From positions 186,001 to 250,000 of the forward strand of contig JAPPLJ010000050.1 in assembly GCA_028819475.1 (NCBI GenBank): a DNA stretch of 64,000 nt, written 5' to 3'. How positions within the stretch are numbered: the first letter of the stretch is position 1; the number at the start of each line of letters is the position of its first letter. Shown here piece after piece: positions 1-64,000 of the stretch. The notes below the pieces were generated by a model. That model made no database searches, had not been told where the DNA came from, and saw only the letters and a program-made list of their open reading frames with translations. Position numbers and translations under genes: made by a program. The DNA is from Rhodospirillaceae bacterium. Its GTDB lineage: Bacteria; Pseudomonadota; Alphaproteobacteria; Bin65.

Positions 1-635
1 CCCCGGCGGTCCAGAAAAACCGCGCCCGGCGCAGCGTTCTCCAGCAACGCGGTCGCATCGGCGTAGGCATGGGACTCTGACGTCGCCAGTTCCCGGCGGA
101 CCCGGACCGCCTGGCGGATATGGGGCAGCAGGGCGCGGATCCGCTTCAGCTTGTCCGGCTCCCAGCCAGCCTCGCCGTTCGCCATGGTCCAGAACAGGCA
201 GCCGTCTTCGGGGCGGCCTTCGGATTTCCGGTCCACCACCACCGCCATCTGGTCCCGGCAGTCGTATTTCGGCTGGAACTCGTTGTACATGAGGGACGAC
301 TGTTTCTCGGCCGGCGTGAACAACTCCTCGTTGTGGGTCAGCCGCCAGGCCGGCAGCCTGCCGATCCGCGGCACGTTCTCGCTGAACGGCGCGTAGTTGG
401 CGGCCCAGTCCGCGACGATTTCCTGGTGCGGGTCGCCGTCGATATAGCACGCCGCGAACACCGCCTCCGGGTCGCCGTCGCCGTTTGCTGCCAGGGCCGT
501 GAACTGGCCGCCGTTGAGCGCGCACAGCCGGTCGATCGCCCGGAAGGCGTCGCCCCAGCGCGCGTCGTCGAAAGCGGCGTCCAGAAGCGTTTCGACCGTC
601 CGTTCGAACGGTTCGTCTGTCCGGCCGGCCGTCAC
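1..635 (-). CDS. LuxR-type transcriptional regulator, N-terminal part (cut by window edge)
   Basis: This reading frame leaves the window at its left edge, so only the N-terminal ~211 residues are visible. They resemble the sensor half of a family of LuxR-type regulators: an N-terminal segment beginning with an acidic helix (FERTVETLLDAAFDDARW), then LFWTMANGE, then the helix LLPHIRQAVRVRRELA and the PAS-like start NAAPGAVFLDRRG. The C-terminal helix-turn-helix expected for this family lies outside the window, so DNA binding is inferred. I prefer the GTG at 635, which has GGAG 11 bases upstream. An in-frame ATG at 704 directly follows a stop codon and would add 23 residues with no recognisable content. 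The ligand is unknown. Confidence 0.6.
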   Translation of the reverse strand, partial: MTAGRTDEPFERTVETLLDAAFDDARWGDAFRAIDRLCALNGGQFTALAANGDGDPEAVFAACYIDGDPHQEIVADWAANYAPFSENVPRIGRLPAWRLTHNEELFTPAEKQSSLMYNEFQPKYDCRDQMAVVVDRKSEGRPEDGCLFWTMANGEAGWEPDKLKRIRALLPHIRQAVRVRRELATSESHAYADATALLENAAPGAVFLDRR

Positions 636-704
636 CCCGGCCCCGTCTCCGGGACGAGTCCGTTCCCTGTCGCAGTCGTATGTGGGCCGGCCCTCCCGGC
701 GCAT

Positions 705-898
705 TCAAAGCGCATCACCAATTTGCGACCCCGTTCAGGAGCGGCAGGCGGCCGCCTTGGGGGGAGAACCCCGGCAGCATTGCCGCAAGCATCCGAAGAT
801 AGACGCCCTCATTGACGAGGCGCTTCCCCAGCATTGGGGAGATTCGGAAACGATTCCCGGAAGTTTTCGGGGAAACCGGCGCGCCCGGCTCCGTCGGA
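705..898. other. Intergenic spacer with small hairpin
   Basis: No gene is supported here. The 3' part holds a perfect 6-bp stem (TCCCCA-GCAT-TGGGGA, 825-840). It lies 59 bases past the 3' end of the leftward GNAT gene and may help end its transcript. No T-run follows it. Confidence 0.3.
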
Positions 899-1945
899 TT
901 AATCCAAATCGGCCCGGCTGCCGGCCGGGTACGGAATCAGCCCCGCCGCCCGCGGGTCGGGGATCGTTTGCGTCTCCTGTTTGTAGGGGACGAAGCCGGC
1001 GCGCTGGTAGAGGGGCAGGGCGCGGGGGTGGTCGTGGGTGCAGGTGTTCAGCCAGAGCCGCTCCGGCTCGTGGGACCAGGCGATGTCGATGATCTCGTGC
1101 AGCAGCCAGACGCCGAGGCCCCGGCCGATCGCCTCCGGCACCAGGCCGAAATAGGCCAGCTCGATCTCGCCGTCCCGCCGCCGGTCCAGCTCCGCGAAGC
1201 CGGCCGGCGCGCCGCTCCGGTAGAGCACGTAGAGGTCGACCCGCTCGTCGGAGACGATGGCGTCGAGCGCCGCGTCGTCCAGCTTGCGTCGGGCGTACCA
1301 CAGCCAATCCGCGCCGACCCGGTCGTAGAGATAGCGGTAGAAGGCGACGCCCGGATCGCCCGCGCGCATGAGCGCGACGCCCTTTGGCCGCGCGAAGGAC
1401 GGGCGGGTCGGCCGCGCCGTCATCTCCAGCCAGGTGATGGTGACGTCGAGGGTCGCTTCGGCCGCTTCGGCGCCGGGGCCGCTTTGGGCGGCCGCCTTCT
1501 TCGCCGCCGCGTCATCGTCGAACCATTTCTCGAACGTCGCGACTCCGGATTCGGCGTAGCCGAGGGCGTCGTAGAAGGCGCGGACCGGCGCATTGTCCGT
1601 GCGCACCATAAGTTGGACCTTCGGCGCGCCGGCCCGTTTCAGCCATGTCTCGGCCCGGCGCATCAGGCGGCGGCCGAGGCCGTTGCGCTGCACCTCCGGA
1701 TCGACCGCGAGATAATAGACCCAGCCCCGGTGCCCGTCATGGCCGGCCATGACGCTGCCGACGATGGTATCGCCGAGTTCGGCGACGAAGAGTTCCGCGG
1801 TCGGCGTTTCTCGGCAGCGTTTGAAGTCGCCGGCGGGGTCGTTCCACGGCCGGGTCAGCCCCGCCTTGTCCCACAGGGCGGCGATGGCGTCGAAATCGCG
1901 GTCGGTGCAGGGCCGGATGCGGGCGAGGACGAGCGCGTCGGCCAT
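899..1945 (-). CDS. Tandem GNAT acetyltransferase (two fused GNAT domains)
   Basis: The 348-residue protein holds two GCN5-type N-acetyltransferase domains. The first (about residues 5-150) has the acetyl-CoA loop VQRNGLGRRLM and the YpeA-like segment VQLMVRTDNAPVRAFYDALGY. The second (about 185-340) has EAIGRGLGVWLLHE and ends in ALPLYQRAGFVPY. Each half keeps its own CoA-binding Q/R-x-x-G-x-G loop, so both may be active. The substrate cannot be told from sequence. The ATG at 1945 is chosen because the conserved fold starts right after it (LARIRPCTDRDF), and a further-upstream ATG would add 28 unlike residues. The gene starts 32 bp downstream of the sseA stop on the same strand, so cysK-sseA-GNAT may be one transcript. 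Confidence 0.8.
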   Translation of the reverse strand: MADALVLARIRPCTDRDFDAIAALWDKAGLTRPWNDPAGDFKRCRETPTAELFVAELGDTIVGSVMAGHDGHRGWVYYLAVDPEVQRNGLGRRLMRRAETWLKRAGAPKVQLMVRTDNAPVRAFYDALGYAESGVATFEKWFDDDAAAKKAAAQSGPGAEAAEATLDVTITWLEMTARPTRPSFARPKGVALMRAGDPGVAFYRYLYDRVGADWLWYARRKLDDAALDAIVSDERVDLYVLYRSGAPAGFAELDRRRDGEIELAYFGLVPEAIGRGLGVWLLHEIIDIAWSHEPERLWLNTCTHDHPRALPLYQRAGFVPYKQETQTIPDPRAAGLIPYPAGSRADLD

Positions 1946-1977
1946 CGTCGGCGGATCAAATGCCGATCGGGGGCCGG

Positions 1978-2835
1978 TCAGGGGCCGATGGCGACCGGTG
2001 CGTCCGGCTGGGCCGCCCATTCGCTCCACGATCCGTCATAGACCGCGACGTCCCGGTGGCCGAGCAGATGCAGGCCGAGCGCCAGCGTGCAGGCCGAAAC
2101 GCCCGAACCGCAGGTCGCGACGACCGGCTGCGCGAGATCGATCCCGGCATCATCGAACGCCGCCTTCAGCCCGTCGGCCGGCAACATCGTGCCGCTCTCG
2201 GCGTCCTGCAATTTCTGGAACGGCAGGCTCAGGCTGCCGGGGATATGGCCGGAGGGCAGGCCCGGCCGCGGCTCCTTCGCCTCGCCGGTGTAGCGGTCGT
2301 AGGAGCGGGCGTCGGCGACCTGGCGGCGGCCTTCGGCCACGATCTTGCGCATCCGGGGCAGGTCCCGCGCCATCGTGTGGTCGACGCGCGGCGTGAAATG
2401 CCGTTCCTGGGGCATCGGCGGCAGGGCCTCGGTCGGCCGGCCCTCCTTCAGCCATTTCGGGAAGCCGCCGTCGAGCACGGCGACGTCGCCATGGCCGAAG
2501 CGGCGGAACATCCACCAGACCCGCGGCGCGCTGAAAATCCCGGCGCCGTCGTAAACCACGATCCGGTTGCCGTCGCCGAGGCCCAGCTTGCGCACCCGCG
2601 AGGAGAATTTCTCCGGGCTCGGCAGCGTGTGGGGGTAGGGCGAGTCGGTGTCCGCAATCTCGTCGATATCGAAATAGACCGCGCCGGGAATATGGGCGTT
2701 GGCGTATTCGGCCTTCGCGTCCCGGTTCATCGCCGGCAGGTACCAGGAGGCGTCGACGACGCGTACGTCCGGCGCATCCAGATGCGCGGCGAGCCAGTCC
2801 GTCGAGACGAGGGCGGTGGGATTGGCGTAGGTCAT
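1978..2835 (-). CDS. sseA: 3-mercaptopyruvate sulfurtransferase
   Basis: This two-domain rhodanese (285 residues) moves sulfane sulfur from 3-mercaptopyruvate to thiols or cyanide in the cytoplasm. The N-terminal inactive rhodanese repeat includes DVRVVDASWYLP and HIPGAVYFDID. The C-terminal active repeat includes HIPGSLSLPF and the catalytic loop ATCGSGVSACTLALGL, matching the CGSGVTA-type loop that separates mercaptopyruvate sulfurtransferases from thiosulfate sulfurtransferases. The ATG at 2835 lies 8 bp after the cysK stop, so the two are almost certainly co-transcribed. That fits joint handling of cysteine synthesis and cysteine-derived sulfur. Length is normal for the family. Confidence 0.93.
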   Translation of the reverse strand: MTYANPTALVSTDWLAAHLDAPDVRVVDASWYLPAMNRDAKAEYANAHIPGAVYFDIDEIADTDSPYPHTLPSPEKFSSRVRKLGLGDGNRIVVYDGAGIFSAPRVWWMFRRFGHGDVAVLDGGFPKWLKEGRPTEALPPMPQERHFTPRVDHTMARDLPRMRKIVAEGRRQVADARSYDRYTGEAKEPRPGLPSGHIPGSLSLPFQKLQDAESGTMLPADGLKAAFDDAGIDLAQPVVATCGSGVSACTLALGLHLLGHRDVAVYDGSWSEWAAQPDAPVAIGP

Positions 2836-2843
2836 GCGCGTGT

Positions 2844-3848
2844 CTATCCCTCCAGCCATGCCGGCACGGGCAGGTCCTTTTCGCGCAGGAAGGCCGGGTT
2901 GAACATCTTGCTCTGGTAACGGTTGCCGTAGTCGCACAGCACTGTGACGATGGTGTGGCCCGGCCCCATCTCCTCGGCGAGGCGCACCGCGCCGGCGACG
3001 TTGATGCCGCTGCTGCCGCCAAGGCACAGGCCCTCCTGCTGCAACAGGTCGAAGCAGTAGGGCAGGGCCTCGCGGTCGTCGATCCGGTAGGCGTGGTCGA
3101 TCTCCAGCCCCTCGATATTGGCGGTGATCCGGCCCTGGCCGATGCCCTCGGTGATCGAGTCGCCCTCGGCCTTCAACTCGCCGTGGACGTAATAGTGCCA
3201 CAGGGCCGCGCCCATCGGGTCGGCCAGGCCGATCTGGACGTGCTTCCGGCGCTCGCGCAGCGCCATCGCCACGCCGGCCAGCGTCCCGCCGGAGCCGATG
3301 GCGCAGATGAAGCCGTCGACCGTGCCATCGGTCTGGTCCCAGATTTCCGGTCCGGTCGTCCGGTAGTGGCCGTCGCGGTTGGCGACATTGTCGAACTGGT
3401 TGGCCCAGATCGCGCCGTTCGGCTCTGTCTCCGCGAGCTTCTCCGCCATCCGGCCCGACACCTTCACATAATTGTTCGGATCCCGGTAGGGCGCCGGCGG
3501 CACCTCGACCAGTTCCGCGCCGCACAGGCGCAGCATGTCCTTCTTCTCCTGGGACTGGTTGTCCGGAATGACGATGACCGTCCGGTAGCCCCGCGCGTTG
3601 CCGACCAGGGCGAGGCCGATGCCGGTATTGCCGGCCGTGCCCTCGACGATCGTGCCGCCGGGCCTGAGCGCCCCGGAGCGCTCGGCGTCCTCGATGATGG
3701 CGAGGGCGGCGCGGTCCTTGACGGACTGGCCGGGATTGAGGAACTCGGCCTTGCCAAGGATGGTACAGCCGGTCGCTTCCGACGGCCCCTTCAGTCTGAT
3801 GAGCGGCGTGTTGCCGATGGTGCCGACAAAGCCGTCGTTGATGGTCAT
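2844..3848 (-). CDS. cysK: Cysteine synthase A (O-acetylserine sulfhydrylase)
   Basis: This fold-type II PLP enzyme (334 residues) makes cysteine from O-acetylserine and sulfide. The PLP lysine sits in NPGQSVKDRA, the phosphate/carboxylate loop in VEGTAGNTGIGLAL, and the PLP-phosphate glycine loop in CAIGSGGTLAGV. The C-terminus (NRYQSKMFNP) is like that of other alphaproteobacterial CysK proteins. I start at the ATG at 3848 (MTINDGFVGTIGNTPLIRL), which has a GGGAG box upstream; a start 39 bases earlier would add non-conserved residues. It is the first gene of a cysK-sseA pair. The variant NPGQS in place of NPGGS is a known subgroup feature. Cystathionine beta-synthase is less likely because no C-terminal domain is present. 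Confidence 0.93.
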   Translation of the reverse strand: MTINDGFVGTIGNTPLIRLKGPSEATGCTILGKAEFLNPGQSVKDRAALAIIEDAERSGALRPGGTIVEGTAGNTGIGLALVGNARGYRTVIVIPDNQSQEKKDMLRLCGAELVEVPPAPYRDPNNYVKVSGRMAEKLAETEPNGAIWANQFDNVANRDGHYRTTGPEIWDQTDGTVDGFICAIGSGGTLAGVAMALRERRKHVQIGLADPMGAALWHYYVHGELKAEGDSITEGIGQGRITANIEGLEIDHAYRIDDREALPYCFDLLQQEGLCLGGSSGINVAGAVRLAEEMGPGHTIVTVLCDYGNRYQSKMFNPAFLREKDLPVPAWLEG

Positions 3849-4006
3849 TGCGCGGGCACACTCCCGAAGGTCCGAAGAATGCGGCACCCTAGCCCGGATT
3901 TCTCGCGCCTGTCACGGGCGCCGTCGCGAAAGGCATTCGATTTGCCGGCAGTTTTGCACGCCAGCGCGGCACCCTCGACGGAACGCAACGGCACTCGGCC
4001 TATTTT

Positions 4007-4035
4007 GTAGGGGAGGGTTTCAAACCCTCCCCTAC
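4007..4035. repeat. 29-bp palindromic intergenic repeat, copy 1
   Basis: Perfect palindrome with the arm GTAGGGGAGGGTTT around a central C/G. It lies 53 bp past the 3' end of the leftward nudF gene and upstream of cysK. It is one of nine copies in the window (4007, 25750, 35078, 36148, 42904, 47542, 48853, 55143, 58839), each next to the 3' end of at least one gene. A transcript hairpin with a short U-rich centre could stop transcription or protect mRNA 3' ends. That role is inferred. Confidence 0.85.
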
Positions 4036-4087
4036 GGCCGCCGGAACGGAGAGGCCACGGGCGCGAGGGCACTGCGCCCGGATCGCG

Positions 4088-4720
4088 CTAGCGGTCCAGC
4101 CACGCCGCGCGCAGGCGCGCGCGGTTCAGGCACAGCCATTGCAGGGCGACGACGGTGATGGCGTTGCGGATCGCGCGGCCGTCCAGCGCTGCGCGAATCT
4201 CGTCCATGCTGCACGGAAAGGCGCGGATGTCCTCGTCCTCGCCGGCAAGGCCGAAGATGCCGCCCGCGCCGGCGAGGTCGCAGCGGCCGCAGAACAGGGC
4301 GATCCGCTCGGTGCACGCGCCGGGGGTCGTGTAGATGTCGGCGATCGGTTCGAGTGCGCCGATTTCGATCCCGGCTTCCTCAGTCGCCTCGCGCCGCACC
4401 ACGTCTTCCGCGCTCTCGCCCGCCTTGTCGATCATGCCGGCGACGATCTCGATCTGCCACGGATCGGGGTCGCCGGCGGCGAGCGGGCCGGGCCGGAACT
4501 GCTCGATCAGGAGAACCTCGTCGCGCGCGGGATCGTAGGGCAGCACGCCCGCCGCATGGCCGCGCTCGAACATCTCGCGCTCCAGCGCCGGGCTCATCGA
4601 GCCGTCGTGGCGGGTATGGCGCAGGGTCAGCAGGTCGAGGCGGAAATAGCCGTGCCAGCCGGTTTCCCGCGCCAGCAGCTCGGCTTTCCGGCCGGGCCGG
4701 ATGTGTCGTCCTGACAGCAA
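4088..4720 (-). CDS. nudF: ADP-ribose pyrophosphatase, Nudix family
   Basis: The enzyme hydrolyses ADP-ribose and related nucleoside diphosphate sugars to AMP and a sugar phosphate. The Nudix box is clear: AGMIDKAGESAEDVVRREAT followed by EEAGIEIG, with the one-residue-longer loop (GMIDKAGE) also seen in relatives. The preceding segment (FRLDLLTLRHTRHDGS) and the later YTTPGACTERIALFCG are typical of the NudF/TrgB branch. No ATG precedes the conserved N-terminus. The only usable start is the TTG at 4720 (about 210 residues, normal length), because the first in-frame ATG near 4600 would remove conserved sequence. The gene is divergent from the hydrolase-OsmC fusion across 93 bp. Confidence 0.85.
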   Translation of the reverse strand: MLSGRHIRPGRKAELLARETGWHGYFRLDLLTLRHTRHDGSMSPALEREMFERGHAAGVLPYDPARDEVLLIEQFRPGPLAAGDPDPWQIEIVAGMIDKAGESAEDVVRREATEEAGIEIGALEPIADIYTTPGACTERIALFCGRCDLAGAGGIFGLAGEDEDIRAFPCSMDEIRAALDGRAIRNAITVVALQWLCLNRARLRAAWLDR

Positions 4721-4813
4721 TGTGAAACCCTGCTTGGGAAAAATCTGCGGCGATCGCCGGGCGGGCAACCATATGCCGTCTATCGGCAGCGGCAAGGCGC
4801 AAGGTGTCAGACC

Positions 4814-6082
4814 ATGACGGACGAAACCGGGGCAGGCAGGACCGGTGCAGGCAGGACCGAACGGATCGAGTTCGAAGGCTCGCAGAACGCCAGGCTGGCG
4901 GCGCGGCTCGACCTGCCGGAGGGCGAACCGCGGGCCCATGCGCTGTTCGCGCACTGCTTCACCTGTTCGAAGGATGTCTTCGCGGCCGCGCGGATCAGCG
5001 CCGGCCTCGCCGAACGCGGGTTCGCCGTCCTCCGGTTCGATTTCACCGGCCTCGGCGCGAGCGGCGGCGATTTCGCCAACACCAACTTCTCGTCCAACGT
5101 GCAGGACCTGGTCCGTGCGGCGGACTGGCTGCGCGCCAACCGGCGGGCGCCGGACCTGCTGGTCGGCCATTCCCTCGGCGGGGCGGCGGTGCTGGCGGCG
5201 GCGGGGGACATCCCCGAAGCCCGGGCGGTCGCCACGGTCGGCGCGCCCGCCGACCCGGCCCATGTCGCGCACAATTTCCGGGCGGACATCGAGAGGATCG
5301 AGGCGGACGGGGAGGCCGAGGTCCGGCTGGCCGGCCGCACCTTCACGATCCGCCGGCAGTTTCTGGAGGATATCGCGGGCCAGCGGCTGGCGGAGCGCAT
5401 CGCTGCCCTGAAGAAGGCGCTGATCGTGTTCCACGCGCCGCTCGATGCAACCGTCGGCATCGGGAATGCCGGCGCGATCTTCCAGGCCGCGAAGCATCCC
5501 AAGAGCTTCGTATCGCTCGACGACGCCGACCATCTGCTGACCCGGCGCGCCGACGCGGCCTATGTCGCTGACGTGCTGGCGTCCTGGGCGGCCCGCTACC
5601 TGCCGAGGCCAGAGGCGGCGGAACGGCGGCGCCTGCGGCCCGAACCGGGCGAACTGATCGTCTACGAGGCGGGGACCGGCAAGTTCGCCCAGATCGTCGA
5701 TAACGGCGCGCACCGCCTGCTGGCGGACGAGCCGGAGTCCTTCGGCGGCACCGATACCGGGCCGACGCCCTACGGCTATCTCGCCGCCGCGCTCGGCGCC
5801 TGCACGACCATGACGCTCCGGATGTACGCCGACCGCAAGGGCTGGCCGGTCGAGCGGATCGCGACCCGCGTCCGCCACGACAAGATCCACGCCAAAGACT
5901 GCGCGGACTGCGAGACCCGGACCGGCAAGATCGACCGGCTCGGCCGCTCCATCGAGGTCCGGGGCGATATCGACGAAGAACAGCGCGCCCGCCTGGGCGA
6001 AATCGCCGACAAGTGCCCGGTCCACCAGACCCTCGAGCGCAGGAACCTGATCGAGACGGAAATCCGGCAGATGACGGAGTAG
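4814..6082 (+). CDS. Alpha/beta-hydrolase fused to OsmC-like peroxide-reductase domain
   Basis: A 422-residue two-domain protein. Residues ~15-265 form an alpha/beta hydrolase with the nucleophile elbow VGHSLGGAAVL and a late His in DADHLL. Residues ~290-420 form an OsmC/Ohr-like domain with the two redox cysteines in GACTTMTLRMYADRKG and DKCPVHQTLERR. Fusions of this kind are known in proteobacteria; the hydrolase may release a substrate whose peroxide or thiol-reactive product the OsmC part reduces. That coupling is inferred and no substrate is known. The gene diverges from nudF and is convergent with the acyl-CoA-dehydrogenase-fold gene, with a hairpin element between them. Confidence 0.88.
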   Translation: MTDETGAGRTGAGRTERIEFEGSQNARLAARLDLPEGEPRAHALFAHCFTCSKDVFAAARISAGLAERGFAVLRFDFTGLGASGGDFANTNFSSNVQDLVRAADWLRANRRAPDLLVGHSLGGAAVLAAAGDIPEARAVATVGAPADPAHVAHNFRADIERIEADGEAEVRLAGRTFTIRRQFLEDIAGQRLAERIAALKKALIVFHAPLDATVGIGNAGAIFQAAKHPKSFVSLDDADHLLTRRADAAYVADVLASWAARYLPRPEAAERRRLRPEPGELIVYEAGTGKFAQIVDNGAHRLLADEPESFGGTDTGPTPYGYLAAALGACTTMTLRMYADRKGWPVERIATRVRHDKIHAKDCADCETRTGKIDRLGRSIEVRGDIDEEQRARLGEIADKCPVHQTLERRNLIETEIRQMTE

Positions 6083-6159
6083 GGGCAGGGCGCAAAAATC
6101 GGTTGGCGGACGCGAGTGACGACCGCACATCGAGAACGCTCACGAATTCTCAATCTTGC

Positions 6160-6242
6160 CGCCCCGGATTTAATCCGGGGCCCAGGGCCGTAGGGTAGGG
6201 CCGTGCCGGGCGACTCTGGGCCCCGGATCAAGTCCGGGGCGA
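6160..6242. repeat. Long inverted-repeat intergenic element
   Basis: Two ~25-bp arms (GCCCCGGATTTAATCCGGGG... and its near-reverse complement ...CCCCGGATCAAGTCCGGGGC) match at about 23 of 25 positions around a ~32-bp centre. Each arm is itself palindromic. It sits between two converging genes and could act as a bidirectional transcription stop. It is a member of the dispersed GC-rich repeats also seen near 33.1 kb. Confidence 0.7.
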
Positions 6243-6297
6243 CAGCGAGGTGTAGAGAATCATATCGGCCAGCGGGACGGGGGCACGGCGCAATGAA

Positions 6298-7527
6298 CTA
6301 CTCCGCGGCTTCCCTCGCTTCCGCTTCGGCGAGCCTCAGATACCCGTCGCGGGTCTGGGGCAGCTTGCGGCCGAGGATGCGCGAGGCGACCAGCGTGCGC
6401 AGGATCTGCGCCGTGCCGCCGGCGATGGCGAACATGCGCGCGTCGCGGACGTAGCGCTCCATCGGATTGTTGCGCGAATAGCCGGCCGCGCCCCACAGCT
6501 GCAGGGCGTTGTTGGTGACCTCGATCGCCAGGTCGGCGGCCATGACCTTGGACTGGGCCGCGGCCGTCGGGTCCGGGAAGCCGGTGCCGCTGGTCTCCGC
6601 GCTGGCGGCGGCGCGCCACAGCATGAGCCGGGCGGCGTCGAGCCGGATGCTCATGTCGGCGAGCATCCATTGCAGGCCCTGGAACTCGGCGATCGGCCGG
6701 CCGAACTGTTCGCGGCGCTGGACGTAGTCGAGCCCCCGGTTATAGGCGCCGGCCGCGAGGCCGAGCGCGACCGTCCCGGCGCCGACCCGCTGGCTGTTGT
6801 AGGCGTTCATCAGGTCGGCGAAGCCCTTGCGCAGGCCGCGCGGCGGGATCACCATCCTGTCCGGCGCGATCTCCATGTCCTCGAAATGGACCTCGGTCTC
6901 GGGAATGCCGCGCAGGCCCATCGCCGGTTCGCGCCGGCCGGTGCGCAGGCCCGGCGTCTCGTCGCGGATCGCGATGAAGCCGCCGATGCCCTGGTCCTCG
7001 CCTTCGGCGTCGAACACCCGGGCGAAGATCAGGTGCAGGCGCGAGACGCCGCCGCCGGTGATCCAGTGCTTCATGCCGTTGACGACATAGCGGTTGCCCC
7101 TGAGCTCCGCCCGCGTCGTCATGTCGGTCGCCGCGCTGCCGGCCTCCGGTTCGGTGATGCAGATCGCCGGCTTGTCGCCGTCCAGCACCAGGCCGGCGGC
7201 CAGCTTCTTCTGGTCCTCGCTGCCATAGGCCATGATCGCGCCGATCGCGCCCATGTTGGCCTCGACGGCGATCCGGCCCGACGGGCCGCAGACCTTCGCC
7301 ATCTCCTCGATGACGAGCACGGTATCGAGGTAGCTGCGCCCGCCGCCGCCATAGGCCTCGGGGATCGTCATGCCGAAAAAGCCGGCCTCGGTCATGTCGC
7401 GGACGTTGTTCCACGGATAGGCTTCGGTCCGGTCGATCTCCGCAGCGCGGCCGGCGAAGACGCCTTCGGCGAGTTCGCGGGCCTTTGCCTGGAGCGCGAG
7501 CTGGTCGCGGGAGAGCGAGAAATCCAT
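6298..7527 (-). CDS. Acyl-CoA-dehydrogenase-fold flavoprotein, probable 3-sulfinopropanoyl-CoA desulfinase
   Basis: A 409-residue protein of the acyl-CoA dehydrogenase fold (ITEPEAGSAATDM, YVVNGMKHWITGGG, REQFGRPIAEFQGLQWMLAD). Both usual positions of the catalytic carboxylate are lost. The helix site reads NSQRV, with Gln at residue 246 of this start. The C-terminal site reads IAGGT, where dehydrogenases have a Glu (IYEGT). An Arg at residue 85 (GPSGRIAVEAN) lies at the place of the Arg that handles the sulfinate in 3-sulfinopropanoyl-CoA desulfinase. As I recall, that enzyme from Advenella has exactly Arg84, Gln246 and a Gly near 366 and no dehydrogenase activity. It would release sulfite from 3SP-CoA, giving propanoyl-CoA. 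Function is inferred from these residues. pncA lies 8 bp upstream on the same strand. Confidence 0.75.
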   Translation of the reverse strand: MDFSLSRDQLALQAKARELAEGVFAGRAAEIDRTEAYPWNNVRDMTEAGFFGMTIPEAYGGGGRSYLDTVLVIEEMAKVCGPSGRIAVEANMGAIGAIMAYGSEDQKKLAAGLVLDGDKPAICITEPEAGSAATDMTTRAELRGNRYVVNGMKHWITGGGVSRLHLIFARVFDAEGEDQGIGGFIAIRDETPGLRTGRREPAMGLRGIPETEVHFEDMEIAPDRMVIPPRGLRKGFADLMNAYNSQRVGAGTVALGLAAGAYNRGLDYVQRREQFGRPIAEFQGLQWMLADMSIRLDAARLMLWRAAASAETSGTGFPDPTAAAQSKVMAADLAIEVTNNALQLWGAAGYSRNNPMERYVRDARMFAIAGGTAQILRTLVASRILGRKLPQTRDGYLRLAEAEAREAAE

Positions 7528-7535
7528 GTCGGGGC

Positions 7536-8174
7536 CTACCGGATCGCGGCGCTGGGCAGCAGGGCGACGCCCTGCATGGCCATCTGTTTCACGGCGGCGT
7601 CGAGCGAACCGTCACGGTCGATGGCGGCGCAGGCGTCCTCGACGACGACGGTATCGAAGCCCTGGGCTTGGCTGTCGAGCGCCGAGTAGGCGACGCAGAC
7701 GTCCGTCGCGATGCCGGCGAAGAACAGCCGGCTCAGGCCGCGCTCGCGCAGATAGCCGGTCAGGCCCGTCGGTGTCTTCCTGTCATTCTCGAAGAACGCC
7801 GAATAACTGTCTATTTCGCTTCGGAAACCCTTGCGGATGATCAACTCGGCCCGCGCGACGTCCAGATGGCCGTGAAACTCGGCGCCGCGGGTGCCCTGGA
7901 CGCAGTGGTCGGGCCACAGGGTCTGGGCGCCGTAGGGCATCTCCACCGTGTCGAAGGGCGCGCCGCCGCGATGGTTGCTGGCGAAGCTCTTGTGGTCGCG
8001 CGGATGCCAGTCCTGGGTCAGCAGGACATGGGCGAAGCGGGCGGACAGGGCGTTGATGACGGGCACGATCGCATCGCCCCGGTCGACCGCGAGCGCGCCG
8101 CCCGGGCAGAAATCCTTCTGCACGTCGACGACGATCAGGGCATCGCTGTGCCGGTCGATCACCGGATCGCTCAT
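7536..8174 (-). CDS. pncA: Nicotinamidase
   Basis: This isochorismatase-fold amidohydrolase (212 residues) converts nicotinamide to nicotinate for NAD salvage. The catalytic triad is visible: Asp in LIVVDVQKDF, Lys in LIIRKGF and Cys in GIATDVCVAYSAL. The metal-binding Asp-His-His cluster is in TQDWHPRDHKSF. The ATG at 8174 (MSDPVIDRHSDAL) fits the family start; residues upstream of it are not conserved. It ends 8 bp before the downstream acyl-CoA-dehydrogenase-fold gene, suggesting co-transcription, although the two functions have no obvious link. Its 5' side faces the low-GC insertion. Confidence 0.93.
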   Translation of the reverse strand: MSDPVIDRHSDALIVVDVQKDFCPGGALAVDRGDAIVPVINALSARFAHVLLTQDWHPRDHKSFASNHRGGAPFDTVEMPYGAQTLWPDHCVQGTRGAEFHGHLDVARAELIIRKGFRSEIDSYSAFFENDRKTPTGLTGYLRERGLSRLFFAGIATDVCVAYSALDSQAQGFDTVVVEDACAAIDRDGSLDAAVKQMAMQGVALLPSAAIR

Positions 8175-8308
8175 GGCCGGCTCTCTGCTCCAGATGGGTC
8201 GGCGAAACGATCTGCATTGTCCGCCCGATGGCCGCACTGTTCAAGGCCAAGCGAGGGCGCATTGCAGCAGGGGCTTCCCCGGCGGGCCGCATCCGCTATG
8301 TTCGCGCA

Positions 8309-8410
8309 ATGAGCGAAGCAGGCAATCCAGTGACTTCCATCAGCGACGGCACTGAAAAGGTTGGAGCCATCATCGCCCGATGGGAAAACCCGGCGGCTCG
8401 AAACGAGTGA
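8309..8410 (+). CDS. Possible small ORF, fragment at the left edge of the low-GC insertion
   Basis: A 33-residue reading frame (starts MSEAGNPVTSISDGTEKV) overlaps the next small frame. A -10-like TATGTT lies 7 bases upstream of the ATG, so any transcript would be nearly leaderless. The frame could be continued by the 43-residue frame in another register if a one-base shift occurred, which hints at the remains of one gene. I recognise no family, and it may not be translated. Confidence 0.2.
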   Translation: MSEAGNPVTSISDGTEKVGAIIARWENPAARNE

Positions 8411-8511
8411 GCCTTCAGATGTTTGTCGATGAGCTGCGCGACTTGCACGACGTCGAGGCCTTTGGTCGAGCAGGCGTTGAGTATATGTATACTTACTTTG
8501 CGGAACTGTAA
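8380..8511 (+). CDS. Small ORF immediately upstream of the SMC-S24 gene
   Basis: A 43-residue frame from the ATG at 8380 to the TAA at 8511, ending 4 bp before the ATG of the large ATPase. The tail (MFVDELRDLHDVEAFGRAGV) looks like a genuine amphipathic helix rather than random sequence. The tight spacing suggests translational coupling. It could be a tiny partner protein or the C-terminal scrap of a lost upstream component such as the middle subunit of a three-component ABC ATPase system. I do not recognise the family. Confidence 0.35.
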   Translation: MGKPGGSKRVSLQMFVDELRDLHDVEAFGRAGVEYMYTYFAEL

Positions 8512-8515
8512 GTCA

Positions 8516-11500
8516 ATGTCGATGGAAGAACAGTTTCAACCAATCCTTTTGGAAGACCACAGTCTAGAAGAAATCGTTCAGTTTCTGATGGCAGGAGCCC
8601 CGGTTTACCGGACAAGGGAAGAAGACTTTTGTCTAGACACCGACGACAAGCGCAAGGTCTTTGCATTCTATTACCGCAATCGTCAACTTTGGCCTAGCAA
8701 GAAAAATGTTCAGTCTACGGAAGTCGAGAGCCTCCTTCAGGCGCTTGAAGATAACCTACCAACGACCATTGCTCAGCCACAGGCTGCGGCGGCTGAAAAG
8801 CCAGTCTGGCATCTTGAACGGGTCGCGATACATCGATTCGGCGGATTGCATCGGCATATAGGACCGAATGGCGAAGACCCCGAGGATTTCATTTTTGATC
8901 TGACCAAAGAGATTACGCTGGTAAGCGGCTTCAATGGCGCTGGGAAATCAGCCTTATTGAGCGCAATCGTTTGGTGCCTGACTGGGAAGGCGCTCCGCTC
9001 TCAACACATGCCACGCGAGGTACATCAACCGATACCCGTTGATTGGTCGACTGAAGATGAAGAAACCTACGAAGGAGGTGATGCGCATCCTGATATTGCA
9101 ATACCGCCTATTGTTCCCGTGCCAACGGCCGAAGACCTCTCGTTGCTCGGCGACATGCCCAAACTCGATACGCGTGTTCAGCTTGATTTTAGGCGAGAGA
9201 ATTCCGGCGAGGTGTGCCGTGTCTCCCGCCGGCTAGAGCGCTCGGGAAAGAAATTTTCGGTGCCGGTCGAGGGTCTCGATTTTCTCGGTCTGCCTTCCCT
9301 CGCAATAGAAGCTGGAACGCTTATGCCAGGTGTAGCCGCGCACATGCGTTTCGACGAAAAAACAGATCTTGCGCAAGCTGTTTCACAGCTCACCGGTCTC
9401 AAGCCGTTGCAAGAACTCGGTCTCCGTACCGAACGGCTGCTAAACCGCCTCCGCGATAAGGAAAAACAAGCAAAGGAAAAAGCGCGCGACGAAAAATTCG
9501 ACCGATTCAAGATTCAACATAAGACGCTCAAAGAAGGTTGGGAGGAGCATTCTGACCTTGGAGAATTTCCGAAAATCCTGCTTCCTGGCGAAGTGATCGA
9601 GGTTAGTGAAGATCAAAGCGCTTCCGAAAGTATGGCCGATTGCCAGTCGACACTAGCGGCGGCGCGGACGCGGTTGAAGGAAATGAAGTTACTTATGTCT
9701 CATGATATAGAGACAATTCTTGGACAAAAGATTGAATTTTCGACGCAGCGCGAAGTCGACTCGATGGTCAGCGCACTCGACAACGCGGCGGTCCAGATCA
9801 GTGGCAAAGCTCTACAGCAGTTACCGAGCATAGGTACTCTTTCCGGTATCGGTCAAATTTCTGACGAAGACGCAGCCATTGCCGCGAATGCCATTCAAGA
9901 TGTTTGTGGTCGCGCCCAAGCGCTTTCCAGTAGACTGGAAGATGAGCGGCAGGCCGTACGCTGGCGTCTCTATGCTCGTGTCGCATCGTGGCATCGGGAA
10001 AGTCACCCGGATGAAGATTTCTCGAACTGTCCTATATGCGGCTCCGATCTCGAAAACGTCCCCGATGATGCCCTTCTTGATATCTCTGTGAAAGCAGCGC
10101 TTGACCAATGTCGTCGAACTGATAGCGACGTTGCGAAAACTTCTAAGGAATGGGAACGAGACGAATCGGCTGCTTTCTTGGATGCGCTTCCTGTAAGTGT
10201 TCGCGGTTATGCGGATATGGCACTACCTGGTACGTTGCTAGCCTTATGCCACAAGGGCTATGTTGAAGAACTGCTCGGACAGGAGGCATTTTCAGGTAGA
10301 CTACGGCCATTGCAGGAAAAAGGAAGTGCCCTTTGGGCACTGGTTACTAGCGAGGTCCAACTGCCCGTTGTTCCTAGATCGGTGGAAAGCAATTTGCCGA
10401 CCCTCCTGGCGGGAGGAAAGTTGCAAAAAAGGGTTACTGCGATTGCCCGTGTTCTCATGATGCGTGCGCATCGAGAAAACGCTAGCGATGCTTTTAAATT
10501 GCTCTTGTCCAAGTATATCGGTACCGTGAAGATTGCGGATGATGTAGCCGAACGATCGACTGAAGATGTAGCGCTGCAATTTGACAAGAAGGAAAGGGAG
10601 CTGGAACAAGCGCCGCGTAGGGAACAAATTAAGGCTTTACGGCGTGCCGCTCAAAATACGCTGCCGATCATTTCTTTGATCCGGCAAATTGAAGATCTGG
10701 AAACCGTGCGAGTGGAGTGGAATACGCACGAGTATCGACTGTCGCTATTACGTCGCGCCGCAGATGCGGTCGAGCCCTACCTGATATTTCCGGAACTCGT
10801 TTACGAACGCGTTTCCGGTCTCATCGAAATGCTTGACCGTGATACAGGCAATTGGCTAGGCAAAATTTATCGACCACATTATCTGGGAGGACCATCCTAT
10901 GGGGGATTTGAACCGGACGACGACGGTAAGTTCGGTCTGCGTGCCGGTATCGGCAACATGCGGGTACCTGCACACCAAATAATGAATGCATCGCTCCTTC
11001 GGGCCTGTATCTGGGCGTTCCTCTTCGCCTTCTGGGAACACGTTCGTAAGCATTCGGGATGTATCAGCAGCTTCCTGCTCGACGACCCACAAACACACTT
11101 CGATCCAATAAACAGCGAAAATCTAGCAGCTGTATTTCCACAGATGCCACAACGCGGCATGCGCCCGCTGATTGCTTCAAACGATGTACGTTTCGTTGCG
11201 TCCGTGCAAGATAAACTGCCTTCTTCTGCGTCAGATAGCCTGACATGGACGGCGCAACGGCTCGACCCAATTTCGTCGTCGAAACTTACAGCATCTCTTA
11301 GCCCCTCGGTAGAAGAGATTCGCGAGAAACGAGACCGTTGGCGAGAAGACGAAAACAATGTTCCCAAAGCACAAGATTTTGTCGAATGCGTCAGGGTAGA
11401 TATAGAGAATCGGCTTTGGAATCTTCTTGCAACTGATCCGCTTGTATTGCATTCTCCGACGCTTGCAGATTTGCTGGGACAGCTTCGCCATGCGCGCAAC

Positions 11501-12562
11501 GGGGGCGAACGCCCGTTCGAGGAGCCTCCGTTTGAGAAGCTACTCTCGCACCAAGCGCTACGCCACTCACACATATTTTACAAGATCATTAACAAAGCCC
11601 ATCACCAACTGGTAAATATCACGCCGCAAGACGCGGCGGACGTTCACAGAGAATACGAAAGTGTTCATAGCATACTACGCAGCTGTACAGCCGCTTATGC
11701 GCGGTTCCTTGGCCGATTGACCAACGAAGATCGCAGCCATATGCTCGCTGATGCACCTGTTGCCCCGGCGCCTGCGATTGTGCCTAATTTGGAACTTCCG
11801 GTACTCGGCGAATTGGCTGCGCGCAGTAATTCCGATATTCTTGCAATCGAGAGAGATCAGGAGCAGTTTCAATTAAGCTCTCTAGGCGACATTGCATTAT
11901 ATGTGATTCGCGGCTCTACATTCGGTACTTTAGCACTTCCGGGCCAGATTGCAATTGTTTCACTAGAAAGGGAAGCTGAAGAGGGAGAGACTGCCATTGC
12001 GTTGTATCAAGGAAAGGCATTTGCGCGGCGCATTCACCGAGACCGCAAAGATCTTTCCCGGACTCTACTTGTCTCGGACCTCTCTGGATCGGAGAACGTA
12101 CCTCCTTCAATGTTAGTTCCTACAACCGCAACTCGCGCAATGCCAATTATAGGTGTGCTGTACGATACGCGGACAGTTGTGGGTCGTGATGAAGCTGTAG
12201 TTGTAGAGTCCAGTGATACACTTACTCGAAACTTAGCGGTAGCGCGTATTGTTGAGGACAGCGCGTACCCTGTAATTCGAAATGGTGATTTGGTTCTCAT
12301 AGAAGAAATTGGGAATATCTCGAGATCAGAGATGGATAAGCTTGAAGAGAGAATTGTTGCCGTTACCGCACGTAGTGATGGCGAGAGTTTTGGCTACCTT
12401 AAGCGTCTTGGACAAGAGATTGGAAACGGCGTACGCATTTACGAGAATATAGGTCTTAATGGGCAAGCCGTTCCGATCGCCGAGAGCGAATTACTAAGTG
12501 GAGGTAGAATACACTGCCTTGAGCGGCTTTGGCGAGTTCACGGTTTTCTGAGGGGTAATTGA
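8516..12562 (+). CDS. Very large SMC/Rad50-like ATPase with C-terminal LexA/S24-like domain (candidate defence protein)
   Basis: A 1348-residue protein on DNA clearly poorer in GC than all its neighbours, with many A/T-ending codons. In order: a unique N-terminal segment (1-90); the start of an SMC-type ATPase (LERVAIHRFGGLHRHI) with Walker A SGFNGAGKSALL (Lys144); coiled-coil-like helices near 300-345 and 690-770 around a CxxC zinc-hook-like NCPICGSDL (Cys505/Cys508); a degenerate ABC signature (NASLLRACIWAFLFAFW); Walker B and D-loop SSFLLDDPQTHFDPIN (Asp856/857); a helical region 920-1090; then a C-terminal part with EDSAYPVIRNGDLVLIEE and GYLKRLG. The last two look like the Ser (1249) and Lys (1296) motifs of LexA/CI S24 peptidases, 47 residues apart. 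ATP-driven DNA sensing coupled to a LexA-like switch is inferred. I start at 8516 because an earlier ATG (8423) overlaps the small upstream frame. Confidence 0.85.
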   Translation: MSMEEQFQPILLEDHSLEEIVQFLMAGAPVYRTREEDFCLDTDDKRKVFAFYYRNRQLWPSKKNVQSTEVESLLQALEDNLPTTIAQPQAAAAEKPVWHLERVAIHRFGGLHRHIGPNGEDPEDFIFDLTKEITLVSGFNGAGKSALLSAIVWCLTGKALRSQHMPREVHQPIPVDWSTEDEETYEGGDAHPDIAIPPIVPVPTAEDLSLLGDMPKLDTRVQLDFRRENSGEVCRVSRRLERSGKKFSVPVEGLDFLGLPSLAIEAGTLMPGVAAHMRFDEKTDLAQAVSQLTGLKPLQELGLRTERLLNRLRDKEKQAKEKARDEKFDRFKIQHKTLKEGWEEHSDLGEFPKILLPGEVIEVSEDQSASESMADCQSTLAAARTRLKEMKLLMSHDIETILGQKIEFSTQREVDSMVSALDNAAVQISGKALQQLPSIGTLSGIGQISDEDAAIAANAIQDVCGRAQALSSRLEDERQAVRWRLYARVASWHRESHPDEDFSNCPICGSDLENVPDDALLDISVKAALDQCRRTDSDVAKTSKEWERDESAAFLDALPVSVRGYADMALPGTLLALCHKGYVEELLGQEAFSGRLRPLQEKGSALWALVTSEVQLPVVPRSVESNLPTLLAGGKLQKRVTAIARVLMMRAHRENASDAFKLLLSKYIGTVKIADDVAERSTEDVALQFDKKERELEQAPRREQIKALRRAAQNTLPIISLIRQIEDLETVRVEWNTHEYRLSLLRRAADAVEPYLIFPELVYERVSGLIEMLDRDTGNWLGKIYRPHYLGGPSYGGFEPDDDGKFGLRAGIGNMRVPAHQIMNASLLRACIWAFLFAFWEHVRKHSGCISSFLLDDPQTHFDPINSENLAAVFPQMPQRGMRPLIASNDVRFVASVQDKLPSSASDSLTWTAQRLDPISSSKLTASLSPSVEEIREKRDRWREDENNVPKAQDFVECVRVDIENRLWNLLATDPLVLHSPTLADLLGQLRHARNGGERPFEEPPFEKLLSHQALRHSHIFYKIINKAHHQLVNITPQDAADVHREYESVHSILRSCTAAYARFLGRLTNEDRSHMLADAPVAPAPAIVPNLELPVLGELAARSNSDILAIERDQEQFQLSSLGDIALYVIRGSTFGTLALPGQIAIVSLEREAEEGETAIALYQGKAFARRIHRDRKDLSRTLLVSDLSGSENVPPSMLVPTTATRAMPIIGVLYDTRTVVGRDEAVVVESSDTLTRNLAVARIVEDSAYPVIRNGDLVLIEEIGNISRSEMDKLEERIVAVTARSDGESFGYLKRLGQEIGNGVRIYENIGLNGQAVPIAESELLSGGRIHCLERLWRVHGFLRGN

Positions 12563-12633
12563 ACCCGGCCCTTAGGAGGCCGACGGATTTCCAACGGTCT
12601 GATCGTATACTGACCCGCGACATGCGGGCCGAG

Positions 12634-12663
12634 TTGAAGGGGCCGGGGCTATCCCGCTATGGT
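12634..12663 (+). promoter_or_regulatory. Predicted sigma-70-type promoter of the pca operon
   Basis: A TTGAAG -35 box and a TATGGT -10 box are separated by 18 bp. They lie 40 bp upstream of the pcaD ATG and after the end of the foreign ATPase gene. No PcaQ-type LysR regulator gene is adjacent. Confidence 0.45.
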
Positions 12664-12702
12664 GGCGCCGGAAACGGAAGCAGGTAGGGAGGCCGCAAAC
12701 GC

Positions 12703-13527
12703 ATGACAGGTAAAGGCATGACGGGCGGATTGCAGTTCGCCAAAATCGACGACATCGTCGTCCATTACCGGGTCGACGGGCCGGCCGACGGGCCCAAGCT
12801 GGTGTTTTCCAACTCGCTCGGCACCGACTTCCGGACCTGGGACGCCGTGACCGCCCGCCTGTCCGGCCGCTACCGCATCCTGCGCTACGATACCCGCGGC
12901 CACGGGCTGACATCCTGCCCCGAGGGGGGCTATGCCATCGAGCGGCTGGGCGACGACCTCGCCGGGGTCATGAACGCCGCCGGCTTCGACCGCGCCACGA
13001 TCTGCGGGCTTTCGGTCGGCGGGGTGACGGCGCAGCAGCTCCACAAGGCCCATCCGGGCAAGGTCCGGGCGCTGATCCTGTGCGACACGGCGGCGAAGAT
13101 CGGCGACGACGCCATGTGGCAGGCGCGGATCGACAACGCCCTCGGCCCGGACGGCATTGCGGGCATGGCCGAAGCCATTCTGCAACGCTGGTTCTCCGAC
13201 GGGTTCCCGAAGACGGACCCGGTCGCCTTCGCCGGCTGGCGCACCATGCTGGTCCACACGCCGGCGGCCGGCTACGCCGGGGTCTCCCACGCGCTCAAGG
13301 ACGGCGACCTGCGCAGCCATTGCGCGAAGATCGACGTACCGACCCTGGTGATCTGCGGCGCCGAGGACGGCGCGACCACACCGGCCATGAACAGGGAACT
13401 GGCCGGCGCCATTCCCGGCGCGCGCTATCTGGAAATCCCGCAATCCGGCCATCTGCCCTGCATCGAGCAGCCGGCGGCCCTGGCCGATGCGATCGCCGGC
13501 TATATGCAGGAGCATGGCGGTGGCTGA
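12703..13527 (+). CDS. pcaD: 3-oxoadipate enol-lactonase
   Basis: This alpha/beta hydrolase (274 residues) opens the enol-lactone ring to 3-oxoadipate in the protocatechuate branch of the beta-ketoadipate pathway. The nucleophile is in ICGLSVGGVTAQ, the acid in CGAEDGATTPAMN and the His in PQSGHLPCIEQP. The oxyanion region NSLGTDFRTWD and RYDTRGHGLT are typical of PcaD. It is first of five genes, pcaD-C-H-G-B, all on the + strand with overlaps or gaps of at most 24 bp. An ATG at 12718 (MTGGLQFAK) is an equally plausible start. Confidence 0.94.
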   Translation: MTGKGMTGGLQFAKIDDIVVHYRVDGPADGPKLVFSNSLGTDFRTWDAVTARLSGRYRILRYDTRGHGLTSCPEGGYAIERLGDDLAGVMNAAGFDRATICGLSVGGVTAQQLHKAHPGKVRALILCDTAAKIGDDAMWQARIDNALGPDGIAGMAEAILQRWFSDGFPKTDPVAFAGWRTMLVHTPAAGYAGVSHALKDGDLRSHCAKIDVPTLVICGAEDGATTPAMNRELAGAIPGARYLEIPQSGHLPCIEQPAALADAIAGYMQEHGGG

Positions 13528-13921
13528 ACCGGGCGGCGACGCTTTCGAAAAGGGCATGGCGACCCGCCGCGCCGTGCTCGGCGACGCCCATGTCGACCGC
13601 GCCTCGGCCGGCGCCACGCCGTTCGACGCCGGCTTCCAGCGCCACATCACCGCGCGCGCCTGGGGCGACGTCTGGAGCGATCCGCAGCTCGACCGGCGGA
13701 CGCGCAGCCTGCTCACCCTCGCGCTGCTCGGCGCGCTCGGCCATCACGAGGAGCTGGCGATGCATGTCCGCGCGACCCGCAACACCGGCGCGACGCCGGA
13801 AGACATCCGCGAGGCGCTGATGCATGTCGCCGTCTATGCCGGCGTGCCGGCGGCCAACCGGGCCTTCGCCGTCGCCAAGCGGACGCTCGCCGAGATGGCA
13901 GAAGAAGAGGGAGACCGATGA
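13514..13921 (+). CDS. pcaC: 4-carboxymuconolactone decarboxylase
   Basis: This small all-helical enzyme of the CMD/AhpD-like fold (135 residues) decarboxylates 4-carboxymuconolactone to the 3-oxoadipate enol-lactone that PcaD then hydrolyses. Family landmarks are WGDVWSDPQLDRRTRSL, ALGHHEELAMHVRATRNTGA and the end MHVAVYAGVPAANRAF. The ATG at 13514 overlaps the last codons of pcaD by 14 bp, and its TGA overlaps the pcaH ATG (ATGA), indicating translational coupling. It is not fused to pcaD, unlike the PcaL fusions of some actinobacteria. Confidence 0.94.
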   Translation: MAVAEPGGDAFEKGMATRRAVLGDAHVDRASAGATPFDAGFQRHITARAWGDVWSDPQLDRRTRSLLTLALLGALGHHEELAMHVRATRNTGATPEDIREALMHVAVYAGVPAANRAFAVAKRTLAEMAEEEGDR

Positions 13922-14631
13922 TGGCCGATCCCGCGCCCTACCGCGCCCGCGACTGGGACGTGCATCCCGCCTACGACTACCCGGCCTACGCGTCGACCGA
14001 ATTCCGCGCGCCGAAGCAACCGCTCGTGCCGATCCCGCACACCCTGTCCGAAGTGACCGGGCCGTCCTTCGGGCGCGAAGCTGCGCCGGAGGGCGAGGCC
14101 GACCTGACGGTCAACGCCCGGGTCAACGGCGAGCCGATGGGCGAGCGCATCATCGTCACCGGCCGGGTGCTCGACGAGAACGGCCGGGCGGTGCCGGACA
14201 CGATGGTCGAGATCTGGCAGTCCAACGCCGCCGGGCGCTACATCCACGAGGTCGACCAGCACGATGCGCCGCTCGATCCGAACTTCATCGGCGCCGGCCG
14301 CACCGTGACCGACGCCGACGGGCGCTACCGCTTCGTCACCGTCAGGCCCGGCGCCTATCCCTGGGGCAACCACCATAACGCCTGGCGGCCGGCCCATATC
14401 CACTTCTCCCTGTTCGGGCCCGGCTTTGCGACCCGGCTGGTCTCCCAGATGTATTTTCCCGGCGACCCGCTGCTCGAATTCGACCCGATCTTCAACGGCT
14501 CGCCGAGCCCGGAGGCGATGCAGGCCCTGGTCGCGGACTTCTCGATGGAGGTCACCCGGCCGGAATGGGCGCTCGGCTACGAATGGGACATCGTCCTGCG
14601 CGGCCGCGACGCGACTCCGATGGAAGGGTAG
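13918..14631 (+). CDS. pcaH: Protocatechuate 3,4-dioxygenase, beta subunit
   Basis: This iron-bearing subunit (237 residues) of the intradiol ring-cleaving dioxygenase turns protocatechuate and O2 into 3-carboxy-cis,cis-muconate. The non-haem Fe(III) ligands are visible: Tyr in AAGRYIHEVDQHD, Tyr in RPGAYPWGN, and His-x-His in WRPAHIHFSLFG. The N-terminal PcaH-specific region (HPAYDYPAYASTEFRAPKQP) is complete. It pairs with pcaG, whose ATG lies 11 bp downstream. Confidence 0.96.
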   Translation: MMADPAPYRARDWDVHPAYDYPAYASTEFRAPKQPLVPIPHTLSEVTGPSFGREAAPEGEADLTVNARVNGEPMGERIIVTGRVLDENGRAVPDTMVEIWQSNAAGRYIHEVDQHDAPLDPNFIGAGRTVTDADGRYRFVTVRPGAYPWGNHHNAWRPAHIHFSLFGPGFATRLVSQMYFPGDPLLEFDPIFNGSPSPEAMQALVADFSMEVTRPEWALGYEWDIVLRGRDATPMEG

Positions 14632-14642
14632 GGCAACACCGC

Positions 14643-15248
14643 ATGGCAAAGCAGACCGCATCCCAGACCGTCGGCCCCTTCTTCCTCTACGGCCTGACGC
14701 CGGAGCTTGCCGACGGCATCCGCTATACCGGCTACACGGCCAACGTGCTGGCGACGGAGGATACGGCCGGCGAGCATATCGTCGTCGAAGGCCGGGTGCT
14801 GGACGGGGAGGGCGACCCGGTGCCCGATTCCATGGTCGAAATCTGGCAGGCCAACGCCGCCGGCCGCTACCGCCACGCCGAGGACGACCGGGCGGACGCG
14901 CCGCTCGACGACAGCTTCCTCGGCTTCGGCCGCACGGGCACGGACAGGGACGGCGCGTTCCGGTTCCACACGGTCAAGCCCGGCCCGGTGCCCGGCCTGG
15001 GCAATGCCTGGCAGGCGCCGCACATCGTCGTCTGCGTGTTTGCCCGCGGCATGCTCTCCCACGCCTATACAAGGCTCTACTTCTCCGACGAAGCCGAGGC
15101 GAACTCGGCCGATCCGGTGCTCGGCGCGGTCGACGCCGCGCGCCGGCCGACGCTGATCGCCGAACGGGCGCAGAGCCGTGGCCGGACCGTCTACCGCTTC
15201 GTCATCCGCCTCCAGGGCGACGGCGAGACGGTGTTCTTCGATGTCTGA
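14643..15248 (+). CDS. pcaG: Protocatechuate 3,4-dioxygenase, alpha subunit
   Basis: This non-iron subunit (201 residues) shares the fold of PcaH and builds part of the active-site wall. It starts QTASQTVGPFFLYGL, the usual PcaG N-terminus. It retains VPDSMVEIWQANAAGRY but lacks the paired His ligands: the segment corresponding to AHIHF reads APHIVVCVFARG. The ATG at 14643 follows pcaH by 11 bp. Length is normal. Confidence 0.95.
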   Translation: MAKQTASQTVGPFFLYGLTPELADGIRYTGYTANVLATEDTAGEHIVVEGRVLDGEGDPVPDSMVEIWQANAAGRYRHAEDDRADAPLDDSFLGFGRTGTDRDGAFRFHTVKPGPVPGLGNAWQAPHIVVCVFARGMLSHAYTRLYFSDEAEANSADPVLGAVDAARRPTLIAERAQSRGRTVYRFVIRLQGDGETVFFDV

Positions 15249-15272
15249 CGCGCCGCCGCGCTGCCCGGTTCC

Positions 15273-16592
15273 GTGACGGTCGGCCCCTTTGCCTCGCGCC
15301 TGATCGGGCCGCTGCTTTCGGACCCGGCGGTCAACGCCGCGCTCACCGACGCGGCGGCCCTGACGGCCATGGTGCGGGTCGAGGCGGCGCTGGCGGCGGT
15401 GCAGGGGCGGCTCGGGATCATTCCGCCGGACGCGGCCGCGCGGATCTGCGAGGCTCTCGAAGACTTCAGCGCCGATTTCGATGCCATCGGCGCCGATGCC
15501 GCCGTCACCGGCGTCCCGACCGTGGAATTCGTCGCGCAACTGCGCCGCCATGTCGGCGGCGAGGCGGCGACTTACGTCCATTGGGGCGCGACCAGCCAGG
15601 ACATTATCGACACCGGCTTCCTGCTCCAGGCCCGGGCGGTGCTGGAGATCGCCGACCGGCGGCTCGCGAGCATCGTCGCGAAACTGAAAGAGCTTACCGA
15701 CGCCCACCGGGCGACCCCGATGGCCGGCCGGACCCGGTCGCAGCAGGCCCTGCCGATCAGCTTCGGCCTCAAGGCGGCGCGCTGGGCGCAGCCGCTGATC
15801 GCGCATCGCGCGCGGCTCGAACAGATGCGCCCGCGGGTCCTCCAGGTCCAGTTCGGCGGCGCGGCGGGCAATCTCTCGGCGCTCGGTCCGGACGGGTTCG
15901 CCGTCGCCGACGCGCTGGCGGACGAACTCGGCCTCGCGCCGGCGCCGGCGAACAGCCATGTCGCGCGCGACGGCATCGGCGAACTGGCGTCCTGGCTCGC
16001 CCTCGTCGCCGGCAGCCTGGGCAAGATCGGCCGCGACGTGTCCCTGATGGCGATGACCGAGGTCGGCGAACTGGCCGACAGCGCCGGCGGCGGCTCGAGC
16101 ACCCTGCCGCAGAAGGCCAACCCGATCGCCGCGGAAACCCTGATGACGCTGGCGGCTTACACTGCAACGCAACTGGCGGGCGTTTTCCAGGCCGCGCCCC
16201 AGGAACACGAACGCGGCGGGCCGGGCTGGACCGCGGAGTGGATGCTCCTGCCGCCCATGCTGGCCGCGACGGGCGGCGCGCTGCGCACCGCCGACACCAT
16301 GCTCGACCGGCTGGTCGTCCGGCCCGAACGGATGCGCGCCAACCTGGAGGCGTCGAACGGGCTGCTGCTCGCGGAAGCGGCCAGCTATGCGCTCTCCGCC
16401 CACATGCCGCGCGCCGAGGCCCAGGCCCTCGTCAAGGCGGCGTGCCGGGAGGCGGCGGACAGCGGCGAACACCTGATCGACCTGCTCCGGCGCACGACCG
16501 ATGCGCCCTGCGACTGGGACGGGCTGCGCGATCCGGCGAACTGCCTGAAGGCCGACGGTGTGGCGATCGACCGGATTTTCGCGGGATCGTAA
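15273..16592 (+). CDS. pcaB: 3-carboxy-cis,cis-muconate cycloisomerase
   Basis: This fumarase/aspartase-superfamily enzyme (439 residues) cyclises 3-carboxymuconate to 4-carboxymuconolactone, the substrate of PcaC. The superfamily signature GGSSTLPQKANPIAAE is intact, as are VHWGATSQDIIDTGFLLQ and PMAGRTRSQQALPISFG. The only start that keeps the N-terminal PFASRLIGPLLSDP is the GTG at 15273, 24 bp after pcaG. It is the last gene of the pcaDCHGB operon. Adenylosuccinate lyase is excluded by operon context and the active-site loop. Confidence 0.94.
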   Translation: MTVGPFASRLIGPLLSDPAVNAALTDAAALTAMVRVEAALAAVQGRLGIIPPDAAARICEALEDFSADFDAIGADAAVTGVPTVEFVAQLRRHVGGEAATYVHWGATSQDIIDTGFLLQARAVLEIADRRLASIVAKLKELTDAHRATPMAGRTRSQQALPISFGLKAARWAQPLIAHRARLEQMRPRVLQVQFGGAAGNLSALGPDGFAVADALADELGLAPAPANSHVARDGIGELASWLALVAGSLGKIGRDVSLMAMTEVGELADSAGGGSSTLPQKANPIAAETLMTLAAYTATQLAGVFQAAPQEHERGGPGWTAEWMLLPPMLAATGGALRTADTMLDRLVVRPERMRANLEASNGLLLAEAASYALSAHMPRAEAQALVKAACREAADSGEHLIDLLRRTTDAPCDWDGLRDPANCLKADGVAIDRIFAGS

Positions 16593-16904
16593 GCACGCCG
16601 CCGATGCACGGCGGGGAGAAAAGGTGCTTGCCCTCGGCGGAAAAGCATCCCATTTCCGGGCCGACGGCATACGACAGCCTGCTGGTCGACTTTTTTACCG
16701 ACGGTTCGGGCGTGCATTCCGGCCACCCGTATCGTTCCGTTCGAAGGCCTTCCGGAAGATTGACCGAGTCGTTCCTGCCCTTCGACGGCCCGTCCGGTCA
16801 CAAACCTGAACCGACCGGGCCTATGGAAGGGATCGTTCCGCCGCAGCGGCGGATCCGGCGGCCGGCACGTCCGGCCGCCACAACAACGAAGTGAGTACGC
16901 AAGA
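16593..16904. other. Long leader/intergenic region between pcaB and the cold-shock gene
   Basis: No gene is supported in these 312 bp. Just before the cold-shock gene lies a strong 9-bp stem (GGCGGCCGG ... CCGGCCGCC, 16857-16879). It could stop pcaB transcripts or be a structured 5' leader of the cold-shock mRNA, as such leaders are common for csp genes. A T6 run (near 16690) follows only a weak stem. Confidence 0.4.
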
Positions 16905-17108
16905 ATGCAAACCGGTACCGTGAAGTTCTTCAACACCACCAAAGGCTACGGCTTCATCCAGCCCGACGGCGGCGGCAAGGACGTGTTCGTCCACATCACC
17001 GCCGTGGAGCGCGCCGGCCTCGGCCAGCTTTCGGAAGGGCAAAAGATCCAGTTCGAAACCCAGCAGGACACGCGCGGCCCGAAAGCCGTAAACCTGCAGC
17101 AGGCCTGA
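16905..17108 (+). CDS. Cold-shock protein, CspA family
   Basis: A single OB-fold RNA/DNA chaperone of 67 residues. RNP1 (KGYGFIQPD) and RNP2 (VFVHITAV) carry the usual aromatic surface residues. The protein binds single-stranded nucleic acid and typically melts mRNA structure after temperature drops or during stationary phase. It is monocistronic, with a long leader upstream and a hairpin terminator (17154-17183) downstream. Confidence 0.95.
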
Positions 17109-17153
17109 ATTTTCAGCCTTGCCGTTCCGGGAAACCGGAGCGGCGTTACAGCC

Positions 17154-17183
17154 ATCGCCCGCCGGTGAAAGCCAGCGGGCGAT
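17154..17183. terminator. Hairpin between converging csp and DUF4189 genes
   Basis: A 9-bp perfect stem (ATCGCCCGC ... GCGGGCGAT) with a 12-base loop, followed on the + strand by TTCGTTT. It sits 46 bp after the cold-shock stop and 18 bp before the stop of the leftward gene, so it may serve both. Confidence 0.6.
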
Positions 17184-17200
17184 TTCGTTTCGGAATTGCG

Positions 17201-17692
17201 CTAGAGCTTCAGTTCTTCGACCTGCGCGGGCGGCGGTTTTTTGGGTGCGACGAGCGGGCGCCGTTCGTCCTGTTTGCGGTCTTTTTCGATGGCCCGGCGT
17301 TTCAGTTCCTCGAAATCCGCCGTGCACCGGGCGATGCGGAACAGGCATTTGGCGTGTTTGGCCCGGCAATTCCGGCGGGACGCGGCGGTCGCCTTGTCCG
17401 CCGTCGGGCCGTCCGCGATGGCGTAGCGGCCCTTCGGCGTCACGAACAGGGCCAGGCAGCCGTTCTTCACCGTCACGACGTTCGTACAGCGCTTCTCGCA
17501 CATCAGCCATGCGCGGCTGCGCGCCGAGATCCTGTCCGGGTGGTTCATCGAATAGACCCAGTATCCGGTCAGCCGGCTGAACGCGACGGCGCCCCAGCAT
17601 CCGCCCTTCCGGCATTTTGCGAGAGCCGGTTCCGCGGCGGCGACGCCCACCAGGCCCATCAGGAAAGCGAGCGGCAGGACGAGGCGCCACAT
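17201..17692 (-). CDS. Secreted DUF4189-type protein
   Basis: A 163-residue protein with an N-terminal signal peptide (MWRLVLPLAFLMGLVGVAAA, cleavage probably after AEPALA). The mature part has the DUF4189 pattern: WGAVAFSRLTGYWVYSMN, then spaced cysteines (CEKRCTNVVTVKNGCLAL), GRYAIADG and NCRAKHAKC. The Lys/Pro-rich tail (KKPPPAQVEELKL) is extra. The cysteines suggest disulfides in the periplasm. The function of the family is unknown. I start at 17692 because the signal peptide begins there. It overlaps nothing but lies 43 bp downstream of the methyltransferase stop on the same strand. Confidence 0.72.
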   Translation of the reverse strand: MWRLVLPLAFLMGLVGVAAAEPALAKCRKGGCWGAVAFSRLTGYWVYSMNHPDRISARSRAWLMCEKRCTNVVTVKNGCLALFVTPKGRYAIADGPTADKATAASRRNCRAKHAKCLFRIARCTADFEELKRRAIEKDRKQDERRPLVAPKKPPPAQVEELKL

Positions 17693-17735
17693 GGCCCGGC
17701 CGTCGCGCTCGTTTCGGATCGGCGCCGGACGCATG

Positions 17736-18377
17736 TCAGGCCGGCTTGCGGGCGACGATGTGGAAAACATGCCAGTGCTTGGCCTCGCCCCTGGGCGTGA
17801 TCGAATCGGTCTCCTCTTCGTCGATCAGCAGCACGTCCCAGCCGGCGAACCGCGCGTCGACATCGCTGCGGGCGTGGATCGTCAGGCCGTCGCCGCGCCG
17901 CGCCCAGCTGTCGTTCGGACCGTAGAGATGGCCGGCGAACAGCCCGCCGGGGACGACGGCCCGCGCAATCTGCACCCACAGGCCATCGAAGCGGTCCGGC
18001 GGGCACAGCGGCAGGCAGAAGCTGGCGTTGACGAGGCCGGACGGCGGCAGACCCAGGTCCGCGGCCGACAGATCGGCCCGGCGAAAGGTCAGTTGCCCCC
18101 GGCTCCAGGCCGCCGGAAAACGGGCCTGCAGCGCCGCGCCCGCCTCCGGCGCCTTGTCGAGGGCCAGCACCGTGAGCCCGGCGTCCAGCAGCGCAGCGGT
18201 ATCGCGGCCGCCGCCGCAGCCGAGGTCGACCGCGAGCGCGGAATCCGGGCCGGACCCGCCGCGGCGTGCGGCGAGCGCCGTCAGCGTTGTCCGGCGCGGC
18301 GGACGATCGGCGGTGGCCGCATAGTAGCCCGGCCAGTCCGGGCGGGTTTCAGCCGCCGCCCGGCCGGAAGCGGGCAT
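17736..18377 (-). CDS. SAM-dependent methyltransferase (class I, TehB-like)
   Basis: A 213-residue class I methyltransferase. Motif I is LAVDLGCGGGRDTAALLDAG, followed by the acidic end of strand 2 (VLALDK), motif II-like FRRADLSAAD, and VVPGGLFAGHLYGPNDSW. The start of the chain (DWPGYYAATADRPPRRT) matches small TehB/thiopurine-methyltransferase-like proteins. Substrate is unknown. It lies 9 bp downstream of the lipoprotein gene on the same strand and is probably co-transcribed with it. Confidence 0.8.
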   Translation of the reverse strand: MPASGRAAAETRPDWPGYYAATADRPPRRTTLTALAARRGGSGPDSALAVDLGCGGGRDTAALLDAGLTVLALDKAPEAGAALQARFPAAWSRGQLTFRRADLSAADLGLPPSGLVNASFCLPLCPPDRFDGLWVQIARAVVPGGLFAGHLYGPNDSWARRGDGLTIHARSDVDARFAGWDVLLIDEEETDSITPRGEAKHWHVFHIVARKPA

Positions 18378-18386
18378 GGCCCGATC

Positions 18387-19229
18387 CTAGTTCTGCGCCG
18401 GCGCCTTCAGCTTGTCTTCGGCCGCGGCGAGGCGCGCCGCCAGCGCGTCGATCTGCTGTTTCAGATCGGCGGCGGATTGCGCCGCACCGGCCGCAGCGTC
18501 CCGGGCCGCCTGGGCGGCGCGGTTCTCGGCCTCGGCCAGCTGGCCGGCCATCGTCTTCAGGGCATCGTCGACGCTCTTCGCCCGCGCCTGCCGCTGCGCC
18601 GCTGCTTTCTTCGCTTCGGCCATGGCGCTGTCGCCGACGCTGCCGACCTGGGCCTGGATCTTTTCGAGCGCCGCATTCAGGGAATTCGTCGCCTTTCCGA
18701 CCGCTGCGACCTGGGCTTCGACCTTCCCGACGGCGGCGGCCAGGGATTTGGCGGCGCCATCGACCGCGCCGACCCCGGCCTCGTTCTTTTCGACCGCCGC
18801 GCCCAGCGACTTGACCGCCGCCGTGAGCGCGCCGACCTCGGCCGATACCTTGTCGACCGAGGCGCCAAGGGCCTTGCTCGAAGCGCCGAGCTGGGCCTTG
18901 ACCTCGTCGAGCCCGGTGCCGAGCGCCTTCGTGGCATCGTCGAGCGCGCCCGCCCTGCCGGCATTGGCGGCGGCCGCGGCGGCGTTGGCCGCAGCCGCAG
19001 TGGCTGCCTTGTCCGCCTTGCCCGTGGCGGCAGCGATCTTGGCGTCGAGGTTCGCCATGCCCGTCTTGAGCCGGTCTCCCAGGCCCTTGGTGGCCGCGGC
19101 GATCTCGCCCTTCGTCGCCTCGATCTTGCTGGCCAGCTTGTCCAGCGCCTCCTTGTTGTCGCAGGCGCTCAGCAGACCGCCGGCGATTACCAGTGCGAGG
19201 ACCGGCGCGACGCGCTTGAATCGTCTCAT
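18387..19229 (-). CDS. Ala-rich coiled-coil lipoprotein
   Basis: A 280-residue predicted outer-membrane or periplasmic lipoprotein. The signal ends in the lipobox GGLLSAC. After Cys the rest is almost wholly alpha-helical: about ten imperfect repeats spaced ~20-25 residues (e.g. VDKVSAEVGALTAAVKSLGA, VGKVEAQVAAVGKATNSLNA), like a long coiled coil. It resembles structural or tail-fibre-like coils, but no family can be named. The ATG at 19229 has GGAG seven bases upstream; an in-frame ATG six bases earlier is too close to that box. Confidence 0.68.
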   Translation of the reverse strand: MRRFKRVAPVLALVIAGGLLSACDNKEALDKLASKIEATKGEIAAATKGLGDRLKTGMANLDAKIAAATGKADKAATAAAANAAAAAANAGRAGALDDATKALGTGLDEVKAQLGASSKALGASVDKVSAEVGALTAAVKSLGAAVEKNEAGVGAVDGAAKSLAAAVGKVEAQVAAVGKATNSLNAALEKIQAQVGSVGDSAMAEAKKAAAQRQARAKSVDDALKTMAGQLAEAENRAAQAARDAAAGAAQSAADLKQQIDALAARLAAAEDKLKAPAQN

Positions 19230-19465
19230 TTCCATTCTCCGAATACGCAGGCCATCAAGATATAGCGATAGCCTTAAGGCAGGCAACAAGATCGGGTATT
19301 TGCGCCGTCCCGTCAATCCCGCGCGTTTACCGGTGACCTACGAGGTTATGTGTCAATGGTGGAAGGGGGAGGGGAGGCGGAACGGGGCGCACCGCCGCCG
19401 CAAGGCCGGCGACAGCGCCCGCCCCGCCGGGCGCCGTGCGGCAGCCGGCAGGGCGGGACTGGCGT
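19230..19465. other. Spacer between rpoH and the lipoprotein gene
   Basis: 236 bp without a supported gene. The rpoH-proximal half is a G/C-rich stretch with a possible stem (GCGCCCGGCG ... near 19425), followed by an AT-richer part likely to hold the lipoprotein promoter. I see no clear boxes. Confidence 0.3.
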
Positions 19466-20350
19466 TCAGCTGTCGAACAGGTCTTTCGGCGAGCCGCCCA
19501 TCTGGGCCAGCGAGGCGTGCATCTTCTGCAGCGCCCGGCTCTCGATCTGGCGGATCCGTTCCTTGCTCACGCCGAACTCGACGCCGATCTCGGCAAGGGT
19601 GCTCTTGTCCTCTTCGAGAAAGCGGCGGACGATGATGCGCCGCTCGCGCGGCGTCAGCTTGTCGAGCGCGCTTTCCAGCCACCTCTTCCGCGTGCGCCGG
19701 CCGCTGGCGTTGGCGGCGAGCTCTTCCGGGCCGGGGCCGGTGTCCTCGAGCAGATCCTGGAACTGGGCGCCGTCATCCTCCAGGCCGATCACCGCGTTGA
19801 GCGACTGGTCCGGGCGGGTGAGGTGCAGTTCCATCCGCTCGACGTCGGCCACCGTGACGTCCAGCTTGTCGGCGATGATCTGCCTCTCGTCGGTCGTCAA
19901 CTGGCCGTCGAAGCCGGTGCTGAGCTGGGCGCGCAGCCGGCGCAGGTTGAAGAACAGCCGGCGCTGCTTCGGCGTCGTCGCCGCGCGCACTATCGAGGAA
20001 TTGCGCAGGATGTAGTTCTGGATCGACGCGACGATCCACCAGGAGGCATAGGTCGAGAAGCGCACCTCGCGCTCGTGGTCAAAGCGCTCGACCGCCTCCA
20101 TCAGGCCGATATTGCCTTCCTGCATGAGGTCGGCCATCGGCAGGCCGCTGGACCGGAAGCCGGCGGCGATCCGCACGACGAGGCGGGCGTGCGCCTCGAC
20201 GATCTCGTGCATGGCCCGCTCGTCGCGCTCGTCGTTCCAGCGCCGGGCGAGCTCCACTTCGTATTCCCGCTCCAGAACGGGCGCATCCATCGCCGCCGAG
20301 ATATAGCGCCGATTGCTCCGTTCCGTTGCCGCAGAGTCTGCGTAAGCCAT
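19466..20350 (-). CDS. rpoH: RNA polymerase sigma-32 (heat-shock) factor
   Basis: A 294-residue group 3/RpoH sigma factor. Region 2 reads GLPMADLMQEGNIGLMEAVERFD and FSTYASWWIVASIQNYILRN. The RpoH box (QRRLFFNLRRLRAQL) between regions 2 and 3 identifies the sigma-32 class. Region 4 is TLAEIGVEFGVSKERIRQIE. It directs transcription of chaperone and protease genes. Alphaproteobacteria often have two rpoH genes; which paralogue this is cannot be told. The ATG at 20350 is preceded by an AT-rich divergent promoter region shared with the MarR-type gene. Confidence 0.95.
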   Translation of the reverse strand: MAYADSAATERSNRRYISAAMDAPVLEREYEVELARRWNDERDERAMHEIVEAHARLVVRIAAGFRSSGLPMADLMQEGNIGLMEAVERFDHEREVRFSTYASWWIVASIQNYILRNSSIVRAATTPKQRRLFFNLRRLRAQLSTGFDGQLTTDERQIIADKLDVTVADVERMELHLTRPDQSLNAVIGLEDDGAQFQDLLEDTGPGPEELAANASGRRTRKRWLESALDKLTPRERRIIVRRFLEEDKSTLAEIGVEFGVSKERIRQIESRALQKMHASLAQMGGSPKDLFDS

Positions 20351-20394
20351 GGGGCTACCGCAACCTTTCCCATTTCCCGGGTTTTCAGGTGATT

Positions 20395-20453
20395 TCGACT
20401 CGACAATATATTATGCGCAATAAAATTACAAGCCCAAAATTATCGACTCGACA
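20395..20453. promoter_or_regulatory. Divergent operator region between rpoH and the MarR-type gene
   Basis: Two identical 11-bp direct repeats TCGACTCGACA (20395-20405 and 20443-20453) flank an AT-rich core holding the near-palindrome TTATGCGCAATAA (20411-20423). The core resembles the TTAT-N-ATAA half-sites of many MarR-family operators. A rpoH promoter lies within the same stretch. Binding by the neighbouring MarR protein is inferred. Confidence 0.5.
20408..20437 (-). promoter_or_regulatory. Predicted rpoH promoter
   Basis: On the minus strand TTGGGC (-35) and TAATAT (-10) are 18 bp apart and end 57 bp upstream of the rpoH ATG. This looks like a housekeeping-sigma promoter. It overlaps the palindrome and both direct repeats of the putative operator. 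Confidence 0.45.
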
Positions 20454-20482
20454 TTGAATTGCCGGTTCCTAGTTTCGGACCC

Positions 20483-21157
20483 ATGACCGGCATGCCGTCT
20501 GCCCAGGCTTCCCACCGATCTGCGCCGGCCTCCAACGGAGGCGCCGCCAACGGCTGCGATCCTTGTACGGACGGCGACGGCAAACCCGGCGGCGATCCAT
20601 CCGTCGACCGCATGACGAGCCTGGTCGACCGGCTCGGCCGGGCGGTCCATTGCCTGCAATTCTCCGACGGCCTCAACCCGGCGCAATGGGCGGTTCTGCG
20701 CTATCTCGGGCGCGCCAACCGCTATTCGCGCACACCCACGGCAATCAGCGATTATCTCGGCACCACGCGCGGGACGATGTCGCAGACCATCAAGGCGCTT
20801 GAAGCCAAGGGGATGATCGGCCGCGCAACCAACGGCCGCGACAGGCGGGCGGTCCTGCTCGAACTGACCGGCGAAGGCAATGCGGCGCTGGAGAACGATC
20901 CGCTGCATTGCGTCGCATCGGTTGCCGGCGCGCTCGGCGACGAGCTGGACGAGGCCAGCCGGTTCCTGGACCGCGTCGTCGATTGCCTTCAGGCCAAGAG
21001 CGGCGGTCTCGATTACGGCGTATGCACCGATTGCACGCATTTCTGCCGCAACAGCTTCGCACCGGACGTTCACCGCTGCGGCCTGACGGGCGATCCGCTT
21101 TCCGTTGCGGACAGCACGAAAATCTGCGTGAACTACAGCGAGCCGGCTGCGCCGTAG
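20483..21157 (+). CDS. MarR-family regulator with cysteine-rich C-terminal extension
   Basis: A 224-residue protein with a MarR winged-helix domain (about 45-150): LNPAQWAVLRYLGRAN, TAISDYLGTTRGTMSQTIKA and wing RATNGRDRRAVLLELT. The C-terminal ~50 residues are unusual: CTDCTHFCRN, then HRCGLTGDPLS and KICVNY, giving five cysteines in a C-x2-C-x3-C spacing plus two later ones, enough for a metal or iron-sulfur site. A further CDPC lies near the N-terminus. A redox- or metal-sensing repressor is plausible. It diverges from rpoH. The ATG at 20483 is used; the frame could also begin nine bases later. Confidence 0.78.
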   Translation: MTGMPSAQASHRSAPASNGGAANGCDPCTDGDGKPGGDPSVDRMTSLVDRLGRAVHCLQFSDGLNPAQWAVLRYLGRANRYSRTPTAISDYLGTTRGTMSQTIKALEAKGMIGRATNGRDRRAVLLELTGEGNAALENDPLHCVASVAGALGDELDEASRFLDRVVDCLQAKSGGLDYGVCTDCTHFCRNSFAPDVHRCGLTGDPLSVADSTKICVNYSEPAAP

Positions 21158-21188
21158 CCGGCCTGCAATGCGCCTGGCCGACGTGTTC

Positions 21189-22340
21189 TCAGCGCGCCGG
21201 CTCCAGCCGGAGCACCCGGCCGTCGTCGCTGTCCGTCAGCAGCCAGATATAGCCGCGCGGGCCGATCCGGACATCGCGGATCCGTTCGTCGAGTTCTTCG
21301 AGAAGCCGTTCCTCGCGCACCAGGCGCGTGCCGTCGAAACGGAGCCGGACTAGCATCCGGAAGCTGAGCGCGCCGACCAGCATGTCGCCGCGCCACGACT
21401 CGAACACCGGGCCGGTGACGAAAGCGAGGCCGGACGGCGCGATCGACGGGTCCCAGTAGTGGACCGGCTGTTCGAGCCCGGGCTTGTGGGTGCCCTCGCC
21501 GATCCTGGTGCCCCAGTAGTGGCGGCCGTAGGCGATGACCGGCCAGCCGTAGTTGCGGCCGGGCTCCGGCACGTTCACCTCGTCGCCGCCGCGCGCGCCA
21601 TGCTCGTGAATCCAGAGCCGGCCGGTCGCCGGATGGAGCGCCGCGCCCTGCGGATTGCGATGGCCGTAGGACCAGATCTCCGGGCGGAACCCCGTGCGGC
21701 CGACGAAGGGATTGTCCCGCGGGACCGATCCGTCCTTGCCGATGCGGATCACCTGGCCGCGGTGGATGCTGGTGTCCTGGGTGCGCCGCCGTTCGCCGCG
21801 CTCGCCCAGGGTGACGAAGAGGGTGCCGTCACGCGCGATGACGATGCGCGAGCCGAAATGCCGGCCGCCGCCCGATTTCGGCACCATGCGGAAGATGACT
21901 TTCAGATCGGCGAGCCGGTTGCCGTCGAGCCGGGCGCGCGCCACGGCGGTCCCGGCGCCGCCGGCGCCCGGTTCGGAATAGGAGAGGAAGATCGTCCGGT
22001 TGCGGGCGAAATCCGTATCGGTCACGACGTCGAGCAGTCCGCCCTGGCCGCGCGCCACGACCCGGGGCACGCCGCGGACCGGCGCCCCGAGCCCGCCGTT
22101 GCGCGTGACGATGCGCAGCCGCCCGGGCCGTTCGGTGACCAGCATCCGGCCGGAGGGCAGGAAGGCCAGCGACCAGGGATGCTCCAGGCCGCGGGCGACG
22201 GTCACGACCCTGAGCGGGCCCACGCTGGAGTCGAAGGATTGGGCCAGCGCCGGTGCGGCCCCCAGAAACGGTAAGGCGAGGAACGGCGCGGCCAGGGCGG
22301 CGAGCAGCAGGCGGGAGGCGGTTCGGATCGGACGGCTCAT
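21189..22340 (-). CDS. PQQ-dependent soluble aldose sugar dehydrogenase-like protein
   Basis: A 383-residue exported six-bladed beta-propeller of the soluble glucose/aldose dehydrogenase family (YliI/Asd-like). It has a signal peptide (cut near APALAQS), [68 protein letters not shown] and GRNYGWPVI, which form the PQQ/Ca2+ pocket in the family. It would oxidise aldoses in the periplasm if PQQ is supplied. The ATG at 22340 begins the signal peptide; upstream residues are not conserved. It is convergent with the MarR gene. Confidence 0.87.
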
Positions 22341-22455
22341 GCGGGAAATCCGGAGGCGGGTCTCGAAAACGGATATGGGTATTGCGGTCCCGGCGCCAAG
22401 GACCGGCAGTGTCTCGGCCGCCGGTTCGGCGGAGAATCGCGGCGGTTCGGGCAAG

Positions 22456-22560
22456 AAAAAGCCCCGCCGGCGTTCCGGCGGGGCCCCGAGTCTTCGGTGT
22501 CAGACACACTGTTGGGGGAGATGACGGAGGTCATATGCAATGTGTCTGGCCACCCTTTGT
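22456..22560 (-). ncRNA. Candidate small RNA with anti-Shine-Dalgarno loop and intrinsic terminator
   Basis: On the minus strand the stretch ends in a perfect 10-bp stem (GCCCCGCCGG-AACG-CCGGCGGGGC) followed by a run of U, a textbook Rho-independent terminator. No leftward protein gene lies to its right. Upstream is an 8-bp stem (CAGACACA ... TGTGTCTG) enclosing ATGAC-CTCC-GTCAT, whose loop shows CUCC, plus a C-rich UCUCCCCC stretch. Exposed CUCC loops are a mark of Hfq-bound alphaproteobacterial sRNAs that pair with ribosome binding sites. The 5' end is uncertain, and a -10-like TACAAA lies near 22555-22560. Confidence 0.5.
22461..22484 (-). terminator. Strong Rho-independent terminator (minus strand)
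   Basis: Perfect 10-bp GC stem with a 4-base loop, followed on the minus strand by UUUUU. The + strand lacks a T-run, so it works leftward only. Confidence 0.75.
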
Positions 22561-22565
22561 AGCAG

Positions 22566-22580
22566 AATTTCGGCGAAATT
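22566..22580. promoter_or_regulatory. 15-bp palindrome in AT-rich region upstream of acpP
   Basis: AATTTCGGCGAAATT is a perfect palindrome apart from its central base. It is followed by a markedly AT-rich stretch (T8 run near 22610). It may be an operator for the candidate sRNA or for acpP. The remaining 22581-22948 shows no further gene. Confidence 0.35.
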
Positions 22581-22948
22581 GTGTGATTTTTGCCACATAC
22601 AAATATTTTTTTTGGCATGGACTTATTGTCACATGGATTTTGGATCGATTTCGATTCCGGCACGCGAGCCGGCCGCCCTGCAAGCCCCCGGCGCCGCATC
22701 ATGGGGCCGCTGGTCAACGCCGCCGCCCTGTGATAACGGACTGTGATAACGGATTGCCGGAACGAGCCGGATGGCTGGTCGGCCGCCGGTTCGGAACGGC
22801 TGCAATTTCCGCGTCAAAAGGCGCGTGGCGGGCGGTTGCCCCAACGCGCATTTCCGGGCGCGCATGTCGGAGCCTTCCGGTCCGGGCGCCCGTTGCACAG
22901 GTTCCGCCCGGCACCGGGCAATCGGAAACGTTTCAAGGAAAGAGTCCC

Positions 22949-23185
22949 ATGAGCGACGTTGCGGATCGCGTGAAGAGTATCGTTGTCGAACATCTGGGCG
23001 TCGACGAGGCCAAGGTGTCCGAGGATGCAAGCTTCATCGACGATCTCGGCGCGGACAGCCTCGACACGGTCGAACTCGTCATGGCGTTCGAAGAAGAGTT
23101 CGACATCGAAATTCCCGACGATGCCGCCGAGAAGATCACGACCGTCAAGGACGCCATCGACTTCATTGCCGAAATGAAGTCCTGA
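22949..23185 (+). CDS. acpP: Acyl carrier protein
   Basis: A 78-residue acidic four-helix protein that carries growing acyl chains on a 4'-phosphopantetheine arm. The attachment site is Ser37 in [13 protein letters not shown]. The sequence starts [15 protein letters not shown] and ends FIAEMKS, as usual. A purine-rich AAGGAAAGAG box precedes the ATG at 22949. Next comes fabF, the standard acpP-fabF order of fatty-acid synthesis clusters, followed by mltG. Confidence 0.97.
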
Positions 23186-23346
23186 TCCGGGCCCGATCCG
23201 GAAATGAAACCCTGCGCCGCCCCCCGATGCGCCGAAGGGGCCCGGCGGATGCCCGTCAAACTTCGGAAAAATCCCGCTCCCGCCGCTCCGGCGCCGGGCG
23301 CGTTTACGTGTTCCGACCGGGCCTGCCGTTCCGGGAGATTCGGTAA

Positions 23347-24636
23347 ATGAGGCGCGTCGTCGTCACCGGCATCGGCCTGACCACGCCGCTCGGCGTGACG
23401 GTCGCGGAGACTTGGGACAATCTCGTCAGCGGCCGCTCCGGCATCCGGGCGGTCACGCGCTTCGACGTGTCCGACCTGCCGTGCCGGGTCGCCGGCCAGG
23501 TGCCGCGCCCGGACCTCGGCGAGGCGCCGGGCAGCGGCCCGGACTATGTGACGCCCTTCGCCGCCGAAGACACGATTCCGCGCAAGGACCTCAGAAAGAT
23601 CGACAATTTTATCGTCTACGCCATCGCAGCGGCGGAACAGGCGATCGCCGATGCCGGATGGACCGCCGAGACCGAGGAGGACCGCGACCGCGCCGGCGTC
23701 CTCATCGGCTCGGGCATCGGCGGGCTCGAGACGATCTACGACGGTTCGATCGTGCTGCACGAGCGCGGACCGCGGCGCATTTCGCCCTTTTTCATCCCCT
23801 CGGCGCTGATCAACGAGGCCTCGGGCCACGTTTCGATCAAATACGGCTTCAAGGGGCCGAACCATTCCGTGGTCACGGCCTGCTCGACCGGGGCGCATGC
23901 AATCGGCGATGCGGCGCGGCTGATCATGCTCGACGACGCCGACGTGATGGTCGCCGGCGGCACCGAGGCCGCCGTGTGCCGCCTGGGCATGGCCGGGTTC
24001 TGCGCCGCCCGGGCCATGTCGACCGGCTTCAACGACGAGCCCGTGCGCGCCTCGCGGCCGTGGGACCGGGACCGCGACGGCTTTGTGATGGGCGAGGGCG
24101 CCGGCATTGTCCTCCTCGAGGAATACGAGCATGCGCGGCGGCGCGGCGCCGACATCCATGCCGAAATCGTCGGCTACGGCCTGTCGGGCGACGCCTATCA
24201 CATCACGGCGCCGGCCGAGGACGGCGACGGCGGCTTCCGGTCCATGCGCAACGCCGTGCGCCGGGCAAAGCTGAACCTGGACGATATCGACTATGTCAAC
24301 GCCCACGGCACCTCGACGCCGCTCGGCGACGAGATCGAGCTGGGCGCGGTCAAGCGGCTGTTCGGCGACCATTCCTACGCGCTGACCATGTCGTCGACCA
24401 AGTCGGCGATCGGCCATCTGCTGGGCGCCGCCGGCAGCGTCGAGGCGATCTTTTCCGTCCTGGCCCTGAAGCACCAGGTGGCCCCGCCGACGCTCAATCT
24501 CGACAATCCGTCCGACGGCTGCGATATCGACCTGGCGGCCCATGAGGCGAAGGAGCGGCCGATCCGCCACGCCCTGTCGAACTCCTTCGGCTTCGGCGGC
24601 ACCAACGCGTCCCTGCTCTTCGCCGCCGCACCCTAG
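23347..24636 (+). CDS. fabF: 3-oxoacyl-ACP synthase II
   Basis: The 429-residue elongating condensing enzyme extends acyl-ACP with malonyl-ACP. The Cys-His-His triad is visible in VTACSTGAHAIG, VNAHGTSTPLGD and SAIGHLLGAAG. The end SFGFGGTNASLLF is typical. It follows acpP by 161 bp, which is longer than in most relatives, and precedes mltG by 42 bp. Confidence 0.96.
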   Translation: MRRVVVTGIGLTTPLGVTVAETWDNLVSGRSGIRAVTRFDVSDLPCRVAGQVPRPDLGEAPGSGPDYVTPFAAEDTIPRKDLRKIDNFIVYAIAAAEQAIADAGWTAETEEDRDRAGVLIGSGIGGLETIYDGSIVLHERGPRRISPFFIPSALINEASGHVSIKYGFKGPNHSVVTACSTGAHAIGDAARLIMLDDADVMVAGGTEAAVCRLGMAGFCAARAMSTGFNDEPVRASRPWDRDRDGFVMGEGAGIVLLEEYEHARRRGADIHAEIVGYGLSGDAYHITAPAEDGDGGFRSMRNAVRRAKLNLDDIDYVNAHGTSTPLGDEIELGAVKRLFGDHSYALTMSSTKSAIGHLLGAAGSVEAIFSVLALKHQVAPPTLNLDNPSDGCDIDLAAHEAKERPIRHALSNSFGFGGTNASLLFAAAP

Positions 24637-24678
24637 TTTCGGAGGTCCCGGGAGCGAACAGCCGCCAGGCGGGAAGGC

Positions 24679-25674
24679 ATGGAGCGCTACCTGAAATGGG
24701 CTGTTGCCATCCTCGCGCTGTCGATCCTTCTGGCGGCGGCGGCGGTCGGCTACGCCTTCCATGCCTTCACGCGCGACGGTCCGCTGCCGGCGGCGGCGTC
24801 CATCGACGTGCCGAAGGGCGTCGGCCTGGACCATGTGATCCGCGAGATGACGCAGGCCGGCGTGATCCGCGACCCTGCCCTGTTCCGGATCTGGGCGCAG
24901 ATCCTTGGCGCCGACCGGCGGATCAAGGCGGGCGAATACCGCTTTCCGCCCCGGGTCAGCCAGCGCGTGGCGCTGGGCATCGTCATCGCCGGGCGGACGG
25001 TGCTGCGCCGCCTGACGATTCCCGAAGGCCTGACGACCTGGCAGACTTTGGAGCGCATCCGCCGGACGGCGGACCTGACCGGCCCGATCACGCTGAAGCC
25101 CGCCGAAGGCGCCCTGATGCCGGACACCTACCTGTTCGCCAGGGGCGAGGCGCGCGACGCGATCGTCCTGCGCATGCAGGCGGCGATGACCGAGGCGCTG
25201 GACCGGGCCTGGGCGGAGCGTGCCCCGAACCTGCCGCTGCGCTGGAAGGGCGAAGCCCTGGTCCTGGCGTCGATCGTGGAGAAGGAGACCGGCAAGCCGG
25301 GCGAGCGGGCGCGCATCGCCGGCGTCTTTGTCAACCGGCTGCGCCGGGGCATGAGGCTGGAGACCGACCCGACGGTGATCTACGGCCTGACCGGGGGCAA
25401 GACGTCGCTCGGCCGCCGGCTGCTGCGCAAGGACCTGAAGACGCCGCATCGGTGGAACACCTATGTCCATTTCGGCCTGCCGCCGACGCCGATCGCCAAT
25501 CCTGGCCGCAAGGCGATCGAGGCCGCGGTCCGGCCGATGGCCCATGACGAGCTCTACTTCGTCGCCGACGGCACCGGCGGCCATGTCTTCTCGAAGACCT
25601 ACCGGCAGCACCGCCGGGCGCTGCGCAAATGGCGCCAGATCCGCCGCAAGCTGGAGCGCGAGGGCAAGCGGTAG
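24679..25674 (+). CDS. mltG: Endolytic murein transglycosylase
   Basis: A 331-residue inner-membrane enzyme that cuts nascent glycan strands and so ends their elongation. One N-terminal transmembrane helix (residues ~6-28) is followed by a LysM-like part and the YceG domain. The catalytic Glu lies in LASIVEKETGKPGERARIAG, with FVNRLRRGMRLETDPTVIYG and PPTPIANPG typical. The order acpP-fabF-mltG is common in alphaproteobacteria. A copy of the 29-bp palindrome follows 76 bp after the stop. Confidence 0.94.
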   Translation: MERYLKWAVAILALSILLAAAAVGYAFHAFTRDGPLPAAASIDVPKGVGLDHVIREMTQAGVIRDPALFRIWAQILGADRRIKAGEYRFPPRVSQRVALGIVIAGRTVLRRLTIPEGLTTWQTLERIRRTADLTGPITLKPAEGALMPDTYLFARGEARDAIVLRMQAAMTEALDRAWAERAPNLPLRWKGEALVLASIVEKETGKPGERARIAGVFVNRLRRGMRLETDPTVIYGLTGGKTSLGRRLLRKDLKTPHRWNTYVHFGLPPTPIANPGRKAIEAAVRPMAHDELYFVADGTGGHVFSKTYRQHRRALRKWRQIRRKLEREGKR

Positions 25675-25749
25675 GCGGCGGGCGCCGGTTTCCGGCCCGC
25701 CGGCACGGCGGGAGGATATCGCCGAAACCGGATGTCGCGCAGGGTCTCT

Positions 25750-25778
25750 GTAGGGGAGGGTTTCAAACCCTCCCCTAC
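25750..25778. repeat. 29-bp palindromic intergenic repeat, copy 2
   Basis: Identical in sequence to copy 1. It lies between the converging mltG and FAD-oxidoreductase genes, 76 bp after mltG and 23 bp from the other stop. Confidence 0.85.
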
Positions 25779-25800
25779 GGCGCCGGGCCGATGCTGCGCC

Positions 25801-27045
25801 CTAGATCACCGCGCTTTCGACGAACGGGCGGCCTTCGGGAATGCGGCGGTAGAGGAAGGGGCCGAGGTCGAGGGCGCGGAATTCGCCGTAGAGGATCCAT
25901 TCCGCCGTGCCCCGGCCCATCGCCGGCGACTGCTGGAAGCCGTGGCCGGTAAAGCCGTTGGCGAAGATGAAATTGGCGACCTCGGTGTGCGGCCCGAGAA
26001 TCGCGTTGTGGTCGAAGGTGTTGTACGCGTAGTGGCCGGCCCATGAGTTGAGCAGCCGCAGCGCGTCGAACTGCGGGATCCGGGCCATCAGCGCCGGCCA
26101 GACCTTGCGTTCCCACAGGGAATGGTCCTGGACGAAGTCGTCCGGATCGACCGGCGGATCGGCGTCGGGGTCCGGCGCGCAGCCGGCGAGATAGTTGGCG
26201 CCGTCCGAGCGGACATGCACGCCGGACGGGTTGATGGTCAGCGGCATCGGCCGGTCGACGGGCTTTTCCGCGGCGAAGACGTAGCTGTAGCGCTTGCGCG
26301 GCTCGACCGGCAGGTCTGCGATCCCGGCCATGCGGGCAGTCCGCGCCGCCCGCGGTCCTGAGGCGTTGACCACCGTGCCGCAGGCGATCTCCTCGCCGGA
26401 TTTCAGCGTCACGCTGTCGACCGCCGTGCCGGCCGGGTTCAGCGTCATGGCGACGACCTCGTTGGCGACATAGTCCGCGCCGCGTTCGCGCGCAGTGCGC
26501 CGCCACCATTCGAACAGGGTCGCACCCTCGAAGAACCCTTCGTCGACCGGGTTGTGGTTGGCGGCGACGATGTCGTCGAGATTGTAGAACGGGTATTCGG
26601 CGGCGATCTCCGCCCGGGTCATGTGCCGGGTGCCGGCGCCGCTGGCCGCCTGGATCTTTTGCGCCTCGCGCAGCGCCGCCGCGAAGCTCTCGTTGTCGGC
26701 CAGATACAGATAGCCGGTACTGACGATAGCGACGTCGGGCACCCGCGGATCGTCGTCCATCCAGTGGCGGAAATTCTTCACGAACTCGGCCGCAAACTGG
26801 GAAACGCGGATGTTTGCCGCGCTGGAAAACTGCTGCCGCATGCAGGAGTTGGTATGCGCCGTTGATGTAAACTCGTAAGTCGGGTTGCGCTCCACGACGA
26901 GGACGGAACCGTCGAAATCCGGGTTGCGCACGAGCCACCAGGCGATCGACGAGCCATACATCGCGCCGCCGACGATCACGACGTCGTACCGGCGCTGCGG
27001 CGGCGCTTCGGCCGGCAGGGCGCTGGCGGGCGGCGCGTAGGTCAT
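25801..27045 (-). CDS. FAD-dependent amine/amino-acid oxidoreductase (DAO family)
   Basis: A 414-residue flavoprotein of the D-amino-acid oxidase/sarcosine oxidase family. The Rossmann segment reads DVVIVGGAMYGSSIAWWL (GxGxxG appears as GGAMYG), followed by VVERNPTYEFTSTAHTN. GFFEGATLFEWWRRTARERGADYV, VVNASGPRAARTARMAG, AGHYAYNTFDHNAILGP and NGFTGHGFQQSPAMGRG are the usual substrate- and FAD-binding parts. It would oxidise the C-N bond of an amine or amino acid; the substrate is unknown. Its start codon directly abuts four tandem copies of a 14-bp unit, which form its leader. Confidence 0.82.
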   Translation of the reverse strand: MTYAPPASALPAEAPPQRRYDVVIVGGAMYGSSIAWWLVRNPDFDGSVLVVERNPTYEFTSTAHTNSCMRQQFSSAANIRVSQFAAEFVKNFRHWMDDDPRVPDVAIVSTGYLYLADNESFAAALREAQKIQAASGAGTRHMTRAEIAAEYPFYNLDDIVAANHNPVDEGFFEGATLFEWWRRTARERGADYVANEVVAMTLNPAGTAVDSVTLKSGEEIACGTVVNASGPRAARTARMAGIADLPVEPRKRYSYVFAAEKPVDRPMPLTINPSGVHVRSDGANYLAGCAPDPDADPPVDPDDFVQDHSLWERKVWPALMARIPQFDALRLLNSWAGHYAYNTFDHNAILGPHTEVANFIFANGFTGHGFQQSPAMGRGTAEWILYGEFRALDLGPFLYRRIPEGRPFVESAVI

Positions 27046-27046
27046 A

Positions 27047-27102
27047 GCAGGCAGGTCACGGCAGGCAGGTCACGGCAGGCAGGTCACGGCAGGCAGGTCA
27101 GG
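27047..27102. repeat. 14-bp tandem repeat (four units) in the leader of the FAD oxidoreductase
   Basis: Four contiguous units of GCAGGCAGGTCACG; the last differs in its final two bases. On the minus strand each unit reads CGTGACCTGCCTGC and resembles the start of the adjoining gene (ATGACCTACGCG), so repeat slippage from the start region is likely. The ribosome binding site of the oxidoreductase would lie inside this array. The rest of the 27046-27331 spacer shows no gene. Confidence 0.85.
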
Positions 27103-27331
27103 GGGCGGTGTTCGGAACCGGGAATGCGGCCTCGTGGCGGCGGCGATCCCGGCGACGCATACGGGATCGTCCGTCGGCGGGCCAGTATTTTCGGCCGTCC
27201 GGGGTTCGGGCGGGGCAGTCCGATGTCCCATGCGTCCGCCATTCGGACGGGAATTCGCCGTATGCCGCCGGGGTTTATCGAGTTATAGGCGGAGTTGTTT
27301 GCGATCGCCTCGCTTTGTAACGGGCAATCCG

Positions 27332-28525
27332 ATGTTCGAATCCTTTCCGACCGCCGGCCTCGGGCACATCGCCTCGAGGATGTGCGGTGGCGATACCGCC
27401 CGGCGGGTCCTGACAGCACGGGATTTCGCGATGGCCCGGGCGGAGATCGCCGGGTGGGAAGGCTACTTGCCGACACCCCTGGTCCGGTTTCCCGAACTCG
27501 CGGGGCGACTCGGGGTAAGCGCAGTCATCTACAAGGATGAAGGACCCCGTTTCGGGCTGGGCAGTTTCAAGGCCCTGGGCGGGGCCTACGCGGCCCAACG
27601 TCTTCTGCAGCGCGAAATCTCCTCCAGGACCGGCCGTGACGTGACCCTTTCGGACATCCGGGCCGGGAAATACGCGACCGAATGCGCAGGAATGAAGCTG
27701 GTCGCGGCCACCGACGGCAATCATGGCAGGGCCCTGGCCTGGGGTTGCCGACGCTTCGGCGCGTCCTGCCGAATCTACATCCATGCGGGGGTGAGCGAAG
27801 GCCGGGCTGCAGCGATACGCGATTTCGGAGCCGACGTAATCCGCATAAGGGGCGACTACGACGCATCGGTGGCGCTGGCCAGACAGGAGGCCGCCAAAAA
27901 CGGCTGGTTTGTCGTCTCGGATACGTCCTGGTCCGGCTATTCCGGGCCGCCGCGGGACGTAATGTCAGGCTATGGCGTGATGGCTCAGGAGATTTGCGAT
28001 GCGCTCGACGAGGCGCCGACCCACATGTTCCTTCAGGGCGGCGTTGGCGGGTTTGCTGCCGGCGTTATCGCGGCGCTACGCCAGCACTGGGGCGATCGTG
28101 CGCCCCGGTCGATAATCGTGGAGCCGGCATTGGCCGCCTGCCTGTTCGAAAGCGCCCGCGCCGGCAGGGCGACCTCCGTTGCGATTGCCAGGGAAACAGT
28201 CATGGCGGGCCTGTCCTGCGGCGAACCGTCCGCGCTTGCCTGGGAGATTCTGGCCGAAGAGGCTTCGGACTTCCTGACGATTCCGGATTCGGTCGTCGCT
28301 CCGGCCGTTCGTCTCCTGGCGAAACCCTTCGCAGGCGATCCGATGGTGGAGGCCGGCGAAAGCGCAGTCGCCGGACTCGCCGCGCTGATCGTCGCGAGGC
28401 AGGACCCTGATTTCTCAGAGAAGCTGGGACTGGACGGGTGCTCGCGAGTGCTGCTGATCGGTACGGAAGGCGTCACCGACCGGGCAGTATTCGACAGGAT
28501 GATGGGGGAGCGGGATGGAGACTGA
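27332..28525 (+). CDS. dpaL: Diaminopropionate ammonia-lyase-like PLP enzyme
   Basis: A 397-residue fold-type II PLP enzyme. The PLP lysine is in FGLGSFKALGGAYA, the phosphate loop in AATDGNHGRALAWGCRRFGA, and the PLP-binding glycine loop in QGGVGGFAAGV. The insertion IYIHAGVSEGRAAAIRDFGA and the segment TSWSGYSGPPRDVMSGYGVM match diaminopropionate ammonia-lyase (YgeX/DpaL), which splits 2,3-diaminopropionate into pyruvate and ammonia. Related PLP lyases cannot be excluded. The ATG at 27332 begins the conserved sequence. The stop overlaps the ATG of the M24 hydrolase by 11 bp, so both act together. The G+C content looks slightly below that of neighbouring operons. Confidence 0.78.
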   Translation: MFESFPTAGLGHIASRMCGGDTARRVLTARDFAMARAEIAGWEGYLPTPLVRFPELAGRLGVSAVIYKDEGPRFGLGSFKALGGAYAAQRLLQREISSRTGRDVTLSDIRAGKYATECAGMKLVAATDGNHGRALAWGCRRFGASCRIYIHAGVSEGRAAAIRDFGADVIRIRGDYDASVALARQEAAKNGWFVVSDTSWSGYSGPPRDVMSGYGVMAQEICDALDEAPTHMFLQGGVGGFAAGVIAALRQHWGDRAPRSIIVEPALAACLFESARAGRATSVAIARETVMAGLSCGEPSALAWEILAEEASDFLTIPDSVVAPAVRLLAKPFAGDPMVEAGESAVAGLAALIVARQDPDFSEKLGLDGCSRVLLIGTEGVTDRAVFDRMMGERDGD

Positions 28526-29684
28526 GGCGCCCGAACGCGGTTTCCCGGAAAGCGAATTCGCAGGCCGCACCGGCAAGGCACAGGTGTTGATGGCCGGGCA
28601 GGGACTGGGAGGGCTGTTGCTGACGACCGAAGCGGAGATCCGCTACTTCAGCGGATTCCAGACGCAGTTCTGGCAAAGCCCGACACGGCCATGGTTCCTG
28701 TTCGTGCCCGCGAAGGGCAAACCGATCGCCATCGTCCCGGAAATCGGCGCGATCCTGATGCGGAAAACCTGGATAGAGGATATCCGGACCTGGAGCGCCC
28801 CGAATCCCGAAGACGACGGCATTGGCCTGCTGCTCGATCTGCTGTGTCCCCTGGCCTCGGGAAAGGAGCGGATCGGGGTGCCGAAGGGGCCTGAAACATC
28901 GCTCAGGATGCCGCTGGGCGATTGGGAGCGGCTGATCGCAGCCCTTCCCGGGCTTGAGATCGTCGACGCGACCGGGATCGTCCGCGCTCTGCGCATGGTG
29001 AAGTCGCCTGCAGAAATCGAGAAGCTCGCGCATGTTTGCGCCATCGGGTCGGCCACCTTTGCAAGTGTTCCCGACTTCGCCCGAAACGGGCGTGAACTGG
29101 CGGAAGTCTTCCGGTCCTTCAAGCGCAAAGCGCTTGCGCTCGGGGCCGACGATGTGCCGTACCTGGTCGGTTCGGCCGGGCAGGGCGGTTATCGGGACAT
29201 CATTTCCCCGCCGTCCCGATGTCCGCTCCGGACCGGCGATATCCTGATGCTGGATACCGGATCGACGTGGGACGGCTATTACTGCGACTTCGACCGGAAT
29301 TTTGCCATCGGCCGAAGCGATGACCTGTCGCGCCGCGCCTATGACACCTTGTGGCGTGCAACGGAAGCCGGGATCGAGACCGTCCGGCCGGGCCGGACCT
29401 GTCGCGATATCTACAACGCCATGCGGTCGGTGATCGCCGAAATGGACGACGGGGCCGGGGATGTCGGGCGTCTCGGACACGGCCTGGGAATGCAACTGAC
29501 CGAATGGCCCTCCCACGCCGCGTTCGACGATACCGCGATAGAGGAAAACATGGTGCTTACTCTGGAGCCTTCGCTCGGCTACGGCGACGGGCTCATGATG
29601 GTGCACGAGGAAAACGTCGTCGTGCGGTCCGGAGGCGCAGAATTGCTTACCGTTCGCGCCGCACCCGAATTGCCCGTTATCTGA
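28515..29684 (+). CDS. M24 family metallohydrolase (Xaa-Pro peptidase/DoeA-like)
   Basis: A 389-residue creatinase/aminopeptidase-P-fold protein with an N-terminal creatinase-like domain (LLLTTEAEIRYFSGFQTQFW) and a C-terminal pita-bread domain. All five metal ligands appear present: Asp in MLDTGSTWDG, Asp in CDFDRNF, His in RLGHGLGMQLTEWPS, Glu in LTLEPSLG and Glu in MVHEENVVV. Members include Xaa-Pro peptidases and ectoine hydrolase (DoeA), which opens N-acyl diamino acids. Because it is translationally coupled to dpaL, it may release diaminopropionate from a conjugate; this is inference. Confidence 0.82.
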   Translation: METEAPERGFPESEFAGRTGKAQVLMAGQGLGGLLLTTEAEIRYFSGFQTQFWQSPTRPWFLFVPAKGKPIAIVPEIGAILMRKTWIEDIRTWSAPNPEDDGIGLLLDLLCPLASGKERIGVPKGPETSLRMPLGDWERLIAALPGLEIVDATGIVRALRMVKSPAEIEKLAHVCAIGSATFASVPDFARNGRELAEVFRSFKRKALALGADDVPYLVGSAGQGGYRDIISPPSRCPLRTGDILMLDTGSTWDGYYCDFDRNFAIGRSDDLSRRAYDTLWRATEAGIETVRPGRTCRDIYNAMRSVIAEMDDGAGDVGRLGHGLGMQLTEWPSHAAFDDTAIEENMVLTLEPSLGYGDGLMMVHEENVVVRSGGAELLTVRAAPELPVI

Positions 29685-29734
29685 ACCCGTCCGAAAGACC
29701 TGCGGCAGGCAACGGCAATCGCGGTTCCTGCCGG

Positions 29735-31099
29735 CTAGGCCCGGTAGTCCGTCCGAGCGGTCAGGGAGATCGGGCAGGGCTCGACCGTGGCGCGGACCTC
29801 GGTCTGGATGTGGCGCTCGACGGTCGGCTTGGCGGTGCCGCCGTCGGGCTCGCCCCACAGCACCGATACCTCCGTGCCGGGCTGCGCTGCGCTTTCGTCG
29901 AGCAGCGCCAGCGAGATCCAGTCGCGCACGTTGGAGCTGTAGACCGGGTAGTGGGAAATGCCGGCGGGCCGCCCCTCGTGGGTCACCAGATCGTAGGGCA
30001 GGGTGGCGTAGTGCGAGGCCGGGATATCCAGATACTTGAACCGGTCGCCTTCGTTGAACAGGCTGGCGAAGACGCGCACCACGTCGTCCTTGTTCCAGCG
30101 CAGCGTCATCTTGCGCTTGTGGGGGCGGTCCTGCATCGCCTCCAACGCGCTGCGGCCGACATAGTCGTGGTCGAACTTCACGATATGGCCGTATCCGAGG
30201 TCGTACGGCGTCAGGTAGTAGTCCTCGATATTTGCGCTGACGAGGCTGCCGCCGAGCGAGATCGAGGCCTCGAAACCGTCGGCCGGCAGCCATTCCCGGT
30301 AAGGCTTGAGATCGTCGCCGGAATAGATCGCCGGCATCGGCGAGGGGAACCAGCCGCTTTCGTGCGCGACGGTCGAGTAGGTCCGCGATCCGGCCGGCAG
30401 CAGCCCGAATTCCTGCCCCGCTTCCAGCAGCGTGTCCCGGACGAGGCCGTGGTCGTCGAACGGGCCGAACAGCTCCAGCCCGGCCTCGCCGGCCATGCCG
30501 TGGCGCAGCGCGCGGACCGGGCGCCCTGCAATATTGATCTCGCCCATGCGGAAGAACTTGATGCCTTCGATCGGGCCGCCGTTGACCTTTTCGAGGAGTG
30601 CCCAGGCGTTCGGGCCCTGCACCTCGAAGCGGTAGCCCAGCCGGCGGCCCCGGTTGTCGAGCGCCCGGTCGTCGGTGGTCATCTCGACGTCGAACCCGCC
30701 CTGTTCCGCATGATAGACGACCCAGTTGCGCGTGATCGGCTTGTTCACGATGTTGACCCGGTCCTCCTCGAGGATGAACAGGATCGCGTCGCCGACGAAA
30801 TAGCCGCTCGGCGTGCAGGCGACGAACTGCTTGGCGACGTTGCGGCGCCAGTTGGTCGCCGCGTTGGCGGTGATGTGCTCGACCAGCCGGCGGGTATCGG
30901 GCCCCTCGACGTAGAGATCCGTCATGTGGAACGACTGGTCGAACAGGACGGCGGTCCGGCGCCAGGCCTCCTGCTCGTCGCGCCAGTTGGAAAACTCGGA
31001 CTGGATCGGAAACTGGTACGGGCCCGCGGCGGCGTTGCGCAGCATGTCGACCGGGTTGCCGATCGACCGGATCTTGTCTTCGAGCGACCGGACGGTCAT
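29735..31099 (-). CDS. LigM/DesA-like tetrahydrofolate-dependent O-demethylase (GcvT fold)
   Basis: A 454-residue aminomethyltransferase-fold protein. It resembles LigM, the vanillate/3-O-methylgallate demethylase of Sphingobium, over its whole length: NPVDMLRNAAAGPYQFP, EFSNWRDEQEAWRRTAVLFD, QSFHMTDLYVEG, KFFRMGEINIAG, RALRHGMAGEAGLELFGPF, YREWLPADGFEASISLGGSL and SNIEDYYLTPYDLGYG. His58 matches the LigM active-site His and SRTYST the later Tyr. The early LigM Tyr (residue 31 as I recall) seems to be Phe30 here, so the substrate may differ. It would move a methyl group to tetrahydrofolate. It is last in an operon with an isomerase-like protein and an amidohydrolase. DmdA-type enzymes are more distant. 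Confidence 0.8.
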   Translation of the reverse strand: MTVRSLEDKIRSIGNPVDMLRNAAAGPYQFPIQSEFSNWRDEQEAWRRTAVLFDQSFHMTDLYVEGPDTRRLVEHITANAATNWRRNVAKQFVACTPSGYFVGDAILFILEEDRVNIVNKPITRNWVVYHAEQGGFDVEMTTDDRALDNRGRRLGYRFEVQGPNAWALLEKVNGGPIEGIKFFRMGEINIAGRPVRALRHGMAGEAGLELFGPFDDHGLVRDTLLEAGQEFGLLPAGSRTYSTVAHESGWFPSPMPAIYSGDDLKPYREWLPADGFEASISLGGSLVSANIEDYYLTPYDLGYGHIVKFDHDYVGRSALEAMQDRPHKRKMTLRWNKDDVVRVFASLFNEGDRFKYLDIPASHYATLPYDLVTHEGRPAGISHYPVYSSNVRDWISLALLDESAAQPGTEVSVLWGEPDGGTAKPTVERHIQTEVRATVEPCPISLTARTDYRA

Positions 31100-31193
31100 C
31101 TGGCGTTTCCTCCCTTTTCGTTGCGCCCCGGCCGGGCCGTGGCGCGCCTTCCATAGAGCAGGCGCCGCCGCGCGGGCAAGCCTTGCAAGGCAC

Positions 31194-31805
31194 CTACGCC
31201 GCCAGCGTCTCCTCGATCCGCGCGCGCAGCATGTCGAGGCGCTCGCTGCCCCAGAACAGCTCGTCCCGGAACACGAAGGTCGGCACGCCGAACACGCCGA
31301 GCGCCTCGGCCTCCCGGCACAGCGCGTCGTGGCGCCGGCGGCCCTCGCCCTGCGCCCATTCGGCGAAGCCGGCCGACGGCACGCCGGCTTCCTCCAGCAC
31401 CCCGGCGACCGCGGCCGGCTCCTCGATCTCCAGTTCGCGCTTCCAGAAGCGCAGGAACACGCGGTCTATGTAGGGATCGAAGCGGCCGTGGTCCTGGGCG
31501 CGCAGCATGCCGATATGGACGACGGAACTGTCGAAGATTTTCTGCGGGCCGTAAACGGTCAGCCCGCGCGTGTTGGCGATCCGCCTGACGTCCATGTAGG
31601 CGTAGCGGACCCTGCGCCACTGATGGTCGTTGCGGGTCCTAACCGCGCCCAGGAAATCCGGGATTTCCAGCGTGTAGGGCTTCCAGACCGGCTCGATGCC
31701 GAAGTCCGCCGCCAGCGCCCGGGTCGGCTCCATGGCGAGATAGGCATAGGGGCTCTTGACGTCGATATAGACGGTGAGTTCGGGGAGGTCGGGCACTGCC
31801 GTCAT
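31194..31805 (-). CDS. 2-hydroxychromene-2-carboxylate isomerase-like DsbA-family protein
   Basis: A 203-residue thioredoxin-fold protein of the GST-kappa/HCCA-isomerase branch. The active-site loop reads VYIDVKSPYAYLAMEP; the Ser replaces the redox CxxC. GVPTFVFRDELFWGSERL is the conserved cis-Pro segment and C-terminus. Relatives isomerise 2-hydroxychromene-2-carboxylate in polyaromatic degradation using glutathione. The exact substrate here is unknown. It sits between the amidohydrolase (34 bp upstream) and the LigM-like gene (94 bp downstream), supporting a role in aromatic catabolism. The ATG at 31805 is preferred; residues upstream are basic and unconserved. Confidence 0.82.
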   Translation of the reverse strand: MTAVPDLPELTVYIDVKSPYAYLAMEPTRALAADFGIEPVWKPYTLEIPDFLGAVRTRNDHQWRRVRYAYMDVRRIANTRGLTVYGPQKIFDSSVVHIGMLRAQDHGRFDPYIDRVFLRFWKRELEIEEPAAVAGVLEEAGVPSAGFAEWAQGEGRRRHDALCREAEALGVFGVPTFVFRDELFWGSERLDMLRARIEETLAA

Positions 31806-31839
31806 GGCTCCGGTTGTCCGTTGTCGTCGCGTGCGCCGC

Positions 31840-32709
31840 CTAAATCCCCAGAACCTTCCGCGCATTCTCTTTCAAAATCAGCGGCTTAACTTCCGGCTTT
31901 ATGTTCAGGGTTTCGAAATCCGCAAGCCAGCGGTCCGGCGTGATGGCCGGCCAGTCGGAGCCGAACAGCACCTTGTGGCGCAGGAGCGAATTGGCGTAGC
32001 GCACCAGGATCGGCGGAAAATATTTCGGCGACCAGCCCGAGAGATCGATATAGACGTTGGGCTTGTGGGTCGCGACGGAGAGCGCCTCCTCCTGCCACGG
32101 GAAGGAGGGATGGGCGAGGACGATGGTCATCTCCGGGAAATCCGCCGCGACATCGTCCAGATACATCGGGTTGGAGTATTTCAGCTTCATGCCCATGCCG
32201 CCCGGCATGCCGGCGCCGACCCCGGTCTGCCCGGTATGGAACAGCGCCGGTACGCCGGCCTCGGCGATCGCCTCGTAGAGCACATAGGCGCTGCGGTCGT
32301 TCGGGTAGAAGCCCTGCATGGTCGGGTGGAACTTGAAGCCGCGCATGCCGAAATGCTCGACCAGCCGGCGCGCCTCGCGGGCGCCCAGTTTGCCCTTGGC
32401 CGGGTCGATGCTGGCGAAGGGGATCAGGATATCCGAATGCTTTGCGGCCTCCTCCGCGATCTGCTCGTTGTCGTAGCGCCGGAAACCGGTCTCGCGCTCG
32501 CAATCGACGGCGAAGATCACCGCGCCGATGTTGCGTTCGCGGAAATAGGCCGCGGTCTCGTCGATCGCCGGCGGCCATTCGCGCCCGGTCCGGAAATACT
32601 TTTGCATCCCTGCCTGGAACTCGGCGTAGCCGTCGTCCGCATGGGTGCCGCACGGCTCTTCGGCATGGGTGTGGATGTCGATGGCGGCGACGGCGTCGGG
32701 ATCGAACAT
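31840..32709 (-). CDS. Amidohydrolase-2 family TIM-barrel hydrolase
   Basis: A 289-residue metal-dependent hydrolase or decarboxylase of the ACMSD-like amidohydrolase_2 family. The metal-binding HxH is in AIDIHTHAEEP. Further ligands are His in MRGFKFHPTMQ, His in TIVLAHPSFPWQ and Asp in VLFGSDWPAITP. Relatives hydrate or decarboxylate ring-cleavage products such as 4-oxalomesaconate and 2-amino-3-carboxymuconate semialdehyde, which suits an aromatic-degradation operon. It heads a group with the isomerase-like and LigM-like genes, and lies 42 bp after a HigA-type gene. Confidence 0.83.
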   Translation of the reverse strand: MFDPDAVAAIDIHTHAEEPCGTHADDGYAEFQAGMQKYFRTGREWPPAIDETAAYFRERNIGAVIFAVDCERETGFRRYDNEQIAEEAAKHSDILIPFASIDPAKGKLGAREARRLVEHFGMRGFKFHPTMQGFYPNDRSAYVLYEAIAEAGVPALFHTGQTGVGAGMPGGMGMKLKYSNPMYLDDVAADFPEMTIVLAHPSFPWQEEALSVATHKPNVYIDLSGWSPKYFPPILVRYANSLLRHKVLFGSDWPAITPDRWLADFETLNIKPEVKPLILKENARKVLGI

Positions 32710-32751
32710 GGCACGCGAACTCCCTGTTGCGGGCCCGGAAGGTAGCGGCAG

Positions 32752-33039
32752 TCAGGCCGCCGTCACAAGCGGTTCGATACCCTCGACGTCGGTCGAATTT
32801 CTGGCCACGTCCAGATCGTACATCCGTTGGAGATTGAGCCAGAATTCGGGAGACGTGCCGAGCGCCTTGCCGACGCGCAGCGCCGTATCCGCCGTCACGC
32901 CGCGGCGGCCGTGAACGATCTCGTTGATCCGGCGCGGCGGCACCCGGATCGCCGTCGCGAGGCGGTACTGGCTGATCCCGAGTTCTTCGAGAAATTCCGC
33001 CAGATGTTCGCCCGGATGGATGGGTTCGGCTTTGGGCAT
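32752..33039 (-). CDS. higA: HigA-family antitoxin-like HTH protein without an adjacent HigB
   Basis: A 95-residue protein with an XRE-type helix-turn-helix typical of the HigA addiction-module antidote: HPGEHLAEFLEELGISQYRL, PPRRINEIVHGRRGVTADTA and GTSPEFWLNLQRMYDLDVA. HigB toxin genes normally precede higA by a few bases, but the upstream 200 bp contain no such frame, only a repeat element. It may be an orphan antitoxin or a local regulator of the catabolic operon just downstream. The ATG at 33039 starts the conserved region. Confidence 0.85.
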   Translation of the reverse strand: MPKAEPIHPGEHLAEFLEELGISQYRLATAIRVPPRRINEIVHGRRGVTADTALRVGKALGTSPEFWLNLQRMYDLDVARNSTDVEGIEPLVTAA

Positions 33040-33102
33040 CGGATTCCCCGGTATCGCCTCTTGGTATGTAGCCCAACCCAATATCGCGCCAACACACCGT
33101 TG

Positions 33103-33233
33103 TGTCACCCCGGCCGGCCGTAGGCCGAGCCGGGGTCCAGAGCCTGTCCTGAGCTTGTCGAAGGGGCCGACCCGAAGGTCCGCGCCGGTGGCTCTGGGCC
33201 TCGGATCTCCGCTGCGCTTCGTCCGGGGCGACA
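33103..33233. repeat. GC-rich inverted-repeat element
   Basis: The ends TGTCACCCCGG and CCGGGGCGACA form near-perfect terminal inverted repeats around ~110 bp containing the phrase CCTGTCCTGAGCTTGTCGAA, a motif of dispersed alphaproteobacterial repeats. It is non-coding and lies upstream of the higA-like gene. Confidence 0.65.
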
Positions 33234-33253
33234 GTGTGGGCAACAACCGGTAG

Positions 33254-33478
33254 TGAGTCAGTTTGACTTACGGCGCCGGACTAAACCCATACTTTCCCTG
33301 TCATTTCGACCGGAGCGCCGCCAGGCGCGTAGTGGAGAAATCTTTCCGGTACGGCGCTTCGGACCCGGCTCCGCGCGTGAAAGATTTCTCCGCTCCGCCC
33401 CGGATGAATCCGGGGCTCCGGTCGAAATGACGGACAGGGGATCGACTCCGGCCGACACGAAAAGTCAAGCTGACTCAC
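33254..33478. repeat. Nested inverted-repeat element, copy 1
   Basis: An outer pair (GAGTCAGTTTGACTT / AAGTCAAGCTGACTC) matches at 14 of 15 positions and encloses a perfect 16-bp inner pair (TCATTTCGACCGGAGC / GCTCCGGTCGAAATGA, 33301-33430). In between are GGAGAAATCTTTCC and GAAAGATTTCTCC, again complementary, so the whole 225 bp can fold into one long hairpin. A close relative occurs at 41322-41540 and a shorter one at 52269-52389. No transposase is seen, so it may be a MITE-like element. Confidence 0.75.
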
Positions 33479-33570
33479 AACCCGGGCAACCCCGTCGATT
33501 GCGCAGCGGCGACGGGCCGATTAAGTAAGGAGCGGCCGGCCCCACATTTCGCTTTGACAGGTTTACGCGC

Positions 33571-35061
33571 ATGAAAATCCGTTTCAGCAAGCTCGATTTG
33601 CCGAAGGATGGTTCCCTGGTCGTCTTCGCCCTGAAGGACAAGACGCTGTCCGCCTCGGCCGCAGCCGCGGACAAGGCGCTGGACGGCGCCGTCTCGCGCG
33701 CCGTGGCGGCCAGCCGCTTCAAGGGCGGCGGCGGCGATGCGCTGGTCCTGCCCAGCCCCGGCGACGGCCGCTGGGACCGGGTGGTCGTGCTCGGCCTGGG
33801 CAAGGCAGCGGAATTCGACGGCCTGGCGGCGCAGAATGCCGGCGGGCGCGCGGTCGCGGCCCTGAACGGCGCCGGTGCGAAATCCGCGGTCCTGCTGCTC
33901 GATCCGGTCGAGGGCGGCAAGATCGGCGGCGCCGAAGCGGCGGCGCGGGCCGGCTTCGGCGCCCGGCTGCGCAGCTACCGCTTCGACCGCTACCGCACCA
34001 AGGAGAAGGCCGAGCAGAAACCGACGCTCTCCGGCCTGACCGTCGGCGGGCCCGACGCCGCGGCGGCGCGCAAGGCGTTCAAGCCGCTGGACAGGCTGGC
34101 CGACGGCGTGTTCCTGACCCGCGACCTGGTTTCGGAGCCGCCCAACGTCATGTACCCGGAAACCCTGGCGGCCCAGGGCGAGGCCCTGCGCGATCTCGGC
34201 GTCGAGGTCGAGGTGCTGGGCGAGGACGCCATGCGCGACCTCGGCATGGGCTCGCTGCTCGGCGTCGGCCAGGGCAGCGTGCGCGAATCCAAGCTGCTGG
34301 TCATGCAGTGGAAAGGCGGCGGCGAGAAGGACCAGCCGGTCGCCTTCGTCGGCAAGGGCGTCACCTTCGATACCGGCGGCATCTCGATCAAGCCAGCCGC
34401 CGGCATGGAAGACATGAAGTGGGACATGGGCGGCTCCGGCGTCGTCATCGGCCTGATGAAGGCGCTGGCCGGGCGCAAGGCGAAGTGCAACGCCGTCGGC
34501 GTCGCCGGGCTGGTCGAGAACATGCCCTCCGGCGCGGCCCAGCGGCCCGGCGACATCGTGACCTCCATGTCGGGCCAGACCGTCGAGGTGCTCAACACCG
34601 ACGCCGAGGGCCGGCTCGTGCTGGCCGATGCGCTCTGGTACACCCAGGACCGCTTCAAGCCGAAATTCATGATTGACCTGGCGACGCTGACCGGCGCGAT
34701 CATCATCGCGCTGGGCAACGAGAATTGCGGCCTGTTCGCCAACAACGACGAGCTGGCCGACCGGATCGCGGCGGCCGGCAAGGCGGCCGGCGAGCCGGCC
34801 TGGCGCATGCCGCTGGGCGAGGCCTACGACAAGCTGCTGACCAGCGACGCCGCGGACGTGAAGAATATCGGCGGGCGCGGCGCCGGCAGCATCACGGCGG
34901 CGCAGTTCCTGCAGCGCTTCGTCAACGACGTGCCCTGGGCCCATCTCGACATCGCCGGCGTGACCTGGAGCAAGAAGGACAGGCCGACCGTGCCCAAGGG
35001 CGGCACCGGCTTCGGCGTGCAGTTGCTCGACCGCCTGGTGGCGGAGCATTACGAGGGGTAG
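33571..35061 (+). CDS. pepA: Leucyl aminopeptidase (cytosol aminopeptidase)
   Basis: A 496-residue M17 dinuclear zinc/manganese aminopeptidase that trims N-terminal residues from peptides. Catalytic signatures: VGKGVTFDTGGISIKPAAGM, MKWDMGGSGVV and the family motif NTDAEGRLVLAD; C-terminal AHLDIAGVTWS and GTGFGVQLL. Length is normal. It is followed after a 29-bp palindrome by holC, the usual pepA-holC order in proteobacteria. Confidence 0.96.
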   Translation: MKIRFSKLDLPKDGSLVVFALKDKTLSASAAAADKALDGAVSRAVAASRFKGGGGDALVLPSPGDGRWDRVVVLGLGKAAEFDGLAAQNAGGRAVAALNGAGAKSAVLLLDPVEGGKIGGAEAAARAGFGARLRSYRFDRYRTKEKAEQKPTLSGLTVGGPDAAAARKAFKPLDRLADGVFLTRDLVSEPPNVMYPETLAAQGEALRDLGVEVEVLGEDAMRDLGMGSLLGVGQGSVRESKLLVMQWKGGGEKDQPVAFVGKGVTFDTGGISIKPAAGMEDMKWDMGGSGVVIGLMKALAGRKAKCNAVGVAGLVENMPSGAAQRPGDIVTSMSGQTVEVLNTDAEGRLVLADALWYTQDRFKPKFMIDLATLTGAIIIALGNENCGLFANNDELADRIAAAGKAAGEPAWRMPLGEAYDKLLTSDAADVKNIGGRGAGSITAAQFLQRFVNDVPWAHLDIAGVTWSKKDRPTVPKGGTGFGVQLLDRLVAEHYEG

Positions 35062-35077
35062 GGCAGCACTACGTGGT

Positions 35078-35106
35078 GTAGGGGAGGGTTTCAAACCCTC
35101 CCCTAC
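35078..35106. repeat. 29-bp palindromic intergenic repeat, copy 3
   Basis: Perfect copy, 17 bp after the pepA stop and 31 bp before the holC ATG. Because it separates genes of the same direction, it could partially end pepA transcripts. Confidence 0.85.
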
Positions 35107-35136
35107 AGAGACGCGCAGGGGAGCGGCGCCGGACAT

Positions 35137-35595
35137 ATGACCGAAATCGGCTTCTACCATCTGCTGCGCACGCCGCTGGAGGCCGCGCTGCCGCAACTGC
35201 TGGTCAAGACGCTGGAGCGCGGCGAGCGGGCGGTGGTGAAGGCCGGGTCGGAAGAACGGGTGAAGCATCTCGATGACGCCCTGTGGCGCTGGGGGCCGTC
35301 CAACCGCAACGACAGCTTCCTGCCCCACGGCACGGCGGCCGACGGCAACGCGGAGAAGCAGCCGGTCTGGCTCACCGTCGGCGACGACAACCCCAACGGC
35401 GCGGCCTTCCTGTTCCTGACCGACGGTGCGGAGTCCGGCGCGCTCGGCGACTACGCCCGCTGCTTCGCCCTGTTCGACGGCCGCGACGAGGCCGCCGTCG
35501 CCCACGCCCGAACGCAATGGACGGCCTGGAAGGACGCCGGCCACACCCTCACCTACTGGCAGCAGGCCGAGCGCGGCTGGGAGAAGAAGGGGTAG
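35137..35595 (+). CDS. holC: DNA polymerase III chi subunit
   Basis: A 152-residue clamp-loader accessory protein that links the tau/psi complex to SSB. It begins [20 protein letters not shown] and contains [31 protein letters not shown] and [18 protein letters not shown], typical of alphaproteobacterial HolC. It follows pepA and precedes ndk. Confidence 0.92.
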
Positions 35596-35707
35596 GGCCC
35601 CGCCGCCATCCCGTCGCATGGACGCAGGCGCGGGCGATTCCTATACCCGGCGGCACTTTTCCCGACCGTCCCCCTTCCCCAATCTCAATCGACGGAGCAG
35701 CCGCGCC

Positions 35708-36130
35708 ATGGCCCTCGAACGGACCTTCTCGATCGTCAAGCCCGACGCCACGGCGCGCAACCTGACCGGCGCCATCAACGCGATGATCGAGGAGGCCGGC
35801 CTGCGCATCGTCGCCCAGCGCCGCATCCGCATGACCGAAGAGCAGGCGAAGGGCTTCTACGCCGTTCACGCCGAACGGCCCTTCTACACCGACCTGGTCG
35901 CCTTCATGACCTCCGGGCCGGTCGTCGTCCAGGTGCTGGAGGGCGCGGACGCGATCGCGCGCTACCGCGACGTCATGGGCGCGACCAACCCGGCCGAGGC
36001 CGCCGACGGCACGATCCGCAAATCGTTCGCCGAGAATATCGAGCGCAACTCCGTCCACGGCTCCGACGCGCCGGAAACAGCGGCGACGGAAATCCGCTTC
36101 TTCTTCAGCGACGTCGAGATCGTCGGCTAA
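35708..36130 (+). CDS. ndk: Nucleoside diphosphate kinase
   Basis: A 140-residue enzyme that equalises NTP and dNTP pools through a phosphohistidine. The active-site His is in [17 protein letters not shown]. It begins [20 protein letters not shown] and has GVSGPV-like [13 protein letters not shown] and [13 protein letters not shown]. The ATG at 35708 fits; the 112-bp spacer after holC shows no gene. A variant 29-bp palindrome follows 18 bp after its stop. Confidence 0.97.
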
Positions 36131-36147
36131 AGTACGTTGAATCAGCG

Positions 36148-36176
36148 GTAGGGGAGGGTTTGAAACCCTCCCCTAC
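36148..36176. repeat. 29-bp palindromic intergenic repeat, copy 4 (centre variant)
   Basis: The arms are unchanged but the central base is G in place of C, so the two arms remain perfectly complementary. It lies between the converging ndk and cytochrome-oxidase genes. Confidence 0.85.
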
Positions 36177-36261
36177 AATGCCTGCCGGATGCTGTTACGC
36201 TCGTTCGCAAACCGACTTAGATAGGTCTGAAGATTTTGGGCCAGCGCCCTGTCTCGAAACG

Positions 36262-36288
36262 AAAAAGGCCGCCTCTCCGGGCGGCCTT
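36262..36288 (-). terminator. Rho-independent terminator of the coxIV-like gene
   Basis: A 9-bp stem (AAGGCCGCC ... GGCGGCCTT) with a 6-base loop. On the minus strand it is followed by UUUUUCG. It lies 44 bp past the coxIV-like stop. Confidence 0.75.
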
Positions 36289-36331
36289 GGCGTTACGGAC
36301 CTGCGCCGGCCCGCCGCCCGTTCCGGCGCAT

Positions 36332-36469
36332 TCAGGCTTCGAGCCAGAAGGCGAGGGCGGTGGCGATGGCGCTCAGGATGACGATGCGCAGGCCCCATTT
36401 CGTGAAGTAGCCCCACGCCTTGCGGTGCTCTTCGTAGAATGCCGTGCCTTCGCCGAAGTTGTCAGCCAT
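36332..36469 (-). CDS. aa3-type cytochrome c oxidase subunit IV-like small protein
   Basis: A 45-residue single-pass membrane protein: a soluble helix (EGTAFYEEHRKAWGYFTKW) followed by one transmembrane segment (LRIVILSAIATALAFWLEA). This is the pattern of the short bacterial aa3 oxidase subunit IV, which stabilises the oxidase core. The other oxidase genes are not in the window, as is often the case. The ATG at 36469 (MADNFGEG) is chosen because upstream residues are unlike the family. Confidence 0.82.
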   Translation of the reverse strand: MADNFGEGTAFYEEHRKAWGYFTKWGLRIVILSAIATALAFWLEA

Positions 36470-36592
36470 GCCGCATGCCTCCCCGCACGTCCCGCATATC
36501 GGGAATTCCCTTCGGAAGCGCTCTATACACAAGCATCGGCCGGTCTGCCAACCCCCGGTCGGGCGCCGTTCGCTGCACGATACTGTATTCGC

Positions 36593-37246
36593 TCAGGGCA
36601 GGGGCGGATTGACCAGCTGTCCTTCGCAACGCCAGCCGGCGCGCCAGACGATCCGTTCGCCGTCGACCGCCGCGGCGCGTTCGGCCACCAGGCGCAGGGC
36701 GGCCGGATAGATGCGGTGTTCCTGTTCGAGCACGCGGGCCGCCAGGCTTTCCGCCGTATCGCCGGGCAGCACCGGGACCGCCGCCTGCATGACGATCGGC
36801 CCGTCGTCCAGGTCGGGCCGCACGAAATGGACCGTGCAGCCGTGCAGCAGGACGCCCGCCGCCAGCGCGCGTTCGTGGGTGTCCAGCCCCCGGAACGCCG
36901 GCAGCAGCGACGGGTGGATGTTGAGCAGCCGGTCGCGCCACCGCTCGACGAAGCCGGCGGTGAGCAAGCGCATGAAACCGGCAAGACAGACGAATTCGGC
37001 TCCGGCGGCCTCGAGCCGGGCCGTGAGGGCGGCGTCGAAGGCGGCGCGGTCCGGGAAGGCGCGGTGGTCGACGGCCGCCGCCGGGATGCCGATGTCCCGC
37101 GCCCGGCCGAGGCCCGCCGCGCCCGGTTCGTTGGACAGGACGAGCACGATTTCCGCCGGAAAGCCGGGGTCGGCGCAGGCTTCGGCGAGCGCCGCCATGT
37201 TGGAGCCGCGGCCGGAAATCAGCACGCCGGTCTTCAGGCGCGTCAT
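36593..37246 (-). CDS. purN: Phosphoribosylglycinamide formyltransferase
   Basis: A 217-residue enzyme of purine synthesis that moves the formyl group from 10-formyl-tetrahydrofolate to GAR. Signatures: [17 protein letters not shown] (GAR phosphate loop), [15 protein letters not shown], the catalytic Asn/His in [13 protein letters not shown] and the Asp in [13 protein letters not shown]. The ATG at 37246 overlaps the purM TGA by four bases, so purM-purN are translationally coupled. Confidence 0.96.
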
Positions 37247-38205
37247 TCGTCCTCCCACCCGGCGATCCGCACCGCCGGCGCGGCCGGGTCGCGCGCCACG
37301 ACCGTACCGACCCGCATCGCCGTTTCGCCGTGGCTGTGGAGCACCGCCTCGGCCCCGGCAGCCGCGTCCGGCGCGACGATCGCGATCATGCCGAGGCCGC
37401 AGTTGAAGGTCTGCGCCATCTCGGCCGGATCGAGCCGGCCGGCCTCCCGGAGCCAGCCGAACACCGGGGGGACGGTCCAGGCGCCGCCGTCGAGGTCGAC
37501 GCCCAGGCCGGGCGGCAGGACGCGCGGGATGTTCCCGGTCAGCCCGCCGCCGGTGATGTGCGCCAGCGCCTTCACGCCGCCGCCCGCTCCGGAGTCCCGG
37601 GCCGCGGCCAGGCAGCTGCGGACGTAGATCCGGGTCGGCGTCAGCAGCGCGTCCCCGAGCGGGCGGGACAAATCGAACGGCGCCGGATCGCTCCAGCCGA
37701 GGCCGGCTTCGGCGCACAGCATCCGGACCAGCGAGAAGCCGTTGGCATGGATTCCGTCCGACACCAGGCCGAGCACGATGTCGCCCGGCGCGACCGATTC
37801 GCCGGTCAGCAATCGTTCGCGCTCCACGGCGCCGACCGCGAAGCCGGCCAGATCGTAGTCGCCGCGGGCGTAGAGGCCGGGCAGTTCCGCGGTCTCGCCG
37901 CCGATCAGGCCGCACCCGGCCAGCCGGCATCCCTCGGCGATCCCGGCGACGACTTCGGCGGCAACCTCGGGCTCCAGTTTCCCGGCGCCGAAATAGTCCA
38001 GGAAGAACAGCGGCTCGGCGCCGCTGACGACCAGGTCGTTGACGCACATGGCGACGAGGTCGATGCCGATCGTGGCGTGGCGGCCGGTCTCGATGGCGAT
38101 GCGCAGCTTGGTGCCGACGCCGTCGGTCGCCGCGACCAGGACCGGATCGCGATAGCCGGCTTCGGCGAGATCGAACAGGCCGCCGAAGCCGCCGATCCCG
38201 CCCAT
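37243..38205 (-). CDS. purM: Phosphoribosylformylglycinamidine cyclo-ligase
   Basis: AIR synthetase closes the imidazole ring of purine precursors using ATP. Signatures: [73 protein letters not shown] and [16 protein letters not shown]. The first usable ATG (38205) gives 320 residues and omits the conserved N-terminus. The same frame continues upstream with [20 protein letters not shown], which matches the usual PurM start, yet no ATG, GTG or TTG lies between the TAA near 38377 and 38205. An ATC at 38340 is the only AUN-type alternative of suitable length. Either a non-standard start is used or the gene lost its start to the short repeats present there. Confidence 0.9.
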
Positions 38206-38285
38206 CGTGCCGCGCCGCGCGGTCGCTTGGGCCAGCGGCGCGATCCGTTCGACCAGCCGGTCGCCGGCCGCGACGTCGACTCCGG

Positions 38286-38332
38286 CCTCCCCGTATCGGT
38301 TCGCGGGGTATCGATTTTCGGGGTATCGATTT
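38286..38332. repeat. Short tandem repeat at the 5' end of purM
   Basis: On the + strand, two and a half near-identical units of about 15 bp share the core GGGGTATCGATT (CCCGTATCGGTT, GGGGTATCGATT, GGGGTATCGATT). They lie in frame with purM just where its start codon should be. Confidence 0.6.
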
Positions 38333-38456
38333 GCAGCGATGACGGCGGTTTCCCCGGTTTCGATTTCAGCTTAGGTTTAGGCGGGCTCGCCGGCCCAGAT
38401 CAATCCCGCTTCTCAATCCCGCTTCCGGGCAATCCCGTTTTCCGAGTCCGCCGCCG

Positions 38457-39755
38457 ATGAACCCGTCCCGCCCGTCCGTGCGCCTGTTCCGCACCGCCGC
38501 CCTTGCGGCGGCCGCCGTCCTGCTCGCGACCGCTCCGGTTGCGGGACCGGCGGCCGCGGAAGAATCCATCTTCTGGGTCCGCGACGTGCCGGCAAAAGGC
38601 AAGGGCAAAACCGCCGGGGACGCCCGGCGCGACGCGGCGCTGAACAGCGCGCCGGCGGCGCTCGACCGGCTGCTGCGCCGGCTGACCTCGGCCCGGGACC
38701 ACGAATTCCTTCCCCCGGTGCCGCCGGAGCAAGCGCGCGCGATGGTCCGCGGCCTGGAAGTCGTGCGCGCAAAGCGGCGGAAAATAAAAGACGGGCGCTC
38801 TTTCGACGGCGCGCTCAGCTACCTCTTCCGGCCCGGGACGGTCGGCGCGTTCCTGAAGAGCGAGGGAATCGCCTGGTCGTCGCGGCGCAGCGATCCGGTG
38901 CTTGTCCTGCCGGTCTGGCGCGACGAGAGCGGCGCAATCCTGTGGGACGATCCGAACCCGTGGCGCGACGCCTGGCTGTCGGCCGAACGGGAGCCCGGCC
39001 TGGTTCCGGTCGTCCTGCCCGAAGGCAACCTGAAGGACCTGCAGACGATCGACGCCGCCCATGCAAGCGAACGGGACGCGGAACGCTTGACGGCGATTGC
39101 CGGCGCCTACGGGGCGAAGCAGGTTCTGATCGCCGTCGCCGCTGCCGGCAGCGCGGACGCCGGAGAGGGCGCCCCGGAAGTGGCCCCGGAGGACGGCGAA
39201 GAAGGCACTGAGGAACGCGCAGGGGAGAGCGGCGAAGCGGGCGCGGGGGAGCAGGCCGAAGAGGGCGGTGAGAAGCAGATCGAAGACGGCGGGCTGACGG
39301 TCGTGGCCGCCCTGTTCAACCTGCGCAGCGGCGACATCGAGGAACTGGAGCCGATTACCGCCGCCGGCGCGACGGCGATGACGGACGCGGCGGCTGCCCT
39401 CGACGCCTGGCTTCAGGAGCGCTGGAAGGACCGGGTCATCGTCCCGGACGGGCCGGTCGCGACCACACGGGTGGTGCTCCGGTTCGACGATCTCGCCGCC
39501 TGGGTCCGGGTGCGCGAAAACCTCGTTGCGGCACCCTCCGTGACCGGCCACCGGGTGATCGCGTTTTCCAGGGGCGAGGCGCGGCTGGCGCTGACGCACC
39601 GGGGCAATGCGGATGACCTGGCCGTCCGGCTGCCGGCGTTCGGCCTGCTGCTGCAGCAGGAGCGCGGGACGGGACGGAAAGCGAAGACCGTCTGGGTGCT
39701 GGGCGAACGGGTGCGGGACAGCGGCGGGACGCCCGACGGCGAAGGGGAACAATGA
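38457..39755 (+). CDS. Exported DUF2066 protein
   Basis: A 432-residue protein with a signal peptide (LFRTAALAAAAVLLATAPVA, cut near PAAAEE) and a DUF2066 domain (VRDVPAKGKGKTAGDARRDA through the FRPGTVGAFLKSEGIAW region). A strongly acidic, low-complexity insert follows (residues ~226-280, rich in Glu/Gly/Ala, e.g. EDGEEGTEERAGESGEAG). It has no assigned function. Its stop overlaps the hdaA ATG (ATGA), and the order purM // DUF2066-hdaA is widely kept in alphaproteobacteria, so it is probably co-translated with hdaA. The acidic insert is longer than I expect for relatives. Confidence 0.85.
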   Translation: MNPSRPSVRLFRTAALAAAAVLLATAPVAGPAAAEESIFWVRDVPAKGKGKTAGDARRDAALNSAPAALDRLLRRLTSARDHEFLPPVPPEQARAMVRGLEVVRAKRRKIKDGRSFDGALSYLFRPGTVGAFLKSEGIAWSSRRSDPVLVLPVWRDESGAILWDDPNPWRDAWLSAEREPGLVPVVLPEGNLKDLQTIDAAHASERDAERLTAIAGAYGAKQVLIAVAAAGSADAGEGAPEVAPEDGEEGTEERAGESGEAGAGEQAEEGGEKQIEDGGLTVVAALFNLRSGDIEELEPITAAGATAMTDAAAALDAWLQERWKDRVIVPDGPVATTRVVLRFDDLAAWVRVRENLVAAPSVTGHRVIAFSRGEARLALTHRGNADDLAVRLPAFGLLLQQERGTGRKAKTVWVLGERVRDSGGTPDGEGEQ

Positions 39756-40543
39756 AAGCCCCGGATTCTGTCCGGGATGCCGGCCCGGACACCGCCCCGG
39801 CCATCTCAGGGCCGCGCCAGCTCACCCTCGACCTTCCGTTCCGGCCGGCGCTGGCGCGCGAGGATTTCGCCGTTGCCGAATGCAACGCGCTGGCCGTCGG
39901 CTGGGTCGACCGCTGGCCCGATTGGCCGGGTGCCGGGCTGATCCTGCACGGCCCCGAGGGCTGCGGAAAATCCCATCTCGCAGCGGTCTGGCGCGCGGCC
40001 AGCGGCGCCGCCGCGCCAGGCGACGGCGCGCTCGACCTGGAAGCGGGCCGGGAGCTGGCGGAGCGGGGCGGCGCCCTGCTGCTGGAGGATATCGACATGC
40101 GGCTGGCTGCGGTGCCGGCATGGCAGGAAGCCCTGCTCCATCTCTACAACGCCGTCCGCTTGGCCGGCGGCAGCCTTCTCATGACCGCGCGCGCCGTTCC
40201 GGGTGCGTGGCGCATCGGACTGCCGGACCTGCGCTCGCGCATCGCGGCGCTGCCGGCGGCCGGGATCGCGCTGCCGGACGACGGGCTGCTCGAAGCCGTC
40301 ATGCGCAAGCAGTTCGGCGACCGCCAGCTCGCGGTCCAGCCCGAACTGGCGGGTTATGTCCTGCCGCGCATCGAACGGTCCTTCCCGGCCATCCGGTCCT
40401 TCGTCGACCGGATCGACCGGCTGGCGCTGGAACGGCGGCGCCGGATCGGCCGGGACCTGGCCGCGGAAGTGTTGAACCGGAGCGCCGGGGCCGGGCGGCC
40501 CGCGGCCTTCGACGGGGGAGAGAAGCATGGATCTGGGTCTTGA
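39752..40543 (+). CDS. hdaA: Regulatory inactivator of DnaA (Hda/HdaA)
   Basis: A 263-residue AAA+ protein that binds the sliding clamp and stimulates hydrolysis of DnaA-ATP after initiation. The clamp-binding motif is near the N-terminus (RQLTLDLPFRPA). Walker A is GPEGCGKSHLAAVW and Walker B LLLEDIDMR. The C-terminal region (IRSFVDRIDRLALERRRRIG) lacks the DnaA-box-binding domain, which separates it from DnaA. Position next to the DUF2066 gene supports the call. Confidence 0.93.
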   Translation: MKAPDSVRDAGPDTAPAISGPRQLTLDLPFRPALAREDFAVAECNALAVGWVDRWPDWPGAGLILHGPEGCGKSHLAAVWRAASGAAAPGDGALDLEAGRELAERGGALLLEDIDMRLAAVPAWQEALLHLYNAVRLAGGSLLMTARAVPGAWRIGLPDLRSRIAALPAAGIALPDDGLLEAVMRKQFGDRQLAVQPELAGYVLPRIERSFPAIRSFVDRIDRLALERRRRIGRDLAAEVLNRSAGAGRPAAFDGGEKHGSGS

Positions 40544-41306
40544 GGGCAGGACCGCGCTGGTCTGCGCGGCGAGCAAGGGGCTGGGCCGCGCCTGCGCCGA
40601 AGCGCTGGCCCGCGAGGGCGCCCGCGTAACGATCACCGCGCGCACCGCGGCCGATCTCGAACTCACCGCGGCAGAGATTTCCGCCGCGGCCGGCCAGGCG
40701 GTGACGCCGGCGCCGGGCGACATCGCGACCGAAGAGGGCAGGGCGGCGGCGCTCGCAGCCTGCCCGGAGCCGGACATCCTGATCAACAACGCCGGCGGCC
40801 CGCCGGCCGGCGATTTCCGCGAATGGGGCTATGGCGACTGGGCGGAGGCCTGCAACGCCAACATGATCGCGCCGATCCTGCTCATCCGGGCGGTCCTCGA
40901 CCCGATGATCGAACGGCGCTTCGGCCGGATCCTCAACATCACCTCCTACGCCGTGAAGAAGCCCTTGCCCGGCCTCGGCCTGTCGAACGGCGCCCGGGCC
41001 GGCCTCACCGGCTTCATCGCCGGGCTGGCGCGCGAGACGGTGAAGCACAACGTCACGATCAACAACGTGCTGCCGGGGCCGTTCGATACCGACCGGCTGC
41101 GCGCGAACGTGGCGGCGATGGCCGAGCGCAAGGCGATCCCGTTCGACGAGGAGATGCAAGGCCGCTACGACGGCAATCCCTCCGGCCGGGTCGGCGATCC
41201 GGCGGAGTTCGGCGCCATGTGCGCCTTCCTCGCTTCGGTCCATGCCGGCTACGTCACCGGCCAGAATATCGTCGTCGACGGCGGCGAGGCGATGTCGACG
41301 CTGTAG
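40527..41306 (+). CDS. Short-chain dehydrogenase-like protein with altered active site
   Basis: A 259-residue Rossmann protein of the SDR family: nucleotide loop CAASKGLGRACAEALA, ILINNAGGPPAG, GRILNITSYAVKKP and C-terminal YVTGQNIVVDGGEAMS. The catalytic YxxxK appears as SNGAR (LGLSNGARAGLTGF), so both Tyr and Lys are replaced. Proteins of this SNxxR subgroup occur widely, but their chemistry is unclear to me. It overlaps hdaA by 17 bp and is probably co-transcribed. The substrate is unknown, and a non-oxidoreductase role is possible. Confidence 0.78.
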   Translation: MDLGLEGRTALVCAASKGLGRACAEALAREGARVTITARTAADLELTAAEISAAAGQAVTPAPGDIATEEGRAAALAACPEPDILINNAGGPPAGDFREWGYGDWAEACNANMIAPILLIRAVLDPMIERRFGRILNITSYAVKKPLPGLGLSNGARAGLTGFIAGLARETVKHNVTINNVLPGPFDTDRLRANVAAMAERKAIPFDEEMQGRYDGNPSGRVGDPAEFGAMCAFLASVHAGYVTGQNIVVDGGEAMSTL

Positions 41307-41321
41307 AAGCGGCGATCGTGT

Positions 41322-41540
41322 CTCAGTTCGATTTACGGCGCCGGATTAAACCCGTTTCCTCCCCGTCATTTCGACTGGAGCGGCGCAGCCGCGGAATGGA
41401 GAAATCTTTCCAATACAATACTTTGGACCTTGCTCCGCCGATGAAAAATTTCTCCGCTCCGCCCCGGATGAATCCGGGGCTTCGGTCGAAATGACCGATA
41501 GGGGATCGACTCCGGCCGATACGAATAGTCAAACTAAGAA
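41322..41540. repeat. Nested inverted-repeat element, copy 2
   Basis: Closely similar to the 33254-33478 element: outer arms TCTCAGTTCGATTT / ATAGTCAAACTAAG, inner arms GTCATTTCGACTGGAGC / GCTTCGGTCGAAATGAC, with AGAAATCTTTCC and TTTCTCCGCTCC within. It is slightly more diverged between arms. It fills most of the 339-bp gap between the SDR gene and the next membrane protein gene; no gene is visible there. Confidence 0.75.
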
Positions 41541-41645
41541 ACTACCGAAACGGCGCGCCCGTTGGGCGGATTGGGCGAATCGGGTTAGTATTGCCGCAAA
41601 ATCCCAGCCGGATTCGCGGAGGGGTGGCGACAGGACGAGGGCGAC

Positions 41646-42284
41646 ATGTCGGCGAATATGGTGCGGATCGGCGGGGTCATGGTCTTTTTCCTGATCGTCG
41701 CCGTTATGGTCATGGGCTTCGTCCTCGCCGGGACCATGGTGAAAATGGCCGGTCAGGAAAATCCGGACCCCGCGGCGTTCACGTCGACCTTCTCGATGGC
41801 GATCGTCCTTTATCTCGCCATCATGATCTTCGTCTACTGGACGACCAGGGGCCTGTTTCACGCCTTCGGCTACCGCCGGGCCGACACGCCGATCATGACC
41901 ATCATGATCCTCATGGCCGTCAACCTGGTCCTGTTCCTGTTCGGCGGGGCGGGCGCGGCGCCGGGCGGCGGTGCCGGATCGTTCGACACGCTGTCGGCGA
42001 TCACCGGCCTGGCGACCGTCATGGCCTGGATCTGGTTCGCTATCGCGGCGATCGGGTTCGGCAACCATGTCGGCTCGCGGCTCTGGAAGGCGATCGGCAT
42101 CGTCTATCTCGCCGGCATGATCCTCGCCTTCGCCGGCAACGTGCTGTCGATGGGCGGAATCGCCGGGGCGACCGGCCTGTTCCTGCTGCTGGCCGGCGCG
42201 ATCGTGCTGGGCGGCTGGGTCTGCCACGGCATCGGCCTGATCATCGGCTCGCGCGAGATGGCCCGGACATCAAAGGGGACATGA
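41646..42284 (+). CDS. Polytopic membrane protein of unknown function
   Basis: A 212-residue very hydrophobic protein with about six predicted transmembrane helices (e.g. VMVFFLIVAVMVMGFVLAGT, MAIVLYLAIMIFVYWTT, IMTIMILMAVNLVLFLFGG, TVMAWIWFAIAAIGFG, AIGIVYLAGMILAFAGNVL, LFLLLAGAIVLGGWVCHGIG). I recognise no family. It is followed by a second membrane protein 64 bp on, and the two may be co-transcribed. Confidence 0.62.
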   Translation: MSANMVRIGGVMVFFLIVAVMVMGFVLAGTMVKMAGQENPDPAAFTSTFSMAIVLYLAIMIFVYWTTRGLFHAFGYRRADTPIMTIMILMAVNLVLFLFGGAGAAPGGGAGSFDTLSAITGLATVMAWIWFAIAAIGFGNHVGSRLWKAIGIVYLAGMILAFAGNVLSMGGIAGATGLFLLLAGAIVLGGWVCHGIGLIIGSREMARTSKGT

Positions 42285-42348
42285 ACGGGGACATCATCCG
42301 CGATTCGGCCCGGCCGGCGCAGCGGAACGGGAAGGCCGCCGCCGGTCC

Positions 42349-42870
42349 ATGACCATTGCCATCGCCGCCGCGCTCGCCGCGCTCCTGACCCTGCTCGCCT
42401 TCCTGGCCCCGGACCTGTTCGGCTCCGCGCTGGCCCTGATGGTGGTCGCGACGGTCTGCCGGCTCGGCACGCTCCTGCTGATGCGCCGGTCGGCGGCCCG
42501 GGCAAATTTGGGGGACGATGCCGGTGGGAACGCCGCGGTTCTCGACGGACTGAGGCTGCTGTTCCTGGGCGAGGCGGTGTTCGCAGCGGCGACGGTCGCC
42601 GGCCTGCCCGCCGAGCCCCATCTCGAAGGCGGCGTATCGGGCTGGGCCGGGCTGGCGGTCTGGCTGGCCTATGGCGCGGCCGGCGCGTGGGGCGGCCTGA
42701 AGCTGCTCGCCGCGGCGGGCTGGCTGCGCGCCGGCGGCATCCTGATCGCGGTCGCGGCCGGCTTCTGGTTCACCGTGATCGGCCTCGTGCTCTGGCCCTT
42801 CGCGATCGCGGCGGGCTATGGCTGCTTTGCGGTTGTCGGATTGAAATTACATTTGAAAACAAAAGATTAG
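42349..42870 (+). CDS. Small membrane protein of unknown function
   Basis: A 173-residue protein with five probable transmembrane helices (IAAALAALLTLLAFLAP, GSALALMVVATVCRLGT, LRLLFLGEAVFAAATVAG, LAVWLAYGAAGAWGGLKLLA, IAVAAGFWFTVIGLVLWPFA). It ends with a charged tail (LKLHLKTKD). No family is recognised. A 29-bp palindrome follows 33 bp after the stop. Confidence 0.6.
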   Translation: MTIAIAAALAALLTLLAFLAPDLFGSALALMVVATVCRLGTLLLMRRSAARANLGDDAGGNAAVLDGLRLLFLGEAVFAAATVAGLPAEPHLEGGVSGWAGLAVWLAYGAAGAWGGLKLLAAAGWLRAGGILIAVAAGFWFTVIGLVLWPFAIAAGYGCFAVVGLKLHLKTKD

Positions 42871-42903
42871 TCGGTAACCTTAATCTGACCTTACGCTATC
42901 GGC

Positions 42904-42932
42904 GTAGGGGAGGGTTTCAAACCCTCCCCTAC
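42904..42932. repeat. 29-bp palindromic intergenic repeat, copy 5
   Basis: Perfect copy between the converging membrane-protein and sixA genes. Confidence 0.85.
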
Positions 42933-42978
42933 AAATCGGGGGCCAATTCCGCGCGCCATCCCGTGCACAAATTCCGGG

Positions 42979-43509
42979 CTACACCAGATCCTTCGGGCGG
43001 ACGAAGCGCAGCAGCGTCGCCTTGCCGGGGCCGAGGGCCGGCCACGCTCCTTCGAACGCCAGGTCGGCCACGGCGGCGGTCGGAAACTTGGCGCGCATCT
43101 CGGCGACTCCGCGCGCCGCCCGGTCCGCCGCCAGCAGGATCGCCAGGCCGTCGAACCCCGGATGATGGCCGACCAGGCAGACCGTCGCCACGCCGTCGTC
43201 CAGCGACCGCAGGCGCTGCAGCAGGTCGCCGGTTTCGGCGAGATACAGGGCTTCGTCGAGCACCGGGTCGGGCGCCTCGGGCCATTGCCGGGCGACGATC
43301 GTCCAGGTCTCCGCGGCGCGCCGCGCGGCCGAGCACAGGACGAGGCCGGGCACCGGGGTTTCCTCGGCCAGCCAGGCCCCCATGAGAGCGGCGGCCCGGC
43401 GGCCCCGGGCGTTCAGCGGACGGTCGAAATCGGACCCGTAACCGGCGGCCCAGTCGGACTTGGCGTGCCGCAAAATCAGTATCCGGCGGTTGGCGTCTGG
43501 TCCGGCCAT
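42979..43509 (-). CDS. sixA: Phosphohistidine phosphatase SixA-like
   Basis: A 176-residue histidine phosphatase of the short SixA type. The RHG motif is ILILRHAKSDWAAG and the second His is in VCLVGHHPGFDGLA. DFDRPLNARGRRAA and CSAARRAAETW are typical. SixA removes phosphate from His-containing phosphotransfer domains; in alphaproteobacteria it likely acts on the nitrogen PTS or other His-phosphoproteins. It is divergent from ppk across 74 bp. Confidence 0.87.
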   Translation of the reverse strand: MAGPDANRRILILRHAKSDWAAGYGSDFDRPLNARGRRAAALMGAWLAEETPVPGLVLCSAARRAAETWTIVARQWPEAPDPVLDEALYLAETGDLLQRLRSLDDGVATVCLVGHHPGFDGLAILLAADRAARGVAEMRAKFPTAAVADLAFEGAWPALGPGKATLLRFVRPKDLV

Positions 43510-43583
43510 TATGTTCTCCCGAAAAACTGCACTATATTGGGATTGTGCGAAGGCCCGAGGGCCGATAACGACGCGGACACCCC

Positions 43584-45854
43584 ATGGACGACCGGATCGC
43601 CCCGTTACAGGACAGCGACGCCCAGATCGCCGACTCCCAGATTGGCGAATCCGGGCCGGAGCCTTCGGACGATGCCGGCGTTTCGCTGACCGATCCGAAA
43701 CGGTTCATCAACCGGGAGCTTTCCTGGCTCGCCTTCAACGAGCGGGTCATGGAAGAGGCCGACAATACCGACCACCCGTTGCTCGAGCGTCTGCGCTTCC
43801 TGTCCATTTCGGCGAGCAATCTGGACGAATTCTACATGGTCCGGGTCGCCGGGCTGAAGGGGCAGGTCGAGGCCGGCGTGACCGCGCCGAGCCAGGACGG
43901 CCTCTCGCCGGCCGAACAGTTGCGGGCGATCTACGCGCGCGGCGGCGACCTGATCGATTCGCAGCTTGCGGCCTGGCGGCGCCTCAGGGCGGACCTCGCC
44001 CGGCACGGCATCGACGTGGTCGATCCGCAGGCGCTCGACGCTGCCGACCTGGCCTGGCTTGACGACCATTTCATGGAACAGGTGTTCCCGGTCCTCACGC
44101 CGATCGCGGTCGATCCGGCGCATCCCTTCCCCTTCATCCCGAACCTGGGCCTGTCGATTGCGCTCGAACTGGCGCGGCCGGACGCCGACGAATCGCTCTA
44201 TGCACTGGTCCGCCTGACCGACCAGCTGCCGCGCTTCATCAGGCTGCCCGGCAAGGCGGCGCGCCATATCACCCTGGAAGACCTGGTCGGGCTGATGCTG
44301 CACCACCTGTTCCCGGATTTCGAGGTCCAGGCGCGCGGCCTGTTCCGGGTCATCCGCGACAGCGACATCGAGATCGAGGAGGAGGCCGAAGACCTGGTCG
44401 CCCTGTTCGAGACCGTGCTGAAGCGGCGCCGGCGCGGCCATGTCATCCATCTGTCGGTCGACGCCGCCATGCCGGAGAGCCTGCGCCATTTCGTGGTCAA
44501 GGAGCTGGAGGTTCCGGAAGACGACGTCTTCGAGATCGACGGCCTGCTCGGCTTCGCCGACGTCAGCCAGCTGATCGATAACGCGCGGACCGACCTGCTG
44601 TTCGAGCCCTACAACCCGCGCTCGCCCGAACGGATCCGGGACTTCGGCGGCGACTGTTTCGCCGCGGTCCGGGCCAAGGACATCCTCGTCCACCATCCCT
44701 ATGAGAGCTTCGACGTCGTCGTGCAATTCCTGCGCCAGGCGGCGCGCGATCCCTCCGTCGTCGCGATCAAGCAGACGCTCTACCGGACCAGCACGGACTC
44801 GCCGATCGTCGACGCGCTGGCCGAGGCCGCCGAGGCGGGCAAGAGCGTCACCGCGCTGGTCGAACTCAAGGCGCGCTTCGACGAGGAGGCCAACATCCGC
44901 TGGGCGCGCAACCTCGAACGCGCCGGCGCCCAGGTCGTCTACGGCTTCATCGACCTCAAGACCCATGCCAAGGTCTCGCTGGTCGTGCGGCGCGAGGGCC
45001 ACGGCCTCGCCCGCTATGCGCATTACGGCACCGGCAACTACCATCCGATCACCGCGCGCAGCTACACCGACCTTTCCTTCTTCACCTGCGATCCGGTGCT
45101 GACCCGCGACGCGGCGCACCTGTTCAACTACATGACCGGCTATGCCCGGCCCGAGCCGATGCAGAAGCTCGCCGTGGCGCCGATCGACCTGCGCCAGAGG
45201 CTGCTGGAGCATATCGACACCGAAATCGCCAACGCCCGGGCCGGCCGGCCGGCGCAGATCTGGGCCAAGGTGAACTCCCTGGTCGACGGGCCGATGATCG
45301 ACGCCCTCTACCGCGCCTCGCAGGCCGGCGTGCAGATCGACCTGGTGGTGCGCGGCATCTGCTGCCTCCGGCCGGGCGTGCCGGGCCTGTCGGAAAATAT
45401 CCGGGTCAAGAGCATCGTCGGCCGCTTCCTCGAACATTCGCGCGTCGTCGCCTTCGCCAACGGCAAGGCGCTGCCCAACCGCGACGCGCGGCTCTACCTG
45501 TCGTCGGCCGACTGGATGCCGCGCAACCTCGACCGCCGGGTCGAGAGCCTGGTGCCGATCGAGAACCCGACCGTCCACGAGCAGATGCTCGACCAGATCA
45601 TTGTCGCGCAGATCAACGACAACCGGCAGAGCTGGGTGCTGGACGCGGACGGCCGTTACGCCCGGGTCATGCCGGCCGGCGCTTCCGCGGACGCTTCGGC
45701 CGACGCTTCTGAACGTGCATTGAAGGGCTTTTCCTGCCATACCTATTTCATGACCAACCCGAGTCTTTCCGGCCGCGGCAGCGCCCTCTACGGCAGGGGG
45801 CGCGGCAAGGGACGGCGCCCGCCGGCCGACCTGTCGCCCCCCGGAAGCGTTTGA
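43584..45854 (+). CDS. ppk: Polyphosphate kinase 1
   Basis: A 756-residue enzyme that reversibly polymerises the terminal phosphate of ATP into polyphosphate. N domain: [20 protein letters not shown] and [20 protein letters not shown]. Catalytic domain: [17 protein letters not shown], the phosphohistidine region [29 protein letters not shown] and the second His loop [20 protein letters not shown]. The last ~50 residues (Ser/Ala- then Gly/Arg-rich) are an extra tail. ppx follows 14 bp downstream, the classical pair. Confidence 0.96.
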
Positions 45855-45868
45855 GGAAACCCGCCTGA

Positions 45869-47464
45869 ATGGCCTCGGGCCTTGTTGAAAACGCGGCCGC
45901 GCCGGGTGCGGCTGCCGGCACTGCCGCCCTGCTGCCGGCCGGCCCGGATACCAACGGCGGCGCAGGCGTCCCGGACGCCGAGGCTCCCGATTACTTCTTC
46001 GGGCGGCGGATCGCGGTCATCGATATCGGCTCCAATTCGATCCGCCTGGTGGTGTTCGAGGGTTCGGCCCGCGCGCCGACGCCGATCTTCAACGAGAAGG
46101 TGATGTGCGGGCTCGGCCGCGGCATGCAGTCCAGCGGCCGGCTCAACCCGGACGGCGTCGCCCGGGCGCAGGAAAATCTCGGCCGGTTCGTCGGCGCGGC
46201 GGCCGCCATGAAGGTCGCCGGCCTTTCGGCCTTCGCGACGGCGGCGGTGCGCGAGGCCGCGGACGGCCCGGCCTTCATCGAGGCGCTGCGGCGCGATCCG
46301 GGCCTCGAGGTCCGGGTCCTGAGCGGCGAGGACGAAGCGCGGCTTTCGGCCTATGGCGTCATGGCCGGCTTCCCCCAGGCGGAAGGCATCGTCGGCGATC
46401 TGGGCGGCGGCAGCCTGGAGCTTGTCCGGGTCGGCGGCGAACGGGTGCGCGACATGGCAACCCTGCCGCTCGGGCCGCTGCGGCTCAACGAGGCGATGGC
46501 GCAGGGCGAGAGGATCGGCGCCCTGGTCAGGAAATCGCTCGGCGATATCGACTGGCTCGCCAAGGCCGGGGGGACGACGCTCTACGCCGTCGGCGGCGCC
46601 TGGCGGTCGCTCGCCAAGGTCCATATGGCGCAGCACGGCCGGGCGCTGCGGATGATCGACGGCTACCGCGCCGGGGCTTCGGAGTTTGCCGATTTCGCCC
46701 GATTGCTGGCGCGACAGAGCGACCGGGCGCTGGAGCGGCTGCCGGCGATCTCACCCAGGCGGATCGAAGCGGTGCGGGCGTCGGCCATCGTGTTGCGGCG
46801 GCTGATCCGGATCGCGCAGCCGGCCCGGATCGTCTTCGCCGCGCGGGGCGTGCGCGAGGGGGTCCTGTACGAAGCCCTCGACCCCGCGGCGCGGCGCGCC
46901 GATCCGCTGCTCGCCGGGGCGTCCGCCTTCGGCCAGCGTTTCTGCCGCTTCACCGGGCTCGGGCCGGCGCTCGCCGGCTGGACCGCCGGTCTCTTCCCCG
47001 GCGAGACGCGCGAACGGACCCGCCTGCGCCGGGCGGCCTGCGAGATCGCCGACACCGGCTGGTCCGACCACCCGGACTACCGCAACCGGCACGCCTGGGG
47101 CCGCATCCTGACCGCCCCGCTGATGGGGCTGGACCATGCCGGCCGCGCCTTCCTCGCGCTGGCGGCGAGCGCGCGCTACAGCGGCGGCATCCAGGAGGAT
47201 ATGGAGCGAACCGCGCGCGACACGGGCCTCGGCGCAGACGATATCCGCGATGCAAGGGCCCTCGGCCAGGCCCTGCGGCTGGGCTACACCATCGCCGCCG
47301 GACAGCCCGAAATCCTCGACGGCAGCCGCTTCGAGCGAACGGAAACCGCCCTCGCGCTGAAGGTCGGCGACAGCGGCACCCACTATTTCGGCGAAGTCAT
47401 CCGGAAACGCCTCGGCGACCTTGCCATGACCCTGGAACTGGAGCCGGAACTGGTGCTGGGGTAG
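45869..47464 (+). CDS. ppx: Exopolyphosphatase / Ppx-GppA family
   Basis: A 531-residue member of the ASKHA-fold Ppx/GppA family that removes phosphate from polyphosphate ends or hydrolyses pppGpp. The phosphate-binding loops are RIAVIDIGSNSIRLVVFEG and GIVGDLGGGSLELVRVG; FATAAVREAADG and LSGEDEARLSAYGVM are also typical. The C-terminal part is an HD-like domain (HAWGRILTAPLMGLDHAGRA). A GAGGAA box precedes the ATG at 45869. The ~45-residue Ala/Gly-rich N-terminal extension is unusual. Confidence 0.93.
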   Translation: MASGLVENAAAPGAAAGTAALLPAGPDTNGGAGVPDAEAPDYFFGRRIAVIDIGSNSIRLVVFEGSARAPTPIFNEKVMCGLGRGMQSSGRLNPDGVARAQENLGRFVGAAAAMKVAGLSAFATAAVREAADGPAFIEALRRDPGLEVRVLSGEDEARLSAYGVMAGFPQAEGIVGDLGGGSLELVRVGGERVRDMATLPLGPLRLNEAMAQGERIGALVRKSLGDIDWLAKAGGTTLYAVGGAWRSLAKVHMAQHGRALRMIDGYRAGASEFADFARLLARQSDRALERLPAISPRRIEAVRASAIVLRRLIRIAQPARIVFAARGVREGVLYEALDPAARRADPLLAGASAFGQRFCRFTGLGPALAGWTAGLFPGETRERTRLRRAACEIADTGWSDHPDYRNRHAWGRILTAPLMGLDHAGRAFLALAASARYSGGIQEDMERTARDTGLGADDIRDARALGQALRLGYTIAAGQPEILDGSRFERTETALALKVGDSGTHYFGEVIRKRLGDLAMTLELEPELVLG

Positions 47465-47541
47465 GGGGGCGCTGCAACAGCCTTTTGTGTACTTGGCAGG
47501 CCGCGAGTAATCTTTGCAAATTCGTGAATGGACGCCCGTGT

Positions 47542-47570
47542 GTAGGGGAGGGTTTCAAACCCTCCCCTAC
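47542..47570. repeat. 29-bp palindromic intergenic repeat, copy 6
   Basis: Perfect copy, 77 bp after the ppx stop and 78 bp before the iron-ADH ATG. Confidence 0.85.
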
Positions 47571-47648
47571 AAAATCCGCGGATGACAATAGCTTCTCCGC
47601 TCGGGCGGCCGGGCGATGCGGCAGGTGCAGCAACACCGGACAAACGCC

Positions 47649-48821
47649 ATGACGCCAGCGGAAGGCCTGTTTCAGTTTCTCGCCCAGGAACGCGTCGGCT
47701 GGGGTACGCCGGCGCCGGAGGCGATCGCGCGGGAGATGGCGGCGCTCGGGGCAGGGCGAGCGCTGATCGTGGCCTCGACGACCCTCGCGACCCGGACGGA
47801 CACGATTGCCGCCATCGAGGCCGAACTGGGCGACGGGCTCGCCGGCCTCTTCACCGGCTGCCGCGAACACACGCCGGTCGACACCGTCATCGACTGCGCC
47901 GCCGCGATCCGGCGGAGCGGGGCCGATGTCGTCGTCACCGTGGGCGGCGGGACGCCGATCGACACCGTGAAGGCCGCCCTCCTGTGCCTGGCGGAGGACG
48001 TGCACGACCCCGAAGCCCTGAAGGCCTACCGCGTGACGGTGGCCGAAGACGGCGCGCGCACGGTGCCGGCGGTCGGCCCTTCGGCGGTCCGGCAGATCGC
48101 GGTGCCGACGACGCTCTCCGGCGCCGAATTCAGCAACATCGCCGGCGTCACCGACCCGGAGCGCGGCGTCAAGGACGCCTATATCGCGCGCGACAGCGCG
48201 CCGGCCGCCGTGATCCTCGACCCGGCGGCGACGGTCCACACGCCGGACTGGCTGTGGCTCTCGACCGGCGTGCGCGCCGTCGACCATGCCGTCGAAACCC
48301 TTTGCTCGCGCTCGGCCCAGCCGCTGCCGGACGCGACGGCGATCCACGCGCTGAAAATCTTTGCCGGGGCGCTGCCGCGGACGAAGGAACATCCGGAAGA
48401 CCTGGCGGCGCGGCGCGACTGCCAGCTTGCGGTCTGGCTGGCGGGTTTCGGCCTCGGCCGGGTCGAATACGGCGCCAGCCACGGCATCGGCCACCAGCTC
48501 GGCGCGGTCGGCGGCGTGCCCCACGGCCACACAAGCTGCGTCATGCTGCCGAGCGTGCTGCGCTGGAATGCGCCGGTGAACGCCGGACAGCAGGCCCGGG
48601 TCAGCGAAGCGCTCGGCCGGGCAGGGGAGGCGGCGGCCGACGTCGTCGCCGATCTCGTCGCCCGGCTCGGCCAGCCCGGCACCCTGCGCGCCGTCGGCAT
48701 AACCGAAGATCAGCTCGACACGATCGCCGAAGGCAGCCTCGGCAACATGATGGTGCGCTCCAACCCGCGCCCAATCGCTGAGGCGGCCCAGGTGCGCGAG
48801 ATCCTGGACATGGCGTGGTGA
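47649..48821 (+). CDS. Iron-containing alcohol dehydrogenase, maleylacetate-reductase-like
   Basis: A 390-residue group III metal-dependent dehydrogenase. The NAD(P) loop is VVVTVGGGTPIDTVKAA and the middle loop AVPTTLSGAEFSNIAG. The metal site is visible as GVRAVDHAVETLCS (Asp/His) and GASHGIGHQLGAVGGVPHGH (His residues). The layout is closest to maleylacetate reductases and related short Fe-ADHs. Maleylacetate reduction would feed 3-oxoadipate into the same pathway as the pca genes, but no ring-cleavage partner lies beside it. Substrate remains uncertain. The ATG at 47649 is preferred. Confidence 0.8.
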   Translation: MTPAEGLFQFLAQERVGWGTPAPEAIAREMAALGAGRALIVASTTLATRTDTIAAIEAELGDGLAGLFTGCREHTPVDTVIDCAAAIRRSGADVVVTVGGGTPIDTVKAALLCLAEDVHDPEALKAYRVTVAEDGARTVPAVGPSAVRQIAVPTTLSGAEFSNIAGVTDPERGVKDAYIARDSAPAAVILDPAATVHTPDWLWLSTGVRAVDHAVETLCSRSAQPLPDATAIHALKIFAGALPRTKEHPEDLAARRDCQLAVWLAGFGLGRVEYGASHGIGHQLGAVGGVPHGHTSCVMLPSVLRWNAPVNAGQQARVSEALGRAGEAAADVVADLVARLGQPGTLRAVGITEDQLDTIAEGSLGNMMVRSNPRPIAEAAQVREILDMAW

Positions 48822-48852
48822 GAAGACCGCTCTCCGGAATGCACCGGCCGGT

Positions 48853-48881
48853 GTAGGGGAGGGTTTCAAACCCTCCCCCAC
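48853..48881. repeat. 29-bp palindromic intergenic repeat, copy 7 (one mismatch)
   Basis: As copy 1 except near the right end (CCCCCAC in place of CCCCTAC), so one pair is lost (T-A to T-C). It lies between converging genes, 31 bp after the Fe-ADH stop. Confidence 0.85.
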
Positions 48882-48902
48882 GGGACGCTGGAAACCCGGC
48901 AA

Positions 48903-49337
48903 TCAGTCTCCCGCCCCGGGCCGCGTCGTGTGCAGGCTGCGGATCAGGTCGATCAGCACGGCCGTGGTCAGGCCGAACAGCACCAGGCCGTTGGCTGCGA
49001 GCAAACCGGACAGCAGGCGGTGCGGCTTGTCGAGCACGACGTCGCCGAAGCCCAGCGTCGTGAAGGAAACGAGCGAGAAATAGACCGCCGTCTCCAGGTC
49101 GCCCAGCGCCCCGCTCCACAGCAGATAGAAGGCCCAGATCCAGACCGTGGCGCTCATGCTGACCAGCAGCCAGACGGAGAGCACGGTGAGCGCCCCGGTG
49201 AGCTTTGACAATTGGGGCGGTTGCGCCAGCCAGGCTTCGTGCCGGCGGAAGGCGCGGACCGCCAGCGCCATGAACGCGGCATGGATCGCGAAGCTCAGCA
49301 CGATCAGGGCCGATCCGACGGCGAACTGGCTTGTCAT
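48903..49337 (-). CDS. Potassium-channel-like membrane protein
   Basis: A 144-residue protein with three hydrophobic segments and a pore loop: TM1 SALIVLSFAIHAAFMALAV, TM2 ALTVLSVWLLVSMSATVWIW, pore helix AVYFSLVSFTTLGFGDVVLD, TM3 LLSGLLAANGLVLFGLTTAV. The filter reads TLGFGD in place of the usual TVGYGD, which keeps both glycines. It probably forms a tetrameric K+-selective pore. It has no regulatory RCK domain. The ATG at 49337 starts the first helix. Confidence 0.78.
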   Translation of the reverse strand: MTSQFAVGSALIVLSFAIHAAFMALAVRAFRRHEAWLAQPPQLSKLTGALTVLSVWLLVSMSATVWIWAFYLLWSGALGDLETAVYFSLVSFTTLGFGDVVLDKPHRLLSGLLAANGLVLFGLTTAVLIDLIRSLHTTRPGAGD

Positions 49338-49532
49338 CGCCTGGACTGCTCCCGCTGTTGCACGCCGGCCCGCCCGGCCTCCCGGCCGGTAACCGCGGCA
49401 GCGCCAGATTAACCCGGATTCGCCGCCGCGGTCATCGCCGTCGACGCCGGGTGTGCCGCGCCGCTTTTCCGGGCCGGTCTTGCAAGACACAGCCGGGGCT
49501 TGACGGCGGCCCCGCGATGTTCCATATGGATC
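49338..49532. other. Spacer between the channel gene and the metZ leader
   Basis: No gene is supported here. The region nearest the riboswitch (49495-49530) should carry the metZ promoter; TTGACG at 49499 could be its -35 box, but no clear -10 is visible at the right distance. Confidence 0.3.
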
Positions 49533-49590
49533 GCAGCGCCGATTTAGACCGACTTGCGGGCGCTTTTAAGAAATGCGGCTAAAGAGGTGG
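49533..49590 (+). promoter_or_regulatory. SAM-II riboswitch (first of a tandem pair)
   Basis: The stretch has the hallmarks of the SAM-II (metA-motif) aptamer: a 6-bp P1 stem (AGCGCC at 49535-49540 pairing with GGCGCT at 49559-49564), the conserved GATTTA after the 5' strand, CTTGC in the loop, a T4AAG linker and the 3' GCTAAAGAGG that forms the pseudoknot. It is followed directly by a terminator hairpin, and the gene downstream (metZ) makes homocysteine. High SAM should therefore favour termination. Confidence 0.85.
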
Positions 49591-49621
49591 AAACCCGTCC
49601 GGAAGCCGCGACGGGTTTTTG
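49591..49621 (+). terminator. Riboswitch-controlled transcription terminator
   Basis: A 9-bp stem (AAACCCGTC ... GACGGGTTT) with a 10-base loop followed by TTG, giving five T in a row. It starts immediately after the SAM-II pseudoknot strand, where an expression platform is expected. Confidence 0.8.
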
Positions 49622-49644
49622 TATGGGCCGATCCCCCTTACCGG

Positions 49645-49719
49645 ATCCGCGGGATTTGATCGGGCAGCTTGCATCCGCGTCACCAACTGCTAAAGCGCCA
49701 CGGAGGCATCTTCCGTGGG
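49645..49719 (+). promoter_or_regulatory. Second SAM-II/SAM-V-like aptamer with adjoining hairpin
   Basis: The same set of elements recurs ~110 bp later: P1 (CGCGG at 49648-49652 / CCGCG at 49675-49679), GATTTG, GCTTGCA, then ACTGCTAAAGC. The next bases fold into a hairpin (CCACGGA ... TCCGTGG) that includes GGAGG. Marine bacteria are known to place a SAM-II switch before a SAM-V switch, the second acting on translation. This pair resembles that layout. The GGAGG is about 31 bases from the metZ ATG, so direct ribosome-site blocking is uncertain. Confidence 0.6.
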
Positions 49720-49737
49720 CCCGCCGACCGGCAACCC

Positions 49738-51036
49738 ATGGGGATGACCGTGAACCAGATCCTTCAGCCGACCCCCGGACCCGCAACCCCTGAATCCGTA
49801 ACAGGGGCGATCGCCCGGGAATTCCCGCATCCGCTGCACACGGAGACTGCCGCCGTGCACGGCGGCATCGTGCGCAGCCCGTTCGAGGAGACCGCCGAGG
49901 CGCTGTACCTCACCTCCGGCTATGTCTACGGCTCGGCCGAGGAGGCGGCGGATGCCTTCGAGAACCCGGATTTGCGCTACGTCTACAGCCGCTACGGCAA
50001 CCCGACGGTGCAGATGTTCGTCGACCGGCTGTGCGCAATCGAGGGCGCCGAGGCCGGCGTGGCAACGGCGAGCGGCATGTCGGCGGTCTTCACCGCCCTG
50101 ATCGGCCTGCTGCGCACCGGCGACCGGCTGGTGGCGTCGCGCGCCCTGTTCGGCTCCTGCGCCTTCGTCTGCACCGACATCCTGCCCCGCTTCGGCATCG
50201 TCACCGACCTGGTCGACGGCACGGACCTGGCGGCGTGGGAGCGGGCGCTTTCCACCCCGGCAAGGGCGGTCTTCCTGGAGACGCCGACCAATCCGCAGCT
50301 CGAAATCGTCGATCTCGCGGCGGTCGCCAAACTGGCCCACGCCGCCGGCGCCACGGTGGTGGTCGATAACGTCTTCGCCACGCCGCTGCTCCAGCGGCCG
50401 CTCGAACTCGGCGCGGACGTGGCGGTCTATTCCGCGACCAAGCATATCGACGGGCAGGGGCGTTGCCTGGGCGGCGCGATCCTCGGCTCTAAAGCGTATT
50501 GCAGCGAGGCGCTCTCGCCCTTCGTCCGCCACACCGGGCCGAGCATGAGTCCGTTCAACGCCTGGGTGCTGCTCAAGGGGCTGGAGACCCTGGCGGTGCG
50601 GGTCGAACGCCAATGCCGGACGGCGACCCATATCGCGCACTGGCTCGAACGGCGCGCCGGCGTCCGGCGGGTGCTCTATCCCTTCCTCGACTCCCATCCC
50701 CAGGCGGAACTGGCGCGGCGCCAGATGGCGGACGGCGGCACGGTCGTCACCTTTATGATCGAGGGTACGATCGAAGGCGGCCGGCGCGAGGCCTTCGCCC
50801 TGCTCAACGCCCTGCAGCTGATCCCGATTTCCAACAATCTGGGCGACGCCAAGAGCCTGGCGACCCATCCGGCCTCGACGACCCACCACCGGATCGGCGC
50901 CGAAGGCCGGGCCGCCGTCGGCATCGGCGACGACATGATCCGCCTGTCGGTCGGCCTCGAACATCCCGACGACCTGATCCGCGACCTGGACCGTGCCCTA
51001 AATTGTGCGGGTGCCCAGGCCGGCCTCGGCGCCTGA
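49738..51036 (+). CDS. metZ: O-succinylhomoserine sulfhydrylase
   Basis: A 432-residue fold-type I PLP enzyme of the cystathionine gamma-synthase family that joins sulfide to an activated homoserine to give homocysteine. PLP lysine: AVYSATKHIDGQGRCLGG. Other family marks: YSRYGNPTVQMFVDRLCAIE, ATASGMSAVFTAL, FLETPTNPQLEIVDL, and C-terminal SNNLGDAKSLATHPASTTH and IRLSVGLEHPDDLI. This is typical of the alphaproteobacterial MetZ enzymes, which are preceded by SAM-II riboswitches. ATG 49738 or 49744 are both possible; neither has a strong ribosome site. The rhodanese follows 17 bp downstream. Confidence 0.93.
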   Translation: MGMTVNQILQPTPGPATPESVTGAIAREFPHPLHTETAAVHGGIVRSPFEETAEALYLTSGYVYGSAEEAADAFENPDLRYVYSRYGNPTVQMFVDRLCAIEGAEAGVATASGMSAVFTALIGLLRTGDRLVASRALFGSCAFVCTDILPRFGIVTDLVDGTDLAAWERALSTPARAVFLETPTNPQLEIVDLAAVAKLAHAAGATVVVDNVFATPLLQRPLELGADVAVYSATKHIDGQGRCLGGAILGSKAYCSEALSPFVRHTGPSMSPFNAWVLLKGLETLAVRVERQCRTATHIAHWLERRAGVRRVLYPFLDSHPQAELARRQMADGGTVVTFMIEGTIEGGRREAFALLNALQLIPISNNLGDAKSLATHPASTTHHRIGAEGRAAVGIGDDMIRLSVGLEHPDDLIRDLDRALNCAGAQAGLGA

Positions 51037-51053
51037 CAAAAGGATCGAACGCT

Positions 51054-51443
51054 ATGGCGACTCTTTCGAACAAGAAGAACATCACCGTCCAGGCGGTCGA
51101 CGTGCACCGGGCTAAGATGCTGCTGGAGGCCGGCGAGGCCGTGCTGATCGACGTGCGCGAGGACATCGAATACGAGGACGAATACATTCCCGGCGCGGCC
51201 CACTATCCGCTCTCGACCTTCGACAGCCTGCGGCCCGAGGGCGACAGCGGCAAGATCGGCATCTTCCATTGCCGCTCCGGCCGCCGGACCGCGGAAAATT
51301 TCGCCCGTTTCCTGGAGACCGGCTACCGGGAGGTCGTCCACATGGACGGCGGCATCGTCGACTGGTCGATCGCGGGCTATCCGGTGCGCACGGAAGACGA
51401 GATGGCGGAGGAGGCGGGGCAGCCGTCCGGACCGGCGGCGTGA
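51054..51443 (+). CDS. Single-domain rhodanese
   Basis: A 129-residue rhodanese-like protein. The active Cys is in IGIFHCRSGRRTAEN. AVLIDVREDIEYEDEYIPGA and VVHMDGGIVDWSIAGYPV are standard. It is probably in the metZ transcript, and so under SAM control, and may carry sulfane sulfur for homocysteine synthesis or handle excess sulfide; that link is inferred. The ATG at 51054 follows an AAAGGA box. Confidence 0.88.
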   Translation: MATLSNKKNITVQAVDVHRAKMLLEAGEAVLIDVREDIEYEDEYIPGAAHYPLSTFDSLRPEGDSGKIGIFHCRSGRRTAENFARFLETGYREVVHMDGGIVDWSIAGYPVRTEDEMAEEAGQPSGPAA

Positions 51444-51449
51444 GGGGCG

Positions 51450-51947
51450 CTAATCGCCCTTACCGTGCTTCGCCTTGTAGGCCTCGATCGCTTCCTTGAG
51501 CTCGGTATATTCCTCGCAGCCGAACAGGCAGGCCCGGTCGAGCACGGCGAGGCGCTCCTCGGCCTTCTCGAGCTGGCCCAGCGCGAGATAGAGTTCGCCC
51601 AGATACTCGTTCGCCCCGCGGTGCCGCGGTTCGATGCGCAGCGCGATCCCGTAGTGCTTCAGCGCCGCGTCATACCGTTTCAGGTTGCGCAGCGCGTAGC
51701 CGAGCCAGTTGTGGACATCTGCATTGTCCGGCGCCTTCGCCTCCGCCTTCCTGAGCAGCGGGAGCGCCCCGGCGAAGTCGCCTTTCCCGATCAGCGCCAC
51801 CGCCGTTGTGTAGTCCGGGTTCGCCGGCGTGCCCGGCTGCGGGCTGCTGCCGGCCCCCGCCGCCACGGCCGGGCCCGCCGCAAGCAGCGCGTAAAACAGG
51901 ACGGCGACTGTCGCCGAAACCGTGTACCGCAAAAGGGTTGCCGTCAT
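51450..51947 (-). CDS. Secreted TPR protein
   Basis: A 165-residue periplasmic protein: signal peptide (YTVSATVAVLFYALLAAGPA) then about three tetratricopeptide repeats (DYTTAVALIGKGDFAGALPL, ADVHNWLGYALRNLKRYDAA, GANEYLGELYLALGQLEKAE). The final segment has a Cys pair (ACLFGCEEYTEL). It probably scaffolds protein contacts; the partner is unknown. The ATG at 51947 has GGAGGA six bases upstream. It converges with the rhodanese gene (6 bp between stops). Confidence 0.78.
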   Translation of the reverse strand: MTATLLRYTVSATVAVLFYALLAAGPAVAAGAGSSPQPGTPANPDYTTAVALIGKGDFAGALPLLRKAEAKAPDNADVHNWLGYALRNLKRYDAALKHYGIALRIEPRHRGANEYLGELYLALGQLEKAEERLAVLDRACLFGCEEYTELKEAIEAYKAKHGKGD

Positions 51948-52087
51948 CGACCGTCCTCCCATCGAGACCGCGGTTTCGGGCGCCGATCCCCAATGGCATA
52001 CCGCCGCGCCGCGGGCGCAAATTCTGGAACTAATGTTCGTAAAATAAAAGGATTTTTGTTATTTTTCATACTATTAAACCGCAAAGT

Positions 52088-52177
52088 TGGCGGATGGGGT
52101 GGGATTCGAACCCACGAGACGCATTCACGCCTGCCGGTTTTCAAGACCGGTGCCTTCGACCGCTCGGCCACCCATCC
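52088..52177 (-). tRNA. tRNA-Ser (anticodon TGA)
   Basis: The minus strand folds as a class II tRNA: acceptor GGATGGG/CCCATCC, D arm GGCCGAGCGGTCGAAGGC, anticodon loop CTTGAAA (anticodon TGA, reads UCN serine codons), a long variable arm and a T arm with GGTTCGAATCC. CCA is encoded. It has about 90 nucleotides including CCA. Confidence 0.96.
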
Positions 52178-52268
52178 GGACGGTGCGGGAGCGATATTCG
52201 ATTGATCAGATTAGGGCCGGGACGCGAAGCGTCAACCGGCGAAACCTACGCCCCGGTATTGCCAATCC

Positions 52269-52389
52269 GTCATTTCGACCGACCGCAGGGAGCGGAGAAA
52301 TCTTTCCAGCGCGGTTTAACGTTCCTTGCTCCGCGGGGAAAAGATATCTCCACTTCGCCGCCCTGCAGGCGGCTCCGGTCGATATGACG
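52269..52389. repeat. Nested inverted-repeat element, copy 3 (inner part only)
   Basis: It shares the inner arms of the 33.3 kb and 41.4 kb elements (GTCATTTCGACCG ... CGGTCGATATGAC) and the GGAGAAATCTTTCC core, but lacks the outer arms. It lies in the 319-bp space between tRNA-Ser and the carboxypeptidase gene, where no gene is seen. Confidence 0.7.
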
Positions 52390-52496
52390 GGGTCGGTGTA
52401 TGCAAAGACCGACCGGAATGAATCCCCTGCTTCGGCTATCCGGCCTGAGAATAATCCGTACAATGGCGCCGCCATCTCCGACCGCGCCGGAAACCG

Positions 52497-53339
52497 ATGC
52501 GTCCGCTTCTGCTGTTCCTCATGCCGATAGGTCTTGCGCTGCCGACTGCTGTAGCCGCCGGCGAAGCGAACGCGGCGGCCGGGCGGAGCCCCGCCACCCC
52601 GGCGAAACAGGCATTGCTGGTCGATTTCCCGTCCTATCGCGTGCTGTTCGCGAAAAACGCCGGGGTCAGGATGCGGCCGTCGTCCATGACCAAACTGATG
52701 ACCGCCCTGCTGGTCTTCGAGGCGCTGCGCGCGCGCCGACTCTCCGGCGAGGCGCAGGTTGCCGCCAGCCGGCATGCCGCCGGGCAACGCGGGTCGCGCG
52801 TCGGCCTGAAGCCCCGCGGCGGCTACCGGGTGCGCGACCTCGTGCGGGCGATGATCGTCCATTCCGCCAACGACGCCACGGTCGCCCTGGCCGAGCGGCT
52901 GGCCGGCAGCGAGACCGCGTTCGCGGCGGCGATGACCCGGCGCGCCCGGCAGCTCGGCCTGCGCGACACGGCGTTCCGCAACGCCACCGGCTTCACCGCC
53001 CCCGGCCAGCTGACCAGCGCACGCGACGTCGCCCGGCTGGCTGGCGAGATCGTCGCCCGGTTCCCGGCGCGCTATCGGCTGTTCGCCCTGCGCTCGGTGC
53101 AATTCGGCGGCCGGGCATGGCCCAACCGGAACCCGGTGCTCGGCCGGGTCGCAGGCGCCGACGGCCTGAAGACCGGCCAGACCCGGGCCGGGGGCTACGG
53201 CCTCGTCGCCTCGGCGAAGCGCGGCGGCCGGCGGCTGATTCTGGTGATCAACGGCCTGAAGAGCGCCGGCGCCCGGCAACGCGAAGCGGTGCGCCTGCTG
53301 CGCTGGGGCTTCCGCCAGCCTTCTGGTGCCGGGCAGTAG
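52497..53339 (+). CDS. D-alanyl-D-alanine carboxypeptidase (PBP5/6-type, short)
   Basis: A 280-residue exported penicillin-binding protein that removes terminal D-Ala from peptidoglycan stem peptides. A signal peptide (LLLFLMPIGLALPTAVAA) is followed by the three active motifs: SxxK (Ser63 in PSSMTKLMTA), SxN (VHSANDATVAL) and KTG (DGLKTGQTRAGG). The usual C-terminal beta-rich domain and membrane anchor are missing, as in other short DacC-like enzymes of alphaproteobacteria. It is first in a run with tmk and holB. Confidence 0.9.
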   Translation: MRPLLLFLMPIGLALPTAVAAGEANAAAGRSPATPAKQALLVDFPSYRVLFAKNAGVRMRPSSMTKLMTALLVFEALRARRLSGEAQVAASRHAAGQRGSRVGLKPRGGYRVRDLVRAMIVHSANDATVALAERLAGSETAFAAAMTRRARQLGLRDTAFRNATGFTAPGQLTSARDVARLAGEIVARFPARYRLFALRSVQFGGRAWPNRNPVLGRVAGADGLKTGQTRAGGYGLVASAKRGGRRLILVINGLKSAGARQREAVRLLRWGFRQPSGAGQ

Positions 53340-53343
53340 ACCG

Positions 53344-54006
53344 GTGGCGGATCGCAAGCCTGCGGCCGGGCGCTTCGTCACCGTCGAGGGCGGGGAGGGG
53401 GCCGGCAAGTCGACCCAGATCCGCCGGCTCGCAGCCTGGCTGGACGGGCAGGGCATCGAAACCGTCGTGACGCGGGAACCGGGCGGCACGCCGGGCGCCG
53501 AGGCGGTCCGCGCCCTGCTGGTCACCGGCGACCCCGACCGCTGGGACGCCACGGCCGAAGCCCTGCTCATCGCCGCGGCCCGGCGCGACCATGCCGGGAA
53601 ACTCATCCGGCCGGCGCTGGCGCGCGGCGCCTGGGTGCTGTGCGACCGGTTTGCCGATTCGACCCTGGCCTACCAAGGCTACGCCGGCGGATTGCCGCTC
53701 GACGGGCTGACGGCGCTGACCCGGTTCGCGGTGGGAGACCTGACGCCGGACCTGACGATCGTTCTCGACCTTCCGGCCGAAGCGGGGCTGGCGCGGGCAG
53801 GGCGGCGGATGGCGGCCGGACCGGGAGCCGAGAGCCGCTTCGAAGGCCGCGATCTCCGGTTTCACGAAGCGGTGCGCAACGGGTTTCTCGACATCGCCCG
53901 GAAGGAACCGGCGCGCTGCGTCGTCGTCGATGCCGCCCCGCCGGCCGACAACGTGGCCCGGCAGATCGCCGCGGCGGTCGAAGGCAGGCTGCTTGCCGAT
54001 GGCTGA
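53344..54006 (+). CDS. tmk: Thymidylate kinase
   Basis: A 220-residue P-loop kinase that phosphorylates dTMP to dTDP. P-loop FVTVEGGEGAGKSTQIRRLA, DR motif VLCDRFADSTLAYQGYAGG, and lid LARAGRRMAAGPGAESRFE. Both plausible starts are GTG: 53344 gives the usual short lead before the P-loop, while 53326 would overlap the upstream gene by 14 bp. It overlaps holB by 8 bp, keeping the standard tmk-holB order. Confidence 0.94.
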   Translation: MADRKPAAGRFVTVEGGEGAGKSTQIRRLAAWLDGQGIETVVTREPGGTPGAEAVRALLVTGDPDRWDATAEALLIAAARRDHAGKLIRPALARGAWVLCDRFADSTLAYQGYAGGLPLDGLTALTRFAVGDLTPDLTIVLDLPAEAGLARAGRRMAAGPGAESRFEGRDLRFHEAVRNGFLDIARKEPARCVVVDAAPPADNVARQIAAAVEGRLLADG

Positions 54007-55093
54007 GCCGAAGGAGGAGGCGGCCCGGCCCGGTCCGGAGAACACCCATGCGCTGTTCGGCCACGAGACGGCCGAGGCGGTGCTGGCGAAGGCGTGGCGC
54101 AGCGGCCGGCTGGCCCATGGCTGGCTGCTGACCGGCAGCGAGGGCATCGGCAAGGCGACGCTCGCCTTCCGCTTCGCCCGCGCCATCCTGTCCGGCGCGC
54201 TGGACGGCGCGGGGCCGCCGGCCGGGCCGGGCCTGCCGGGCCTGCCCGGCATGGAAACGCCGGCCGATGTTCTGCCGGCCGATCGCCTGCCCGACGTCGT
54301 TCCGGACGATCCGGCGGCGCGGAAGATCGCCGCCGGCGCCCATCCCGGTCTCAGAATCGTACGCCGCTCGATCAACCCGAAAACCGAGAAATTACGCGGC
54401 GAGATCGCTGTCGGCGACGTGCGCGAAGCCATGAAATTTCTCAACCGGACGGCGGCCGACGGCGGCTGGCGCATCGTCATCGTCGATCCGGTCGACGAGA
54501 TGAACCGGAACGCCGCCAACGCCGTGCTCAAATCGCTTGAGGAACCGCCGGACAAGTGCCTGTTTTTGCTGATGAGCCACGTTTCCGGCACCGTCCTGCC
54601 GACGATCCGCTCGCGCTGCCAGCTGCTCGCCCTGTCGCCGCTGGCGCCCGACGATGTCCGGGCCGCGATCGGCGCGGCGGCGCCCGACCTGGCGTCCCGT
54701 GCGGACGATACGCTGCTCGACCTGGCGGCGGGCAGCCCGGGCCGGGCGATCCGGCTGCTCGACGCCGACGCGGGGGCGCTGGAGCGCCGGATCGGCGCCA
54801 TCCTGGCGGAGCCGGAAGAGGCGGGCGGCATCGCGGCGCTGGACCTGGCCGAACAGGTTGCGCGGGCCGGCGCGACCGAAGCGTTCCGCACCGTCGGCCA
54901 GCTGCTGGCGCGGCGCAGCGCGATCCTGGCCCGCGACGCGCGGGAAGCCGCGGTGCGCGATGCCGCCGCCGTGCTGTGGTTCGAAACCGCGGAACGGTTT
55001 CGCGAGGCCGAACTGCTCAATCTCGACCGGCGCCACACGGTGCTGAAGGCGTGCCGCGATACCGGCCGCCTCGTCCGGACGGCCGGCGGCTGA
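53999..55093 (+). CDS. holB: DNA polymerase III delta' subunit
   Basis: A 364-residue clamp-loader AAA+ subunit. It begins with the HALFGHETAEAVLAKAWRSG segment and has a P-loop-like WLLTGSEGIGKATLAFRFAR, then RIVIVDPVDEMNRNAANAVL, KSLEEPPDKCLFLLMSH and TIRSRCQLLAL (sensor region). The ATG at 53999 overlaps the tmk stop. A 29-bp palindrome copy separates it from metG. Confidence 0.93.
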   Translation: MAEPKEEAARPGPENTHALFGHETAEAVLAKAWRSGRLAHGWLLTGSEGIGKATLAFRFARAILSGALDGAGPPAGPGLPGLPGMETPADVLPADRLPDVVPDDPAARKIAAGAHPGLRIVRRSINPKTEKLRGEIAVGDVREAMKFLNRTAADGGWRIVIVDPVDEMNRNAANAVLKSLEEPPDKCLFLLMSHVSGTVLPTIRSRCQLLALSPLAPDDVRAAIGAAAPDLASRADDTLLDLAAGSPGRAIRLLDADAGALERRIGAILAEPEEAGGIAALDLAEQVARAGATEAFRTVGQLLARRSAILARDAREAAVRDAAAVLWFETAERFREAELLNLDRRHTVLKACRDTGRLVRTAGG

Positions 55094-55142
55094 CGCGGGG
55101 CAGGAAGAAGAAACCGACGGGCGAAGGGGCGTCTCAGGCGTT

Positions 55143-55171
55143 GTGGGGGAGGGTTTCAAACCGTCCCCTAC
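55143..55171. repeat. 29-bp palindromic intergenic repeat, copy 8 (diverged)
   Basis: The left arm reads GTGGGGGAGGGTTT and the right arm AAACCGTCCCCTAC, so two pairs are lost. It lies 49 bp after the holB stop. The rest of the 254-bp gap to metG shows no gene and presumably holds the metG promoter. Confidence 0.8.
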
Positions 55172-55347
55172 GGCGGTTTGGAAACGCGCGGCGGGTCGCC
55201 AACGCTCCATTACGGGCAAAGCCGCGCGGGCGATTGGACGCTGTGGCGCAGCGGGCCGGCATGTCCTATGTGTCTGGCCTCACGGTATCCGACATCCGGC
55301 GCGCCCGGCTCTCCTTCCTCCAACGCCGCTCCCGCGGTTCCGACGGC

Positions 55348-56898
55348 ATGACCGACAAGCCCAAATTCTACATCACGACGGCGATTTCCTACGTCAACGG
55401 CGCGCCCCATCTCGGCCACGCCTACGAAGCGATCTCGACCGACGTCATCGCCCGCTACAAGCGGCTGGACGGCCACGACGTCTTCTTCCTGACCGGGACC
55501 GACGAGCACGGCCAGAAGGTCGAATCCTCGGCGCGGGCCGAGGGCATGGAGCCGAAAGCCTTCTGCGACATGATCGCGGCCCAGTTCGAGGAGATGACCC
55601 GGACGCTCAACATCTCGAACGACGGCTTCATCCGCACGACCGAGCCGCGCCACTACGAATCGACCCGGGCGATCTGGCGCAAGCTGGTCGAAGCCGGCGA
55701 CATCTATCTGGGCAGCTACGCCGGCTGGTATTCGGTGCGCGACGAAGCCTATTTCAGCGAGGACGAACTGGTCCGCGACGGCGAGCGCTGGCTGACCCCG
55801 GGCGGCGCCGAGGTCGAGTGGATCGAGGAGCCGAGCTATTTCTTCCGCCTGTCGGCCTACACGGACAGGCTGATCGCCCACTACGAGGCCAATCCCGGCT
55901 TCGCCGCCCCGCCGCACCGGCGCAACGAGCTGATGAATTTCCTGCGCCAGGGGCTGAAGGACCTGTCGGTGTCGCGCACCAGCTTCAACTGGGGCGTGCC
56001 GGTGCCGGACGACGACGACCATATCGTCTACGTCTGGCTCGACGCGCTGACGAACTACATCACCGCCGCCGGCTATCCCCATGAAGAATCGGAGTTTTAC
56101 CGGTATTACTGGCCGGCCGACATCCACATCGTCGGTAAGGACATCATGCGCTTCCACGCGATCTACTGGCCGGCCTTCCTGATGTCGGCCGGCGTGCCGC
56201 TGCCCGGCCAGGTGTTCGGCCACGGCTTCCTGACCATCGAGGGGCGGAAGATGTCCAAGTCGGTCGGCAACGTGGTGACGCCGGATGCGATGCGGGAAAC
56301 CTACGGCGTCGACCAGATGCGCTATTTCCTGATGCGCGAGGTGCCCTACGGCAACGACGGCTCGGTCACGCCGGAAGCCATCGTGCAGCGCATCAACAGC
56401 GACCTGGCGAACGATCTGGGCAATCTCGGCCAGCGCGTGCTCACCATGATCGCGCGCAACTGCGGCGGGCTTGTGCCGGAACCGGGCGAATTCACCCCGG
56501 AGGACGAAGCGCTGTTCGCGGCCGCGGCCGCGCTGGTGGATGACACGCGGGACGCCATGGCCGACCTGGCGATCCACCGGATGCTGGAGGCAATCTGGCG
56601 CGTCGTCGGCGACGCCAACCGCTATGTCGACGCCCAGGCGCCCTGGGCCCTGCGCAAGACCGATCCGGCGCGCATGGCGACGGTGCTCTACGTCCTGGCC
56701 GACGTGATCCGGCAGCTGGCGATCTTCGTGCAGCCGGTCGTGCCGGGCGCGGCCGGCGCGCTGCTCGAACAGCTCGCGGTGCCGGCGGAGGAGGGCGCCC
56801 GCAACTTTGCTGCCCTCGCCGGGCGGATCGCGCCGGGCACGGCGCTGCCGGCGCCCTGGCCGGTATTCCCGCGCTTCGTCGCCGAAGACGCGGCCTGA
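55348..56898 (+). CDS. metG: Methionyl-tRNA synthetase
   Basis: A 516-residue class I synthetase. The HIGH-type motif is AISYVNGAPHLGHAYEAI and KMSKS is in TIEGRKMSKSVGNV. The zinc-knuckle cysteines of the E. coli type are absent (SVRDEAYFSEDELV), placing it in the zinc-free, MetG2-like group. The C-terminal tRNA-binding OB domain is missing, normal for this group. tatD follows 23 bp downstream, a usual pair. Confidence 0.96.
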   Translation: MTDKPKFYITTAISYVNGAPHLGHAYEAISTDVIARYKRLDGHDVFFLTGTDEHGQKVESSARAEGMEPKAFCDMIAAQFEEMTRTLNISNDGFIRTTEPRHYESTRAIWRKLVEAGDIYLGSYAGWYSVRDEAYFSEDELVRDGERWLTPGGAEVEWIEEPSYFFRLSAYTDRLIAHYEANPGFAAPPHRRNELMNFLRQGLKDLSVSRTSFNWGVPVPDDDDHIVYVWLDALTNYITAAGYPHEESEFYRYYWPADIHIVGKDIMRFHAIYWPAFLMSAGVPLPGQVFGHGFLTIEGRKMSKSVGNVVTPDAMRETYGVDQMRYFLMREVPYGNDGSVTPEAIVQRINSDLANDLGNLGQRVLTMIARNCGGLVPEPGEFTPEDEALFAAAAALVDDTRDAMADLAIHRMLEAIWRVVGDANRYVDAQAPWALRKTDPARMATVLYVLADVIRQLAIFVQPVVPGAAGALLEQLAVPAEEGARNFAALAGRIAPGTALPAPWPVFPRFVAEDAA

Positions 56899-56921
56899 GC
56901 GCCTGCCGGCGGCGCCCGACG

Positions 56922-57719
56922 ATGCTGGTCGACAGCCACTGCCACCTGGATTTCGACTCCCTGGCCGAGGACCGCGCCGCCGTCCTCGACCGCGCCTGGC
57001 AGGCCGGCATCGAGACCATCGTGACGATCTGCACGCGCGTGAGCCGGTTCGGCGACATTCTGGCGATTGCGGCGGAACATGAGCGGGTTTTCTGCTCGGT
57101 CGGAGTCCATCCCCACAACGCCGACGAAGAAGGTGTCGGCAACGCCGCGCAACTGGTTGAAAAAACCGAACATTCAAAGGTCGTCGGGATCGGCGAAACC
57201 GGGCTGGACTATTTTTACACGAACAGTCGTCCCGAAACCCAGCGCGCCAGTTTCGTCGCCCATATCGCCGCCGCACGGCAAACCGGCCTGCCGCTGATCG
57301 TCCATGCGCGCGACGCCGATGCCGAGACGATGGAAATCCTGACGGCCGAGCGGGAGAAGGGCGCCTTTCCCGGCGTCATCCATTGCTTTACCGGCTCGCG
57401 GGCGCTCGCCGAACGGGCGGTCGCGCTCGGCCTCTATATTTCCTTTTCCGGCATCCTGACCTTCAAGAAGGCGGACGACCTGCGCGCGATCGCCCGCGAC
57501 CTCCCGGAGGACCGGATCCTGGTCGAAACCGACGCGCCGTTTCTCGCGCCGGTGCCGCACCGGGGCAGGACCAACGAGCCGTCCTTCGTCGTTCACACCG
57601 CCGAATGCCTTGCCACGGTGCGCGATATGCCGGCGGAACGGCTCCAACAGGCGACGACGGACAATTTCTATCGTCTTTTCAACAAGATAAACCGCCTGGC
57701 TCCAGTAAATTCAACCTGA
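56922..57719 (+). CDS. tatD: TatD-family deoxyribonuclease/hydrolase
   Basis: A 265-residue TIM-barrel metal hydrolase of the YcfH/TatD family, linked to 3'-5' DNA exonuclease activity. Metal ligands: HxH in LVDSHCHLDFDSL, Glu in GIGETGLDYFY, His in LPLIVHARDADAET, His in GVIHCFTGSRAL and Asp in ILVETDAPFLAPVPHRG. It sits after metG, as is common. The metallo-beta-lactamase gene that often follows is missing here. Confidence 0.93.
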   Translation: MLVDSHCHLDFDSLAEDRAAVLDRAWQAGIETIVTICTRVSRFGDILAIAAEHERVFCSVGVHPHNADEEGVGNAAQLVEKTEHSKVVGIGETGLDYFYTNSRPETQRASFVAHIAAARQTGLPLIVHARDADAETMEILTAEREKGAFPGVIHCFTGSRALAERAVALGLYISFSGILTFKKADDLRAIARDLPEDRILVETDAPFLAPVPHRGRTNEPSFVVHTAECLATVRDMPAERLQQATTDNFYRLFNKINRLAPVNST

Positions 57720-57730
57720 TTTATTTTCCA

Positions 57731-57742
57731 TAATATATATTA
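57731..57742. promoter_or_regulatory. AT-rich perfect palindrome upstream of mazG
   Basis: TAATATATATTA is a perfect 12-bp palindrome in a very AT-rich spot (57716-57750) of this GC-rich genome, directly followed by TGCGAATC. It likely overlaps a -10 element of mazG and could be an operator. Confidence 0.4.
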
Positions 57743-57778
57743 TGCGAATCATTGATGCGGCGCACAGGGAGTGAAGCG

Positions 57779-58648
57779 ATGACGACGGACCCCTCTCCGG
57801 CTGCCGAAATCGCCGCCGCCGAACCGCCCGATGCGGCAGAAGCCGTCACGCAGATCCGGCGCCTGCTCGCCATCATGGCGGCGCTGCGCAATCCGGACGG
57901 CGGCTGCCCGTGGGACCTTGAGCAGGATTTCGCCAGCATCGCGCCCTACACCATCGAGGAAGCCTACGAGGTCGCCGACGCGATCGGGCGCAACGATATG
58001 GCCGACCTGCAGGACGAACTGGGCGATCTGCTGTTCCAGGCCGTGTTCCACGCCCGGATGGCGGAAGAGGCCGGCGCGTTCGACTTCGCCGACGTCGCCC
58101 GGTCCATCGCCGACAAGATGGAACGCCGCCATCCCCACGTTTTCGGCGCGGACCGGGTCGCTTCGGTCGAAGCCCAGTCGGCCGCCTGGGAGGACCACAA
58201 GGCGCAGGAGAGAAACAGGAAATCCGGACAACGCATTGAAAATACGAGCGTTCTGGACGATGTGCCGACCGCCCTGCCTGCCCTGCTGCGGGCCCACAAG
58301 CTCGGCCGGCGCATGGCGCGCGCCGGCTTCGACTGGCCGGACGCCCTGTCCATCCTCGGCAAGGTCGAGGAGGAGCTGGACGAGTTGCACGCCGAAATCC
58401 GGCCCGAAGTCCATGGGGGCGATGCCGGCCGCATGGCCGGAGAACTCGGCGATCTGCTGTTCACCGTCGCCCAGATCGGTCGCCGGCTCGGCATCGACCC
58501 GGAAGAGGCCCTGCGCCGGGCCAACCGCAAGGTCGAGCGCCGCTTTCGCAGCGTGGAAGACCGGATCCGGCAGGACGGCCGCGATATCGCGGCCCTGCCG
58601 ATGGAAGACCTGGAGCGGTACTGGCGCGCGGCGAAGGCCGAAGAATAG
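57779..58648 (+). CDS. mazG: Nucleoside triphosphate pyrophosphohydrolase
   Basis: A 289-residue two-domain MazG that hydrolyses NTPs/dNTPs to monophosphates and pyrophosphate, cleaning pools of faulty nucleotides. Domain 1: RNPDGGCPWDLEQDFASIAP, YTIEEAYEVADAI and LQDELGDLLFQAVFHARMA (metal-binding Glu/Asp). Domain 2: GFDWPDALSILGKVEEELDE and ELGDLLFTVAQIGRRL. The ATG at 57779 has GGGAG at a good distance; the ATG at 57755 is less well placed. Confidence 0.94.
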   Translation: MTTDPSPAAEIAAAEPPDAAEAVTQIRRLLAIMAALRNPDGGCPWDLEQDFASIAPYTIEEAYEVADAIGRNDMADLQDELGDLLFQAVFHARMAEEAGAFDFADVARSIADKMERRHPHVFGADRVASVEAQSAAWEDHKAQERNRKSGQRIENTSVLDDVPTALPALLRAHKLGRRMARAGFDWPDALSILGKVEEELDELHAEIRPEVHGGDAGRMAGELGDLLFTVAQIGRRLGIDPEEALRRANRKVERRFRSVEDRIRQDGRDIAALPMEDLERYWRAAKAEE

Positions 58649-58664
58649 GCGGTTTTCCCGGTCG

Positions 58665-58810
58665 TCCCTCGATACGGCGCTTCGCGCCTACTCGGGATGA
58701 GGGAAAATGACGGAAATCAGCCATTTCACCCCTCCCCTCATCCCGAGCAGCCGCCGCTTCACCCATCCCCTCATCCTGAGTAGCCGCCGCAGGCGGCGTA
58801 TCGAAGGATG
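58665..58810. repeat. Dispersed-repeat cluster after mazG
   Basis: Three related pieces: CCCTCGATACGGCGCTTCGC...CTCGGGATGAGGG, then CCCCTCATCCCGAGCAGCCGCCGC, then CCCCTCATCCTGAGTAGCCGCCGC...GGCGTATCGAAGGATG. The first is roughly the reverse complement of the last, so the block can fold back on itself. It has the look of mobile intergenic repeats of alphaproteobacteria. No coding potential is seen. Confidence 0.65.
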
Positions 58811-58838
58811 TGCCACGGGCGCCGGCAGTTGCCCGACC

Positions 58839-58867
58839 GCAGGGGAGGGTTTTAAACCCTCCCCTAC
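58839..58867. repeat. 29-bp palindromic intergenic repeat, copy 9 (variant)
   Basis: GCAGGGGAGGGTTTT / AAACCCTCCCCTAC. The second base is changed, and the centre reads TTTTAAA in place of TTTCAAA. It lies between converging mazG and IMPase genes. Confidence 0.85.
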
Positions 58868-58908
58868 AAAATGAATCGGCGGATTCCGGCCATTTTCCGC
58901 GCCGCCGG

Positions 58909-59763
58909 TCACTCTGCGGTGAGCGTATCCCGGATCGTGCGCCAGCTGGCGGCGTCGGGCGCGAGCAGGAAGGGGACGTCGCGCTCGACGGGCCGCCACG
59001 GGCCCGACTGCGGCGCGCCGTCGACATAGCCGTAGCAGCCGCCCGCCTCGGCGATCATCAGGATCCCGGCGGCATGGTCCCAGGGCAGCAGGCGGGTGAA
59101 GACGGCATAGTGCGCCCTGCCCGTCAGCATCGCGATATATTCCCAGGCGGCGCAGCGCGCGAAACGGCGCGGCCCGAGCCGGCCGCGCCCGCGCAGCGCC
59201 TTGATCCGCTCGAACATGGCCGGCGCCCGCGATTTTCCGACATAGAGCGCGCCGGTCATGGCGCCGAAAGCGGCCGGCTCGGGCAGCCGGAGCGCGCCGG
59301 AAGCGCCGTGAGCCCCCTGCCCCAGCCCCGCCGCGTAGGTTTCGTCCCTGGACGGCAAATGGATGTAGCCGCAAACCGTGATTCCGTCGCGCACCAGCGC
59401 CACGATGGTGGCGAAACGGTGATTGTCGTGGGCGTAGTTCCAGGTGCCGTCGATCGGATCGATGATCCAGACGTCGCCCGGCCGGCCAAGCCGGTCGAGG
59501 ACCGCCGGATCGGCCGCCGCTGCTTCCTCGCCGATCGCGGCCGAGCCGGGCAGCACCTCGGTCAACGCCTTGCGCAGAAAGGCTTCGCAGCGTTCGTCGG
59601 CCACGGTGACGAAATCGTTGGGGCCCGTCTTCGTCCTGACGTCCGCACCGGCGAGATTGCGGAAATGCGGCAATACGATGGTCCGCGCCGCCTCGCGCAG
59701 GATGCCGTCGACCGTTTCGAAGGCCGGCAGGGCGGGCAGCGGCCGGTTTTCGCCCGTCTGCAT
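58909..59763 (-). CDS. Inositol-monophosphatase family phosphatase
   Basis: A 284-residue Mg2+-dependent phosphatase. Metal-binding motifs: AAIGEEAAAADP, DVWIIDPIDGTWNYAHDN (DPIDGT) and LLPWDHAAGILMIAEAGG. Substrates may be inositol phosphate, histidinol phosphate or other sugar phosphates; the sequence does not decide. It is downstream of hflX on the same strand, 96 bp away. Confidence 0.9.
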   Translation of the reverse strand: MQTGENRPLPALPAFETVDGILREAARTIVLPHFRNLAGADVRTKTGPNDFVTVADERCEAFLRKALTEVLPGSAAIGEEAAAADPAVLDRLGRPGDVWIIDPIDGTWNYAHDNHRFATIVALVRDGITVCGYIHLPSRDETYAAGLGQGAHGASGALRLPEPAAFGAMTGALYVGKSRAPAMFERIKALRGRGRLGPRRFARCAAWEYIAMLTGRAHYAVFTRLLPWDHAAGILMIAEAGGCYGYVDGAPQSGPWRPVERDVPFLLAPDAASWRTIRDTLTAE

Positions 59764-59805
59764 CAGCGGTCCGGCCTCGTATTCAACGCGTATTCAACCC
59801 GTATT

Positions 59806-59849
59806 CTGTATACTGCATGCAAATACACTCTTCTATACGCAGTATACAG
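59806..59849. promoter_or_regulatory. 11-bp inverted repeat between hflX and the IMPase gene
   Basis: CTGTATACTGC (59806-59816) and GCAGTATACAG (59839-59849) are perfectly complementary, 22 bp apart, in an AT-rich patch. Three close copies of CGTATTCAAC/CCGTATTCTG lie alongside (59778-59808). It may be an operator for the IMPase gene or a weak stop for hflX. Confidence 0.45.
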
Positions 59850-59859
59850 TGCCGCAGAC

Positions 59860-61020
59860 TCACGGTCGGGCGGGTGTTTCGACGATCCCGGATGCCGTCG
59901 ACAGCCCGTAGCGGCTGTCCAGCGTCCGGCAGTCCGATTGTTCGATGTCGACGATGAGCAGGCTGCCCGCCTCGTCGTCGGTCCGCTCGACGACCGCGCC
60001 GCGGTCGTAGAGCCAGGCCAGCGCCGCCCCCTTTTCGTAGGGCACGCGGATCGCCATGCGCCGGCGCGCGGCACCGAGCAGGTCCTCGACTTCGGCGCAC
60101 AGGCCGTCGACTCCGGCGCCGGTGAGCGCCGAGACGAGCCGTATGCGGTCGTTGGCCCGGTCCGCCCGGTTGCGCAGGCGCTCGAGGCCGGGGCCGCCCA
60201 CGCGGTCGATCTTGTTCCAGACCTCGATCGTTGCCGATGCGAGTTTTTCCCCGGCGACCAGGTCGCCCAGGATCCGCCGCACGCTCTCGGCCTGGGCCGC
60301 CGCGTCCGGCCGGGCGATATCGCGGACATGGAGGATGACATCCGCCAGCGCGACCTCCTCCAGCGTCGCCCGGAAGGCGGCGATCAGTTCGGTCGGCAGG
60401 TCGGAGATGAAACCGACGGTATCCGAGACGACGATCCGGCGGCCGCGCGGCAGCGCGATCCTGCGCATGGTCGGATCGAGGGTCGCGAACAGGGCGTCCT
60501 CGGCCGCCACGCCGGCCGCGGTGAGCCGGTTGAACAGGGTCGACTTGCCGGCGTTGGTGTAGCCGACGAGCGCCGCGACCGGATACGGCACCTTCGCGCG
60601 CGCCTTTCGTTGCAGGGCGCGGCGCTTGCGCACCGTTTCGAGCGCACGCTTCAGCCGGGCGATCCGGTCGTCGATCAGCCGCCGGTCCAGTTCGATCTGG
60701 GATTCGCCCGGCCCGCCGGCAAAGCCGAAGCCGCCGCGCTGGCGCTCCAGATGGGTCCAGCTGCGCACCAGCCGGCTGCGCTGCCAGGTCAGGTGCGCAA
60801 GCTCGACCTGGAGACGGCCCTCCCGGGTGCGGGCGCGGGCGCCGAAAATCTCCAGGATCAGCGCGGTCCGGTCGATGACCTTGCAATGCCAGCGCCGTTC
60901 CAGGTTGCGCTGCTGGCCGGGGCTGAGGGTGCAGTCCATGACGACCAGTTCGGCGCCGGCCGCCGCAACGTCGCAGCCGATCGATTCAACCGCGCCCTTG
61001 CCGATCCAGGTCGCCGGCAC
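59860..61020 (-). CDS. hflX: Ribosome-associated GTPase HflX
   Basis: This GTPase binds the 50S subunit and splits stalled ribosomes. GLN-rich linker RGGFGFAGGPGESQIELDRR, G1 GYTNAGKSTLFNRLTAAG, G3 VSDTVGFISDLP and G4 EVWNKIDRVG are clear. The GTG at 61020 yields 386 residues and starts at PATWIGKGAVESI, in the middle of the conserved N-terminal domain. The frame continues upstream through LVVHPWQRGD and LEEAAGLARAIGL, typical HflX sequence, back to the hfq stop codon, with no ATG, GTG or TTG. The true start is therefore probably a rare codon such as the ATC at 61257, or translation is coupled to hfq. Confidence 0.9.
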   Translation of the reverse strand: MPATWIGKGAVESIGCDVAAAGAELVVMDCTLSPGQQRNLERRWHCKVIDRTALILEIFGARARTREGRLQVELAHLTWQRSRLVRSWTHLERQRGGFGFAGGPGESQIELDRRLIDDRIARLKRALETVRKRRALQRKARAKVPYPVAALVGYTNAGKSTLFNRLTAAGVAAEDALFATLDPTMRRIALPRGRRIVVSDTVGFISDLPTELIAAFRATLEEVALADVILHVRDIARPDAAAQAESVRRILGDLVAGEKLASATIEVWNKIDRVGGPGLERLRNRADRANDRIRLVSALTGAGVDGLCAEVEDLLGAARRRMAIRVPYEKGAALAWLYDRGAVVERTDDEAGSLLIVDIEQSDCRTLDSRYGLSTASGIVETPARP

Positions 61021-61272
61021 AATGCGCGCGCAGGGCGCCGGATGGACGCTGCGGACCGCAAGCCCGATGGCGCGCGCCAGGCCGGCAGCCTCCTCGAGCC
61101 GGTCGGCGCTGCGCGCCGCCGCGCCGCTGTCGCCGCGCTGCCAGGGATGGACGACCAGGGCCCCTGCCCCGGCGGCTCCGGTATCCGATGCGTCTGTCCC
61201 GGCCGGAATTGCGGGCGCGCCGGAATGCGGCCCGGCTGGCTGTCGTTCGATAGCGATGGCGCCGGCCCGGCT

Positions 61273-61530
61273 TCAGGCCTTGGTGTCGGCGCCCGGCGCG
61301 TCCGGTTCGAACAGCTGGATCGGCTGGCCCGGCATGACCGTCGAGATCGCGTGCTTGTAGACCAGCTGCGAATGCTGATCGCGGCGCAGCAGGACGCAGA
61401 AGTTATCGAACCAGGTGACAATGCCCTGAAGCTTCACGCCATTGACGAGAAACACGGTCACCGGCGTCTTGTTCTTCCGGATATTGTTCAGAAAAACGTC
61501 CTGCAGGTTTTGTTGTTTTTCCGACGACAT
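61273..61530 (-). CDS. hfq: RNA chaperone Hfq
   Basis: An 85-residue Sm-fold hexamer subunit that pairs sRNAs with mRNAs. Sm1: [20 protein letters not shown] with [18 protein letters not shown]; Sm2: [13 protein letters not shown]. The C-terminal tail is short, as in other alphaproteobacteria. hflX follows in the same frame after the TGA with no clear start of its own, an unusual junction. A sRNA candidate at 22.5 kb would be a natural client. Confidence 0.97.
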
Positions 61531-61605
61531 GCTCGATTCCTTGGTTATTTTTCTGCAGTCAGTTCCGTCGCGCCGGCGTCAGTCCTTTTCTTTCGGCCGC
61601 CTTCG

Positions 61606-62274
61606 TCATATGGGCCGTCGCGCATCGACGGCAAGCCTCAATATAGCTTCGGAGGATTTCGCCACGGCCGCCGGCGGCCAGTCGCGAAAAGCCGCTTCCG
61701 GCTCGTCTTCCGTCGCCCGCAGGACCGGCGTGCAACCCGCGCGGATGGCGCATTCCATGTCGATCGCAGCGTCGCCTACAAACCAGACCGCGCCGGACCG
61801 GCCGATGCCCGATCCGCTGAGCGCCAGGTCGACGGGCGCGACCGCGGGCTTGTCCTCGGCGGCATCGCCCGCGCCGACCGCCCGCCCGATCAGGGCAGTC
61901 CACGCCAGATGGCCGATTTCCTTGCGCAGATAGCCGCCGTGCTTGTTGCTGACGATGCCGACATAAAGGCCGAGCCCGTTGAGCCGCCGCAGCAGTTCGC
62001 CCGCGCCGGGCAGCGGCTTCAGCGCTTCGAGATGCTTCGCGCGGAAGCTGCCGTAGAAGATTTCGCGCGCCTCGGTCCAGGCCTCGCCGAACATGGCGGG
62101 AAAGCTGTTGCGCATGGATTGCCTGACCCAGCCGCGCACGGCCGCTTCGCTCATCTCCGGATGGCCGAACGCGCTGCGCGCCGCGTTCAACGCGCCCGCG
62201 ATGGCGGCCCAGTTGTCGACCAGCGTGTTGTCCCAGTCGAACAGGATGGCAGCCGGCGCCGGCAGCGGCGTCAT
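61606..62274 (-). CDS. HAD-family phosphatase (phosphoglycolate-phosphatase-like)
   Basis: A 222-residue haloacid-dehalogenase-fold phosphatase. Motif I AILFDWDNTLVDNWAAI, motif II YVGIVSNKHGGYLRKE, motif III Lys in EDKPAVAPVDLAL and motif IV VWFVGDAAIDMECAIRAG. The DxDNT variant of motif I and the cap size suit the Gph-like group; substrate is not certain. Its ATG overlaps the stop of the transaminase gene by four bases. It lies between the transaminase and hfq. Confidence 0.86.
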   Translation of the reverse strand: MTPLPAPAAILFDWDNTLVDNWAAIAGALNAARSAFGHPEMSEAAVRGWVRQSMRNSFPAMFGEAWTEAREIFYGSFRAKHLEALKPLPGAGELLRRLNGLGLYVGIVSNKHGGYLRKEIGHLAWTALIGRAVGAGDAAEDKPAVAPVDLALSGSGIGRSGAVWFVGDAAIDMECAIRAGCTPVLRATEDEPEAAFRDWPPAAVAKSSEAILRLAVDARRPI

Positions 62275-63164
62275 GCTTCGGACGAACCCGGTTTGGCCGC
62301 TTCGGCCCCGCCTTCGGGAGCCATGCCCGCATGGGCGTCGTAATGCGCCTGCAGGGCGCTTGTCAGCGGGCCGGGCCGGCCGTCGCCGACCGGCCTATCG
62401 TCGATCCGTACGACCGGCATGACATGGGAGGTCGTGCTGGTCAGGAAGGCCTCGGCGGCGGCGTGCGCTTCGTCGAGCGAGAAGACCCGCTCGACCACGG
62501 CATATCCCTCGCGTTCGGCGATGGCGCGGACGGTGCGGCGCGTGATGCCGTTGAGGATCGCGTGGGTCGGCGGCCGGGTCACGACTTCCCGGCCTGCGGT
62601 GACGATCCAGGCGTTGGCCGAGGTGCATTCGGTGACGTCGCCGTCCGGCGTCACCATCCACGCCTCGTAGGCGCCGGCTTCCGCCGCCATCTGCTTGGCC
62701 AGAACATTAGGTAACAGTCCGACCGTCTTGATATCGCAGCGTTTCCACCGGATGTCTTCGGTCGTCACAACCGAAACGCCGCCGGCCCTGGCCGACGATT
62801 TGGGCACGGTCGAGCGGGCGGTGACGACGAGGGAACTGACGCGGTGCGCAGGAAAGGCATGGTCGCGCCGGGCGACGCCGCGCGACACCTGCATATAGAC
62901 GATGCCGTTGCGCACCCGGTTGCGCCGGACGATCTCGCGCAGAATTTGCCTGAACGCCGGCCGGCCGACCGGCGGCGCCATGCGCAGCTCGCCGAGCGAG
63001 CGTTCGAGCCGGTCGAGATGCGGCTCCTCGTCCACGAACCGTCCGTTCTGGATCGCGATCACCTCATAGACCGCGTCGGCGAACTGGTATCCCCTGTCCT
63101 CGACATGGACCGCCGCGTCGCGGTGTCGGGTGAAGCGGCCGTTGACATAGGCAATGCGGGACAT
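62271..63164 (-). CDS. D-amino-acid transaminase
   Basis: A 297-residue fold-type IV PLP transaminase, most like D-alanine aminotransferase. It starts RIAYVNGRFTRHRDAAVHVE and DRGYQFADAVYEVIAIQNGR. The PLP lysine is in IRWKRCDIKTVGLLPNVLAK, and the phosphate-binding Glu/Thr in DVTECTSANAWIV and LNGITRRTVRAIAE. It makes D-amino acids for the cell wall or degrades them. The ATG at 63164 is used. It lies in the conserved trkA-dat-hfq-hflX cluster. Confidence 0.9.
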   Translation of the reverse strand: MSRIAYVNGRFTRHRDAAVHVEDRGYQFADAVYEVIAIQNGRFVDEEPHLDRLERSLGELRMAPPVGRPAFRQILREIVRRNRVRNGIVYMQVSRGVARRDHAFPAHRVSSLVVTARSTVPKSSARAGGVSVVTTEDIRWKRCDIKTVGLLPNVLAKQMAAEAGAYEAWMVTPDGDVTECTSANAWIVTAGREVVTRPPTHAILNGITRRTVRAIAEREGYAVVERVFSLDEAHAAAEAFLTSTTSHVMPVVRIDDRPVGDGRPGPLTSALQAHYDAHAGMAPEGGAEAAKPGSSEA

Positions 63165-63216
63165 GGTTCGCGCTTTCCGGCGTGATTCTCGGGGGACGGG
63201 ATTCGGGTCCGCGGCC

Positions 63217-64000
63217 TCAGAAGAATTCGAGGCTGACCGAGAACAGCTTTTCGACCTTCCGCACGACATCGGGCAGGGCATAGAGGATCACCCGGTCGCC
63301 GGCCCGGACCACGGTATCGCCGCGCGGCACGATCACGGTGTCCTGCCGGACGATCGCGCCGACCATGATTCCCTTGTCCAGCTTGACGCCGCTGAGCGGC
63401 TTGCCGACGATGCGCGACGTGTCCATCGCCTCGGCCTCGATGATCTCGCCGACCCCTTCGCGCAGCGAATGAACCGCGCGGATCCGGCCCCGGCGCAGAT
63501 GCTGCAGGATGGTCGAGACCGTGATCGCCCGGGGCGAGACCGCGACATCGACGCCGAGCGACGTGACCAGCGGCTGATAGTGCACGGTGTTGACCAGCGC
63601 CACGGTGCGCGCGCAGCCCAGCCGCTTGGCGAGCAGCGCCGCCAGCACGTTGACCTCGTCATTGTCCGTCACCGTGAACAGCATGTCGGTATGGGGCAGG
63701 TTGAGTTCCTCGAGGATTTCATTGTCGAGGGCGTCGCCGTGCACCACGACGGTATGGGCGAGCGCCGCCGCGGCGACCCTTGCGCGCTCCTCGTCCTTTT
63801 CGATCAGCTTGACGGTGACGTCCTCGTCTTCCGCCTCGATCTCCTGGGCCAGATAAAGCCCGATATTGCCGCCGCCGACGATGATGACCCGGTGCGCCTC
63901 CGGCTCCTCGTGGCCGAACGCCGCCATGGCGCGGGTGACATGGTCCCGGTCGGCGACGAAGTAGATCTCGTCACCGGCCAGCAGCTGGTCGTCCGGTGTC
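63217..64000 (-). CDS. trkA: Trk potassium uptake regulator TrkA (cut by window edge)
   Basis: The C-terminal ~260 residues of TrkA, the NAD-binding regulator of the Trk K+ uptake system. Seen are the end of the first RCK-C domain (QLLAGDEIYFVADRDHVTRA), the second Rossmann RCK-N (HRVIIVGGGNIGLYLAQEIE, IEKDEERARVAA, VVVHGDALDNEILEELNLP) and the last RCK-C (VGKPLSGVKLDKGIMVGAIV). The N-terminal half lies outside the window. An internal ATG at 63927 is not the start. It precedes the transaminase gene by 52 bp. Confidence 0.94.
   Translation of the reverse strand, partial: TPDDQLLAGDEIYFVADRDHVTRAMAAFGHEEPEAHRVIIVGGGNIGLYLAQEIEAEDEDVTVKLIEKDEERARVAAAALAHTVVVHGDALDNEILEELNLPHTDMLFTVTDNDEVNVLAALLAKRLGCARTVALVNTVHYQPLVTSLGVDVAVSPRAITVSTILQHLRRGRIRAVHSLREGVGEIIEAEAMDTSRIVGKPLSGVKLDKGIMVGAIVRQDTVIVPRGDTVVRAGDRVILYALPDVVRKVEKLFSVSLEFF

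What the first reader, a model, noticed from the sequence alone, without database searches (positions are those of the whole stretch)
8516..12562. Horizontally acquired single-gene SMC/Rad50 ATPase fused to a LexA/S24-like domain: candidate new defence protein
Seen: a 1348-residue protein on low-GC DNA between housekeeping and catabolic genes, with Walker A (Lys144), a CxxC hook-like motif (505/508) between two coil-like regions, Walker B DDPQTHFD and, at the far C-terminus, EDSAYPVIRNGDLVLIEE plus GYLKRLG, the spacing and shape of the Ser-Lys motifs of LexA/UmuD/CI. Known: SMC-like ATPases sense foreign or damaged DNA in several defence systems (Lamassu, ABC-3C, RloC-like), and S24 domains self-cleave when stimulated by RecA filaments. 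Inferred: one polypeptide may couple DNA-end sensing to a self-cleaving switch or protease. I know of no described system with this exact layout.
Basis: partly seen in the sequence, partly recalled or inferred. Interest (0 to 1): 0.88.

Follow-up and report, generated by a model that had tools for sequence, protein, structure and literature searches.

The report
Rad50-like ATPase with LexA-like protease tail
One mobile bacterial gene encodes a protein that joins a DNA-end-sensing motor of the Rad50 type to two LexA-like protease folds, one with its catalytic residues conserved and one without them, and its relatives sit among known anti-phage genes, so it is probably an undescribed single-gene immune protein.

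Summary
Window 8516-12562 is an intact 1348-residue ORF at about 51% GC in a roughly 69% GC chromosome. AlphaFold plus Foldseek puts the core with Rad50 and Lamassu LmuB, and the tail with LexA, CI and UmuD. Copy 1 has lost Ser and Lys but keeps an invariant Ala at the LexA scissile position. Copy 2 keeps the dyad but has no Ala/Cys-Gly site. The gene fills a hotspot that is empty in two congeners and holds a restriction-modification system or a phage-defence candidate in two others. Relatives sit beside BREX, Type III restriction, DRT1, ProA and a canonical Lamassu. Best reading: a single-gene defence ATPase whose DNA-gated effector is an S24 Ser-Lys protease. Defence activity, proteolysis and substrate are untested; LexA-type self-cleavage is possible but not favoured. 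No description of it was found.

The parts
8516..12562 (+). gene for the 1348-aa Rad50-like ATPase with tandem S24 domains
   Evidence: open frame; alignment of 20 full-length members
8282..12609 (.). inserted low-GC segment, absent from the same site in congeners; left edge between about 8183 and 8281, right edge about 12610
   Evidence: blastn of the window against the same site in G001-G006
8516..8803 (+). conserved N-terminal domain (residues 1-96), no known family
   Evidence: conserved in A3; no Pfam match
8927..8950 (+). Walker A GFNGAGKS (residues 138-145, K144)
   Evidence: Rad50 match by profile
9401..9544 (+). first long helix / coil (residues 296-343)
   Evidence: AlphaFold core model
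10028..10039 (+). CPIC hook motif (residues 505-508)
   Evidence: both Cys invariant in 22 sequences
10616..10870 (+). second long helix / coil (residues 701-785)
   Evidence: AlphaFold core model
11072..11104 (+). Walker B FLLDDPQTHFD (residues 853-863), Asp at the usual catalytic Glu position
   Evidence: invariant DDPQ
11303..11740 (+). helical linker domain (about residues 930-1075)
   Evidence: AlphaFold core model; invariant R960, E964, H1030
11786..12127 (+). S24 copy 1 (about residues 1091-1204), pseudo-protease: Ser not conserved, Lys replaced by Arg1171
   Evidence: residues at key columns
11819..11821 (+). Ala1102, aligned with the LexA scissile P1 Ala84, invariant in 22 of 22
12131..12553 (+). 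S24 copy 2 (about residues 1206-1346), predicted active Ser-Lys protease
12260..12262 (+). Ser1249, aligned with LexA Ser119
12401..12403 (+). Lys1296, aligned with LexA Lys156

Best explanation
It is a horizontally moving, probably single-gene anti-phage or anti-plasmid protein. The Rad50/LmuB-like ATPase head with coils and a CxxC hook (fold shown by prediction and homology) dimerises on foreign or broken DNA (inferred). ATP-gated rearrangement then exposes or aligns the C-terminal S24 copy 2, a Ser1249-Lys1296 protease (dyad shown by conservation and alignment; catalysis inferred). Copy 1 is a dead S24 fold paired with copy 2 as a regulatory or pseudosubstrate partner (inferred). The activated protease cuts a cellular or own-chain target and stops the infection, probably by sacrificing the cell (inferred, by analogy with Lamassu, PMC10586767, and with the protease fusions in PMC12799240).
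For: Core: Pfam AAA_23 2.1e-8; family profile against PDB, Rad50 1.7e-10; Foldseek of the core model, Mre11-Rad50 2e-12 and Lamassu LmuB 5e-8; PADLOC LmuB model matched by 20 of 20 members. Tail: AlphaFold pLDDT 87, pTM 0.86; the top 32 Foldseek hits are LexA or CI-type structures, with UmuD following; profile hits to LexA 1.4e-4; S24 profile against copy 1 E 2e-8 and against copy 2 E 0.0023, with S1249 on LexA S119 and K1296 on K156; 0 of 200 column shuffles and no core tile reach the copy 2 score; in the distant homologue L040 Pfam S24 falls on copy 2 above its cut-off. Dyad identical in 22 sequences down to about 21% identity. Mobility: site empty in G002 and G005, other inserts in G001 (PADLOC PDC-M36A, 1e-38) and G003 (Type II MTase with Mrr nuclease). 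Neighbours of relatives: BrxC 1947 bits, REase_III 1114 bits 46 bp upstream, Drt1a 1288 bits, canonical LmuB 477 bits plus CTD6, anti-phage ProA 2151 bits, Shedu. Pseudomonas members nest inside an alphaproteobacterial clade.
Against: No activity has been measured. Copy 2 is divergent from LexA by sequence (E 0.0023 for one comparison). No Foldseek match to the tail reached E 0.001. The substrate is unknown. Walker B carries Asp where the catalytic Glu usually sits, so ATP turnover may be slow. SbcCD-like genes lie within about 10 kb in 8 of 23 loci, so a partner cannot be excluded.
Confidence: 0.5

Rival explanations
1. A LexA-like self-cleaving switch. Once the ATPase head senses DNA, copy 2 cuts copy 1 at the conserved Ala1102, in the same or a partner chain, releasing the protease or the motor.
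For: Ala1102 is invariant in 22 of 22 and aligns with LexA Ala84, the P1 residue. Copy 1 has lost its own dyad while copy 2 keeps one, which is what a division into substrate and enzyme would look like.
Against: The residue after Ala1102 is R, Q, H, F or S in the 20 aligned members, never the Gly that LexA-type sites need (that Gly is needed is from general knowledge of LexA G85D, listed as a mutant structure). Copy 2 has D, T or G at its own equivalent position, so it has no canonical site of its own.
Confidence: 0.2
2. A DNA-repair or plasmid-maintenance ATPase in which the S24 folds only dimerise or dock (as UmuD' does) and are not proteolytic.
For: Rad50-like core; many homologues are on large plasmids; SbcCD-like genes nearby in 8 of 23 loci.
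Against: A docking fold has no need to keep exactly Ser and Lys over 22 sequences; copy 1, which lost both, shows the fold survives without them. The chromosomal hotspot carries alternative defence genes.
Confidence: 0.18
3. A Lamassu LmuB whose LmuA/LmuC partners were lost or are encoded elsewhere.
For: PADLOC LmuB model matches all 20 members, 7.9e-19 for the window protein; LmuB structures among the top Foldseek hits.
Against: No LmuA or LmuC beside the gene in the window or conserved in 23 loci; twice the usual LmuB size; direct comparison with the canonical LmuB of L029 gives only E 0.015, in the coil and hook.
Confidence: 0.1

Closest known systems
Lamassu (LmuB SMC-like ATPase with LmuA effector, LmuC)
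   Same: Rad50-like head, coils, CPxC hook, defence-island setting, effector linked to the ATPase; PADLOC LmuB match in 20 of 20
   Different: One 1348-residue chain instead of separate LmuA/LmuB/LmuC; effector is an S24 pair at the C-terminus; Asp rather than the reported Gln at the Walker B catalytic position; no conserved partner gene
RloC / PrrC-type single-chain ABC ATPase effectors
   Same: One polypeptide carries the ATPase, coil and hook (RloC) and a C-terminal effector (from my own knowledge; not tested here)
   Different: S24 folds instead of an anticodon nuclease; no Pfam AAA_13 match
LexA / UmuD / CI (peptidase family S24)
   Same: Fold, Ser-Lys dyad positions, conserved P1-like Ala in copy 1
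   Different: Two copies in tandem, one dead; no DNA-binding helix-turn-helix domain found; no Ala/Cys-Gly site; fused to an ATPase that could replace RecA as trigger
Trypsin-like protease fusions that activate pro-nucleases in Hachiman, AVAST, Lamassu and DRT (PMC12799240)
   Same: Protease fused to an infection-sensing NTPase
   Different: Protease is S24, not trypsin-like; no conserved upstream nuclease gene
SbcCD / Mre11-Rad50
   Same: Head and hook architecture
   Different: No Mre11 subunit beside the gene in the window; carries its own protease-like tail

Membership tests
Lamassu | SMC-like LmuB ATPase | tested here: inconclusive
   PADLOC LmuB in 20 of 20 and LmuB by Foldseek, but only E 0.015 to a canonical LmuB
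Lamassu | LmuA effector gene in the operon | tested here: not met
   no partner gene beside the window gene; no conserved neighbour in 23 loci
Lamassu | CPxC zinc-hook-like motif (in many but not all LmuB) | tested here: met
   CPIC/CPVC, both Cys invariant; criterion from PMC10586767
Lamassu | LmuB of about 650 residues with Glu-to-Gln Walker B | tested here: not met
   1348 residues; Asp at that position in all 22; criterion from PMC10586767
Rad50/SMC-like coiled-coil ABC ATPase | Walker A and B at the two ends of a coiled coil with a hook | tested here: met
Peptidase family S24 | S24 fold | tested here: met
Peptidase family S24 | Ser-Lys dyad at the LexA S119/K156 positions | tested here: met
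   copy 2 only; invariant in 22
LexA-type self-cleaving S24 | Ala/Cys-Gly scissile bond in the same domain | tested here: not met
   copy 2 has D/T/G; copy 1 has Ala followed by R/Q/H/F/S
Peptidase family S24 | proteolytic activity | not testable with these tools
   needs purified protein
Anti-phage defence system | reduces phage or plasmid success | not testable with these tools
   context only

The most novel reading that the evidence does not exclude
A RecA-independent S24 system in one chain: a Rad50-like ATPase bound to DNA ends plays the co-protease role that the RecA filament plays for LexA, and switches on a Ser-Lys S24 protease held in check by a dead S24 twin, giving a self-contained DNA-gated protease used in immunity.
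Probability: 0.27. Interest if true: 0.87.

Novelty: new variant of a known kind. Interest (0 to 1): 0.68.

Why it matters
Bacterial immune ATPases are known to carry nuclease, trypsin-like, TIR and other effectors. An S24 (LexA-family) protease wired directly to a Rad50-like DNA sensor would be a new pairing, and it would link the logic of the SOS response (DNA signal triggers S24 proteolysis) to phage defence, possibly without RecA. It gives four point mutants (K144, A1102, S1249, K1296) that test the whole idea in one assay, and about 20 homologues to choose from.

Tried and rejected
Single-sequence scans of genome contigs and viral contigs found nothing; the family was reached through plasmids and an alignment. 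The viral-contig hits of the alignment scan match only the ATPase head, and the two I opened are ordinary phage-type ATPases, so a phage origin was dropped. No phage record matches. A conserved partner gene was sought by clustering neighbours in 23 loci: only SbcD recurs across many of them (8 loci), at variable distance and strand, so it was not taken as a component. No alphaproteobacterial-type SOS box GTTC-N7-GTTC anywhere in the window and no promoter-like match upstream, so an SOS-controlled gene is not supported. No tRNA at the site. A locus with the N-terminal part only (G496) ends at a contig edge and says nothing about modularity. Literature searches for an SMC or Rad50-like ATPase with an S24 domain found no description; the ABC-ATPase classification paper was not held.

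Full report
What is there. The ORF at 8516-12562 (+) is intact and encodes 1348 residues. It lies on a segment of about 51% GC inside 63-75% GC sequence, between an acyl-CoA dehydrogenase and nicotinamidase-like side (the latter named from my reading of the orthologous gene in L068) and an alpha/beta-hydrolase.

Relatives. Plasmid records gave 24 matches, 18 of them over most of the length, mostly rhizobial and one Pseudomonas. An alignment-based scan of genomes gave further full-length members, the nearest a Rhodobacteraceae MAG at 63%. The alignment of 20, the window protein included, has mean column identity 47%, and its invariant columns include G138, N140, G141, G143 and K144 of Walker A, C505, C508, D856-Q859, A1102, E1226, S1249, K1296 and R1297. 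Two still more distant proteins, L040 (21%) and L074 (22%), keep K144, both Cys, DDPQ, A1102, S1249 and K1296. The family is rare: 4 of 385 genomes of the class and 4 of 398 of the phylum sample, some of these being fragments or head-only matches.

Core. Pfam gives AAA_23. The family profile finds Rad50 in the PDB at 1.7e-10 with both Walker regions aligned. The AlphaFold core (residues 97-1077, pLDDT 77, pTM 0.55, so the relative placing of parts is unsure) matches Mre11-Rad50 best, and Lamassu LmuB is the first defence protein in the list. The PADLOC LmuB model PDLC03859 matches every member, but a canonical LmuB compared directly gives only E 0.015 over coil and hook, so I call the core LmuB-like, not LmuB. 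After Walker B comes a helical domain of unknown family, and before Walker A a conserved 96-residue domain of unknown family.

Tail. The AlphaFold model of residues 1078-1348 is confident (pLDDT 87, pTM 0.86), and its strand order repeats: strands at 16-24, 49-54, 68-72, 82-87 and 90-98 of the tail are followed by 130-138, 164-169, 182-187, 203-210 and 213-226. Foldseek against the PDB gives LexA and CI structures for the first 32 ranks and UmuD soon after, with no hit at E 0.001 or better but probability near 1 for most. By sequence, 15 of 20 tails match Pfam S24. An S24 profile made from E. coli LexA, UmuD, lambda CI and ten genome-derived S24/LexA proteins matches copy 1 at E 2e-8 and copy 2 at 0.0023. 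No shuffled copy 2 profile out of 200 and no tile of the core reaches the copy 2 score. In L040 the Pfam match falls on copy 2, above the curated cut-off. So both halves are S24 folds. S1249 aligns with LexA Ser119 and K1296 with Lys156.

Division of labour. In copy 1 the Ser position holds T, G, S, N or A, and the Lys position holds Arg in 19 of 20: catalytically dead by sequence. Yet its Ala1102, which falls on LexA Ala84, the residue before the cut, is invariant. The next residue is never Gly. In copy 2 the dyad is invariant while the equivalent of the cut site is D, T or G. Copy 2 therefore looks like an enzyme whose target is not its own canonical site. Copy 1 is either its pseudosubstrate or partner, or, less likely given the missing Gly, its substrate.

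Mobility and setting. In six congeners the same flanking genes are present. The site is empty in G002 (about 306 bp between flanks) and G005 (about 98 bp). It holds 1.75 kb in G001 and 2.8 kb in G003, and the two flanks lie on different contigs in G004 and G006. The G003 insert is an Mrr-type nuclease with a Type II methyltransferase, and the G001 insert is a 569-residue protein that matches PADLOC candidate PDC-M36A at 1e-38. This looks like a defence hotspot with interchangeable cargo. Around relatives: Type III restriction enzyme 46 bp upstream in L019, BrxA/BrxC in L025, Drt1a in L026, a CTD6 protein and canonical LmuB just downstream in L029, anti-phage ProA upstream in L024 (and a DUF3320 protein at the same place in L008), Shedu in L014, integrases and conjugation genes. 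In the tree the Pseudomonas proteins sit inside a group of otherwise mostly alphaproteobacterial ones, with strong support, which points to transfer between classes. That the window's own class is Alphaproteobacteria is inferred from G481, a same-class genome whose protein is 87% identical to a Mesorhizobium one.

How it probably works. Shown by prediction and conservation: ATPase head, coils, hook, dead S24, dyad-bearing S24, mobility, defence setting. Inferred: DNA-end or abnormal-DNA sensing (from Rad50 and Lamassu), protease activation on binding, a target whose cleavage stops infection. The fusion of proteases to infection-sensing NTPases is documented for trypsin-like proteases (PMC12799240), and the composition of Lamassu is taken from PMC10586767. 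The S24 version appears undescribed in the papers I could search; papers outside that library were not checked.

Limits. No activity data; E 0.0023 for copy 2 is a single comparison supported by shuffles and by L040; the closeness of S1249 and K1296 in space was not measured; the count of defence neighbours has no random control; homologue sampling is biased to what patterns and plasmids reached.

Noticed in passing
window about 8282-12609, and L066, L067, L068, L069: A chromosomal hotspot between the same flanking genes in one genus: empty in two species, Type II restriction-modification in a third (L068), a PDC-M36A-like defence candidate in a fourth (L066 2102-3811).
   Followed up: yes
L008, L009, L010, L012, L016, L020, L021, L024: SbcD-like (and usually SbcC-like) genes lie within about 10 kb of the homologue in 8 of 23 loci, in varied order and strand; possibly a functional link, possibly a shared island.
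   Followed up: partly
L029 14136-17526: A canonical ABC-3C/Lamassu operon (CTD6 protein, small middle gene, LmuB) directly downstream of the SMC-S24 gene in a Pseudomonas MAG.
   Followed up: partly
L009, L010, L011, L021: A DUF1403 gene and a ScpB-like gene recur as a pair upstream of the homologue on rhizobial replicons.
   Followed up: no
window 8309-8410 and 8407-8511 (+): Two tiny overlapping ORFs (33 and 34 codons) fill the inserted leader and end 4 bases before the gene; no similarity in the related loci. They may be chance or a leader peptide.
   Followed up: partly
L009, L011, L016 and G431 (L111): Several homologues are broken (split frames, IS630 insertion, decay, a C-terminal remnant with a stop), as expected of a costly accessory gene.
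   Followed up: no
window 8516-8803: The N-terminal 96-residue domain is conserved through the family but has no known relative.
   Followed up: no
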